41,304 nt of DNA from Bacteroidia bacterium (GTDB lineage Bacteria > Bacteroidota > Bacteroidia > Flavobacteriales > Flavobacteriaceae), in NCBI GenBank assembly GCA_030427735.1, contig JAUIBP010000018.1, positions 1 through 41,304 on the forward strand, read 5' to 3'. This document shows positions 1 through 41,304 of this stretch, piece after piece (the stretch's first letter is position 1; each line of letters begins with the position of its first letter). Under the pieces are notes generated by a model, which saw only the letters and a list, made by a program, of their open reading frames with translations, was not told the DNA's origin and did no database searches. The position numbers and the translations under genes are program-made.

Positions 1-122
1 TGAAGCCTAAGAAACTGGTAAAGAAGATTGTCAGAAAAAGACCTAGCCCTGTTAGACGCAGACGTGGTATTTCAATGAGAAGACGACCTGGAGGTAGAGG
101 ATTCTTACGCAGAAGAAGATAA
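1..122 (+). CDS. Lys/Arg-rich mini-protein, probably 40 aa, cut by one base at the left edge
   Basis: The frame read from base 3 ends at TAA 120-122. Bases 1-2 are TG, so an A just outside the window would make an ATG start and a 40-residue protein; a longer protein cannot be excluded. More than half the residues are Lys or Arg, with clusters such as VRRRRG and a C-terminal FLRRRR, plus scattered Pro and Gly. Such composition is known from nucleic-acid-condensing peptides and viral core proteins, so binding of packaged DNA is a reasonable inference. It is followed by a terminator at 168-203 and lies upstream of the membrane-protein operon. No family could be recognised. Confidence 0.6.
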   Translation, partial: KPKKLVKKIVRKRPSPVRRRRGISMRRRPGGRGFLRRRR

Positions 123-167
123 GAACCTATGCAAGCTGTAACAGGCTCATAACAGGTAAACCATTAA

Positions 168-203
168 GCAGCCAAAGTCAGCGATAGCTCTTTGGCTGTT
201 TTT
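168..203 (+). terminator. Rho-independent terminator
   Basis: A 9-bp perfect stem (CAGCCAAAG at 169-177 with CTTTGGCTG at 190-198) has a 12-nt loop and is followed by five T (199-203). It separates the basic mini-protein gene from the operon starting at 226. It either ends an upstream transcript or attenuates read-through. I found no clear TAnnTTTG promoter between it and base 226. Confidence 0.85.
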
Positions 204-225
204 GTAAAACTCAAATTGAAATACG

Positions 226-870
226 ATGAAGAAAAGTTTAACAAGGTCGAAATACGCACAAAATCGCATTGCCTACATCGTGTATGGCAATCCGGATGGT
301 GCACGCAAATTTTTGTTTGACCAAGGGTATCACGCCCCAAAGAATATTCATGATTTAGTGAAGGCGACTAAGGAACTGGTGAAAACCCAAGGCAAAAGCA
401 TTGTTCCGCATCTGTTAACTATTCATCCGGAAAAAGATTTGATTTTGAAACTGAACCAACCACTAGAATCAACAAAGGAAGATAGTTTTTGTGGTTCATG
501 TGGAAGTAGCTCTTTTAATCCTGAATCCAACTTTTGTGGGGCTTGTGGCAACAGCAATTTTGGTGGTGATTCCAACTTGGATGTAGGCGACTACATTGAT
601 CAAATGGTGGATATGACCACTTCCCAATTGGAAAAACACTATCAGGAAGTACTGGCAGCCTCCAATAAAAAGCCGGAAGACTTATCCCTTATGGAAGAAG
701 TTCAATTGGTTTGGAATGAATTAAGACAGCGAAAACTAACTGCTGAATCCCCGAAAAAGGAAGAATCCAAAGACAAAGACCGCTTTTCAGTTTCAAAAGA
801 CGGATTGGTGATTTTGGGCTTAACACTGGTTGCCGGTGTACTCATCGGATCCTCCATAAAAAGCAACTAA
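226..870 (+). CDS. Membrane-anchored protein with zinc-ribbon-like motif
   Basis: The protein has 214 residues. Residues 14-70 form a helical-looking domain with the pattern NP...FL...GY..P...L.....EL, which recurs in the next gene. Residues 89-107 hold a CxxC-x11-CxxC motif (C89, C92, C104, C107) that looks like a zinc ribbon. A charged helical stretch (about 120-185) leads to one C-terminal membrane helix (about 193-210) and a Lys-containing tail. Start ATG 226 is the first of the operon, and the next gene starts 1 base after the stop. No known function was recognised. The context of many similar tail-anchored proteins suggests a virion-membrane or entry-complex component, which is inference. 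Confidence 0.8.
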   Translation: MKKSLTRSKYAQNRIAYIVYGNPDGARKFLFDQGYHAPKNIHDLVKATKELVKTQGKSIVPHLLTIHPEKDLILKLNQPLESTKEDSFCGSCGSSSFNPESNFCGACGNSNFGGDSNLDVGDYIDQMVDMTTSQLEKHYQEVLAASNKKPEDLSLMEEVQLVWNELRQRKLTAESPKKEESKDKDRFSVSKDGLVILGLTLVAGVLIGSSIKSN

Positions 871-871
871 G

Positions 872-1441
872 ATGATTAGAATAGTTAAAGAGGAAAATAC
901 ACAGGCACTCAATCAGCAATCTAAGGCTGCTCTATCCTTAATTGGTGTAGCGGTTGCTAAAAATCCAAAGCCTTATAAAATGCTTTTGGACAGGTACGGC
1001 ATTCAGGTTCCAACAAGCGATAAAATATCTCTAGCCAATGGATTGGTTGAAGGTTTAGCCCTTCAAAGCAAAGCATTCAACAGAGAACTTACTGAGCTAC
1101 TCAGTAATATGGTAGAATCGGAAACCGCTTACAACCCCGATGAAGATGAATACCATTATGTACAAGCCATAGCCGGAGCAATTGCCGGAATATCCGGAGC
1201 TGTGGGAAGTATAGTTGGTGGCAAGAACAAGCAGAAAATGGCAAAGGAAGAAGCTCGCAGAGAAATGCTGAATAACATGCTTGCCATGAAAGCCCAGGAA
1301 CAACAAGCTGCTGCCGAAGAACGCAAGTTGGCAGGCAAGAAAAGCCTCTACATCATCATTGGAGTGTTGGGCATACTGGGCATTATCAGCTTCTTCTATT
1401 TCCGGCAGAGAAAAAATTCAATCAATGTAAATCCTTCATAA
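872..1441 (+). CDS. Tail-anchored membrane protein with Gly/Ala segment
   Basis: The protein has 189 residues. Residues 18-75 resemble the N-terminal domain of the preceding gene (NP.PYK.LLD.YG..VP....L...L). Residues 95-114 form a Gly/Ala/Ile-rich segment (AIAGAIAGISGAVGSIVGG) that could insert into or perturb a membrane. A charged coiled-coil-like helix follows (115-152), then one strong membrane helix (about 157-176) and a basic tail. Function is unknown. The amphipathic glycine-rich stretch recalls membrane-active regions of phage entry proteins, but this is only a resemblance in composition. Confidence 0.8.
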   Translation: MIRIVKEENTQALNQQSKAALSLIGVAVAKNPKPYKMLLDRYGIQVPTSDKISLANGLVEGLALQSKAFNRELTELLSNMVESETAYNPDEDEYHYVQAIAGAIAGISGAVGSIVGGKNKQKMAKEEARREMLNNMLAMKAQEQQAAAEERKLAGKKSLYIIIGVLGILGIISFFYFRQRKNSINVNPS

Positions 1442-1451
1442 ACGATAGATC

Positions 1452-1871
1452 ATGGAATTAAGCAATTACAACTTTGGAATAACCGGTCAGCCTACTAATG
1501 AGTGGGACAACTTTTTATGCTTTGGTAGAAAATGTAAGCAACGAAAAGCCGAAAGGCATAAGGTGCGAATGGAAAAGCGAAAGTTGAAAAATGACCAACA
1601 ACGAGCAGAAACGGAAGCACTAAGAGCGGAAACAGGATTGACCAAGCAATTGGCTTCTCCTTCACCTGCACCAACTCCGCAGATGGCTCCACAAATGATG
1701 ATGCAACAAGCACCACAACCGACTGCAACGTCTCAAGCCCCTGCACCACAAGTGCAAAAGGCAGGTATGGGAAGTCCGGTAATGATTGTTATTGGGTTGC
1801 TTGTTGTTGGAGGCATAGTGTATCAATCCATGAAGAAAAAAGGAGCTGCTGCTCCAGTACAAACTGCTTAA
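1452..1871 (+). CDS. Small basic tail-anchored protein
   Basis: The protein has 139 residues. The N-terminus contains NEWDNFLCFGRKC followed by a Lys/Arg-rich helix (about 25-62). A Pro/Gln/Met-rich low-complexity linker (about 68-104) leads to a C-terminal membrane helix (about 109-126) and a KKK tail. The layout of short hydrophobic/acidic start, basic helix, flexible linker and membrane anchor is shared with the genes at 1883 and 2679. No family was recognised. The basic segment could contact DNA or lipid head groups on one face of a membrane, which is inference. Confidence 0.75.
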   Translation: MELSNYNFGITGQPTNEWDNFLCFGRKCKQRKAERHKVRMEKRKLKNDQQRAETEALRAETGLTKQLASPSPAPTPQMAPQMMMQQAPQPTATSQAPAPQVQKAGMGSPVMIVIGLLVVGGIVYQSMKKKGAAAPVQTA

Positions 1872-1882
1872 AAAATTGAAGT

Positions 1883-2431
1883 ATGATAGCTGCAAATCCA
1901 TTATATGAATTGAAGTTTTACGGAGGTCTTTTGGAAGAGGAAGACAATTTTGTTGATGGCTTAGGGAATGAATTTGAGTACGATGAATTCATTGGTAAGT
2001 GGATCAAAAAAAGAAAGGAAAAGCGAAGCCAAAATCCTAAAGTCATTGCCCGAAGAGAAAAAAGGGATGAAAAACGAATTGCCAAAGGCAGAAAGCCAAG
2101 GTTTAGTCGTCCCGCTCCAGTACGAACTTCCAAACCGGTAGTAAAGCAAATTGCTCCCGATTTACCTCCAAAGAAGGAACCAATAATTAGTGAACCACAG
2201 GTAAAAAAAGCCCTAGTGGATAGCTCTTCTAAACCGGAAGAACCAAGCACTAAACCGATGGAACAAACCGAAACAACGGCTTCGGAAAGTACTACGAATT
2301 TAACAACCGAAAGCACAGAAAATCAATCACAACAAGCTTCTATGTTGCCATTTGGCATGAGCAAGAAGACCTTGGTTTTTGTGGGTGTTGGTGTGGCTGC
2401 ATTGGTAGTAATTGGAATGATAAGAAAATAA
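1883..2431 (+). CDS. Basic tail-anchored protein with long linker
   Basis: The protein has 182 residues. An acidic N-terminus (FYGGLLEEEDNFVDGLG) is followed by EYDEFIGKWIKKRKEKR and a very basic segment to about residue 75. A Pro/Ser/Thr/Glu-rich disordered linker (about 76-155) precedes a C-terminal membrane helix (about 162-180) ending in RK. The layout matches the genes at 1452 and 2679, suggesting duplication or a shared role. Function is unknown. The long linker would let the basic part reach well away from the membrane. Confidence 0.75.
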   Translation: MIAANPLYELKFYGGLLEEEDNFVDGLGNEFEYDEFIGKWIKKRKEKRSQNPKVIARREKRDEKRIAKGRKPRFSRPAPVRTSKPVVKQIAPDLPPKKEPIISEPQVKKALVDSSSKPEEPSTKPMEQTETTASESTTNLTTESTENQSQQASMLPFGMSKKTLVFVGVGVAALVVIGMIRK

Positions 2432-2440
2432 TGAACAAGC

Positions 2441-2668
2441 ATGGACATACTCGCTCAAATAACGGAAGAAGAAGCAACAACCAACGGAAACTTACCCCAA
2501 GGTTTTCTCTTCGCATCCATCAAGAACGTGGGAACGAGCACAGCTCTTGTGAACAATGTGCCTTTGCCTCCGGGAGAAGCCAAAAGCTACCCCTTTGTCG
2601 GAAAAGGTTATCAGGCGGTAAACTATGAGCCACAAGGTTCTACGCTTAGAATATTAAGAATCCTTTAA
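2441..2668 (+). CDS. Small beta-rich protein without membrane helix
   Basis: The protein has 75 residues. It is predicted mostly beta from alternating hydrophobic residues (QGFLFASIKNVGTSTALVNN, then PLPPGEAKSYPFVGKGYQAV). It is one of the few products in the cluster with no hydrophobic helix. I chose the frame from ATG 2441, ten bases after the previous stop, because it gives globular composition. A competing frame from ATG 2431 gives Arg/Ser-rich sequence typical of a non-coding shadow. A small beta-barrel virion part such as a base or decoration protein is possible, but nothing specific was recognised. Confidence 0.65.
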   Translation: MDILAQITEEEATTNGNLPQGFLFASIKNVGTSTALVNNVPLPPGEAKSYPFVGKGYQAVNYEPQGSTLRILRIL

Positions 2669-2678
2669 ATGAATCAAG

Positions 2679-3098
2679 ATGATTGCAGGAGAAACAGAAT
2701 ATATCATACACGGTGGAGAAGATAATTACGATTACTTCTTGAAAAACCTGTTTAAGAAAGATCCCAACAAACAGGCAAAGCCAAAGCGTACTGCCGAAGA
2801 AAAAGCAGCTCGTAAAGAGCAACGCCAACAATGGTGGGGAAAACAAAAAGAAGGTTTTCAAAATGCCGGGGGTGTGGAAGGAATTACCAGTACCATCGGA
2901 AATATTGTAGGCTTTTTTAAAGACGATACCCCAACAGATTATGATGTTTCAATGGGTGGACAGCCTACTTCTGAACCGGAGAAAAAAGGCATTTCAAAAG
3001 AAGTAATGATTATCGGAGGAATTGCCGTGCTAGTGATTGCTGCATACGGCTTTTCAGTCATGCAAAAGAATAAGAAAGTACAAATCCAGTCCACTTAA
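2679..3098 (+). CDS. Basic tail-anchored protein (third of its kind)
   Basis: The protein has 139 residues. The N-terminus carries EDNYDYFLKNLFKK, then a Lys/Arg/Glu/Gln-rich helix (about 33-57). A Gly/Ile segment (NAGGVEGITSTIGNIVGFF) and a Pro/Glu linker lead to a C-terminal membrane helix (about 108-126) and a Lys-rich tail. The arrangement parallels the proteins from 1452 and 1883. The stop overlaps the next start (TAATG type). Function is unknown. Confidence 0.75.
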   Translation: MIAGETEYIIHGGEDNYDYFLKNLFKKDPNKQAKPKRTAEEKAARKEQRQQWWGKQKEGFQNAGGVEGITSTIGNIVGFFKDDTPTDYDVSMGGQPTSEPEKKGISKEVMIIGGIAVLVIAAYGFSVMQKNKKVQIQST

Positions 3099-3904
3099 TG
3101 TTAGTACCAGTACCAACATATAACAATCGTTTTGTTTTGAAGGTAGGAATCAAAGCCCTTCGACCGGTCATTGTTGCCCTTAAAGGTTATGATGCCCATA
3201 GAGCTAATTCCTATTATTTCAGAAGAAAGGTTCCATTCAAGCCTTCGGCAATAAGAGAAGGTATGAACTACAAGGAAATATCTATTTCTATGCCTTTGTC
3301 TCCTGAAACCTTGTTGGTAGAAATCTACAATAGCGAAACCGGTGAAGACAATGGCTATGTGATTGAAAAATTTGAGGTGCAGAAAATGAAAGCCTCTGAA
3401 ATATGGGCTCAACCTGCTATGCACCGATTCATTGACTTTGCACAAAACTTTGCGAAGTATAGCGGTACATACAAGCCCGGATTTTTCGATTCGCCCGATC
3501 ACGAGTTTTTGATTCAGTTGCTACCAGTCATTAAAGACCAGTTTGGCAATACCATGGTTACCCCTGCAAGAACCAACCGTCAGACCGGTAGAATACAAGT
3601 TTCCAATCAGGCATTCAAGCACTTTACTATTCCTGTAAGGATGTTTGTGCTATTGCACGAACGACAACACTTTCAGATACCAACGAGAGAAGAACGTCCG
3701 GCAGACCTTGCTGCATTAAAACTCTATTTGGATTTACAATACCCAAAAATTGAAGCGGTGTACGCTGCTACAAAAGTATTTGCTATGCACCCCGAAACCG
3801 TGGGTAGTCAGCATGTAACAAGAGCTCAGGACATTATCAATTTCATTGACAGGTATCGCAATACCCAAGAAATCATGTTAAACCACAAAGCCAAAGCCGT
3901 ATGA
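3098..3904 (+). CDS. Putative zinc metallopeptidase-like protein (HEXXH)
   Basis: The protein has 268 residues and no membrane helix or signal. Residues 187-191 read HERQH, an HEXXH zinc-binding motif, followed by EER and an AD pair (E198-D203). This fits the HEXXH...E..AD pattern of gluzincin-like peptidases, in which the downstream acid is the third ligand. The N-terminal ~110 residues look beta-rich (PVIVALKGY, EISISMPLSPETLLVEIYN), and the rest is mainly helical. Peptidase activity is inferred from the motif alone. It could act in virion maturation or as a structural protein that kept the fold. It overlaps the propeller gene by four bases. Confidence 0.65.
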   Translation: MLVPVPTYNNRFVLKVGIKALRPVIVALKGYDAHRANSYYFRRKVPFKPSAIREGMNYKEISISMPLSPETLLVEIYNSETGEDNGYVIEKFEVQKMKASEIWAQPAMHRFIDFAQNFAKYSGTYKPGFFDSPDHEFLIQLLPVIKDQFGNTMVTPARTNRQTGRIQVSNQAFKHFTIPVRMFVLLHERQHFQIPTREERPADLAALKLYLDLQYPKIEAVYAATKVFAMHPETVGSQHVTRAQDIINFIDRYRNTQEIMLNHKAKAV

Positions 3905-5637
3905 ACAGCAAGCAAAAAATAGGGTTATTGGGAGCTTTGGCGGTGGTTGGCACAGGTTATTTCCTTTTCAAAAACGATAAGGACGAAAAGCCAATAAGTA
4001 CCTCGGACAAAGAAACTAAGTTGCACGGTGATGATACCGAAAGCAACTTTATTGGTATCTCCAATGCTCGTATTCATCAGGCATTAATGGCTCAAAATCC
4101 TAACTATACTAAATCCTATAAAAAGGACTTAAAAACATGGGGAACGGTGTCAGGTGTGATGGACGTTTCCAATGACTTTGATGAAGCCAATCGCAAGAAA
4201 AAGAAATTAAAAGCCTTTGCCGAAAAAGCATTGGAAGTTCAAAAGAACTACAAGGAAAAGGCAGCTCATTTACCTGAAATATCCAAAACACAAATTACCC
4301 TTACCAATAATGGTACTTCGGTTAGAACCATCAATTTGTGGGGAGCCAATATGGGTACTTCTATCAGTAAACCATTGCCCGGAGATGTTCAAGATCATGA
4401 TGTGAATCAAGAGATACAAACAGGCGTACACCCTCAAAATGTAGGCTTCAATTCGTTCAATGGCTTACTGTATGTAGTCAATCAGTTGAGTGATAGTGTT
4501 ACTATCATGGATACATCAGGGGCAATTGCAAAAACCGTTGCTTTGGGTAGTTTTTATCCCGGATTTGTTTCTCCGGTGGATGTTGCTTTCAACCCTTCCA
4601 ATGGGGAAGCATGGGTAGTTTGTTCGGTTGAGAATACAGTTAAAATACTGGATGCTACACATAACATCATTCAAACTATTCCGGTAGGTAATCGACCAAC
4701 TTCCATTGCCTTCAATCCTGAAAATAGCTGTTTTTATGTGAGTAATTTATTGGATGATACGCTTTCCAAAATTGACAGCTCTACCTACAATGTAGTGGCA
4801 ACTTTAAATACTGGAGAAGATCCAAGAACAGTTTCGGTGTGGAATCAGCAAGGAACAGTTTGGGTAAGTAATTCAATTTCAGATTCAGTGAGTGTATTTG
4901 ATGCGGCCGATAATCTGTTAAGTGAAATAAATGCCACAGGAGATTATCCAACGGAGTTTACCGCTACTACAAGTAGCTTGTTTTTAATCGCCAAGAACAG
5001 CAATGAATTACTGGAGCTCAATCCACAAACACAAAACATCGAAAACACTTATCCGTTAGGGTTTCAACCGAGTGGAATCATCTATAATCCGGTTAATGGA
5101 TTTTTATACGTGTTGAGCAGTCAAACAGGCTTAACCTATATCTATTCCACAACTGGAACACTTTCAGAAACTTTGTCGCTCAACAATGCACCGAATATTG
5201 GTATAGCTGTCTTACCGAGCGGTGAAGTGTTTACGACCAATACAAGTGGTGGCAACCTTGCTTTTATCGGTTTTTCCGAAAGTAGTAGCGACATCACCAT
5301 AAATGAAAGTTATCCTGAAAAACGAGCGGAATTTCAGTTCAAACCTGCTTTGGTGAAGCATGCCAAGTTTGTGTTTTCAGATGAAAACCGAGCAAGTGGC
5401 TTAAAACTCATTCACCAAAGTCCAACAGGAAAACAACACGTTACCCCGATTTCATTCAACAATTACAAAAGTCCACAGAACTACCTCGATGTAGCGGAAG
5501 TAACAGCCGTTCGTGGTGATGTGATTGATGGAAAATCGACATGGGAGTTTAAGATAGCTCCCGGACAGACTATTACGATTTTGGTCTTTTACAAACAGCT
5601 TCAATTCAAATATTTAATACCAACAATTAAAATTTAA
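3901..5637 (+). CDS. Membrane-anchored beta-propeller spike-like protein
   Basis: The protein has 578 residues. It has an N-terminal membrane helix (about 6-22), a charged helical stalk (57-128), a strand-rich segment starting TQITLTNNGTSVRTINLWG (about 130-150), and a YVTN/YncE-type beta-propeller (about 174-460). The propeller repeats units such as VAFNPSNGEAWVV, IAFNPENSCFYVS and IIYNPVNGFLYVL. A C-terminal beta domain follows (about 465-578). As I remember them, some Bacteroidota phage structural proteins have similar flanking beta segments, so the propeller may be inserted into a jelly-roll-like frame. Propellers commonly bind proteins or glycans, which would fit host recognition. Both points are inference. 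The next gene is an amidase four bases downstream. Confidence 0.75.
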   Translation: MNSKQKIGLLGALAVVGTGYFLFKNDKDEKPISTSDKETKLHGDDTESNFIGISNARIHQALMAQNPNYTKSYKKDLKTWGTVSGVMDVSNDFDEANRKKKKLKAFAEKALEVQKNYKEKAAHLPEISKTQITLTNNGTSVRTINLWGANMGTSISKPLPGDVQDHDVNQEIQTGVHPQNVGFNSFNGLLYVVNQLSDSVTIMDTSGAIAKTVALGSFYPGFVSPVDVAFNPSNGEAWVVCSVENTVKILDATHNIIQTIPVGNRPTSIAFNPENSCFYVSNLLDDTLSKIDSSTYNVVATLNTGEDPRTVSVWNQQGTVWVSNSISDSVSVFDAADNLLSEINATGDYPTEFTATTSSLFLIAKNSNELLELNPQTQNIENTYPLGFQPSGIIYNPVNGFLYVLSSQTGLTYIYSTTGTLSETLSLNNAPNIGIAVLPSGEVFTTNTSGGNLAFIGFSESSSDITINESYPEKRAEFQFKPALVKHAKFVFSDENRASGLKLIHQSPTGKQHVTPISFNNYKSPQNYLDVAEVTAVRGDVIDGKSTWEFKIAPGQTITILVFYKQLQFKYLIPTIKI

Positions 5638-5641
5638 AACA

Positions 5642-6136
5642 ATGGGAAAATTAAATTATCTGGTCATTCACTGTACAGCAAGTCCTGAAGGCAAAGAGCT
5701 TACTAAGGACGATATTATTCGCATGCATACCAACCCAAAACATTTGGGAGGAAGAGGTTGGAACCGTCCGGGATATTCGGACATCGTGTACCTCGATGGA
5801 GAGCTTGTAAACATTATACCATTCAACCAAGATGACCAAGTAGATCCATGGGAAATATCCAATGGAGTGCGTGGTATCAATGGTAATTCAAGGCATGTGG
5901 TGTATGTAGGCGGTGTTGATGAAAGCGGTGAAAAGCCGAAAGACACAAGGACTAAAGAGCAAAAAGGCACTTTGGAAACCTATGTAAAGTTCATGGTATT
6001 ACGCCATCCTCACATTCAGGTTTTAGGTCATAATCAAGCTCCCGGAGCAAGCAAAGCTTGTCCAAGTTTTGATGTTCCTAAGTGGTTGGAAAGCATCGGT
6101 ATTTCAGAAGCAAACATTTACAAAGAAGAAGACTAA
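5642..6136 (+). CDS. N-acetylmuramoyl-L-alanine amidase (T7 lysozyme type)
   Basis: The protein has 164 residues, the size of phage T7 lysozyme, and belongs to the Amidase_2 family. It would cleave the amide bond between N-acetylmuramic acid and the stem peptide. Visible zinc ligands are H10 (VIHCTAS) and H130 plus C140 in LGHNQAPGASKACPSFDVP. K138 matches the catalytic Lys of the T7 enzyme, and Tyr residues near 45-50 match the expected site. There is no signal peptide or membrane helix, so it needs a holin or virion delivery to reach the wall. Its stop overlaps the next start. It is probably the lysis endolysin or a virion-borne entry enzyme. Confidence 0.92.
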   Translation: MGKLNYLVIHCTASPEGKELTKDDIIRMHTNPKHLGGRGWNRPGYSDIVYLDGELVNIIPFNQDDQVDPWEISNGVRGINGNSRHVVYVGGVDESGEKPKDTRTKEQKGTLETYVKFMVLRHPHIQVLGHNQAPGASKACPSFDVPKWLESIGISEANIYKEED

Positions 6137-6321
6137 TGAGAACGGTAATCACATTGGCAATAGGCTTTTGGCTAGGCAGACAAATCTACATTAAGTACGA
6201 CAAGCAAACGGCTCTTAAAAAAGAAGAGCAAATCAAAAATCGCTTGAAGTCCTTTTTGGAAGATAATGGCTTAACCAAAAGCGAAGTGAAAGAAACCACG
6301 GAGGAAATTATAGGCATATAA
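6136..6321 (+). CDS. Small single-helix membrane protein (61 aa)
   Basis: The start ATG 6136 overlaps the TAA of the amidase gene. Residues 3-17 are hydrophobic (VITLAIGFWLGRQIY). The remaining charged sequence forms a helix with a Lys/Glu repeat pattern and ends in Ile-Gly-Ile. An upstream in-frame start at 6082 exists but would read through the amidase catalytic end, so the short form is preferred. No family was recognised. Confidence 0.7.
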   Translation: MRTVITLAIGFWLGRQIYIKYDKQTALKKEEQIKNRLKSFLEDNGLTKSEVKETTEEIIGI

Positions 6322-6344
6322 ATCAGTCTCAAAAAGCAGAAAAC

Positions 6345-6818
6345 ATGGTAGGAGCAGTTGCAGGAGCAAAAGCCGTTGAAGGCTTATCACAAAACAAGGC
6401 TACCCCTTACATCATAGGGGGAATTATCCTCGTGGGTATTGGTATTACCTACTTTGGCGTGATACGTCCGATTCTTTGCAAAACAGGAATAGCCGACTGT
6501 AAAAGCAGCAAGAAGATTCGGGACATTATGAGCTATAAAGGCTTTGATCCGAATTATGCCCGTCCGGAAAAAATTACGCTATCCCACGATCGGGCAAAAC
6601 AACTGGCTACCCAAATTTATGATGCAGGTTCCTGGTACAATGATGATGAAGGAGCCATTTATTCAGCTTTGGAAGAAGCCGGGAGTGCCGATAATCTTTC
6701 TCTGATTTCTCGAATGTTCAGTGCCATGAAATACGGCAGTTTGGCGGAGTACATCACTTATTACCTAGATGATGCCGATGAAGTGGCACGAGTAAAAGAC
6801 ATTTTAGAAAGCTATTAA
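6345..6818 (+). CDS. Membrane-anchored helical protein with annexin-like repeat
   Basis: The protein has 157 residues. A membrane helix spans about 23-43. Residues 80-157 contain YDAGSWYNDDEGAIYSALEE, then a helix with LISRMFSAMKYGSLAEYI and a final helix ending in DILESY. The order of a D/E-rich turn, AIYSAL, ISRMF and a YG..L helix resembles one annexin-type four-helix repeat. This resemblance is by eye and implies neither calcium binding nor any eukaryotic origin. It could bind lipid or simply be a virion membrane scaffold. A 23-base gap precedes it. Confidence 0.7.
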   Translation: MVGAVAGAKAVEGLSQNKATPYIIGGIILVGIGITYFGVIRPILCKTGIADCKSSKKIRDIMSYKGFDPNYARPEKITLSHDRAKQLATQIYDAGSWYNDDEGAIYSALEEAGSADNLSLISRMFSAMKYGSLAEYITYYLDDADEVARVKDILESY

Positions 6819-6829
6819 CCTTTAGAATT

Positions 6830-7237
6830 ATGGATGCAAAGACAAAGAAATATTTAATCATAGGTGGTGTAGCCACGGTCGTTGTAGCACTTGCAGGATT
6901 TGGAGTTCACAAGTTTATCAAGAACCGAAAGAACCGTACTACAAGTGGCAAACAAAAGGAACGAGAAGAGCAAAAGCTCATTGGTAAAAAGGTGCATTAC
7001 GGTTCGGAAGGTTATGTCAATGTAAGAAGCTCTGCAAAAGTGGATAATGAGAACTGGACTTCCATGGATTTCTCACACAACCTTTTAACACAAGTAGAAA
7101 GCAATCCGGTAGGAACCATTTTAGAACGCCTCAAAGGTGAAGATGGCTATTACTGGTATAGAATAAAATTGACAAAACCTGTGGGAGGCAAAACCGAAGG
7201 TTATGTGCGTGAAGATGCAGTTGTAGTTCAATATTAA
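6830..7237 (+). CDS. Membrane-anchored SH3-like domain protein
   Basis: The protein has 135 residues. An N-terminal membrane helix (about 8-26, Gly/Val/Ala-rich) is followed by a basic stop-transfer segment (KNRKNR). A bacterial SH3-like domain spans about 60-135, with GYVNVRSS, the YYWYRIKL strand and the closing GYVRED...VQY strand. Bacterial SH3 domains often bind peptidoglycan, and the next gene carries a peptidoglycan-binding domain, so wall contact at the envelope or virion surface is likely. Confidence 0.8.
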   Translation: MDAKTKKYLIIGGVATVVVALAGFGVHKFIKNRKNRTTSGKQKEREEQKLIGKKVHYGSEGYVNVRSSAKVDNENWTSMDFSHNLLTQVESNPVGTILERLKGEDGYYWYRIKLTKPVGGKTEGYVREDAVVVQY

Positions 7238-7249
7238 ACCCCAAAAGAT

Positions 7250-7630
7250 ATGAAGAAAGAGACATTCAAATTAGATAATAAAATGCTATGGATTGGAGCT
7301 GGACTGGCAGTTACAGCAGTCGGTTTTGGCGTTTGGTATTTTCTGAAAAAACGAAAAGAGAAACAGCAATTTGCTGCAAGCATTAAAGGTACAACTACTT
7401 CGAGCAGTTCATCAGGAGTTCGCTCATTTAGTTGTATGTATTCCGATAGCAGCTTCCCATTGAAATTTGGAACCTGTGGAACCAATGTAAAAAAGCTCCA
7501 AAACTACCTAAACTCAAAAGGATCGGGATTAGATACCGATGGCAAGTTTGGTCCGAAAACAGAAGCAGCAGTTCAGAAGGTATTTGGCACTAAAACCGTG
7601 TCTCAAGAGAAATTCAAAACCATAAGCTAA
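7250..7630 (+). CDS. Membrane-anchored peptidoglycan-binding protein
   Basis: The protein has 126 residues. A membrane helix spans about 12-31 and is followed by KKRKEKQ. A Ser/Thr linker leads to a PG_binding_1 domain (about 68-120) with VKKLQNYLNSKG, the diagnostic LDTDGKFGPKTEAAVQKVFG loop-helix, and a short tail. There is no catalytic domain, so it is a wall anchor rather than an enzyme. It follows the SH3-like protein by 12 bases and belongs to the same wall-directed set. Confidence 0.85.
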   Translation: MKKETFKLDNKMLWIGAGLAVTAVGFGVWYFLKKRKEKQQFAASIKGTTTSSSSSGVRSFSCMYSDSSFPLKFGTCGTNVKKLQNYLNSKGSGLDTDGKFGPKTEAAVQKVFGTKTVSQEKFKTIS

Positions 7631-7634
7631 TACA

Positions 7635-7835
7635 ATGGAAACAGAAGAAAGAACTGGCATAAAAAACTATTTGGACAATGTGTTTAGCGATGATGGATTA
7701 AAAACCGACATCAAAATCACAATGACCGATGAGACATTGAGAAAGACAAGCTTGTATCTGGTGGGTTCAGGATTGGTGATTACGCTCATTGTTTTTGGTA
7801 TTCGAGGAATTGTAAAAAATATGGAAGCTCAGTAA
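7635..7835 (+). CDS. Small tail-anchored membrane protein (66 aa)
   Basis: The first ~35 residues are charged and helical (YLDNVFSDDGLKTDIK). One membrane helix spans about 38-58 (SLYLVGSGLVITLIVFGIRG), and a short KNMEAQ tail follows. The stop TAA overlaps the next ATG (TAATG). Size and topology match other small virion-membrane proteins in this cluster. No family was recognised. Confidence 0.75.
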   Translation: METEERTGIKNYLDNVFSDDGLKTDIKITMTDETLRKTSLYLVGSGLVITLIVFGIRGIVKNMEAQ

Positions 7836-8182
7836 TGAATAAGAAGGTCGTTGCATTATTCGCTATATCCGTTTTTGCCGGAGCCGGTTATGTGGCTTGG
7901 GCGTATTCTCCTTTGGGGAAAACGGTTATTTCAAAACGCCTATTAAGTCGTTGGGAAAAGGATTTAAAGGTGGATAAGGCAAACAAGGAACTTCTTGAAA
8001 AAGAGCTCAAAGTATTGGATTACGAACAGCACGTTTTGCTATGGAATTTAACTCGATGGCATTTAGCCAAACCTTCCGAGAGGAAAGAGAAAAAGCTCAA
8101 AAAATTGGCTTCGCAGCTAAGCGAATCGGGTATAGAAAAGCATGCAGCCCTCAAACAGATAACAGATATGCTCCAATCATAA
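7835..8182 (+). CDS. Single-helix membrane protein with charged coil
   Basis: The protein has 115 residues. The N-terminal hydrophobic helix (about 5-24) has an Ala-Gly-Ala-Gly core and resembles either an uncleaved anchor or a signal peptide. The rest is Lys/Glu/Leu-rich with heptad-like spacing (LLEKELKVLDYEQHVLL), so probably a coiled coil. It sits directly upstream of a holin-like gene. Function is unknown. A role in the lysis or entry machinery is an inference from position. Confidence 0.7.
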   Translation: MNKKVVALFAISVFAGAGYVAWAYSPLGKTVISKRLLSRWEKDLKVDKANKELLEKELKVLDYEQHVLLWNLTRWHLAKPSERKEKKLKKLASQLSESGIEKHAALKQITDMLQS

Positions 8183-8193
8183 ATGCAAGAATT

Positions 8194-8562
8194 ATGGATA
8201 CAGGAATTATTACAGAAATAGCAACACAGATTATGGGATATGTGAAAAGCCTTGATTGGGCTTACATTCTCACTTTTATCATTATTGGATATGGTATCAA
8301 CTCACAAAAGTTTACCAATCAGATCAAGCAGAAAACCAATATTTCATCCAAACGAAGATACCGGACGGCATTGGTGGGTTTAGTCTATGCAGTTATTCTG
8401 TATTTCATTCGGGGGTATGAAGCAAAGCATATTGAAGTACTGTTTCAGTCTTTCGTGTTTGCCTTTGTTTTTCACAAACTCATTTTGGATGGTTTAGTCC
8501 GCTATATCACAGGCAAAAGAACGGATTACAAAACGCTAAAGGAAAATGAAAATGCGACTTAG
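8194..8562 (+). CDS. Holin-like three-helix membrane protein
   Basis: The protein has 122 residues from ATG 8194. I preferred this start to 8041 because the longer form adds 51 residues read entirely through the previous gene, and 8194 lies 11 bases after that gene's stop. Three hydrophobic segments are visible (about 15-31, 51-67 and 80-100), separated by basic loops (KQKTNISSKRRYR), with a charged C-terminus. The size and topology fit phage holins, and the next two genes look like spanins. No holin family signature was recognised. It overlaps the next gene by 17 bases. Confidence 0.6.
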   Translation: MDTGIITEIATQIMGYVKSLDWAYILTFIIIGYGINSQKFTNQIKQKTNISSKRRYRTALVGLVYAVILYFIRGYEAKHIEVLFQSFVFAFVFHKLILDGLVRYITGKRTDYKTLKENENAT

Positions 8563-8905
8563 CTATGCAGTCTTGTTGCTTTGGCTGATGACCATTATAG
8601 GTTTTGTATGGTATTGGAGCTCGCAGGACAGGTCTGTTAATCCGAACCCCAATTACGAGCAAACCATCAAGAAACTGGAACAGCAAAACGACAGCCTCTT
8701 AGCGATCAATCAGGGTTTGCAAGAGCAAATTGCTGAACAACTGGAAAAACAAGAAGGCATTAAAGAAGAATTGAAAAAACGAAACAAGGATTTAGAACAA
8801 CTTAAATACAGGAAAATTGAAAAGATTAGGGCTATTGGTAATTATGATAACGATGAACTGTATCGGTTTTTCGCAGAATTTGAAACCGACAGTTTACACC
8901 ATTGA
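8546..8905 (+). CDS. Coiled-coil membrane protein, inner-membrane spanin-like (Rz-like)
   Basis: The protein has 119 residues. An N-terminal membrane helix (about 5-25) is followed by a long charged coiled coil (about 38-100) with clear heptads (IKKLEQQNDSLLAINQGLQE). This is the architecture of phage Rz-type inner-membrane spanins, which bridge the periplasm and fuse the two membranes at lysis. The gene follows a holin-like gene and its end overlaps a second exported or membrane protein in another frame by 89 bases, as in Rz/Rz1 pairs. The assignment rests on architecture and position only. Confidence 0.55.
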   Translation: MKMRLSYAVLLLWLMTIIGFVWYWSSQDRSVNPNPNYEQTIKKLEQQNDSLLAINQGLQEQIAEQLEKQEGIKEELKKRNKDLEQLKYRKIEKIRAIGNYDNDELYRFFAEFETDSLHH

Positions 8906-9248
8906 GAATGATACGCTATTCTGCTTTACAGTAAGTCAGGCAAAAGTAATTGCAATTGAACTGGAAGGTAAAAAGTATCAGGATAGCATTACAGTTGAGC
9001 AATCTACCCAACTGGCTTTGAAAGATTCTTTGATTCAGCAGCAGGATTCAACTATTAAGTTGCTCCAACATCAAGCAATCAACTATCAAAGCATCATTGC
9101 CAATAATCAAGAGGTGAACAACGAAGTGAACCTGCAATTGGATTTTCTAAAAACAGAAGTAAAACGACATAAACGAGATAAGATATTCCTAGGAACCGGA
9201 CTTGGAGTAAGCATTGGAATCATAGGAATCTTAGCCATACTTAATTAA
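8817..9248 (+). CDS. Exported protein overlapping the spanin-like gene (Rz1/u-spanin-like)
   Basis: The protein has 143 residues from TTG 8817. Alternative starts ATG 8844 and 8853 would shorten the hydrophobic N-terminus too much. Residues 4-19 form a signal-like core ending CIGFSQ, a typical flavobacterial signal-peptide end. A Cys at 15 lacks a good lipobox because Asn precedes it. A coiled-coil-like middle (about 55-115) and a C-terminal membrane helix (about 122-142) follow. An N-terminal export signal with a C-terminal helix recalls single-protein spanins, but lipidation is doubtful. It starts inside the preceding gene in another frame. Confidence 0.55.
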   Translation: MKRLGLLVIMITMNCIGFSQNLKPTVYTIENDTLFCFTVSQAKVIAIELEGKKYQDSITVEQSTQLALKDSLIQQQDSTIKLLQHQAINYQSIIANNQEVNNEVNLQLDFLKTEVKRHKRDKIFLGTGLGVSIGIIGILAILN

Positions 9249-9254
9249 AGAATT

Positions 9255-10595
9255 ATGAGTGCAATTGGTGGATATAGCAGCGATGTAAACCTAAACGATT
9301 TAAACTACGTGGGTGATTTTCCGGTGGAAAATAGCCTCGGTGGTTTTGGTGTTACAACCGGTGGAACAGATGACTATGTGTTAGAATTAGATCCTGCATT
9401 GAAAAATGCTTACCGACAAGGATTGAGTATTCAGGTGAAATTCAATCACGGTAATTCAGGCGTTTCAACAATCAATATCAATGGTAAAGGAGCGGTTCCA
9501 ATAATGAAAGCCGTGAACGGTGTATTGGTTGATCTATCAGCCGATGATTTGGGAACCATCAACCATTATTTATTGCTCTTTGATGGTACTTGCTTTCAAA
9601 TAGTAGCCGGTCTAAAATCGAGTATTGAAACGGCATCGGAAACCGTTGAAGGAAAAGCGAGAGTTGCCACGATTGAAGAAGTCAATGAAGGTACAAGTAA
9701 TTCAACTTTTGTAACCCCTCAAAAGCTTGCAAGCTATGTGGCAGATAAGGTAACAGGACTTTGGGAAAACAAAGGAACTATCGACTGTTCAACGAATCCT
9801 AATTATCCGGCAGCATTAGCCGGAGATGCTTATACGGTAAGTACAGGAGGTAAAATTGGTGGAGCTGCCGGAGAAGATGTTCAGGAAATGGATGTCATTG
9901 TTTGTTTGGTGGATAATGCCGGTGGTGATCAGGCAAGCGTTGGAGCTTCATGGAATGTGATTCAAAGCAATGTTTCACAAGCAACTGAAACTATTGCAGG
10001 GATAATCAAAGTAGCTTCACAAGCCTTGGTGAATGGTGGAACTGATGATTTGAGTGCCATTACACCTTTAAAGTTAAAAACACTTTTAGATTCAAGACTG
10101 GCGACTGAAACACTTATTGGCTTGATTGAAATTGCTACGCAAGCAGAGACAGATTTAGGAGCCGATAACCAAAGAGCCATTACGCCATTGAGATTGAAAA
10201 CTCGATTGGATAATTACCTCAATCGAGAATCACTACTCACCATCACGGCTGCACAGATTGGCACAACCATGTATCATACACCGGGAAGAAATCGCTATTC
10301 GGTAGTAAATGGAAATATGATACTCATCAAAGATATTCGATTAAAACGTACAGGTGGAATCGGTTCAGTAAGTGGTTGGATGATGAATTTCCCGAAGCCT
10401 AATAACAGTCCAACTGGAGCCTTATCGGGAACATTGACTAGCAATAAAGGTGAAACTTTCTTTTACAACATTGACAGCAATGGAAGAGTGTCCATAAGCG
10501 GAACCTTTATAGATCCCAACGATGAATTGCTATTCAATATTCATCCTTATATCGCCAAATATCCAATCGAATACGATAATACTTCACCTGCTTAA
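9255..10595 (+). CDS. Phage fibre / receptor-binding protein
   Basis: The protein has 446 residues. The N-terminal part (about 1-130) looks beta-rich. Three phage tail-fibre repeats are visible: one starting ASETVEGKARVAT (about 128-165) and two starting ATETIAG and ATETLIG (about 243-320), with ATQAE and ITPLKLKT motifs. A beta domain (WENKGTID...ASWNVIQSN) lies between the first repeat and the other two. The C-terminal ~110 residues form another beta-rich segment that could be the tip. The repeats occur in fibres of tailed phages and as spike modules elsewhere, so they do not prove a tail. It probably binds the host surface. Confidence 0.85.
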   Translation: MSAIGGYSSDVNLNDLNYVGDFPVENSLGGFGVTTGGTDDYVLELDPALKNAYRQGLSIQVKFNHGNSGVSTININGKGAVPIMKAVNGVLVDLSADDLGTINHYLLLFDGTCFQIVAGLKSSIETASETVEGKARVATIEEVNEGTSNSTFVTPQKLASYVADKVTGLWENKGTIDCSTNPNYPAALAGDAYTVSTGGKIGGAAGEDVQEMDVIVCLVDNAGGDQASVGASWNVIQSNVSQATETIAGIIKVASQALVNGGTDDLSAITPLKLKTLLDSRLATETLIGLIEIATQAETDLGADNQRAITPLRLKTRLDNYLNRESLLTITAAQIGTTMYHTPGRNRYSVVNGNMILIKDIRLKRTGGIGSVSGWMMNFPKPNNSPTGALSGTLTSNKGETFFYNIDSNGRVSISGTFIDPNDELLFNIHPYIAKYPIEYDNTSPA

Positions 10596-10598
10596 ACA

Positions 10599-10937
10599 AT
10601 GACTATGGAACTATGGAAAATAATAACGCTGATTTTGGGGGCTACTGGATTTTGGAAGCTGCTTGAAATCCTTGTTCGCCTGCGTACAGATAAAAAAGTG
10701 AAGTTGGCAGAAGCTATCAACCTACATGCACAGGCGGAGAATCAGATTGTTGCAAATTGGATACAGTGGTCGCAAATGTTAGAAAAGAGAATTAAAGAAT
10801 CGGAGGAACATACAGAAGCATTACAGAAAGTAATAGAGAACCAACGCAAACGTATCCAAGATTTGGAGAAAAAAGTGGTTCACATGGAGAAACAGAATAA
10901 GGAATTAATTAACGAGCTAAAACGCATAAAACAGTAA
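10599..10937 (+). CDS. Membrane-anchored coiled-coil protein
   Basis: The protein has 112 residues from ATG 10599; ATG 10605 is also possible. One membrane helix spans about 5-22 (WKIITLILGATGFWKLLEIL). A long charged coiled coil (about 62-112) follows, containing KVIENQRKRIQDLEKKV. The layout of anchor plus coil recalls holin-accessory or spanin-like proteins. It follows the fibre gene and precedes a Cys-rich mini-gene. No family was recognised. Confidence 0.75.
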   Translation: MTMELWKIITLILGATGFWKLLEILVRLRTDKKVKLAEAINLHAQAENQIVANWIQWSQMLEKRIKESEEHTEALQKVIENQRKRIQDLEKKVVHMEKQNKELINELKRIKQ

Positions 10938-10940
10938 GTC

Positions 10941-11090
10941 ATGAAAGAGAATAAAACAATGAACATCTTGTTTGCAACATTTATGGTCTTGTCCATTGCA
11001 AACATTTCAATCAATCTATTAAGAATGAAAAAGAGCTGCAAATGCCAAAGCGGTGAAAGCGGTGGTTGTAGTTGTCAAAAACAAGCATAA
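10941..11090 (+). CDS. Cys-rich single-helix mini-protein (49 aa)
   Basis: The open frame runs from ATG 10941 to TAA 11088-11090, fitting exactly between its neighbours with 3-base gaps on both sides, which supports translation. Residues 8-27 are hydrophobic (NILFATFMVLSIANISINLL). The tail has four Cys in a Gly/Ser-rich stretch (CKCQSGESGGCSC), which could bind metal or form disulfides. Function is unknown. Confidence 0.6.
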   Translation: MKENKTMNILFATFMVLSIANISINLLRMKKSCKCQSGESGGCSCQKQA

Positions 11091-11093
11091 CAA

Positions 11094-11630
11094 ATGGGAG
11101 TTCAGGTAGATAAAAAGGTAGTCTTTATGGGTGTTGGTATCCTTGTGGGTGTCATCGGTATTGCTATTGCAAGTCGTTGGCTTTACAAGAAACTGGATAT
11201 ACAAACCAAGTTAAAGCTCCGTCAACTTCGACCTGAAGTAAGAAAGAAGGTCGAGAAGTTTCTTATCAAAGCTCAAAAGGCAGGCATTCAACTTAAAGTC
11301 ACCAGTGCTTACCGTGATTGTGAAGAGCAAAACAAACTCTATGCACAAGGGCGAACAGCACCGGGAGGAATTGTTACCAATGCCAAATGCGGACAGTCGG
11401 ATCACAATGTAGGAGTAGCGGTGGATATTGTTCCAATTGTGGATGGGCGTGCCAATTACAAAGTGCCTGAATCGGTATGGAATACCATTGGAGCTATTGG
11501 TGAAAGTGTTGGTCTTTCCTGGGGAGGTCGATGGACTTCTTTTAAAGACCGTCCACATTTTTACGACCGAGGTGGTAAATCCATTGCACAGCTTTGGACT
11601 GAACAACAAAACTTAGCAAACCTAGCATAA
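11094..11630 (+). CDS. Membrane-anchored M15 D-Ala-D-Ala / L-Ala-D-Glu peptidase
   Basis: The protein has 178 residues. A membrane helix spans about 9-28. An M15-family zinc peptidase domain (about 65-160) follows, with TSAYRDCEEQNKLYAQGR, the SDHNVGVAVD zinc motif (H104 and D111) and the WGG.W.SF.D.PHF end with H155. These match VanY and phage endolysins of subfamily M15C, which cut peptidoglycan stem peptides. The anchor is unusual for a free endolysin and suggests a virion- or membrane-tethered enzyme. Its stop overlaps the next start. Confidence 0.9.
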   Translation: MGVQVDKKVVFMGVGILVGVIGIAIASRWLYKKLDIQTKLKLRQLRPEVRKKVEKFLIKAQKAGIQLKVTSAYRDCEEQNKLYAQGRTAPGGIVTNAKCGQSDHNVGVAVDIVPIVDGRANYKVPESVWNTIGAIGESVGLSWGGRWTSFKDRPHFYDRGGKSIAQLWTEQQNLANLA

Positions 11631-12064
11631 TGAGCGAAGCAACAAGAGTACATAAAAACGCCTATCGAAATGGCAACGCCTCTTCCATGTTGGATTATTT
11701 GGAAGAGCTAATACTGATTCAAAGCGGTGAAAACGGAAGGTTCACTATCCCTGAAACCGAACAAGGATATGAAGACTTGTCAGTTACCGATACGGAAGTG
11801 GCTCAATTGACTATTCCTGAAAATGCTATTTCAGCAACCATATCCATTGAAGCAGATGCAAGTGTAACGGATAAAACAAGAGTGATTCGTTTCAAGGAAA
11901 ATGGCAGCGATCCAACAGCTAATTCCGGTATTGCTTTAGGTGATAATGATCTTTACGAAATTACCGGTCGATGGAATTTAGAAAGCTTTCGAGTGATCGG
12001 AATTGAGGCAGGGAAAAGCCATGTTTTAAGAGTACAATACTATCAATCACCACAGAACGCATGA
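11630..12064 (+). CDS. Beta-sandwich-like structural protein
   Basis: The protein has 144 residues, with no signal or membrane helix. Alternating strands are visible (VAQLTIPENAISATISIEAD, TRVIRFKENG, HVLRVQYYQ) after a short helical N-terminus. It looks like a small beta-sandwich suited to a virion surface or fibre-associated role. The start ATG overlaps the peptidase stop, and its own stop overlaps the next ATG (ATGA). No family was recognised. Confidence 0.65.
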   Translation: MSEATRVHKNAYRNGNASSMLDYLEELILIQSGENGRFTIPETEQGYEDLSVTDTEVAQLTIPENAISATISIEADASVTDKTRVIRFKENGSDPTANSGIALGDNDLYEITGRWNLESFRVIGIEAGKSHVLRVQYYQSPQNA

Positions 12065-12543
12065 GGTATATCAATAAACAACGCTTTGTAAAGGCTAGTC
12101 AAACCATAGTTGAGCAAACTGGCGGTACAGATCCGGGAGGTGGAACTGGAGGTGAAGTAGGCATTTCAAAAATTGAGATGCTTAACACTTCATCCATCAG
12201 ATTAGAAGCAGGACATATTGTAAGGTTAAATGAAAATCAAGAAAATGCAGTAGAAGCATTCCCTCAATACAATCCGTTCCAACCGCATCCTTTTGGTATA
12301 GTATTGACACCGGGAAATCCTAATGAATTAGTTCAGGTTATGTATGGAGGTATTACGGATGTTCAAATAGATATTGCACAAGTAAATATTGGCGACTACT
12401 TATACAATTCATCCACTCCAGGTTTATTAACACCTTCGGACGGTGGGTTCATTGGAGCCATAGGTCGAGCTTTAAGTGCTAAACCAAATGGTACTTCAGG
12501 AGCCGTTCGTGCCATCATTGGTTACTTACCACATTTAGGGTAA
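12061..12543 (+). CDS. Capsid-cement / DUF2190-like protein
   Basis: The protein has 160 residues. The N-terminus has a Gly-rich linker (TGGTDPGGGTGGEVG). The main domain contains LEAGHIVRLNENQ, PFGIVLTPG, QVNIGDYLYNSS and GFIGAIGRALSA, the order seen in DUF2190-type head decoration or cement proteins. In phages these stabilise the capsid surface. The match is by pattern and is moderate. It is the last gene of the cluster and is followed by two hairpins, one a strong terminator. Confidence 0.55.
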   Translation: MRYINKQRFVKASQTIVEQTGGTDPGGGTGGEVGISKIEMLNTSSIRLEAGHIVRLNENQENAVEAFPQYNPFQPHPFGIVLTPGNPNELVQVMYGGITDVQIDIAQVNIGDYLYNSSTPGLLTPSDGGFIGAIGRALSAKPNGTSGAVRAIIGYLPHLG

Positions 12544-12551
12544 ATCATAAA

Positions 12552-12574
12552 TCCCTGCGATTAATTCGCAGAGA
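12552..12574. repeat. Imperfect palindrome at the right end of the phage-like cluster
   Basis: Nine-base arms (12552-12560 and 12566-12574) with one mismatch flank a TTAAT spacer, 9 bases after the last phage-like stop. There is no T tract, so it is a poor terminator. It could be mRNA-stabilising structure or part of an attachment or recombination site. The left end is not in the window, so no matching repeat can be checked. Confidence 0.4.
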
Positions 12575-12677
12575 CTTATTGTCATCTTATATAGCCACTC
12601 CAACAAGCTTTGCATGGTGGAGAATTATGTCCACATCCTGCATAATAAAGTTCGATATTTGTCGGTTTCCTTGTACT

Positions 12678-12709
12678 AAAGCCTTTATCGTAAGATAGAG
12701 GCTTTTTTT
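12678..12709 (+). terminator. Strong rho-independent terminator
   Basis: A 12-bp stem with one G-T wobble (12678-12689 with 12694-12705) is closed by a GTAA loop and followed by T through 12709. It would end transcription of the phage-like cluster about 95 bases before the glucokinase gene. Confidence 0.88.
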
Positions 12710-12804
12710 GTTTTATACCTTTTCAATTCCTAATATTTTTAAGCTTATACCGTAAATCCCTCAAACTTTTTTTATTTTTATAATCAATCATATAAATAAA
12801 CTAA

Positions 12805-13551
12805 ATGGAAGTTTTAGGGATAGACATCGGTGGGTCTGGCATGAAAGGTGCCATAGTAAATTCATTAACGGGCGAATTGCTAACAGAGCGATTTAGAATT
12901 CCCACTCCGCCATCCCGTAAACCCAAGGCTATGGCTAAAGTTTTTAAAGCCATTGTAAAACATTTCGATTACAGCGGGCCTATAGGTTGTGGTTTTCCAG
13001 CTCTGGTTAAACATGGTGTTTGTAAAACTGTAGGCAATCTAGACGAGAGTTGGAAAAATGTTAATATTCAAGATTTATTTTCAGCGGCTTGTGGCCATCC
13101 TGTTACCGTAATAAACGATGCCGATGCAGCTGGATATGCGGCTATGAATTATGGCATTGGTAAAGACGTAAACGGATTAGTGCTCATGATAACTATAGGA
13201 ACTGGCCTTGGTAGCGGGGCCTTTTTTAATGGTGATCTTATTCCGGGTTTCGAACTCGGTCAAATTCCTTATAAAAAATATAAGAAAATAGAAGCTTGGG
13301 CAGCAGCATCAATTAAAGAACGCGATAATTTAAGTTATAAAAAATGGGGCAAACGCTTTAATACGTTCTTAGAGTTGGCCGAACTTTTGGTCTGTCCAGA
13401 CCTTATTATTTTAGGCGGTGGCACTTCCGATGATTTCGATTCATTTAAAAAATATATTACTATCGAAACGCCCGTGGTTCCTGCTCATTTAGGTAATTAT
13501 GCAGGAATTGTAGGAGCGGCTGTGGCAGCGATGCATAAAGATGGATTTTAG
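12805..13551 (+). CDS. ppgK: Polyphosphate glucokinase-like ROK kinase
   Basis: The protein has 248 residues, the usual length for polyphosphate glucokinases. It would phosphorylate glucose with polyphosphate and/or ATP in the cytoplasm. The N-terminal phosphate loop GIDIGGSGMKGA, the catalytic NDADAAG segment (Asp at about 110) and the GTGLGSG loop (about 132-138) are all present. The zinc motif of many ROK repressors is absent, and there is no DNA-binding domain. It follows a terminator, so it begins a new transcript, probably continuing into pxpA 38 bases downstream. Confidence 0.88.
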   Translation: MEVLGIDIGGSGMKGAIVNSLTGELLTERFRIPTPPSRKPKAMAKVFKAIVKHFDYSGPIGCGFPALVKHGVCKTVGNLDESWKNVNIQDLFSAACGHPVTVINDADAAGYAAMNYGIGKDVNGLVLMITIGTGLGSGAFFNGDLIPGFELGQIPYKKYKKIEAWAAASIKERDNLSYKKWGKRFNTFLELAELLVCPDLIILGGGTSDDFDSFKKYITIETPVVPAHLGNYAGIVGAAVAAMHKDGF

Positions 13552-13589
13552 TAGCGTAACTGGCGATAATTTTAAATTCAAAATAAAGC

Positions 13590-14330
13590 ATGAAACTACA
13601 CACTGTAGATATTAATGTAGATGTTGGCGAAGGTGTTGGCAACGAAGCTCAATTAATGCCTTTTATGTCTTCGTGTAATATTGCTTGTGGAGGTCATGCT
13701 GGTAACGTGCAAACAATGGATCGTGTTGTAGCATTGGCAGTCCAGCATCAGGTTAAAATAGGTGGGCATCCGTCATTTCCTGATGTTTTGCATTTTGGCA
13801 GAAAGGTAATGCAAATGGAACCAGAGGCTTTATACGATTCATTATCTTATCAAATAGAAAGTTTACTGCGAGTTTTGAATAGAAAAGGACAAACATTACA
13901 TCATGTAAAACCACATGGTGCGTTATATAATTTGGCGGTTACAGATGTTGAAACGGCTCAGGTTATTGTGCGAGTTATGCAGCATTTAGACGCCCAGGTG
14001 AAATTGTATGTACCTTGTAATTCGGTCATCGAAAAAATAGCTATTAAGAATAATGTCCCGATAATTTATGAAGCTTTTGCAGATAGAATGTACAACGAAA
14101 ACTTATCTTTAGTCTCTAGGTCGCACCCTAAGGCTGTTATTCAAGATACCGATTTGGTGTGCCAGCAAGTATATCAGATTGCAGTTGATGGTTGTGTGAA
14201 AACCATCACGGGAAAAATAGTACCCATAAAAGCCGAAACGTTTTGTTTGCATGGCGATCATCCTAAGGCCGAGACCTTGATTTCCGGGTTGTGTGCAGGT
14301 TTAAAACAACAAGGAATTAAAATAGTTTAG
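13590..14330 (+). CDS. pxpA: 5-oxoprolinase subunit A (LamB/YcsF family)
   Basis: The protein has 246 residues. It is the first subunit of the prokaryotic ATP-dependent 5-oxoprolinase, which opens 5-oxoproline (pyroglutamate) to glutamate and removes a spontaneous damage product. Family motifs are visible: DINVDVGEG at the N-terminus, CNIACGGHAGN, HHVKPHGALYN and LHGDHP near the C-terminus. All three subunit genes are adjacent in the usual order here. pxpB starts four bases after its stop. Confidence 0.95.
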   Translation: MKLHTVDINVDVGEGVGNEAQLMPFMSSCNIACGGHAGNVQTMDRVVALAVQHQVKIGGHPSFPDVLHFGRKVMQMEPEALYDSLSYQIESLLRVLNRKGQTLHHVKPHGALYNLAVTDVETAQVIVRVMQHLDAQVKLYVPCNSVIEKIAIKNNVPIIYEAFADRMYNENLSLVSRSHPKAVIQDTDLVCQQVYQIAVDGCVKTITGKIVPIKAETFCLHGDHPKAETLISGLCAGLKQQGIKIV

Positions 14331-14334
14331 CCTT

Positions 14335-15066
14335 ATGTCTTTTCAATTAACTTATAAACCTTTTGGTCCCAATGCCATATTAATAGCGTGGCCGCAGGTT
14401 ATAACTGTTGAAATTTTAAAAGATATCAAGGGATTTCAATCTAATATTGAGCAAGAACATATTGATGGTATATCGGAATTTCGAGTGGCATACAACTCAT
14501 TATTAATTACTTTTTCTAATCAACACATTCATTTTGAGGTATTGGTTTTAAGGCTTAAAGCGATTTATGAACAAGACGCTAGTTCGAAACCACATCCCGT
14601 AACAAAATGGGAGATTCCTGTTTGTTACAATTCTACATTCGGGATAGATTTAGAAGCTTTAGCTCATACAAAACAGCTGTCTGTCGCCGAGCTCATACAG
14701 CGCCATACTGCTCCGGTTTATACGGTGTATTTTATAGGGTTTTTACCAGGGTTTTTGTATTTGGGAGGTTTAGATGAGGTATTACATACACCGAGAAAAG
14801 CAACACCGCGTTTACAGATTGAAGCAGGAGCTGTGGCCATAGGCGGGAACCAAACAGGAATTTATCCCAGTGAGAGTCCGGGAGGCTGGCATATTATAGG
14901 TAAATCGCCAATTTCCTTTTTTAATGCAAGTCATAATCTGCCTTGTTTTGCACAGCCTGGAGATCAAATTCAATTTAAACCCATCTCAGAAAAAGAGTTT
15001 AATAGTATTCAAAAGTTGGTGCAAGCTGGACGTTATAACTTGAACAAAACAGAAGTGGTATGTTAA
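14335..15066 (+). CDS. pxpB: 5-oxoprolinase subunit B (KipI family)
   Basis: The protein has 243 residues. The allophanate-hydrolase-subunit-1-like domain is recognised from VYTVYFIGFLPGFLYLGGLD, TPRKATPR, AVAIGGNQTGIYPSESPGGWHIIG and the closing PGDQIQF. It works with PxpA and PxpC in 5-oxoproline hydrolysis. In Bacillus the homologue KipI inhibits a sporulation kinase, a role that does not apply here. It overlaps pxpC by seven bases, suggesting translational coupling. Confidence 0.94.
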   Translation: MSFQLTYKPFGPNAILIAWPQVITVEILKDIKGFQSNIEQEHIDGISEFRVAYNSLLITFSNQHIHFEVLVLRLKAIYEQDASSKPHPVTKWEIPVCYNSTFGIDLEALAHTKQLSVAELIQRHTAPVYTVYFIGFLPGFLYLGGLDEVLHTPRKATPRLQIEAGAVAIGGNQTGIYPSESPGGWHIIGKSPISFFNASHNLPCFAQPGDQIQFKPISEKEFNSIQKLVQAGRYNLNKTEVVC

Positions 15067-15908
15067 AAGTTCTAAGACTGGGATTGTATTCTAGCATACA
15101 GGATTTAGGGCGTAAAGGGTGTCAGCAATATGGAGTGCCTGTATCTGGTGTTATGGATAGACAATCGGCAGCTTTGGCAAATGCTTTGTTGGGAAATGAC
15201 GAAAATGACGCTGTGATAGAAGTAACGATGATGGGGCCTAAATTACAATTTTTTAAGTCTACTATTATTTGCATTTCCGGAGCAGATTTATCGCCCGAAA
15301 TAGATGGAAAATCAATAAACCTAAATGCAGCTGTTGTTGTTAATGAAGGCGATGTTTTATCCTTTGGAAGGTTGCAATACGGCATGAGATGTTATTTGGC
15401 GATACAACACGGTTTCCAATCTGAAATTGTAATGGGTAGCAGAAGCATGTATCAGGGTATTACAGCGTCTCAGGTATTGGCGCAAGGACAGGAATTACAC
15501 TATAAGGATAGTGAAGTGAATCTTACGGCAAAGCACGTGGTGGTGAATCCAGTTAGTAATCTTTTTAAAGAAAAGCAGCTTAAAGTATATAAAGGACCAG
15601 AATTTGATGGTCTTAACAACGTTCAAATCAAAGGCTTGTTAGATTGCGATTTTACAATTTCTAAAGATCACAGCAGGATGGGATATAGGTTGCAAGAGCC
15701 GCTATGCCATAATTTAAATGCCATAATAACCTCGGCAGTAATGCCAGGCACGGTGCAGCTAACGCCTTCAGGACAGTTAATTGTTTTAATGCGCGACGCA
15801 CAAACTACAGGCGGCTACCCTAGGGTGCTTCAGTTAAGTGCAGAAGCTATTAATGTGCTGTCTCAAAAAAATACCGGGCAGAGTGTTTCCTTTAAGCTAG
15901 TTCAATAG
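15060..15908 (+). CDS. pxpC: 5-oxoprolinase subunit C (KipA family)
   Basis: The protein has 282 residues. The biotin-dependent-carboxylase-like/AHS2 domain is clear: LYSSIQDLGRKGCQQYGVPV, SGVMDRQSAALAN, the late SRMGYRL segment and a TTGGYPRVLQL motif near the C-terminus. It completes the PxpABC enzyme. The last 17 bases overlap the end of deoD on the opposite strand, so the two transcripts converge tail to tail with no terminator between them. Confidence 0.94.
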   Translation: MLKVLRLGLYSSIQDLGRKGCQQYGVPVSGVMDRQSAALANALLGNDENDAVIEVTMMGPKLQFFKSTIICISGADLSPEIDGKSINLNAAVVVNEGDVLSFGRLQYGMRCYLAIQHGFQSEIVMGSRSMYQGITASQVLAQGQELHYKDSEVNLTAKHVVVNPVSNLFKEKQLKVYKGPEFDGLNNVQIKGLLDCDFTISKDHSRMGYRLQEPLCHNLNAIITSAVMPGTVQLTPSGQLIVLMRDAQTTGGYPRVLQLSAEAINVLSQKNTGQSVSFKLVQ

Positions 15909-16590
15909 CAATTTCAATCATATCTTTAAACGATTTTTCACGAGCTTCGCTAGAAGTGCTTTCGCCTGTAACTAAGGAGTCGGAAATGGTTAAAACACTA
16001 AGGGCTTGAACCTGATGTTTAGCAGCTATAGTGTACAACCCCGAAGTTTCCATCTCTACACAAAGCACATTATATTGGCTCCATGTTTTATAAGCTTTGG
16101 TGTCGTCGGTATAAAATTCATCCGAAGAAAATACATTTCCAGCTTTTATAGGGATGTTTTTAAGTTTGGCGACTTCTATTGCTTTTTGGAATAATTCGAA
16201 ATCGGCAGTTGGTGCATAGTTAGCGCCTTTAAACCTGAACTTATTGATTCCAGAATTAGACGATGCCGACATGGCAATTACTGTATCCAGAAGCTGTACA
16301 TGAGGCTGGTAAGAACCTGCACTTCCTACGCGAATAAGCTGTTTAACATCGTATTCTGTAATTAATTCGTGAGTGTAAATTGAAATGGACGGAATGCCCA
16401 TGCCCGTACCCATTACCGAAATGGGTTTGCCTTTATAAGTGCCCGTGTACCCCAACATGCCCCTAACCTTATTGAAGCATTTTGGACTATCGAAAAAAGT
16501 TTCTGCAATCCATTTTGCACGTAGCGGGTCTCCTGGCAATAAAATAGTTTCGGCAATATCTCCTTTTTTGGCTTCTATATGTACACTCAT
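15892..16590 (-). CDS. deoD: Purine-nucleoside phosphorylase (DeoD type)
   Basis: The protein has 232 residues. It is a hexameric-type purine nucleoside phosphorylase that splits purine (deoxy)nucleosides with phosphate. The N-terminal HIEAKKGDIAETILLPGDPL (residues 3-22), the phosphate-site RVGSAGSYQ, VEMETSGLY (substrate Glu/Met/Glu) and the late SDSLVTGE segment with catalytic Asp are all seen. It lies three bases downstream of deoC, so the pair is an operon for deoxynucleoside breakdown. The 3' end overlaps pxpC. Confidence 0.96.
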   Translation of the reverse strand: MSVHIEAKKGDIAETILLPGDPLRAKWIAETFFDSPKCFNKVRGMLGYTGTYKGKPISVMGTGMGIPSISIYTHELITEYDVKQLIRVGSAGSYQPHVQLLDTVIAMSASSNSGINKFRFKGANYAPTADFELFQKAIEVAKLKNIPIKAGNVFSSDEFYTDDTKAYKTWSQYNVLCVEMETSGLYTIAAKHQVQALSVLTISDSLVTGESTSSEAREKSFKDMIEIAIELA

Positions 16591-16593
16591 AAT

Positions 16594-17277
16594 TTAATAA
16601 TTTTCGGTTGATGTTTGCCCTGTAACGATGGCGATTCCAGATGAAGTCCCTATGCGTTTAACGCCTAAATTAATATATTTCATAGCTGTTTCGTAATCCT
16701 TAATACCTCCAGAAGCCTTAACCAATGCACTGCCGTTTGCGGTATTTAGCATAAGATTTACATCGTGTAAATTAGCACCAGCCGTACCAAAGCCTGTAGA
16801 TGTTTTTATAAAATCGGCACCAGCTTCTATAGCCAGTTCGCTCGCGGTAACGATTTCAGAATCTTCTAAGTAGCAGGTTTCTAAAATAACTTTTAAAACC
16901 AGGTCGGGCAAACACGCTTTTACTGCTTTTATATCATTTTTTACCGATTCGAAATCTTCACTTTTTAATAAACCAATATTTAAAACCAGGTCTATTTCTT
17001 CGGCGCCGTCTTTTAGTGCTTGTTTTGTTTCCTCAACTTTACCAGTAGTACTCATAGCGCCTAAAGGAAACCCAACAACGCAGCACACTTTTACAGTACT
17101 GTCTTGTAATGCCGATTTTGCCAAAGCCACATAACTACTGTTAACACAAACTGAAAAAAAACGATAAGTTTTGGCCTCGTTACAGAGTGCAATAATGTCG
17201 TTTTTTGTAGCCGTTGCTTTTAAGTTGGTGTGGTCTATATACTGACTTAACTCCGGATGTTTTATTGTGTTAGGCAT
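16594..17277 (-). CDS. deoC: Deoxyribose-phosphate aldolase
   Basis: The protein has 227 residues. It cleaves 2-deoxyribose-5-phosphate to glyceraldehyde-3-phosphate and acetaldehyde. Class I aldolase features are visible: IDHTNLKATAT, VCVNSSYVALAK, VVGFPLGAMSTTGK, KVILETCYL, the Schiff-base lysine in ADFIKTSTGFG, and KASGGIKDYETAM. It is the first gene of the deoC-deoD operon. A TATCTTTG -7 element lies 32 bases upstream on the same strand. Confidence 0.96.
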   Translation of the reverse strand: MPNTIKHPELSQYIDHTNLKATATKNDIIALCNEAKTYRFFSVCVNSSYVALAKSALQDSTVKVCCVVGFPLGAMSTTGKVEETKQALKDGAEEIDLVLNIGLLKSEDFESVKNDIKAVKACLPDLVLKVILETCYLEDSEIVTASELAIEAGADFIKTSTGFGTAGANLHDVNLMLNTANGSALVKASGGIKDYETAMKYINLGVKRIGTSSGIAIVTGQTSTENY

Positions 17278-17308
17278 TGTGTTGAAGCGTTTTAAATTGG
17301 AATATAAC

Positions 17309-17316
17309 CAAAGATA
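17309..17316 (-). promoter_or_regulatory. Bacteroidota -7 promoter element for deoC-deoD
   Basis: Read on the - strand the bases are TATCTTTG, a perfect TAnnTTTG. The ATG of deoC lies 32 bases downstream, giving an expected 5' leader of about 25 nt. I found no good TTG -33 element at the usual distance, so confidence is moderate. Confidence 0.5.
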
Positions 17317-17375
17317 TTAACTCTAATTCTTTTTTACGACTAAACTGCTTTTAAAATTATGAAGGAATAGAAATA

Positions 17376-19685
17376 CTAAAACGGGTAACCAATAGCAAAA
17401 TTAAAAACTGTTTCATCGGCTTGAAAATTAAACGCTTTGTCGTCGTAAGCAGGATCGTGTACAGGTGCTGCAAAATCAAATCGGATAACAAAGCCTTGTA
17501 CGTCTACCCTTAATCCCACACCAGTGCCAATACCAAGTTGACTCATAAAATCGTTTGTGAATTTTCCGCCAGGTAAAGCTTCATTTTCTATAGAATTCCA
17601 AACGTTACCAGCATCTACAAATACAGCGCCTTTTAAATACGAAAAAAGCGGAAAACGATATTCTAAATTGGCTTCTAGCCTAATGTTTCCCGTTTGGTCT
17701 ACGTATACGTTTTCAGTCTCGTTTTCGTTGCGATACGTTCCAGGACCTAAGGCACGGATTCTGAATGCACGTACGCTATTTGGTCCTCCTGCCGAATATT
17801 GCTTTATATATGGCATTAATTGGGAGTTGCCATAAGCATAACCATAGCCTGCAAATAATCTGGTGGCAATTTTCTGTTCTTTTTTGAAGTTGAAATGATA
17901 TCTGAAATCGATGTCAGCTTTAGCATATTGCGCATATTCCAAACCTAAAAAAGTGTCGGAACCAGGCGGATTTTCTTTGCCAAATAGGCTAACAAGATTT
18001 CCAGCAATATCTATATTGGTATTGAAGTAAAATTGATGCTTTTTATTAACATCTACCATTTCGTTGTAGGTAAACGAATAGGTTAAGCCAGCAATAAATT
18101 GTTGGTCGAAACTTTGTTGTAAAAAGGGATTATCTTCAAGAATCTGATCGAACTCGGGTGTGGTTTTCATTAAGTTATTGTAGTTAATCGAAATGAGATT
18201 AAGCTCGTGAGTTGTAAATCGGTTTTCGTTCCAGATATAACCAAATTCGGCGGTAGAGGACAACATGGTGTATAGATCGGTACGGTTTAAATAGTCTATA
18301 CTTAAGCTGGTTTTGGTTTTAGGAATAGAATATTTAAAAAAATCGTCGCTAATGTGAAAAGGAATTAGCATACGCGGAAATAATAGTTCTCCTTTTAGAC
18401 CTAACGATGTGTTGCTGGCTCGGTTTTCGTTATCCTTTATACCAACTTGAAATTCGTAACCCACATTTGCGCTTAAATTGAAAATTTCTCCGCCGTTAAA
18501 TAAATTTCTGTTGGTATGCGTAAACTCTAGCGCTGGGCCTGCAAAACTATTGGATTTTGTTACCGCTTGCAATTCAGCTTTTAAGGCATGTTTGTTTAAG
18601 GGTGATAAGTAAATGTTGGCTTGTAAAGCCGCTGTACTATCTGTTAATAACGAATCTATTTCTTCATATTGAATGTTTACATATTTGTAGGTCCCAATTG
18701 TAGACAGTCGTCTGGCGGTATTTCTAGATTCAGCCGGATTGTATAAACTGTCTTCTTTTAGAGTTATAAATGGGTCTAGACGTTTGGCTTTAAAGAAAGG
18801 TTCGGTTTCAATAAAATTTTTATTATTAAATCTTATGGTGTCTTTAGCAAGCGAATCGTTTTTAATATCGTAATTGGTATGTACATTTATTTTAGATACG
18901 GTGTAAGGCACAACAGATTTTTTTGGCACATCGTTTTTTAGGCGTAAATACAAATCGAAATTTCGGTTTTTGTATTGGGTAGTGTCGGCTTCAAAAATTA
19001 AAAAGTCGGCATTAAAATTATAGTAGCCATTATTTTTTAAACTATGGTCTATGCGCTGTCTTTCGGTTTTTAGATAATCGAGATCGAACCGCAGGCCTTT
19101 TTTAAATTCCGAGGTTTCCATAGTTGCTTTTATGGTATTGTATATGGGATTTTGTAGGGAGTCTAATTGATAGGTTTCTAAACGATAGGGTTGTTTTACA
19201 TTTAAGGTGTAAATGGCTTCGGATGCTTTTTGGTCGGGATGATCTTCGAGTGTTCCCGATGCAGAACTATAGAAAAAACCATGATTTTCTAATCGATTTA
19301 CTAAAATATCTTCTACATCGTACGTTTTTACATCTGATTTATAGACTGGTTCTTCACCAATTTTTTTGTAGAGCCAGCGGTTGATGAACCCGGGATGTTC
19401 TTTTTGCATTTTATAATGTAAATACAAGCCAGGTTGCATGCCTAAAAACGATGAATTAGGCTCTGGCCGTAAAACGGATTCTAATTCCGATTGTAGTTGC
19501 TCTTCTTGTTCTAAGATAGAATCGGTTTCGATAATAACTTTTCCGCCTGTATACAGCATTTCGTCTTCCGGAATATACTTTTGTATGCTACACGAAACCA
19601 ACACGCAAAGCAAAAGCAAACAGGTGCATAAACGGTATAGTGTATACGGGTATTTAAACGTGTTATGGCGTTGTTTTGTAATCAA
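17376..19685 (-). CDS. tamL: TamL: lipidated BamA/TamA-family outer membrane protein
   Basis: The protein has 769 residues from a TTG start overlapping the tamB stop. The N-terminus (LLLLCVLVSCSIQ) is a lipoprotein signal with the acylated Cys in VSC. POTRA-like domains follow to about residue 380. A C-terminal 16-stranded Omp85 barrel contains the motif AGGPNSVRAFRIRALGPG and ends in FNFAIGYPF with terminal Phe. Lipidated TamA variants are known as TamL in Bacteroidota and work with TamB in envelope assembly and lipid transport. It is downstream in one operon with tamB. Confidence 0.92.
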   Translation of the reverse strand: MITKQRHNTFKYPYTLYRLCTCLLLLCVLVSCSIQKYIPEDEMLYTGGKVIIETDSILEQEEQLQSELESVLRPEPNSSFLGMQPGLYLHYKMQKEHPGFINRWLYKKIGEEPVYKSDVKTYDVEDILVNRLENHGFFYSSASGTLEDHPDQKASEAIYTLNVKQPYRLETYQLDSLQNPIYNTIKATMETSEFKKGLRFDLDYLKTERQRIDHSLKNNGYYNFNADFLIFEADTTQYKNRNFDLYLRLKNDVPKKSVVPYTVSKINVHTNYDIKNDSLAKDTIRFNNKNFIETEPFFKAKRLDPFITLKEDSLYNPAESRNTARRLSTIGTYKYVNIQYEEIDSLLTDSTAALQANIYLSPLNKHALKAELQAVTKSNSFAGPALEFTHTNRNLFNGGEIFNLSANVGYEFQVGIKDNENRASNTSLGLKGELLFPRMLIPFHISDDFFKYSIPKTKTSLSIDYLNRTDLYTMLSSTAEFGYIWNENRFTTHELNLISINYNNLMKTTPEFDQILEDNPFLQQSFDQQFIAGLTYSFTYNEMVDVNKKHQFYFNTNIDIAGNLVSLFGKENPPGSDTFLGLEYAQYAKADIDFRYHFNFKKEQKIATRLFAGYGYAYGNSQLMPYIKQYSAGGPNSVRAFRIRALGPGTYRNENETENVYVDQTGNIRLEANLEYRFPLFSYLKGAVFVDAGNVWNSIENEALPGGKFTNDFMSQLGIGTGVGLRVDVQGFVIRFDFAAPVHDPAYDDKAFNFQADETVFNFAIGYPF

Positions 19686-22600
19686 GGAGCAGTTTTGGTT
19701 TTTAATTTTTCTTCTTCTTTTTGTTGCTTATCGAGTTGACGTTCTTCTTTAGAATGTAACATGGCATCCCATAAATCTCTAAATTTATTGAATTCTTGGG
19801 TGAAAATAAGAGCTAGGCCGCTAACAATGGTTTGACCGTCGATAACCGATTCGAATTCGTTTTTTTGAAACGCTTTTAAGCGATATTTTCCTGAAGGTGT
19901 TATTAGGTATTCTAGACTTACATCGCCAATTAAAGGAGCTTCCTCGCCAGTAGGGTCGCTGCCTTCTATGTCTACGGCACTACCAACACGTACAATCACA
20001 CGTTCGTTAAATAATTTTTTTTGTGCCGCAACATCCAATTGCGTGCGCTGTTCTGGCGAGCTGCCTTGGTAATCTGTAAAACTGTTAAGGCCAAAGTCGA
20101 GTTCTAGACCTGTGCTTCCTAAAAGTTTATCGGAAAACATGTTTAGTTGGTCCGAAATGGCATCGTTTAAATTGTCTCTGGCAATCGAGGCAAAACCACC
20201 GCTACTACCATCGCTACCCGATTCTGGATAAAAACGATTCATTACCAATAACGAAAATACTTGGCGGTTTAATTCGCCTTCTTGCTGGTTTACTTGTTGC
20301 ACGCGCCCGTAAACCTGTCCGCTTATTGCACCTTGTTCATCTTCGGGCATGTCTAACTTAAACGAAATTTTGGGTTGCATTAATTCGCCGTCTATATTTA
20401 AATACACCTCGAAAGGGAGTACTTGCTTGTATTTGTTTTTTACTGCAGGATCGGAGCCCGAAATTTGAGAAGCCATTAAGGGTAAAGACGATGTTTTAAC
20501 ATTGTATAATGCTTTTACATCCATATTAGCATCAAGTGGATTACCCGACCACGATACGCGACTGCCAGGAACGAGCTCGAATTTTCGTCTTACAAGCTGA
20601 TATAAACTCATTTCGTAATGGCCACCCGATACGGTATACACTCCCGATAAGTTCATGCGACCGTTAGGATCCATTCTAAAAACAAAATCGCCATCTCCAG
20701 AGGTTTGGAAATTATCGCCTGTACTTTCGTCTAGTATTAGTGTGAATACTGCTTCTTTAGGTATGGTAAACGAAGCGTTTAAATCGAAGCCTGTTACGGT
20801 AGCGGTTTTTTCTTGGGTTTTAGTAAGAATTGCATTTGGGTTTTGTCTATTCACAAAAACAACAACACCATCGCGTTCTTCTATATTTACAGTTGAAGAA
20901 GGCATGACGTAAGACAGGTCTGTGGTTGGACTTACAGTGGCTGTTAAATCGATTTTAGGAATGGTTAAATCGCCAGTTATTTGGCCTTTGGCATCAAACG
21001 ATAATTGGCCATACATCATGTCGTTGTCTTCTTTTGTGGCATTGAGGACCTGAAAATCTTTAGCTTCTAAATCTAAATTGAATTTTGGGTTTGCGAGATC
21101 TTCGGTAGTTATTTTCCCATTAAAAACAAAGGCACTTTCGTTATTATCCTTAATAGTAAAGTTGGATAGGCTAATTCCCGAATTGTCTATGTTTAATGTT
21201 TCTTTAGTGAAAATAAAATTGGTGTTAAGTTTGGTTACGGTAACATCGGCATTGTTAAAATTTAACTGACCAGTGTATTTTGGCTCGGCCAGGGAGCCTG
21301 TAATTTTAAAGTCGCCTGATAAGCTTCCAGAAGCATTAGATAATTCGTTTAGGGAAAGCCCTTCAACAGCTTTCATTTTAAAGTCGTTTATAACAAGATT
21401 GGCATTTAAATTAGGTTGCGTGTTAGATGCTTGATAGTTTCCGTTAAAATCTAAATCGACATCGCCATCTTTGGTGCCAAGAGCAAAGGTGTACGTGTTA
21501 TTGGTGTTGGAGTTGCCTTGTAGTGTTAAAGTGCCCAGGTTGGCATTTAGAACTTTTAGATTGTCGATTGATAAATCGGCTAGAAAACCACTGTTCCCAA
21601 AAGGGTTTTGGACAGTGAAATCGCCGTTTAAATTGCCTTGGGCTAAAGCGTTGTCTGGATTAAAATAAGCCAAAAGGTCGTTTAATCCGAATTGGTTAAA
21701 AGCTATAGTAATTTCGTCTTTATTGTTTGTAGTAATCCCGTTGGTAATGGCAATAGATTCTTGGTTTTTAGATATGGTAAAGTCCTTAAAATGGAGTGCA
21801 TTTGGCGTGTAGGTAATTTGGTTGCTGTTTGGAATGTTCCACAATTCGCGGTTAATCATTAACGAATCTGGAACCACCTTAAGGTGTAAACTGTCTCTGT
21901 GTCCAGCAATATTGGCTTGCCATTGGGTGAGTACATCGTCTTCATCGAAAGCTATAAATTTTACAGCCATTTCGTGATTATATTGTTTGCCTGAAAAACT
22001 GGTACGTTTTAGGCTTATAGGGCCTGCTGCAACATGTTTGAAACCGAGATCGAAATTAAAATCATCTACATCTGTATCGATGTTTAACTGTAAACTATCT
22101 AATTCGTAGTCGTTGTAGTTAATATGTGGCGCAGTAATATTAGTTTTTAAAACTTTTTCTTTTTGATTAAAATCGACGGCCAAATTAACGGTGTCGATGG
22201 CTTTTAAGTTTGGTAGAAATACATCGTTTAAAATAGGGCCTTGTGCTAGTTTGCCTTCAAGTTTTATGATAACAGGTTTAAGCGAATCGGGTAGGGTGCT
22301 ATCTCTGTAAAAATAGCTTTGTATGTGGTTTTGTAAGGCGGCGCTAAATCGGTTAGGATTTGTATTCGATTCTAAATTTAAACTTAAAAGTTTGTTGTCT
22401 ATACTAAGGTAGGTTGTGTCTGGCCTAACATGTGCTTCTGCCAAAATATCGCCTAGTAAATAGGTTTTGTTGTCGTAAACAATTACGCCTTCCTTTATAT
22501 TTGTGCTCGCATCAAATTGATCGCCGTTGCCTTTAAAATCTAAATGTAAATTAAGGCCAGCTCTTATGTCTTTTTGAACCAAGCCTAAGGCTTGTAAGTT

Positions 22601-24760
22601 AGCACCGATGAGATCTAGATCAATATTCGCTTCTGGTGATACCGAATCTAAAACCACATGGCTATTTAATTTTAAGTTGATGTTATCGTCTTTGTATTTC
22701 GAAACGATATCGCCAGCGCCTTTGTTAAGTTCTCCCGAAATGAGTAAGTCTGTAATCTGATAATTTTGAAGTTTTAGGCTACTGATTTTAGCATCTAAAA
22801 TAGCATCTAAGTCGTTTACTGAGTTTCCTGTTCCAGTAGCTTTAACAGTTAAACTTAAAGGGCCTAGTTGTTCGTTATTTAATAAGGTGTTAAGCTTAAA
22901 ACCGTCTATGTCTAACTCGGTGTCGAAAGCAATGCCGTTAAGGTCTTTGTAGTCAGCTTTTAACGTGGCATTGCCAAGCGAGGTGTTTAATGCCAAGTCC
23001 GTATTTATATTATTTAACTGACCATTTAATTGTCCTGTTAATACCACAGTTTCTGGTAAGGATAAGCCTAATTCGGTTTCGTTTACAAATTTTAAAAGGT
23101 CTTGTTTGGTGATTTCGGCTTTAATAGTGGGCAGATTTAAATACAGACTATCTGTAATTGTTGGGTTTTTAATCTGGCCGTTTACTGCAATTTGTGTGGT
23201 TTTTCCCCAGTTTAATTGTGCTTTGTCGAGTTGAATTTCCGATAAAGTGCCTTTGGCATAAAGTTGCCCGGTTATAAAACGCTGACTTAAACTGTCTACA
23301 TACGCATTGTTTTGTAATTCGGGTTGAAAACGGTAGGCTTCGGTAATATCGAGCTGCAATTTAGAAAGTTCTAAAGCTATTTTAGATTGTTCTGGTTGTT
23401 TTAGAAACGATGCGATACTCGGGTAATTGAGTGTTGTTTGCCCTTGCAGTATCGTCTGATTGGCAATTATTTCAAGATGATTCAAATCTAAGATTTGATC
23501 TGTAATATTTAAGTTAAAGTTAGCTTTGTTAAGCGCCAGACCTGAAGCTTCACGAAATTCAAATTGATTTAACTCAGCATTAATTTCTTCATTTTTTAAA
23601 TAGATATTTTGCGCTTTTAATGTGAACGCCGTAATGCTTAAAGCATTGCCGTTAAATACATTCTTTTGTGGTTTTTGGTCGTTCACATAATAGCCAAACG
23701 TATTGTTTTGTAAATCGATATGTTTTAATTCTGCCGACAATTGTGGCCAAGTAAAACACGCTCCGGTTGTTGTGTCTGGTTGTTCTGTTGTTTGGGTTGT
23801 GGCTGTTCGGGTATTAACAATAATACTTGAGTTTTTTAAGGCAATATCGTCTACAGCATACGTGTTGTTTGCTAAATCTATATTGGGGATTTCGGTTTCA
23901 AATGTTGCAATATTGGCATCAAGTGTAAGTTGGTCTGCAGTGGTTTCGTAATGGGCTTTTACGTTTGTTATAGCAAATTCATCTATTGCAATAACTGGTA
24001 AAGTGGTACTTGTTGTGTCTTGAGGTTGAGCGGGAACAGGGTGTTGGATGTATGAAATTTCGGAATCTTCTATACGTGCCTCAGACACTCTAAAATTCAT
24101 TTCATTTAGGTCGAAGGTATCCATGTCTAGATATATTTCGCCTAGCTTAAAATGGCTGTCAATGCCTAAAACTGCATCGTAAAACACAATGTTAAAATGG
24201 CTTAAAGCGATGTCTTTGATGATAATAGATAACGGTTCGGCATTTGGGTCTGCGGGAGGCTCGGGTGTGTCTGATTCTGAAGCGAAGGCATCTATTAAAA
24301 ACTGAAAATTATATCCCGAAATAGAATCATTACGAATTATATTGGCTCGAAACCCGTCCCAAGTAAGCGATTCAATTCCCACGCCTTTACCTCGAATAAT
24401 CGGTAATAAAGGCACATCGGCTTTAAGTGTTTTGCTGTAAATTAAGGTGTCGCCTTTAGTGTCTTCCAGAAATAGATCTTCCACTTTTAAATCGCCTGAA
24501 AAAGTTAAAAATACTTTACCAATTTCTATTTTGGTGTGTGTTTTTTCCGAGACAAACGAGGTAATGTAACCAATAATTGTATTTTGCCCCCACGAACTTC
24601 TTATTATTAACACTAGCGTGAAGAAAATAAAAAGTAAAACCATAACAAGCCACTTTAAGATTTTTAGAATCTTACGTTTTTTAGGAGCTGTATTGATGTC
24701 TGGTTTTGTGGTTTTCAATAGCGTAAAGATTTGGTTATCAAAAATATCATAATTACACAA
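19682..24760 (-). CDS. tamB: TamB: translocation and assembly module / AsmA-like protein
   Basis: The protein has about 1692 residues. An N-terminal inner-membrane anchor (about 31-51, WLVMVLLFIFFTLVLIIRS) is followed by a very long periplasmic beta region of repeated short strands. The C-terminal TamB/DUF490 domain (about 1290-1640) contains GGHYEMSL, then VSWSGNPLDANMDVKALYN and the GSTGLELDFGLNSF segment. Such proteins form a hydrophobic groove bridging the membranes. No ATG precedes the anchor in frame. TTG 24760 or TTG 24718 (giving MKTTKPD) are the candidate starts, and the second gives a more typical short cytoplasmic tail. It overlaps tamL by four bases. Confidence 0.92.
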   Translation of the reverse strand: MCNYDIFDNQIFTLLKTTKPDINTAPKKRKILKILKWLVMVLLFIFFTLVLIIRSSWGQNTIIGYITSFVSEKTHTKIEIGKVFLTFSGDLKVEDLFLEDTKGDTLIYSKTLKADVPLLPIIRGKGVGIESLTWDGFRANIIRNDSISGYNFQFLIDAFASESDTPEPPADPNAEPLSIIIKDIALSHFNIVFYDAVLGIDSHFKLGEIYLDMDTFDLNEMNFRVSEARIEDSEISYIQHPVPAQPQDTTSTTLPVIAIDEFAITNVKAHYETTADQLTLDANIATFETEIPNIDLANNTYAVDDIALKNSSIIVNTRTATTQTTEQPDTTTGACFTWPQLSAELKHIDLQNNTFGYYVNDQKPQKNVFNGNALSITAFTLKAQNIYLKNEEINAELNQFEFREASGLALNKANFNLNITDQILDLNHLEIIANQTILQGQTTLNYPSIASFLKQPEQSKIALELSKLQLDITEAYRFQPELQNNAYVDSLSQRFITGQLYAKGTLSEIQLDKAQLNWGKTTQIAVNGQIKNPTITDSLYLNLPTIKAEITKQDLLKFVNETELGLSLPETVVLTGQLNGQLNNINTDLALNTSLGNATLKADYKDLNGIAFDTELDIDGFKLNTLLNNEQLGPLSLTVKATGTGNSVNDLDAILDAKISSLKLQNYQITDLLISGELNKGAGDIVSKYKDDNINLKLNSHVVLDSVSPEANIDLDLIGANLQALGLVQKDIRAGLNLHLDFKGNGDQFDASTNIKEGVIVYDNKTYLLGDILAEAHVRPDTTYLSIDNKLLSLNLESNTNPNRFSAALQNHIQSYFYRDSTLPDSLKPVIIKLEGKLAQGPILNDVFLPNLKAIDTVNLAVDFNQKEKVLKTNITAPHINYNDYELDSLQLNIDTDVDDFNFDLGFKHVAAGPISLKRTSFSGKQYNHEMAVKFIAFDEDDVLTQWQANIAGHRDSLHLKVVPDSLMINRELWNIPNSNQITYTPNALHFKDFTISKNQESIAITNGITTNNKDEITIAFNQFGLNDLLAYFNPDNALAQGNLNGDFTVQNPFGNSGFLADLSIDNLKVLNANLGTLTLQGNSNTNNTYTFALGTKDGDVDLDFNGNYQASNTQPNLNANLVINDFKMKAVEGLSLNELSNASGSLSGDFKITGSLAEPKYTGQLNFNNADVTVTKLNTNFIFTKETLNIDNSGISLSNFTIKDNNESAFVFNGKITTEDLANPKFNLDLEAKDFQVLNATKEDNDMMYGQLSFDAKGQITGDLTIPKIDLTATVSPTTDLSYVMPSSTVNIEERDGVVVFVNRQNPNAILTKTQEKTATVTGFDLNASFTIPKEAVFTLILDESTGDNFQTSGDGDFVFRMDPNGRMNLSGVYTVSGGHYEMSLYQLVRRKFELVPGSRVSWSGNPLDANMDVKALYNVKTSSLPLMASQISGSDPAVKNKYKQVLPFEVYLNIDGELMQPKISFKLDMPEDEQGAISGQVYGRVQQVNQQEGELNRQVFSLLVMNRFYPESGSDGSSGGFASIARDNLNDAISDQLNMFSDKLLGSTGLELDFGLNSFTDYQGSSPEQRTQLDVAAQKKLFNERVIVRVGSAVDIEGSDPTGEEAPLIGDVSLEYLITPSGKYRLKAFQKNEFESVIDGQTIVSGLALIFTQEFNKFRDLWDAMLHSKEERQLDKQQKEEEKLKTKTAP

Positions 24761-24846
24761 TTACACCTTGTTTTTTTGAGTTTTTTAATGTGAAAATCGA
24801 TAAACGTAGTGTGAATGATGTGAAGTAATACCAATACGTAGCTACT

Positions 24847-25545
24847 TTAAAATGTATGTGCAACTGTAAGCGTAAGTTGATTTTTATTTGTTTCAGTAGT
24901 TACCTGATTTAAAAAACCTAAGGACATTTTTAGGTGCGCAGAGAATACATAGCCCAAACTTAAATACAAGCGGTTTCTGTCAAAAATATCTACATTTTCA
25001 GTGTCGCTAATTTCTTTTTGTCCATTAAAAAACACTTCGTCGTAAAACGATACAAACCAAGTGTTTTTAATTAACAGTCTATGATTTAAAGGGAGGTCGA
25101 TCCCTAGCGAGTATCGGAACCGTGTTCTAAAGTTTTCGTTTTGAATGAAGCGTTGTTCTATTCTAACCCGTTGTACCAAGTACAAACGTTCGCCGAGTTT
25201 AGAAGGGTAGCGTATTTCTTGATAAATTCGGTTTTCACTATTTTTAAATTCACCATTATCCCGATAATGCGACGAAATGTAGGCGTAGCCTAAAGTGAAT
25301 TTAAACCGAGAGTTTTTTGGTGTAAAATGGCCTCCGCCCCTAATTAAAAGTTGTTGGGTAAGGCCTGTAACATTCCAATTTCTATATTGTATATCGCCAT
25401 TTATTCCCCATAAACTATTGTCAAAATCAGAGTTAAAGGTGTAGACAAACCAGCTGCCTAACTCGCCGTCTTGTTTTTGTGCACAAACCGAAATGCTAAA
25501 TAGTAGGCTAGCTAAAGCCATTAAGATTTTGTTCGAAATTCTCAT
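24847..25545 (-). CDS. DUF2490 family outer-membrane-like protein
   Basis: The protein has 232 residues. The signal peptide ends ISVCAQ at about residue 22. The mature part is a run of amphipathic beta strands typical of DUF2490: LGSWFVYTFNSDFD, GDIQYRNWNV, YSLGIDLPL, WFVSFYDEVFF, DRNRLYLSLGYVF, ending LTVAHTF. It probably forms a small outer-membrane beta barrel. The biological role of the family is not known. It is divergent from the dikinase-like gene at 25703, and tamB begins 86 bases downstream. Confidence 0.88.
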   Translation of the reverse strand: MRISNKILMALASLLFSISVCAQKQDGELGSWFVYTFNSDFDNSLWGINGDIQYRNWNVTGLTQQLLIRGGGHFTPKNSRFKFTLGYAYISSHYRDNGEFKNSENRIYQEIRYPSKLGERLYLVQRVRIEQRFIQNENFRTRFRYSLGIDLPLNHRLLIKNTWFVSFYDEVFFNGQKEISDTENVDIFDRNRLYLSLGYVFSAHLKMSLGFLNQVTTETNKNQLTLTVAHTF

Positions 25546-25702
25546 TTAAAGACTGATGTTTAACATTGCGGAGCTGCAGTCGGTTTTGGTGTATAAATGT
25601 ACTTAACAAATAATAAATGCAAAATAGTTAATCTTATTAATATGTCGTGTAGTTTTACTTTAACAAAATTTTAATAATTTAGTTCTTCTTAACTCCAATA
25701 CT

Positions 25703-28597
25703 ATGAAATTTATATGTTTTGCCTCTGCAATGTTATTTTGGTTTAATACCGCTTTATGCCAAAAAAAAAGTACACCTGTTAGCAATGAGGCATTAAAAGG
25801 TTTAGTGAAAAAGTATAAATCGGATGTTAGAGGGCCTTATAGAGATATTCGTTGGTTTTGCGACGATGGTACTATAAATATGCCCAAAGAGCCTTGCGAA
25901 GATGGCGGTGTACAGCATGCCAGATATAAAGATGAAGTGATTGCATTAGGAGAATCAAATCACATATACTTTGGTCAGATTTTGGCTTCTACAAATCAGG
26001 ATGCTTTTTTAGATCGCGAGCATAATTTTTCCAGATTGAAGCAATATTTGTTAGAACGGTATTTAAAATCTGTAGACGACGGATGGATTAATAGAAAAGC
26101 ACAATATTACAGGGGGCATATTCAGGCCGAGGATGAGCAGGCTTGGGGAAAAGACTTTTTTATTAAGGTTTTAAAGCACGATGAATTTTTAACGAAACAT
26201 TTTTACCTGTTACGACAAGCTGTAAAGGATATTCCACATGCTGGCGATGACAACGTTGCCCAATTAATGCGTAGCCAATCTAAAGTTTTGGCAGAAAATT
26301 ACGAGCCATTTATGAACTTACGTATTAAAATTCATGGCAATCCAGAGCCTTCAGATATCACCAAAGTCAGTACTTTTAAAACCGAACAGGCTAGTAAATT
26401 AACCCCCGATTTAAATAAGCAGTTAGATGCCCTAATGTTAACCATGCACACATATTTTGAGCCTGTGCAAATTGAAAGTTTAAACGTGTTTTTAACCGAA
26501 TTAACCAATGCCGATATTAAAAGTAAAACGGTTGGTTTTATTAATGCATATAAAGATGCAGATGTTGCTACTAAAATTGAAGGTGCTTCAGAGTTAATGT
26601 GGTATATCCGCACGCATATTTTGGAAGAGCCATCGGCAAGCGGGCGTTTAGGTTTACTAGATTTATCGCTAAAACTCGAATTGCTAATTACAAAGCAAAT
26701 CAACGAATATCCAGAACACAACTTACAATCGTTGTTAAGTAAAATTTGTTATTTAAGCACCGCATCGGCGGCATCTGGCTATACCGAAATTTGGGAATGG
26801 AAACATTTAGAGGGGCAATTGTCGGTTTCTGAAGCATCCGATTTATCGTTAGAAACATTAACAGAAACCTTAGAAGCTGCCAGAAAACAATTGGAGTGGG
26901 GAACGGGTAAAAACAGTGCTGTGTTTAGCGACGTTGTTAGGGTGTACGAAGCTTTTGAACCACTGGTGCATGGTTTTTTAGACGACAGAATTAGAGGTTC
27001 GGTTGCTTTGCCTTTAGGGAATAGTATTGGTAAATTAGGAAATTTTATCACTTCGGAATCGGCATTAAATAATCGTGTGTTAAACTTAAGCAATCAGAGC
27101 CATGTTCACGGACTTAATCCAGGGTATGCCAAAGGGAAATTAATTGTTGTTGAAGGTTCTGGCGAAGATTTAGAAGTTAATCCTAACCATATTTATATAT
27201 TTAGCAGACCGCCATCCGATTTAAAACCGATTGCAGGTATTTTAACGGTTTCCGAAGGAAATTTAGTATCGCATGTGCAGTTGTTGGCCAGAAATTTAGG
27301 GATTCCAAATGCGGCGGTTTCTTCCGAAAATGTAACCGAGTTTAAGAAATTTCAAGGTCAGACAGTGTTTTATGCCGTATCTAATAAAGGCACGGTAATT
27401 ATGAAACCAGAAAGCGAGATGACGGCGAGCGAAAATCAGTTGTTTTCTAAAACCGTGCAACAGCACGATATGATTACTGTTCCTGTAGATAAAATTAAAT
27501 TGGATCGCACTACCATTCTAAATTTAAGGGAAGTGAATGCCGAGTCTTCAGGGATTTATTGCGGCCCGAAAGCTGCTAATTTAGGAGAATTAAAATCTAA
27601 TTTTCCAGAGCATGTGGTTGAAGGTTTTGTTATTCCGTTTGGTATATTTTTAAATCATATGAAACAAGATATCCCTAATCAAAACACCACGTATTGGGAA
27701 TATTTAAACAAGATTTTTAATACAGCAAGACAAATGCAGGCCGAGGGTAAGACTTCGGAAGCTATTGAAACGTATCAATTAACAGAATTGGCAAAGCTTA
27801 GACAGTTAATAATCGATATGCCACTTTTAGATGAATTTATAATCGATTTAGAAACGCAATTTGAATCCGTTTTAGGGTCTTCAATAGGCGAAACGCCTGT
27901 GTTTTTAAGAAGTGATACCAATATGGAAGATCTTAAAAGTTTTACCGGCGCAGGGTTGAACCTGACATTGTTTAATGTGCTCGATCGCGATAAAATTATT
28001 GAAGGCATAAAAACGGTTTGGGCCTCGCCTTATACCGAGCGTAGCTTTAAATGGCGTCAGAAATACTTAACAAACCCAGAAAATGTATATCCGTCTATAG
28101 TTGTTATACCTGGGGTTAATAACGATTTTTCTGGAGTTATGATTACCAAGGGCGTTAGCAGTGGCAATACCGACGAAATAACCGTAGCCTTTAGCAGAGG
28201 AGTTGGCGGTGCCGTAGATGGGCAGGCTGCTGAAACATGGGGTATTAAAAATGATGGAAATACTTTTTTAATCGCGCCATCTAGAGAGCCTTCGTATTTG
28301 TCGTTGCCAAAAACAGGTGGTACAGAACGTCATTTCACTACCTTTGAAAAACCAATTGTAAGCGAAAAACATTTAAGTGAGCTTAATGCATTTAGCAAAT
28401 TGTTAGCCGAAAAAATGACAGCTAAAGGTATTCACGGACCTTACGATGTCGAGCTCGGGTTTAAAGACAATAAAATATGGTTGTTTCAGGTGCGCCCATT
28501 TGTGGAAAATAAAAGTGCTAAAAGTTCCGCTTACTTGGAGTCTATTACCCCAGTAGTTAATTTAAACAAAACCATATCTAACACTACGCCATTATAA
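25703..28597 (+). CDS. Exported dikinase-like protein (phosphohistidine + ATP-grasp)
   Basis: The protein has 964 residues. The signal peptide (MKFICFASAMLFWFNTALCQ) has typical flavobacterial features. The helical region to about 460 was not recognised. A PEP-utiliser mobile domain spans about 480-570, with the phosphohistidine candidate H524 in SHVQLLARNLGIPNAAV. A C-terminal PEP/pyruvate-binding ATP-grasp spans about 615-945 (AANLGELK, VFLRSDTNMEDL, SFTGAG, FSGVMIT, WLFQVRPF). The His domain comes before ATP-grasp, as in alpha-glucan water dikinases and unlike PEP synthase, and no PEP-binding barrel is present. The enzyme would move a phosphate from ATP via His to an unknown acceptor. Export of an ATP-dependent enzyme is odd. 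The next gene starts two bases downstream. Confidence 0.82.
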   Translation: MKFICFASAMLFWFNTALCQKKSTPVSNEALKGLVKKYKSDVRGPYRDIRWFCDDGTINMPKEPCEDGGVQHARYKDEVIALGESNHIYFGQILASTNQDAFLDREHNFSRLKQYLLERYLKSVDDGWINRKAQYYRGHIQAEDEQAWGKDFFIKVLKHDEFLTKHFYLLRQAVKDIPHAGDDNVAQLMRSQSKVLAENYEPFMNLRIKIHGNPEPSDITKVSTFKTEQASKLTPDLNKQLDALMLTMHTYFEPVQIESLNVFLTELTNADIKSKTVGFINAYKDADVATKIEGASELMWYIRTHILEEPSASGRLGLLDLSLKLELLITKQINEYPEHNLQSLLSKICYLSTASAASGYTEIWEWKHLEGQLSVSEASDLSLETLTETLEAARKQLEWGTGKNSAVFSDVVRVYEAFEPLVHGFLDDRIRGSVALPLGNSIGKLGNFITSESALNNRVLNLSNQSHVHGLNPGYAKGKLIVVEGSGEDLEVNPNHIYIFSRPPSDLKPIAGILTVSEGNLVSHVQLLARNLGIPNAAVSSENVTEFKKFQGQTVFYAVSNKGTVIMKPESEMTASENQLFSKTVQQHDMITVPVDKIKLDRTTILNLREVNAESSGIYCGPKAANLGELKSNFPEHVVEGFVIPFGIFLNHMKQDIPNQNTTYWEYLNKIFNTARQMQAEGKTSEAIETYQLTELAKLRQLIIDMPLLDEFIIDLETQFESVLGSSIGETPVFLRSDTNMEDLKSFTGAGLNLTLFNVLDRDKIIEGIKTVWASPYTERSFKWRQKYLTNPENVYPSIVVIPGVNNDFSGVMITKGVSSGNTDEITVAFSRGVGGAVDGQAAETWGIKNDGNTFLIAPSREPSYLSLPKTGGTERHFTTFEKPIVSEKHLSELNAFSKLLAEKMTAKGIHGPYDVELGFKDNKIWLFQVRPFVENKSAKSSAYLESITPVVNLNKTISNTTPL

Positions 28598-28599
28598 TT

Positions 28600-29862
28600 A
28601 TGAAAAAACTAGTTGTTGTTTTAATTGTTGTATTTATGTCTTTAGGGTTTACAGCAGCCCGTTTTTATCCCATAGATGGTTATCAGTTAACAGGAATTAA
28701 ACGTCTGGTGTATCTGGAGAAAGTGAAAAGTGGCGATGTAGAAAGCCATCGTATTCCCGCAGGCGCATTTATGCCTTTAGATTCTATTCGCTTAAATTTG
28801 GTTAATCGCAAGAAGGAAATCCAAAATATGCCAGAAGTAAACGATACCTTACAGCATAAAATAGAGGGGTTGTTTAGGGGCTTAGATAAAAATTACTCGT
28901 TAGGGATTGTAGAAATGACTAACGGACAGCCTATTCGTTATGCCCAACATCGGGAGAGTGCCCAATACCAACCAGGAAGTGTTGGTAAATTGGTGGTTTT
29001 AACAGCGTTTTTTAACCAGTTATGCCAAATTTTTCCTGAAGGGGATTTCGAGCAGCGTCGGGAATTGTTAAAAACTAAAAAGATTACCGCTGGCAATTGG
29101 GCTTTACACGATCACCATACGGTACCCATTTACGATTTAGATACTGAAAAATTAACCAGACGGACCATAAGGGCTACAGATGTGTTTTCACTTTACGAGT
29201 GGTTAGACCACATGTTGTCTGTAAGTAATAACGGGGCGGCTAGTGTAGTTTGGCGCGAAGCTGTTTTAATGCATGTGTTTCAAGGCGAATATCCGAATTT
29301 AACTTTCGAACAGGCCGAAGCTTATTTTAAGAGCACTTCGAAAAGTGAGTTGTCCGAAATGGCTATTAACTTGGTAAATGAACCTTTACGCGAATTAGGA
29401 ATTACAGAAGATGAGTGGCGCTTAGGTAAATTTTTTACCGAAGGTGCAGGTGGGTATATTCCGGGTCGTGGCGGTAGTACCGGTACTCCAATTGGTCTTA
29501 TGAAATTTGTTATTGCATTAGAAAAAGGCGAAGTAATCGATTATAAGTCGAGTTTAGAAATGAAGCGATTATTGTTTTTAACCGATAGAAGAATTCGATA
29601 TGCAGCCTCCAAGAAATTAGACAGTGCCGCGGTGTATTTTAAATCTGGAAGTTTGTATTCTTGTGCTAAAGATTTAGGCCCATGTGGAAAATACCAAGGA
29701 AACAGATATAATTACATGAATTCTGTCGCCATTGTAGAGCACCCAGGCGGAAAACGCTATGCAGTGTGTTTAATGTCTAATGTCTTGCATAAAAACTCGG
29801 CTTACGACCACTTAATGCTAGCTTCTAAAATAGACGATATTATATTGAAAGAAGACGAATAA
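28600..29862 (+). CDS. Exported class-A beta-lactamase-like serine hydrolase
   Basis: The protein has 420 residues. An N-terminal hydrophobic signal (about 3-19) is followed by an unrecognised ~80-residue region. The penicillin-recognising fold shows three motifs: SVGK (S127-K130), SNN (209-211) and KSGSLY (about 351). These match SxxK, SxN and KTG-like elements. The long insert between the first two motifs and the extra N-terminal part make a classical antibiotic-degrading enzyme unlikely, and the substrate is unknown. It starts two bases after the dikinase-like gene, so the two exported products probably act together. Confidence 0.82.
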   Translation: MKKLVVVLIVVFMSLGFTAARFYPIDGYQLTGIKRLVYLEKVKSGDVESHRIPAGAFMPLDSIRLNLVNRKKEIQNMPEVNDTLQHKIEGLFRGLDKNYSLGIVEMTNGQPIRYAQHRESAQYQPGSVGKLVVLTAFFNQLCQIFPEGDFEQRRELLKTKKITAGNWALHDHHTVPIYDLDTEKLTRRTIRATDVFSLYEWLDHMLSVSNNGAASVVWREAVLMHVFQGEYPNLTFEQAEAYFKSTSKSELSEMAINLVNEPLRELGITEDEWRLGKFFTEGAGGYIPGRGGSTGTPIGLMKFVIALEKGEVIDYKSSLEMKRLLFLTDRRIRYAASKKLDSAAVYFKSGSLYSCAKDLGPCGKYQGNRYNYMNSVAIVEHPGGKRYAVCLMSNVLHKNSAYDHLMLASKIDDIILKEDE

Positions 29863-29923
29863 CTTCCGGTTTTGTTTATGGTAAATTTACACACTTAGTG
29901 AAATACTGCCGTAAGTAGTTTTT

Positions 29924-30415
29924 TTATTTTTTGTCAGTTTGGTTCTCCGTTATTGTGTCTTTTACTAATGCGTTGTAAATGTAATCAGGTGTTTCTTTTT
30001 TTAGCTTTTCCATTTTACTTTGAAAGTGTTTAGTAAGAAATCTTTTTTCCTTTGGGTTTAAACTGTCAAGAATTCCAATCTGTCCGCAGAAACTAATATT
30101 TTCGTCATTATTGTGAACTAAAATTAAAATGGGATATCCGTTTTCTATATCGTTAAAATAAATTCCATTGTTTATTTCCGACATGTCAAGATTTTTTTCA
30201 ATTCCTTTTTTAGGAATAGGTCGGTCTAAGAAATAAGTATAACTTACATTTTTGATTCTGGGACTATCAAAAGGATTCTTATTTAAAGCGACATAATCAA
30301 TAATTCCTTGAACTTCATAGAAGTCCGATTCTTTATAGTCCCAATACTTCTTTTCGGACTTACAAGAATAAAGTCCTAAGGTCAAGATCAATATTATAGT
30401 TAGTGTTTTTTTCAA
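29924..30415 (-). CDS. Small lipoprotein of unknown function
   Basis: The protein has 163 residues from an apparent TTG start. A lipoprotein signal ends in LYSC (Cys at 18). The mature part is polar with some strands (YPILILVHNNDENISF) and a Lys-rich C-terminus. No family was recognised. It is 18 bases downstream of the transporter gene on the same strand and may be co-transcribed. It is convergent with the serine hydrolase ending at 29862. Confidence 0.75.
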   Translation of the reverse strand: MKKTLTIILILTLGLYSCKSEKKYWDYKESDFYEVQGIIDYVALNKNPFDSPRIKNVSYTYFLDRPIPKKGIEKNLDMSEINNGIYFNDIENGYPILILVHNNDENISFCGQIGILDSLNPKEKRFLTKHFQSKMEKLKKETPDYIYNALVKDTITENQTDKK

Positions 30416-30433
30416 AATTACTTACAACTAGAA

Positions 30434-33280
30434 TTAAACCAAATGCTTTAAATAAGCTAAGGTTTGCTGGGCTTGTTTTCTTACAGTTTCGCTATGGTCG
30501 GTTAACACCATTTCTACAAGTGGTATAAATGTTTTGTTTTTAGTTTTTTCTATTAAATACAGTACTGCATGCTTAATTTTTAAGTCGTGGCGTTGCAATA
30601 AAATGCGATAACATTCGGCTTCGCTGTACACCTTCAAATTTAATTTTTTAATGATTTCTTCGGTAATATCATCATTAAAAAAGGCCGATTCGGCTATGGG
30701 AATAAGTTCTCGTTTTAAGTGGTAATCTAAAATATTGTCTAAAAATTCTATCGCATTAACGCGTTGTTCTTCTTCGCCATTTAAGATGATGTCAAAAATC
30801 GGGTCAATTTCCTTTGGCGGATATTTAATGCCTAAAAATTTAAAAATGCGTTGCAATTGTCGGTCTAAACGTTGTTCTAGAATTTGCATTAAACCATGCC
30901 TGGCTTCATCTTCTTCTTCATTAGTTTTGTGTTCGGCTTTTTCTTTAAATTTTATGATGATTTGAGAGTGAATAGACGATAGCATGCTTTGGTAAATTTG
31001 GCATTCGTCTAAAATTTTATCAACTAAATAGCGATCCTTTATTTTTAAATGTGGGTGTTTCCATTTTAATCGTCTAAGTGCATCAATGGCTTCAATGGTT
31101 ACCGAATGTTCTGTGTTGTCTATAAGTTTAAGTAAGGCGTTAATCGATTTTTGAGAAGCAAAACGCTCTATAACTACAGGAATAATGTGGGCGTCGTCTA
31201 AATCGTATTGTTCGTTAATGGTTTTTATTACGAGGTCGTCTATTATATGTTCTCCATAACTGTGTAAACTTTTTATGGCTTGTTGGCGTGTTTCTTTTTT
31301 AGATAACCAATTAACCATAGAATCTATAAATTCTGTAGACTTGGTTTTGGCAGCGCTTTGCAGTGCAACAATGGCTATGCTACTTGTGTTCGTTTTTAAT
31401 TGGTTGCTAATAATGTAGTAAAACGACTTGGCGTGAATGTTACCAATGGCTTCTAAAATAACTTTTATTTTATTCGTTTTATAGGTATCGTCTGTAGAAA
31501 TGCTCCACTCGTTTATTGCTTTTTGTAGGTAATAATCGAAATTGAAGCGTTGCTGGATGATTGGATTGTTTTTTAACTCAAGTGACAGTCCGATTAAGGT
31601 TGCGTTTTTTATAGATTCGTCTTCACTCTTTAAATACGCGTTAAATAAGTGTAAGGTATTACGTTTGCTTTTGTGGATTAAATATCTAAAAGCATCTGTT
31701 GTAAGTAACTGATCGGGTTTTTGGATTAAGGGTTCTATTTGTTCGGAAAGATCTTCTGTTTTTAGGTAATATAAGTTTTCTATTGCTAATGCTTTTACAT
31801 GGTCTGAAGGGTGTTGAAGGAGTTGCTTAATTGAAGAAAATAAGCGTTCGTCTGGAGCTTCCAATGTGCGTTTTAGCATGTGTATCATTTGGTTTTCTGT
31901 TCCGTGTTCAAAAACTTCAATGATACTGCTTATAATAGATCTTACTGGGCGTTCTTCTTTTTTAGGTTTGTCGTTTTGGATGCTCAAGTGCGGAGGATCC
32001 AATAGGTTTTTAAACGCATCTACATAAGCCGAACGCAGTTTAAAAATAACCACAATCCAAACTATAATGAGTACTATGGTAATTAAGCTAACATAAATAG
32101 AATGTATTTTTAGGCCGTTAATAAAAAAGATAAGAATAAGTCCCGCCAATCCTGTAGCAATACTGTCTACAACAACATCTATAAATGTTTTGGTTTTTTT
32201 CTTGATGTCTATCGGGATGGGGATAGACAATAATTCTGTAGCCGATTTATTTACGGATTGCTTTAAACTACCATCTACTATTTTTATAAAAACGATTACT
32301 CCTAATTCGGGAACAAAGAGTAGGATTATAGAGCCTATTAAAATACCAACAGGAAGCCATAATAACGATTTTCCGACTCCAAATGTACCAACAATACGTT
32401 TGGTTAAAAAGAGTTGGATAACCAACGAAATAACACTTAAAGTAGAAAACCAAAACCCGAAAAATGATGTTAGTTTTTCCTGATTTAAAATCATTTCGGA
32501 AGCATAATGGCTGTATTGATAGTCTACAAGTTTAGCTACAATAACACCTATGCCAATAACCAATGCAATTCTGGATAGCAGTTTAGATTGTTTAATTAAA
32601 GCAATAGGAGACTCGCCTTTGTGTTCTGATTTATGGGCGATATTAGCTAAGTTGGTGTTGGCTACATTGGTGTTCCATATATATTTTGTAATGGGCAAAC
32701 AGCAGAGTAGTAGTGCGGCTGCGACAAATAATAAGTGCTCGGAATTTATAAAATTGGTTAATAACGAAGCGAGATACCCTCCAAAAATTCCCCCAGCAAT
32801 AGCGCCAGCGCCTATAAAGCCAAAAATGCGTTTGGCTTCTCTAATGTTGTAGACTAAATTTGCTAAAATCCAGAATTGCGATGTGGTTAATAAACCATAA
32901 ATGGCTACCCAAATGTAGGGGATGTACAATAAATAGCCTAGTTTTAAATGCGTACTTAAAGCAATACCAAAAATAATTAAGGATAGCAAACATCCCCATA
33001 GGGTAAGTTCTATTACTCGGTTTAACTTATAACGCTCCAGGAATTTGTCGTAAAAGTAAGAGCCTATTACTGCCGAAGCTGCCGTAAAAATATAAGCTAA
33101 AGGCAAGGCTTTAGCGGTTAATTCTGAAAGAAATAAAGAATTTATTGTAGGCTTTACAACCAGTAAGGTTGTAATTAATAAAAAAATATTGAGTTGTAGC
33201 AACAGGGTTTTCTGAAGCTCATCTTCATTAATGTCAAAAACGTCTAGTAAGTAGGTTTTAACTTTCTGTATTGGCAGCAT
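30434..33280 (-). CDS. ATP/ADP-translocase-like transporter with HEAT-repeat extension
   Basis: The protein has 948 residues. The N-terminal ~430 residues hold about 12 membrane helices. Features resemble the NTT/Npt and MFS-like family: NSLFLSELTAKALPLAYIF, then FYDKFLERY, TSQFWILANLVYNIREAKR and the GAGAIAGGIFGG loop. The C-terminal half (about 440-948) is a cytoplasmic array of short helical pairs typical of HEAT or PBS-lyase-like repeats (HPSDHVKALAIENLYYLK, HSETVRKQAQQTLAYLK). Known NTT carriers exchange nucleotides in plastids and intracellular bacteria; in free-living Bacteroidota the substrate is uncertain. Its start overlaps the upstream serine hydrolase gene by 23 bases. Confidence 0.82.
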   Translation of the reverse strand: MLPIQKVKTYLLDVFDINEDELQKTLLLQLNIFLLITTLLVVKPTINSLFLSELTAKALPLAYIFTAASAVIGSYFYDKFLERYKLNRVIELTLWGCLLSLIIFGIALSTHLKLGYLLYIPYIWVAIYGLLTTSQFWILANLVYNIREAKRIFGFIGAGAIAGGIFGGYLASLLTNFINSEHLLFVAAALLLCCLPITKYIWNTNVANTNLANIAHKSEHKGESPIALIKQSKLLSRIALVIGIGVIVAKLVDYQYSHYASEMILNQEKLTSFFGFWFSTLSVISLVIQLFLTKRIVGTFGVGKSLLWLPVGILIGSIILLFVPELGVIVFIKIVDGSLKQSVNKSATELLSIPIPIDIKKKTKTFIDVVVDSIATGLAGLILIFFINGLKIHSIYVSLITIVLIIVWIVVIFKLRSAYVDAFKNLLDPPHLSIQNDKPKKEERPVRSIISSIIEVFEHGTENQMIHMLKRTLEAPDERLFSSIKQLLQHPSDHVKALAIENLYYLKTEDLSEQIEPLIQKPDQLLTTDAFRYLIHKSKRNTLHLFNAYLKSEDESIKNATLIGLSLELKNNPIIQQRFNFDYYLQKAINEWSISTDDTYKTNKIKVILEAIGNIHAKSFYYIISNQLKTNTSSIAIVALQSAAKTKSTEFIDSMVNWLSKKETRQQAIKSLHSYGEHIIDDLVIKTINEQYDLDDAHIIPVVIERFASQKSINALLKLIDNTEHSVTIEAIDALRRLKWKHPHLKIKDRYLVDKILDECQIYQSMLSSIHSQIIIKFKEKAEHKTNEEEDEARHGLMQILEQRLDRQLQRIFKFLGIKYPPKEIDPIFDIILNGEEEQRVNAIEFLDNILDYHLKRELIPIAESAFFNDDITEEIIKKLNLKVYSEAECYRILLQRHDLKIKHAVLYLIEKTKNKTFIPLVEMVLTDHSETVRKQAQQTLAYLKHLV

Positions 33281-34274
33281 TTGGTTTGGAGTTAATAGCC
33301 TTTTCTATGGGCTCAACCAAATTACGAATTATTTGCTCACCATTTTCATTTTCAATTAAAGCTACCAAAATATACTTGCGATCTTCGCTCCAAACAAGAA
33401 TAGAGTCGGAATGCCAATTTCTCCAACTACCAGATTTTCTAAATAATCTAGCATCGGGGTCTATACGCTCTAGGGTATTTACAAATTTATGATGCAATTC
33501 TGGATTTTCCATCATGTCTAACATGTGTTTAGAACGTTCTGGAGTTACCAACTTGCCATGTAACATTAAATAATAAAAGCGGCACACCTGATCGGCAGAA
33601 GCCGCATGGCTTAGGTTTTTTAAAGGTTCTCTGTTGGTAGGTCCAGAAGCGGCATAGCGCTTGCCTACCCATAAGCCGCCTCCATTATTGGGTTCGTATA
33701 AATGATATTCGGGCGCGGTGAGTACACTTTCTATTTTTTGAAAACCAAGACGATCTATCATTCTAGTCGTTGCTTGGTTGTTAGAACGGCTAATCATTTG
33801 CCTCATATCGCTTTTAACATCTGGAGTTGCTTGTAACTCGCCTTTTTCCAAGGCGTCTTCGGCAGCTAGTAAAACAGCAATTTTAGGAAGACTTGCCGCA
33901 TACATCATTTCTTCGCCGTTTATTTGAGCAAATCTAGGAGCCTCTGGCTGGCTCAAATCTATAACACCAATAGACATCCTTTTGTTATCTATTAAGTTTT
34001 TCCAGGTTGAATTTTTTGAAATTTCGTTAGTAAGCGAAGTTTCAAAATCAGCATTTTTGTAGGCAAAAAGCGGCTTAAATTCGTGATCTGGTAATGTGAA
34101 AGGTAAATTGTTGTAATTATCGACTTTAAAATCTAAACGATGAAATTTATGCTTAGGGTTTATTCTGTATTTGGCCAAGGTTTTTGTACCCAATACAGAC
34201 GAAGCTGTAAGTAAAACTGCAGCTGCAAAAATTTTGTGTTTAAGGTGGATTTTTTTTGTAAGTCTCTGTCTCAT
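33258..34274 (-). CDS. Exported serine hydrolase (beta-lactamase-like)
   Basis: The protein has 338 residues. An N-terminal hydrophobic segment (about 14-30, IFAAAVLLTASSVLG) after basic residues is a signal or anchor. Motifs of the penicillin-recognising fold are SLPK (S128-K131), SNN (164-166) and RKSGSW (about 280). It resembles class-A-type serine hydrolases rather than DD-peptidases with a PBP-specific domain. The substrate is unknown. The end overlaps the transporter start by 23 bases, implying coupled expression. It shares motif layout with the hydrolase at 28600 but is not obviously its duplicate. Confidence 0.82.
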   Translation of the reverse strand: MRQRLTKKIHLKHKIFAAAVLLTASSVLGTKTLAKYRINPKHKFHRLDFKVDNYNNLPFTLPDHEFKPLFAYKNADFETSLTNEISKNSTWKNLIDNKRMSIGVIDLSQPEAPRFAQINGEEMMYAASLPKIAVLLAAEDALEKGELQATPDVKSDMRQMISRSNNQATTRMIDRLGFQKIESVLTAPEYHLYEPNNGGGLWVGKRYAASGPTNREPLKNLSHAASADQVCRFYYLMLHGKLVTPERSKHMLDMMENPELHHKFVNTLERIDPDARLFRKSGSWRNWHSDSILVWSEDRKYILVALIENENGEQIIRNLVEPIEKAINSKPNAANTES

Positions 34275-34351
34275 AGTCGTTCTAAATCATTAAATACGAG
34301 TGCAATATTAATTTATTTTTAAATAATAAAAAATGACTTTAACACTAAATT

Positions 34352-34383
34352 TATTTGCCCATACACCTTTGTATAGGCAAATA
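34352..34383. repeat. 14-bp inverted repeat (hairpin)
   Basis: Two 14-base arms (34352-34365 and 34370-34383) pair with a single mismatch around a CCTT loop. It sits in the 179-base gap between two genes on the - strand. No T tract follows on the - strand and only a T-rich stretch follows on +, so it is not a textbook terminator. It could be an operator for the serine hydrolase gene or an RNA structure. Confidence 0.65.
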
Positions 34384-34453
34384 GTTTCTGTTTTATAGTC
34401 TTAAATAAAAACGTGTGAAATTAATTTTATTTCATGACTTCACAATTTTAACA

Positions 34454-34888
34454 TTAGGACTGCTTGTCGTTAAAGCTAATCATCCAATTTATTTTAAACT
34501 TGTCTGTAAGCATTCCAAAATAATCTCCCCAAAAAGTATCCTCCATAGGCATGGTTATAGTACCGCCTTCAGACAATGCACTAAATAATCTGTCGGCTTC
34601 GGCTTTACTATCTACATTTAAAGATAGACTAATATTATTGCCTATAAGGGTTTTATTAGCCCAATCGCCACCAGTGTCGCTACCCATTAAAATGGTGTTA
34701 CTGTTAATGGGTAAACTAATGTGCATAATTTTGTCTTTATCGGCTTCGTTAACGGTTACTCCCTCTTGTGGAGGCATTTCTCCAAAGCGCCCTAAATAGG
34801 TGAATTCGCCTCCAAAAACAGATTTGTAAAAATTAAAGGCTGTTTCGCAGTCGCCTAAAAATGTTAAGTACGGATTTAATTGTGTCAT
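34454..34888 (-). CDS. VOC-family protein (PhnB-like)
   Basis: The protein has 144 residues. It has the PhnB/YdhR-like vicinal-oxygen-chelate layout: NPYLTFLGDCETAFNFYKSVFGG at the N-terminus, a central IMHISLPINSNTILMGSD segment, and ALSEGGTITMPMEDTFWGDYFGMLTDKFKINW at the end. Members are often annotated as glyoxalase- or demethylubiquinone-methyltransferase-like without a known substrate. It is the last gene of a three-gene run, 18 bases after the P-loop kinase gene. Confidence 0.9.
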   Translation of the reverse strand: MTQLNPYLTFLGDCETAFNFYKSVFGGEFTYLGRFGEMPPQEGVTVNEADKDKIMHISLPINSNTILMGSDTGGDWANKTLIGNNISLSLNVDSKAEADRLFSALSEGGTITMPMEDTFWGDYFGMLTDKFKINWMISFNDKQS

Positions 34889-34906
34889 AATTAGAAGTTT
34901 TTAAGA

Positions 34907-35569
34907 TTAATAATTAGTTGACCATGCAGTAGGTTTATTGTTGGTAAGCCAGGCTTCTATTTGGTTTATGGTTTGGTAGTGGTTTATAGTCTTGTTGGTT
35001 ATTAATTGCTGTTTGTTTATCGTGTTTAATACTTGTGAGCGTGTGGTTTGTAAATCTAAATAGGGTATAAAAACTACATTAACGTCGGTGTGTTTAGCAA
35101 GAAATTTAAAATAGCGATACTGATTAGGAATCAGTTGTAAGTGCTTGTTAAAGTTACTTCTTTTTCGTGTAAAATCCTTAGTTTTTCTAAAGTATAAACG
35201 TTTGGTGTCGCAGTAAAACACGATATATAAATCTGGGAAAGTGAGGGTTTGTTTAAAAATTTCGGTTTTATAAAAAGACAAAGCATCAGCTAAATTGAAA
35301 TCTTTAGAATGATATGTCCAATTATACCATAAGGGTTGAAACACATCGCCATCAAATATCACCGAAGTAGATGCATTTAAGCCTAAGCTATACCGCGATA
35401 GTTGCTTTTTGTAATACCAAAGGTTTGATGCTGTTTTAGGGCGTTTAAATAGTTCGTTCACTTCTGGAACGCTGTAAAATTGAGTTTTAAGATGAGTACA
35501 TAATGTAGATTTCCCTATGGCACTGGGGCCTTCAAAAGTTATAAGCATTCGTTTGTTTTTAGGCTTCAT
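34907..35569 (-). CDS. P-loop nucleoside/nucleotide kinase-like protein
   Basis: The protein has 220 residues. A Walker A motif GPSAIGKST lies at about 14-22 after a hydrophobic strand (MLITFE). A later Lys/Arg-rich lid-like segment (LYFRKTKDFTRKRSN) and a VIFDGDVF strand with acidic residues resemble thymidylate-kinase-like or AAA_33-type kinases. The phosphorylated substrate cannot be read from sequence. Its start overlaps the upstream VOC gene by 11 bases, so the two are translationally coupled. Confidence 0.75.
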   Translation of the reverse strand: MKPKNKRMLITFEGPSAIGKSTLCTHLKTQFYSVPEVNELFKRPKTASNLWYYKKQLSRYSLGLNASTSVIFDGDVFQPLWYNWTYHSKDFNLADALSFYKTEIFKQTLTFPDLYIVFYCDTKRLYFRKTKDFTRKRSNFNKHLQLIPNQYRYFKFLAKHTDVNVVFIPYLDLQTTRSQVLNTINKQQLITNKTINHYQTINQIEAWLTNNKPTAWSTNY

Positions 35570-35942
35570 AAAGTTCTAAGGGTAAACCGTCTGGATCTTC
35601 AAAAAATGTAAACTGTTTTTGTGTGTATTCATCCATACGTATTGGTTCGCAGATAACTCCTAATGTTTTTAAACGTTCAACTTCCGTACTAATATCATCG
35701 ACTTCAAAAGCGAGATGTCTTAAACCTGTGCCTTCTGGCCTTGATATACGTTTTGGAGGATCAGGAAAAGAAAATAGTTCAATAACATAATTACCGTTCA
35801 TGGCCAAATCTAATTTATACGATTCGCGATCTGCTCTATAAGTTTCATTTAAAATATCTAGACCAAGAATAGTGGTGTAAAAATGTTTCGATTTGGGGTA
35901 ATCTGAACAAATTATTGCTATATGGTGTATGTTTTTTATCAT
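35559..35942 (-). CDS. VOC-family protein (glyoxalase I-like)
   Basis: The protein has 127 residues. It is a small VOC/glyoxalase-like protein with likely metal ligands in HHIAIICSDY (His 6 or 7), the central YVIELFSF Glu, LRHLAFEV (His) and LPLELYEA (Glu). It resembles the SMU1112c/YwbC-like subgroup, whose members are usually annotated only as putative lyases. First gene of a three-gene operon with the P-loop kinase and a second VOC protein. Confidence 0.9.
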   Translation of the reverse strand: MIKNIHHIAIICSDYPKSKHFYTTILGLDILNETYRADRESYKLDLAMNGNYVIELFSFPDPPKRISRPEGTGLRHLAFEVDDISTEVERLKTLGVICEPIRMDEYTQKQFTFFEDPDGLPLELYEA

Positions 35943-36309
35943 TTTTCAACGTGTAATTTATTGAAATGAAGATAATTAAATATTGCAATTTTATTGAAAT
36001 TGAAGCGAAATAGCTGTTTTTTAATTATTAAATGTTAAATTTTAGTACTTTTCATCGATTTTTAAGGCTTTTTATCGATATAAAATTTGGAAATTAGGAT
36101 ATATTTAACATATATTTACATAGTCTTTTGCTGTAGAAATAGTAGTAAAAGATGTATTAATTCATTAAGGTTCATTTTTTACCAGCTTCCCTCACTATAT
36201 TTTTTAGTTGTTTAAGTACGTTTTGTACTGCCTTATTTTAAGGCAAACTGTTTAAGATTAGAAAAATTAATATTAAAAATTATACTAAAACAACCTAAAA
36301 TTGAAGCTT
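35943..36309. other. AT-rich intergenic region (367 bp)
   Basis: This region lies between the VOC operon (-) and a small lipoprotein gene (+), so it should hold divergent promoters. I see no perfect TAnnTTTG element; the closest is TACGTTTTG at 36217, with one extra T. Two palindromes lie at 36215-36245, and a pair of ATCGAT copies at about 36055-36080 flanks a T-rich stretch. I found no open frame with coding character. Confidence 0.6.
36215..36245. promoter_or_regulatory. Two adjacent palindromes upstream of the small lipoprotein gene
   Basis: AGTAC-GTTTT-GTACT (36215-36229) is followed immediately by TGCCTTA-TTT-TAAGGCA (36229-36245). They lie 65-95 bases upstream of ATG 36310. The first contains a near-consensus -7 element, so this could be an operator overlapping a promoter, or a leader hairpin. 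Which is undecided. Confidence 0.4.
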
Positions 36310-36462
36310 ATGAAATCTCTAAGAATTACCTTTTTTGCCCTTGTATTATTTGGATCGTTAACCTCTTGTGTTAAAGAAGATTTAGAAGACGACGATGTAC
36401 TAGTAGCCCCAGACGATGTTGAAGCCACATATTATACTGGTGGCGTTGTAGACGAAAAATAG
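36310..36462 (+). CDS. Small acidic lipoprotein (50 aa)
   Basis: The frame runs from ATG 36310 to TAG 36460-36462. A signal peptide with a good lipobox (SLTSC, Cys 20) precedes a 31-residue acidic mature part (EDLEDDDVLVAPDD, then TYYTGGVVDEK). A terminator follows directly, so the gene is a separate short transcript upstream of the histidine kinase gene. Its high acidity and size suggest a small surface or periplasmic peptide. A sensor ligand is one guess, without direct evidence. Confidence 0.75.
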   Translation: MKSLRITFFALVLFGSLTSCVKEDLEDDDVLVAPDDVEATYYTGGVVDEK

Positions 36463-36483
36463 AATAGAACTAGTTATACTATC

Positions 36484-36517
36484 AATAGCCCCGATAAATT
36501 ATTATTGGGGCTATTTT
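36484..36517 (+). terminator. Rho-independent terminator
   Basis: A 9-bp perfect GC-containing stem (AATAGCCCC at 36484-36492 with GGGGCTATT at 36507-36515) with a 14-nt loop is followed by TTTT. It ends the small lipoprotein transcript. Confidence 0.88.
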
Positions 36518-36550
36518 GTGTTTATAACTTAAAAAAAATAAATACTTTTG
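36515..36550 (+). promoter_or_regulatory. Promoter of the histidine kinase/response regulator operon
   Basis: TACTTTTG at 36543-36550 is a perfect TAnnTTTG -7 element. A TTTG at 36515-36518, in the tail of the preceding terminator, could serve as the -33 element, although the 24-base spacing is slightly long. The expected transcript start is near 36557, about 17 bases before the TTG start codon. Confidence 0.6.
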
Positions 36551-36573
36551 GGTAAATTGATACTAATGTAGCC

Positions 36574-38601
36574 TTGGGGAACGCATATAAAATTTTTATT
36601 TGTTTTATAATCACTTTTAGCGGTTTTTACGCAAAGGCTTTGGCACAACGGTCCAAAAAAGATAGTGTTGCTATATTGCTTTCTAGGTCCAGTAATTACG
36701 AAAAATACGACTACGATACCAGACTGTTATTTGCTAAACGGGCCAAACAATATGCGGAACAATCGCGTAAAGACTCTTTGGTGTTAAAAAGCAATTTACA
36801 GATTGCAGATTTATATAAGGAGCGTAAATTTTTCGACTTATTTTTAAAGGCTAATCACGATAACCTAAAATATGCCGAGCGCGTAGGCGATTCTGTTTAT
36901 CAGGCTAAGATCTACTCTAAAATGGGTGATTTTTATGAAAAGATTTTAAGCGATAGCGCGTATTATTACTATTATAAATCGGAAAAAATTTATAGACGTT
37001 TGCACGATGCTTATAATACAGCTTCCATTTTATTGAGTATCGCCATCATTCAAAAAAATGAAAAGGATTTTATTGGTAGCGAGGTAACCTCGGTTGAAGC
37101 AATTAAGCTTTTAGATTCTTTGCCAAAAATTGATAAAAATATCCGTAAGAAAGCCTATTTATACAACAACCTGGGTTTGGTTTTCGACCAATTAGAGCAA
37201 CAACAAGAAGCCATAAATTACCATAATAAAGCATTGGTGTTAAAGCAAAGTTTAGAGGGCGATAATAGCGCGACCATCGATAATTCCATGAATAATTTAG
37301 GAGCTGCTTATAAAAACTCTGGAAATTATAAAACGGCATTAGAGCTTTACAAAAGTGTTTTATCGAATAAAAATTTAAAACAAGAACGCCCATCTTTTTA
37401 CGCCTTGGTTTTAGATAATTATGCTAATACACGCTATCAATCTGGCGATAAAGAGCAGACATTAAAGTTGTATACCGAAGCTTTAAATGTATGCGATAGT
37501 ATTGGAGAAAGCTATAATTCTATAATCATTAATCAGCATATTGCAGAGTATTATAACGATATGAAACAAAAAGATTCTGCTAAAAAATATGCCTATCGTG
37601 CTAAAAATATATCGGAACAATATCATAACGACGATCTTTTAAAATCATTATTATTGCTATCTAAAATCGAAAGCGATAGCGCTGCCGTTCAACATTATAA
37701 AGCCTATATTCATTTAAACGATAGCTTGCAAAAAAGTGAGCGTGCAGTCCGTAATAAATTTGCGAGAATACGTTACGAAACAAAAGAAATAGAGCAGAAA
37801 AACATTAAAATATCAAAAGAGCGTTCTTGGTTAATAATTTTGTCTGGAGGTCTTTTAATTACCTTCTTTTTGTTATTCATTATTATCACGCAGCGCAATA
37901 GAAATAAATCCCTTCAGTTTAAGCAGCAGCAACAACAAGCCAACGAAGAAATATACAATTTAATGTTACTGCAACAAGATAAAATCGATGAAGCCAGAAC
38001 GATGGAAAAGCGTCGAATATCCGAAGAATTGCACGACGGCATTTTAAGTAGATTGTTTGGAACACGGCTGAGTTTAGATAGTTTAAATTTTAGTACATCG
38101 GCCGAAGCGATCCAAACTAGAGGCAGTTATTTAGACGAGCTGAAAACTATAGAACAGGATATACGTAAAGTGTCGCACGATTTAAATATAGATTTTGTGT
38201 CGAATTCTGGGTATATAGATATAGTTAAAACTTTACTCGAAAAACAGGCTTTAGCTTATAATATTATGGCCGAATTAAAACACGACGATAATATTAATTG
38301 GGATGCCATCCCTAACAAAACAAAAATTCATTTATACAGAATTATTCAAGAAGCAATCCAAAATGTTTTTAAACATGCAAAAGCTTCTAAAATTGAAATA
38401 AAATTTTATCTTGAAAACCAAGAATTGTTTTTGGAAATTTCAGACGATGGCATCGGTTTCGACCTTAATAAATCGAAACAAGGCATCGGACTCAAAAACA
38501 TGAAATCCAGATTGAAAGAAATTCATGGTCATTTAAAAGTTATTTCCGAAAAACAAAACGGCACAACACTAATCATTAATACCCCAATAAACAATACCTA
38601 A
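36574..38601 (+). CDS. TPR-containing sensor histidine kinase (HisKA_3)
   Basis: The protein has 675 residues from TTG 36574; no in-frame ATG lies near. The signal peptide ends KALAQ at about 25. The periplasmic part has TPR-like helical repeats (about 40-400; NNLGLVFDQLEQQQEAINYHNKAL, split as NNLGLVF and EAINYHNKAL). One membrane helix spans about 419-440, followed by a coiled linker. A HisKA_3 domain has the phospho-acceptor H487 (EKRRISEELHDGIL), and the HATPase domain has NVFKHAKASK, SDDGIGFD and GIGLKNMKSRL. It would autophosphorylate and pass phosphate to the response regulator four bases downstream. The input signal is unknown. Confidence 0.93.
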   Translation: MGNAYKIFICFIITFSGFYAKALAQRSKKDSVAILLSRSSNYEKYDYDTRLLFAKRAKQYAEQSRKDSLVLKSNLQIADLYKERKFFDLFLKANHDNLKYAERVGDSVYQAKIYSKMGDFYEKILSDSAYYYYYKSEKIYRRLHDAYNTASILLSIAIIQKNEKDFIGSEVTSVEAIKLLDSLPKIDKNIRKKAYLYNNLGLVFDQLEQQQEAINYHNKALVLKQSLEGDNSATIDNSMNNLGAAYKNSGNYKTALELYKSVLSNKNLKQERPSFYALVLDNYANTRYQSGDKEQTLKLYTEALNVCDSIGESYNSIIINQHIAEYYNDMKQKDSAKKYAYRAKNISEQYHNDDLLKSLLLLSKIESDSAAVQHYKAYIHLNDSLQKSERAVRNKFARIRYETKEIEQKNIKISKERSWLIILSGGLLITFFLLFIIITQRNRNKSLQFKQQQQQANEEIYNLMLLQQDKIDEARTMEKRRISEELHDGILSRLFGTRLSLDSLNFSTSAEAIQTRGSYLDELKTIEQDIRKVSHDLNIDFVSNSGYIDIVKTLLEKQALAYNIMAELKHDDNINWDAIPNKTKIHLYRIIQEAIQNVFKHAKASKIEIKFYLENQELFLEISDDGIGFDLNKSKQGIGLKNMKSRLKEIHGHLKVISEKQNGTTLIINTPINNT

Positions 38602-38605
38602 TAGC

Positions 38606-39283
38606 ATGGCAAAAACAAAAATTAAAATTTTAATGACAGACGATCACCCAATGATTATCGAAGGGTATCAAAACACGTTATTATCTACCAAAAAAGCAGA
38701 CCAAGAACTCGAGATAGATACAGCGAACAACTGCGATCAGTCTTTAACCGCAATGGCCAATAGCATTGCCAAAGGCGAACCGTATGATGTACTGTTTATA
38801 GATATAAAAATGCCGCCGTCTAAAGATGGTAAATTTAATAGTGGTGAAGATCTGGCATTACATGCACGACAAATTTTGCCAAATGCCAAGATTGTAATTT
38901 TAACCATGTTTAACGAAACATACCGAATTCATAATATAGTAGAACAAATACAGCCAGAAGGTTTTTTAATTAAAAGCGATTTAACTTCTAGCGAATTAGC
39001 TAGTGCCTTTCAAGTTATATTAACCAGCCCACCGTTTTATAGCGGTACAGTGGCTAAGTATTTAAAGCAAACGCTTATTAACGATATTAATTTAGACGAT
39101 AAAAACAGAAAAATCCTGTATTTATTGTCGCAAGGTGTTAAAACTAAGAACCTTGCAGAGCATGTAGATTTATCGTTAAGTGCTATAGAAAAGCGTAAAA
39201 AACAGCTTAAAATGATATTTGCAGTAGAAGACGGACAAGATGAAACCTTATTATATGAAGCGAAAAGATTAGGATTGATTTAG
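38606..39283 (+). CDS. LuxR/NarL-type response regulator
   Basis: The protein has 225 residues. The receiver domain (about 1-135) has the acidic pair in MTDDHP, phospho-acceptor D66 in VLFIDIKMPP and the late LIKSD lysine. The receiver is long, with an insert around STKKADQELEID. The C-terminal helix-turn-helix (about 160-215) is LuxR-like (ILYLLSQGVKTKNLAEHVDL), though degenerate in its second helix (SLSAIEKRKKQLK). It is the cognate regulator of the preceding kinase. Confidence 0.92.
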   Translation: MAKTKIKILMTDDHPMIIEGYQNTLLSTKKADQELEIDTANNCDQSLTAMANSIAKGEPYDVLFIDIKMPPSKDGKFNSGEDLALHARQILPNAKIVILTMFNETYRIHNIVEQIQPEGFLIKSDLTSSELASAFQVILTSPPFYSGTVAKYLKQTLINDINLDDKNRKILYLLSQGVKTKNLAEHVDLSLSAIEKRKKQLKMIFAVEDGQDETLLYEAKRLGLI

Positions 39284-39367
39284 ATTATAGGTGAAAAAAA
39301 TCGATGAAATGCATGTTAAAATTGAAGATTTACGGTTTTTCCGCAGCAAAAAGTTATTTATAGCCTG

Positions 39368-39375
39368 TATCTTTG
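39368..39375 (+). promoter_or_regulatory. Perfect -7 element in a gene-free gap
   Basis: TATCTTTG matches TAnnTTTG exactly, 85 bases after the response regulator stop, with no gene of convincing length downstream. A strong terminator lies about 90 bases further on. A -33 TTG is not clear. Confidence 0.4.
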
Positions 39376-39381
39376 AATCAG

Positions 39382-39491
39382 TATCAACAACACAATACAA
39401 AAGTATTAATCCATAAATCCCTCATGAATTAATTGTTGATAATAGCAACTTACAAATTTAACCTCATAATATCTTTATGAGGTTTTTTTTT
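39382..39491 (+). ncRNA. Candidate small RNA
   Basis: About 110 nt lie between the TATCTTTG element and the terminator. A small hairpin (AATAC-AAAA-GTATT, 39394-39407) lies near the expected 5' end and the terminator hairpin at the 3' end. A frame from GTG 39291 to 39416 (41 codons) overlaps but lacks coding character. The alternative is a processed 3' UTR of the response regulator gene. No RNA family was recognised. Confidence 0.35.
39461..39491 (+). terminator. Rho-independent terminator
   Basis: The 9-bp stem ACCTCATAA (39461-39469) with TTATGAGGT (39475-39483) has a 5-nt loop and is followed by an uninterrupted T run to 39491. It ends the two-component operon transcript and/or the candidate small RNA. 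Confidence 0.9.
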
Positions 39492-39538
39492 ATCCCAAAA
39501 TTTCTATACTACTGATATTCTATATGCTAAGGCAAAGT

Positions 39539-40048
39539 TTACCACATAGAGAAAGCGTCTTTGAATTTCCAAAATACACGCACAAACAATCCAAAGTATA
39601 TTACCGAAATTATAAACTTTAAAAAGGTTCCCGTTAAAAAACCTAAAAACGAACCTAGTGCAGCTTTGGCAGCTTTTTTATGATGTGTTTTGTTTAACAA
39701 TTCGCCAACAAAAGCACCAACAAAAGGCCAGATAATAATACCTAAAAAGCCCAATACAGGAAATACTATGGCAATAAGTAGCCCTACAGTGGTTCCTATA
39801 ACCCCAAATTTACTGCCCCCAAATTTTTTAGTTCCCATTGCAGGAATGGCATAATCTATAATTATTACAGCTAAAGCGATGAGTAAAGTAACTATTAAAA
39901 ACATCCAGTTATTGGGTATAGCCTTAGTAAGGTACAACAATAAAAGTCCGATCCAGCTTATAGGCGGGCCGGGGAGCACAGGTAAAAAGCTTCCTAAAAT
40001 ACCTATACACATACATACAAAACCTAAAATTAACAGGGCAATATCCAT
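39539..40048 (-). CDS. DUF456 family membrane protein
   Basis: The protein has 169 residues from ATG 40048; a TTG at 40057 would add three residues. Four to five hydrophobic segments with many Gly/Pro match DUF456: FVCMCIGILGSFLPVLPGPP, then GLLLLYLTK, a long central ALAVIIIDYAIPAMGTKKFG, and GLLIAIVFPVLGFLGIIIWP with GAFVGELL. The family function is unknown. It is divergent from blaI, with the three operator copies in the shared gap. Confidence 0.88.
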   Translation of the reverse strand: MDIALLILGFVCMCIGILGSFLPVLPGPPISWIGLLLLYLTKAIPNNWMFLIVTLLIALAVIIIDYAIPAMGTKKFGGSKFGVIGTTVGLLIAIVFPVLGFLGIIIWPFVGAFVGELLNKTHHKKAAKAALGSFLGFLTGTFLKFIISVIYFGLFVRVFWKFKDAFSMW

Positions 40049-40097
40049 AACAAACAATTTTACTATAACTAAGATATAGAAATAAAAACATTTTTTT

Positions 40098-40113
40098 GAC
40101 TAAAAAATTAGTT
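40098..40113. promoter_or_regulatory. BlaI-type operator, copy 1
   Basis: GACTAA-AAAA-TTAGTT differs from the AACTAA-N4-TTAGTT inverted repeat by one base. It lies furthest upstream, 18 bases (centre to centre) before copy 2, and close to the divergent DUF456 gene. Confidence 0.65.
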
Positions 40114-40115
40114 TA

Positions 40116-40131
40116 AACTAAATATTTAGTT
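40116..40131. promoter_or_regulatory. BlaI-type operator, copy 2
   Basis: AACTAAATATTTAGTT is a perfect 16-base palindrome. Its last base is the first T of the -7 element TATATTTG, so a bound repressor would block the promoter. Confidence 0.75.
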
Positions 40132-40138
40132 ATATTTG
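40131..40138 (+). promoter_or_regulatory. -7 promoter element of blaI
   Basis: TATATTTG matches TAnnTTTG. The start codon of blaI is 30 bases downstream. A clear -33 element is not seen because operator copy 2 occupies that space. Confidence 0.65.
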
Positions 40139-40149
40139 TCTTGTTGTTA

Positions 40150-40165
40150 AACTAAAAACTTAGTT
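40150..40165. promoter_or_regulatory. BlaI-type operator, copy 3
   Basis: AACTAA-AAAC-TTAGTT has both half-sites intact and ends two bases before the blaI ATG, 34 bases (centre to centre) after copy 2. It lies downstream of the expected transcript start, so it would act as a roadblock site. Confidence 0.7.
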
Positions 40166-40167
40166 GT

Positions 40168-40527
40168 ATGAAAGCGTTAACTAAAGCGGAAGAGGAAATT
40201 ATGCAAGTGCTTTGGCAATTAGAGAAAGCCAATGTTAAGGCTATAATTAAAGAATTACCAGAACCTAAGCCTGCCTATAACACGGTGTCGACCATAGTGA
40301 GGATTTTAGAAAGTAAAGGATTTGTAGATTACGAAAAACAAGGTAAAGGGCATACGTATTTTCCTAAAGTGACAAAAGAAGATTATAGCAATCAATCGTT
40401 AAACGCGTTGGTTAACAATTATTTTCAGGGATCTTTTAAAAGTTTAGTTTCCTTCTTCGTAAAGGAGAACGATATAAGTTTAAAAGACATGGAAGCCGTA
40501 CTTAAAGATATTCAGAAAAACGATTAG
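40168..40527 (+). CDS. blaI: BlaI/MecI/CopY-type repressor
   Basis: The protein has 119 residues, typical for the family. An N-terminal winged helix (about 1-75) has LTKAEEEIMQVLWQLEKANV, then PKPAYNTVSTIVRILESKGFVDYEK and HTYFPKV. A short C-terminal dimerisation helix follows (about 80-119). It should repress its own operon through the three upstream inverted repeats and be relieved by cleavage via the adjacent M56 sensor, as in BlaI/BlaR1. In Bacteroidota many such pairs are unrelated to beta-lactamase, so the regulated process is not known. The M56 gene starts two bases downstream. Confidence 0.92.
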   Translation: MKALTKAEEEIMQVLWQLEKANVKAIIKELPEPKPAYNTVSTIVRILESKGFVDYEKQGKGHTYFPKVTKEDYSNQSLNALVNNYFQGSFKSLVSFFVKENDISLKDMEAVLKDIQKND

Positions 40528-40529
40528 CC

Positions 40530-41304
40530 ATGGTACATTACATTCTACAAACAATAGCTTTTCAGTTGTTTTTTTTACTGGTATACGATGTGTTTTTAAA
40601 GCGCGAAACCTTTTTTAACTGGAATCGATTTTATTTGTTATTTACGCCTATAGCAGCGTTGGTGTTGCCGTTAATACAAATAGATGCTTTTAAAAATATA
40701 GTGCCTCAAAATTATGTGGTACAGCTGCCTGCAGTAATTATACATCCAGAGCAAGTACAGCTAAAAACGGAACTCTTGCCAGCTGTATTTATTACGTCGG
40801 AGACCACATTTTGGACCTGGGAGTTTATTATATATGCAGGTATAGGTATTGCTTCAGTATTATTTTTATTGAAAATATATAAGGTGCTCAAAACCGTATT
40901 TAGTGCAAAAAAGCATCGTGTAAATGGTTACACCGTAATTACCATCAATCAGAGCACTGCAGCATATTCGTTTTTTAATTATGTGTTTCTAGGCGATCAA
41001 ATTACCGATAACCAATACCAAACTATTTTAATGCACGAGTGCGTGCACATTAAACACAAACACAGTTTAGATTTGTTGTTTTTTGAAATGCTTCGTATCG
41101 TGTTTTGGTACAATCCGTTAGTATATATGTATCACAATAGAATGGTGGCGCTTCACGAGTTTATTGCCGATGCAACCGTAATTAAACAGCAGGACAAAGC
41201 CTCCTACTATCAAAATTTGTTAAGTCAAGTTTTCGATGTTAAAGATATATCATTCATCAATCCATTTTATAAACAATCATTAATCAAAAAACGAATCATT
41301 ATGT
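40530..41304 (+). CDS. M56 (BlaR1-type) membrane peptidase sensor, truncated at the right edge
   Basis: The frame starts at ATG 40530 and is open to the end of the window (258 residues seen). Three or four membrane helices are visible (about 5-23, 33-50 and 95-115, plus one after the zinc motif). The zinc peptidase motif HECVH lies at 169-173, followed by the LHEFIADA segment that supplies the third ligand. In BlaR1-type sensors, ligand binding triggers this peptidase, directly or indirectly removing the repressor. The C-terminal extracytoplasmic part (TonB-like or sensor domain in many Bacteroidota homologues) lies outside the window. Confidence 0.9.
   Translation, partial: MVHYILQTIAFQLFFLLVYDVFLKRETFFNWNRFYLLFTPIAALVLPLIQIDAFKNIVPQNYVVQLPAVIIHPEQVQLKTELLPAVFITSETTFWTWEFIIYAGIGIASVLFLLKIYKVLKTVFSAKKHRVNGYTVITINQSTAAYSFFNYVFLGDQITDNQYQTILMHECVHIKHKHSLDLLFFEMLRIVFWYNPLVYMYHNRMVALHEFIADATVIKQQDKASYYQNLLSQVFDVKDISFINPFYKQSLIKKRIIM

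Follow-up and report, generated by a model that had tools for sequence, protein, structure and literature searches.

A temperate provirus of about 40 kb in flavobacteria that probably encodes a tailless, membrane-containing virus

The capsid protein of PRD1 has a double-jelly-roll fold, P9 of PM2 is a packaging ATPase (the record AF155037 labels it a structural protein), and haloarchaeal SH1, of the Helvetiavirae/Singelaviria class, has a genome of about 31 kb. The viruses of this class are tailless, contain a membrane and have single-jelly-roll capsid proteins (PMC8328091, PMC5332951). FLiP (Finnlakeviridae) is an icosahedral virus of a flavobacterium with an internal membrane (PMC7654751); its ssDNA genome of 9.2 kb is described as being without a packaging ATPase, and PM2-like prophages have been described as well (PMC5894146).

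Here we analysed a stretch of 41,304 nucleotides (the window) from a flavobacterium. Positions 1-12680 lie in the right half of an integrated element of ~40 kb and likely form the arm for virion and lysis proteins in a temperate provirus, that of a DNA virus without a tail and with a membrane. A contig end cuts the element at the first base of the window; its remainder was found on another contig (C9) of this genome, giving a provirus of 40.3 kb plus the assembly gap that separates C9 from C1. An uninterrupted copy is present in the complete genome G071, which belongs to a different genus. At one provirus end a serine recombinase gene (L036:6011-7633) overlaps tRNA-Leu(UAA), and the core TGTACTAAA is present at both ends. 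A repeat of the tRNA 3' end was sought at the right end and not found; the short core surfaced only in the comparison with a congener. Directly after the core lies a terminator-like stem which matches the stem behind tRNA-Leu in the congener. In genome G014 the tRNA-Leu gene leads directly into a stretch matching window positions 12673-12708 (34/36 bases), beyond which the right flank was unmatched within the 19 kb fetched. No attachment site was resolved for the G071 copy. With a recombinase gene next to a tRNA gene and a common core at both ends, the element is a temperate provirus at a tRNA-Leu gene. Its features in the window are the following.

3..122, +, final 39 codons and stop of the gene for the capsid candidate, with its Arg-rich tail (reading frame; matches residues 261-281 of the G071 protein)
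226..870, +, Cys-rich protein, zinc-ribbon-like (below the Pfam cut-off), C-terminal helix; matched at 39/39 related loci
872..1441, +, protein with a C-terminal anchor and a weaker inner helix (helix scan, locus comparison)
1452..1871, +, basic protein, C-terminal anchor (helix scan, locus comparison)
1883..2431, +, C-terminally anchored protein (helix scan, locus comparison)
2441..2668, +, 75-aa protein, no helix, matched at 30/39 loci; possibly a minor capsid protein or part of the vertex
2679..3098, +, C-terminally anchored protein (helix scan, locus comparison)
3098..3904, +, beta domain (residues 2-96) and a domain with an invariant HExxH motif, putative zincin-like metallopeptidase with a predicted role in maturation or entry (alignment; AF2 model, pLDDT 78; 35/39 loci)
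3901..5637, +, beta-propeller protein, N-terminal helix weak, candidate for the spike or for receptor binding (above cut-off for Pfam Lactonase and YNCE; 33/39 loci)
5642..6136, +, N-acetylmuramoyl-L-alanine amidase (PF01510, phrog_822)
6082..6321, +, small protein, N-terminal segment weakly hydrophobic, start probably at 6133; 26/39 loci
6345..6818, +, N-terminally anchored protein (helix scan)
6830..7237, +, N-terminal anchor and SH3-like domain, the latter below cut-off (domain and helix scans)
7250..7630, +, N-terminal anchor (score 1.59) and peptidoglycan-binding domain (PF01471)
7635..7835, +, 66-aa protein, C-terminal helix (helix scan)
7835..8182, +, N-terminally anchored protein (helix scan)
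8041..8562, +, membrane protein, holin candidate by position (31/39 loci, helix scan)
8546..8905, +, Rz-like inner spanin (phrog_214, phrog_739)
8817..9248, +, partner gene overlapping 8546..8905, possibly the outer spanin (ORF list, locus comparison, helix scan)
9255..10595, +, fibre protein with tail-fibre-type repeats (phrog_910)
10599..10937, +, N-terminal anchor and coiled coil (domain and helix scans)
10941..11090, +, 49-aa Cys-rich peptide, anchored (helix scan)
11094..11630, +, VanY/M15 peptidase (endolysin-type), N-terminally anchored (domain and helix scans)
11630..12064, +, accessory protein without helix (locus comparison, helix scan)
12061..12543, +, accessory protein without helix (helix scan); diverges in G071 past the first ~31 residues
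12672..12680, +, right attachment core TGTACTAAA, right provirus edge (comparison with the congener)

An earlier note on this DNA had counted at least 14 single-helix proteins among about 23 consecutive products. Using a Kyte-Doolittle window of 19 residues with a mean of at least 1.6, we found a helix in 15 of the 22 genes that fall entirely within 226-11630. At a looser setting (at least 1.3) the count rose to 18/22 by addition of 3098 (1.32), 3901 (1.38) and 7250 (1.59); the 3098 segment lies inside the predicted beta domain and is probably not a real helix. For the whole arm, i.e. genes up to 12543, the fraction was 15/24, and 500 composition shuffles of these 24 genes gave a mean of 3.2 helix genes and a maximum of 8. 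The same holds in the relatives: downstream of the capsid candidate 347 of 555 ATG-start ORFs carried a helix, 327 of them exactly one, at the 31 of 39 related loci with at least 9 kb downstream. The placement came close to that noted before. Of the six genes in 226-3098, five have the helix at the C-terminus and 2441 lacks one; of the 10 genes with a helix in 3901-11630, 7 have it at the N-terminus, with 7635, 8041 and 8817 as exceptions. In 872 a weaker helix lies further inside the protein as well. Lys or Arg directly after the helix, also claimed, was seen within six residues in 12 of 15 segments counted manually; the other three departed from it. By the same method the tailed Cellulophaga phage phi17:1 had 8/65 (p 6e-6). 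The host genes of the window had 7/21 (p 0.07, not significant), PRD1 14/30 (p 0.28), FLiP 6/16 (p 0.20) and PM2 6/21 (p 0.036); therefore the arm is richer in helices than PM2. The excess is clear against the tailed phage and only a trend against the host genes. The serial anchors suggest an internal lipid membrane.

As the earlier note had predicted, an ATPase of the FtsK/HerA/Zot class is encoded upstream of the window. PF05707 (Zot) was the sole Pfam family above cut-off; Pox_A32 remained below. In hhalign comparisons PM2 P9 was the best of three viral ATPases (88.8% over 132 columns), whereas the matches to the ATPases of PRD1 (28% over 31 columns) and P23-77 (8% over 122 columns) were weak or lower still. 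Controls gave 0.2% for a terminase, 0.25% for MutS and 40% for a helicase on 14 Walker-A columns. The profile gave no result against PDB sequences and, in 395 genomes of the phylum, matched its own genome alone. By these sequence comparisons the protein is assigned to the FtsK/HerA superfamily, a placement at superfamily level only, and its role may be packaging.

A 299-aa protein found at 39 loci (31 aligned rows, mean column identity 70%) is proposed as the shell-forming capsid protein; the assignment is indirect. The window holds only the 3' end of its gene, the remainder falls in the C9-C1 gap, and the tail of the protein at locus L040 reads the same as window 3..122. An AlphaFold2 model of low to modest confidence has an all-beta core of ~140 residues forming one barrel (residues 79-215). 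In a second look at the Foldseek list by VIA-align (50 rows), the rows were rich in jelly-roll-type proteins, including capsids of satellite viruses, comoviruses and nanoviruses and one stretch of the PR772 chain; the capsids of PM2, FLiP and P23-77 were unnamed among these 50 rows, which excludes nothing. With hhalign the candidate matched neither the FLiP and PM2 capsid proteins, nor P23-77 VP16 and VP17, nor the 75-aa protein (2441), and its profile gave no result against PDB sequences, as did that of the 3098..3904 peptidase. The capsid profile had no matches in the 395 genomes, a search without positive control because most of the element's own capsid gene lies in the assembly gap. A second capsid protein was not found; one candidate is known in the element. 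The double jelly roll expected by the earlier note was thus not borne out; the model points to one barrel. Its wider reading, a membrane-containing tailless phage, gained from the ATPase and from the absence of recognised tailed-phage hallmarks, and lost the double jelly roll; the membrane itself is suggested by the anchors.

Could the element instead be a tailed phage, or the remnant of one, with head and tail genes too divergent for recognition? Tail-fibre PHROG matches at 9255-10595, one partial PHROG match of the ATPase labelled 'terminase' and weak virion-protein labels on 872, 1883, 6830 and 8546 (E 0.008 to 0.06) point that way, and tailed-phage-like signals were limited to these in the 42 non-cargo proteins of the complete G071 copy and contig C9. 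Against it, these 42 proteins included no recognisable portal, HK97 capsid, connector or tape measure. The earlier note had named upstream terminase, portal and tape-measure genes as evidence against its reading, and none was recognised apart from the partial PHROG match. The ATPase aligned with PM2 P9 and not with the single tailed-phage terminase compared, only the last ~120 residues of the fibre are conserved in relatives, and the helix fraction of the arm is far from that of phi17:1. We consider this the least likely reading. A filamentous-virus-like element, with the ATPase as Zot/pI assembly motor and the single-helix proteins as coat and assembly proteins extruded through the envelope, would agree with the Pfam assignment and the numerous small single-helix proteins. 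However, Zot/pI motors bear a membrane helix, which was absent from all 19 aligned ATPase rows, lysis genes (amidase, endolysin-type, spanin) are present, and the element measures ~40 kb and encodes a conserved 299-aa protein with a modelled all-beta core; such an origin appears very unlikely.

A non-viral integrative element, i.e. a defence island, satellite or envelope secretion device which kept lysis-like genes and has no virion of its own, would fit the defence-type cargo, the indirect capsid assignment and the lack of relatives in the viral collections searched. We rate it as unlikely: spanin, amidase and endolysin-type genes, a packaging-type ATPase and a jelly-roll-like protein occur in one common order, and none of the families that the scanned non-cargo proteins matched was read as conjugation or secretion machinery.

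The best reading is a temperate, tailless and probably membrane-containing virus lineage, predicted from its genes. In such a virus the 299-aa protein would build the shell, with the Arg-rich tail at its C-terminus turned towards lipid or DNA, and the small C-terminally anchored proteins would pin the shell onto the inner membrane. The propeller and fibre proteins may bind the host, and the anchored peptidoglycan-binding, SH3-like and M15 domains may open the wall during entry. The ATPase would package the genome and progeny would be released by the holin candidate, amidase and spanins. Exchangeable cargo between the ATPase and capsid genes, defence systems included, might protect the lysogen.

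The module is present at 39 loci in 32 genomes, with a gene order common to related loci; the slot between the ATPase and capsid genes holds variable cargo, defence genes included. Related loci occur in cultured flavobacteria, among them Kordia algicida OT-1, Aquimarina agarilytica ZC1 and Dokdonia pacifica DSM 25597, and since these are named strains the lineage is directly testable. Three hallmark proteins went unmatched in 50,697 phage records and in limited scans of IMG/VR. A literature search, with subscription papers mostly outside its coverage, returned nothing recognised as this lineage. A prophage of Flavobacterium columnare, fF4, was also considered and set aside, being described as a Mu-like myovirus (PMC7761591). 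Should particles be made, cultured flavobacteria would carry a large-genome membrane virus lineage unrecognised by the collections searched; this would bear on the origin of single- and double-jelly-roll viruses, the size limit of tailless membrane phages and the spread of defence systems by prophages.

The genome of ~40 kb is more than twice that of PRD1, PM2, FLiP or P23-77. FLiP resembles the element in helix fraction (6/16) and in having a flavobacterium as host, but differs by its 9.2-kb ssDNA, the lack of a packaging ATPase and a capsid protein without match to the candidate. PRD1 (Tectiviridae) shares a packaging ATPase, peptidoglycan enzymes and numerous small membrane proteins, yet has a genome of 14.9 kb and a weakly matching ATPase. 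In Thermus phage P23-77 the ATPase gene is likewise followed by capsid genes and small structural genes; here the differences are two capsid proteins (VP16/VP17, without sequence match) versus one candidate, 17 kb versus ~40 kb and the low ATPase match. PM2 (Corticoviridae, AF155037) differs in genome size (10.1 kb), in a double-jelly-roll capsid protein without sequence match to the candidate and in a lower helix fraction; it is alike in the relation of the ATPase to P9 and in gene order, the capsid gene coming after that of P9 and before a series of small genes for structural proteins. Tentatively, we suggest that the element stands for a high-rank lineage of its own among the tailless viruses of bacteria that contain a membrane, a lineage which would combine one single-jelly-roll capsid protein (long acidic head, basic tail), a PM2-like ATPase, an HExxH structural protein, a temperate genome of ~40 kb and a defence-cargo slot inside the capsid operon.

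The window begins exactly at the end of its contig (C1, bases 1-41304), and host genes follow from about 12805 onward. The left half of the element lies on another contig of the same genome, C9. The piece missing between both includes most of the gene for a 299-aa protein, the capsid candidate, whose last 39 codons occupy window 3-119 and are followed by a stop. G071, a complete genome of another genus, carries a 94%-identical copy of the peptidase-like 3098-3904 protein, which was matched in 8 of 298 family genomes, own genome counted. There the region is unbroken and runs from a serine recombinase through regulators, a weakly initiator-like protein, two large helicase/methylase proteins, an ATPase, cargo and the 299-aa protein into the genes of the window. 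Compared between the two genomes, the four longest blocks of element DNA (1.5-11.4 kb) share 91-93% identity and two shorter ones, at window 3-1846, share 77-78%, whereas the MutS proteins of the hosts are 85% identical. This suggests that the element was transferred recently between genera. Within our element the alignment with G071 is broken by regulator, SRPBCC-like and DoxX-like genes (L035:18643-19864 of C9; ORFs read by eye). The gene at 12061-12543 starts like its G071 counterpart and reads differently past the first ~31 residues; the remainder looks exchanged. The replication arm also contains a glycosyltransferase gene (L036:488-1648 and L025:10028-11188), possibly for surface or DNA modification.

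The recombinase gene overlaps a tRNA-Leu(taa), and TGTACTAAA is present at both ends (left, L036:7576-7584; right, window 12672-12680). Thus, the element comprises 27,584 + 12,680 bases plus the gap. A terminator-like stem follows the right copy; in a congener, G014, the stretch directly behind a tRNA-Leu shares 34 of 36 bases with window 12673-12708. Two results speak against a full empty site: the rest of the window had no match in 19 kb of G014, and the first right-flank gene matches G014 only distantly, at 33% identity. At this place, where the provirus sits in our genome, G014 has tandem tRNA-Leu(taa) copies, each with its own terminator-like stem behind it (L084:17378-17641). The tRNA gene overlapped by the G071 recombinase is tRNA-Arg, not tRNA-Leu.

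Of about 23 consecutive products, the earlier note had credited at least 14 with one hydrophobic helix. This was borne out: among the 22 genes wholly inside 226-11630, 15 passed a strict Kyte-Doolittle threshold and 18 a looser one. Shuffled proteins of the arm (226-12543) passed in 3.2 of 24 cases on average. Identical scoring gave 8/65 for a tailed flavophage, 14/30 for PRD1, 6/16 for FLiP, 6/21 for PM2 and 7/21 for neighbouring host genes. The excess is strong against the tailed phage and only a trend against host genes (p 0.07).

The note had also suggested a tailless, membrane-containing phage. PHROGs were scanned with the products of every one of the arm's 24 window genes and with 18 proteins of the left arm (G071 and C9); none was recognised as a portal, HK97 capsid, connector or tape measure protein. 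The upstream search in C9 and G071 thus returned neither portal nor tape measure, and the only terminase label was a partial match of the ATPase to phrog_2666 (terminase large subunit). This label counts against a tailless particle, as do a strong match of the 9255-10595 protein to tail-fibre families and weak virion-protein labels on the genes starting at 872, 1883, 6830 and 8546 (E 0.008 to 0.06). In the relatives compared, the fibre is conserved over its last ~120 residues only; its repeats therefore resemble an interchangeable module for host binding.

A profile of the 299-aa protein identified 39 loci in 32 genomes (counted from record titles). All titles are Bacteroidia, mostly Flavobacteriaceae genera or Flavobacteriales, with one Vicingaceae and one 'Bacteroidia bacterium' only.

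Loci, out of 39, with a match to each gene (contig ends truncate several loci)
226-870, gene: 39
3098-3904, peptidase-like protein: 35
3901-5637, propeller: 33
8041 (start), gene: 31
2441-2668, 75-aa protein: 30
left arm, ATPase: 29

In 50,697 phage records tblastn with capsid candidate, ATPase and peptidase yielded zero matches. IMG/VR scans gave no relative, which is weak evidence of absence because they rest on exact short peptide patterns.

With ATPase ends estimated, the distance from ATPase to capsid gene varies from about 0.4 to 8.2 kb across 29 loci; G071, with 15.5 kb, has type I restriction-like genes in this slot (read from ORFs). The cargo scan covered ten proteins: two of our genome and, from seven loci, 8 of 63 ORFs. 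PADLOC named defence components or candidates in six (our PDC-M16A and PDC-M16B, a type III restriction enzyme and methylase, AbiEii, PifA-like); one had a Fic-type match, and three lacked a PADLOC match, among them one Mrr-like and one HEPN protein (Pfam). Our own two candidates (990 and 864 aa; L035:78-5634) also match Pfam TOTE conflict-system domains and adjoin the ATPase module at the very end of C9. Kordia algicida OT-1 has three of the 39 loci (L044, L045, L046), at least two of which differ in cargo (HEPN-type; type III restriction); this suggests polylysogeny with distinct defence loads.

The element probably works as follows, every step past integration being inferred. The recombinase would integrate the element and a repressor-like gene (phrog_8) would maintain it. 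Upon induction the left arm would replicate the DNA, a jelly-roll shell would assemble on a membrane that carries the anchored proteins, and the ATPase would package the genome. Amidase, holin candidate and spanins would lyse the cell. In 7250, 11094 and the SH3-like 6830 wall-active domains are fused to N-terminal anchors; these fusions fit better as entry enzymes of the virion membrane than as free endolysins.

In the literature searched we recognised no published description of this lineage. The double-jelly-roll capsid which the earlier note expected is not supported, as the low-confidence model of the 299-aa protein points to a single barrel. For this reason, and since capsid homology to PM2, PRD1 and P23-77 is not demonstrated, the element cannot be classed with these viruses. 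Nevertheless, we propose that it works like them.
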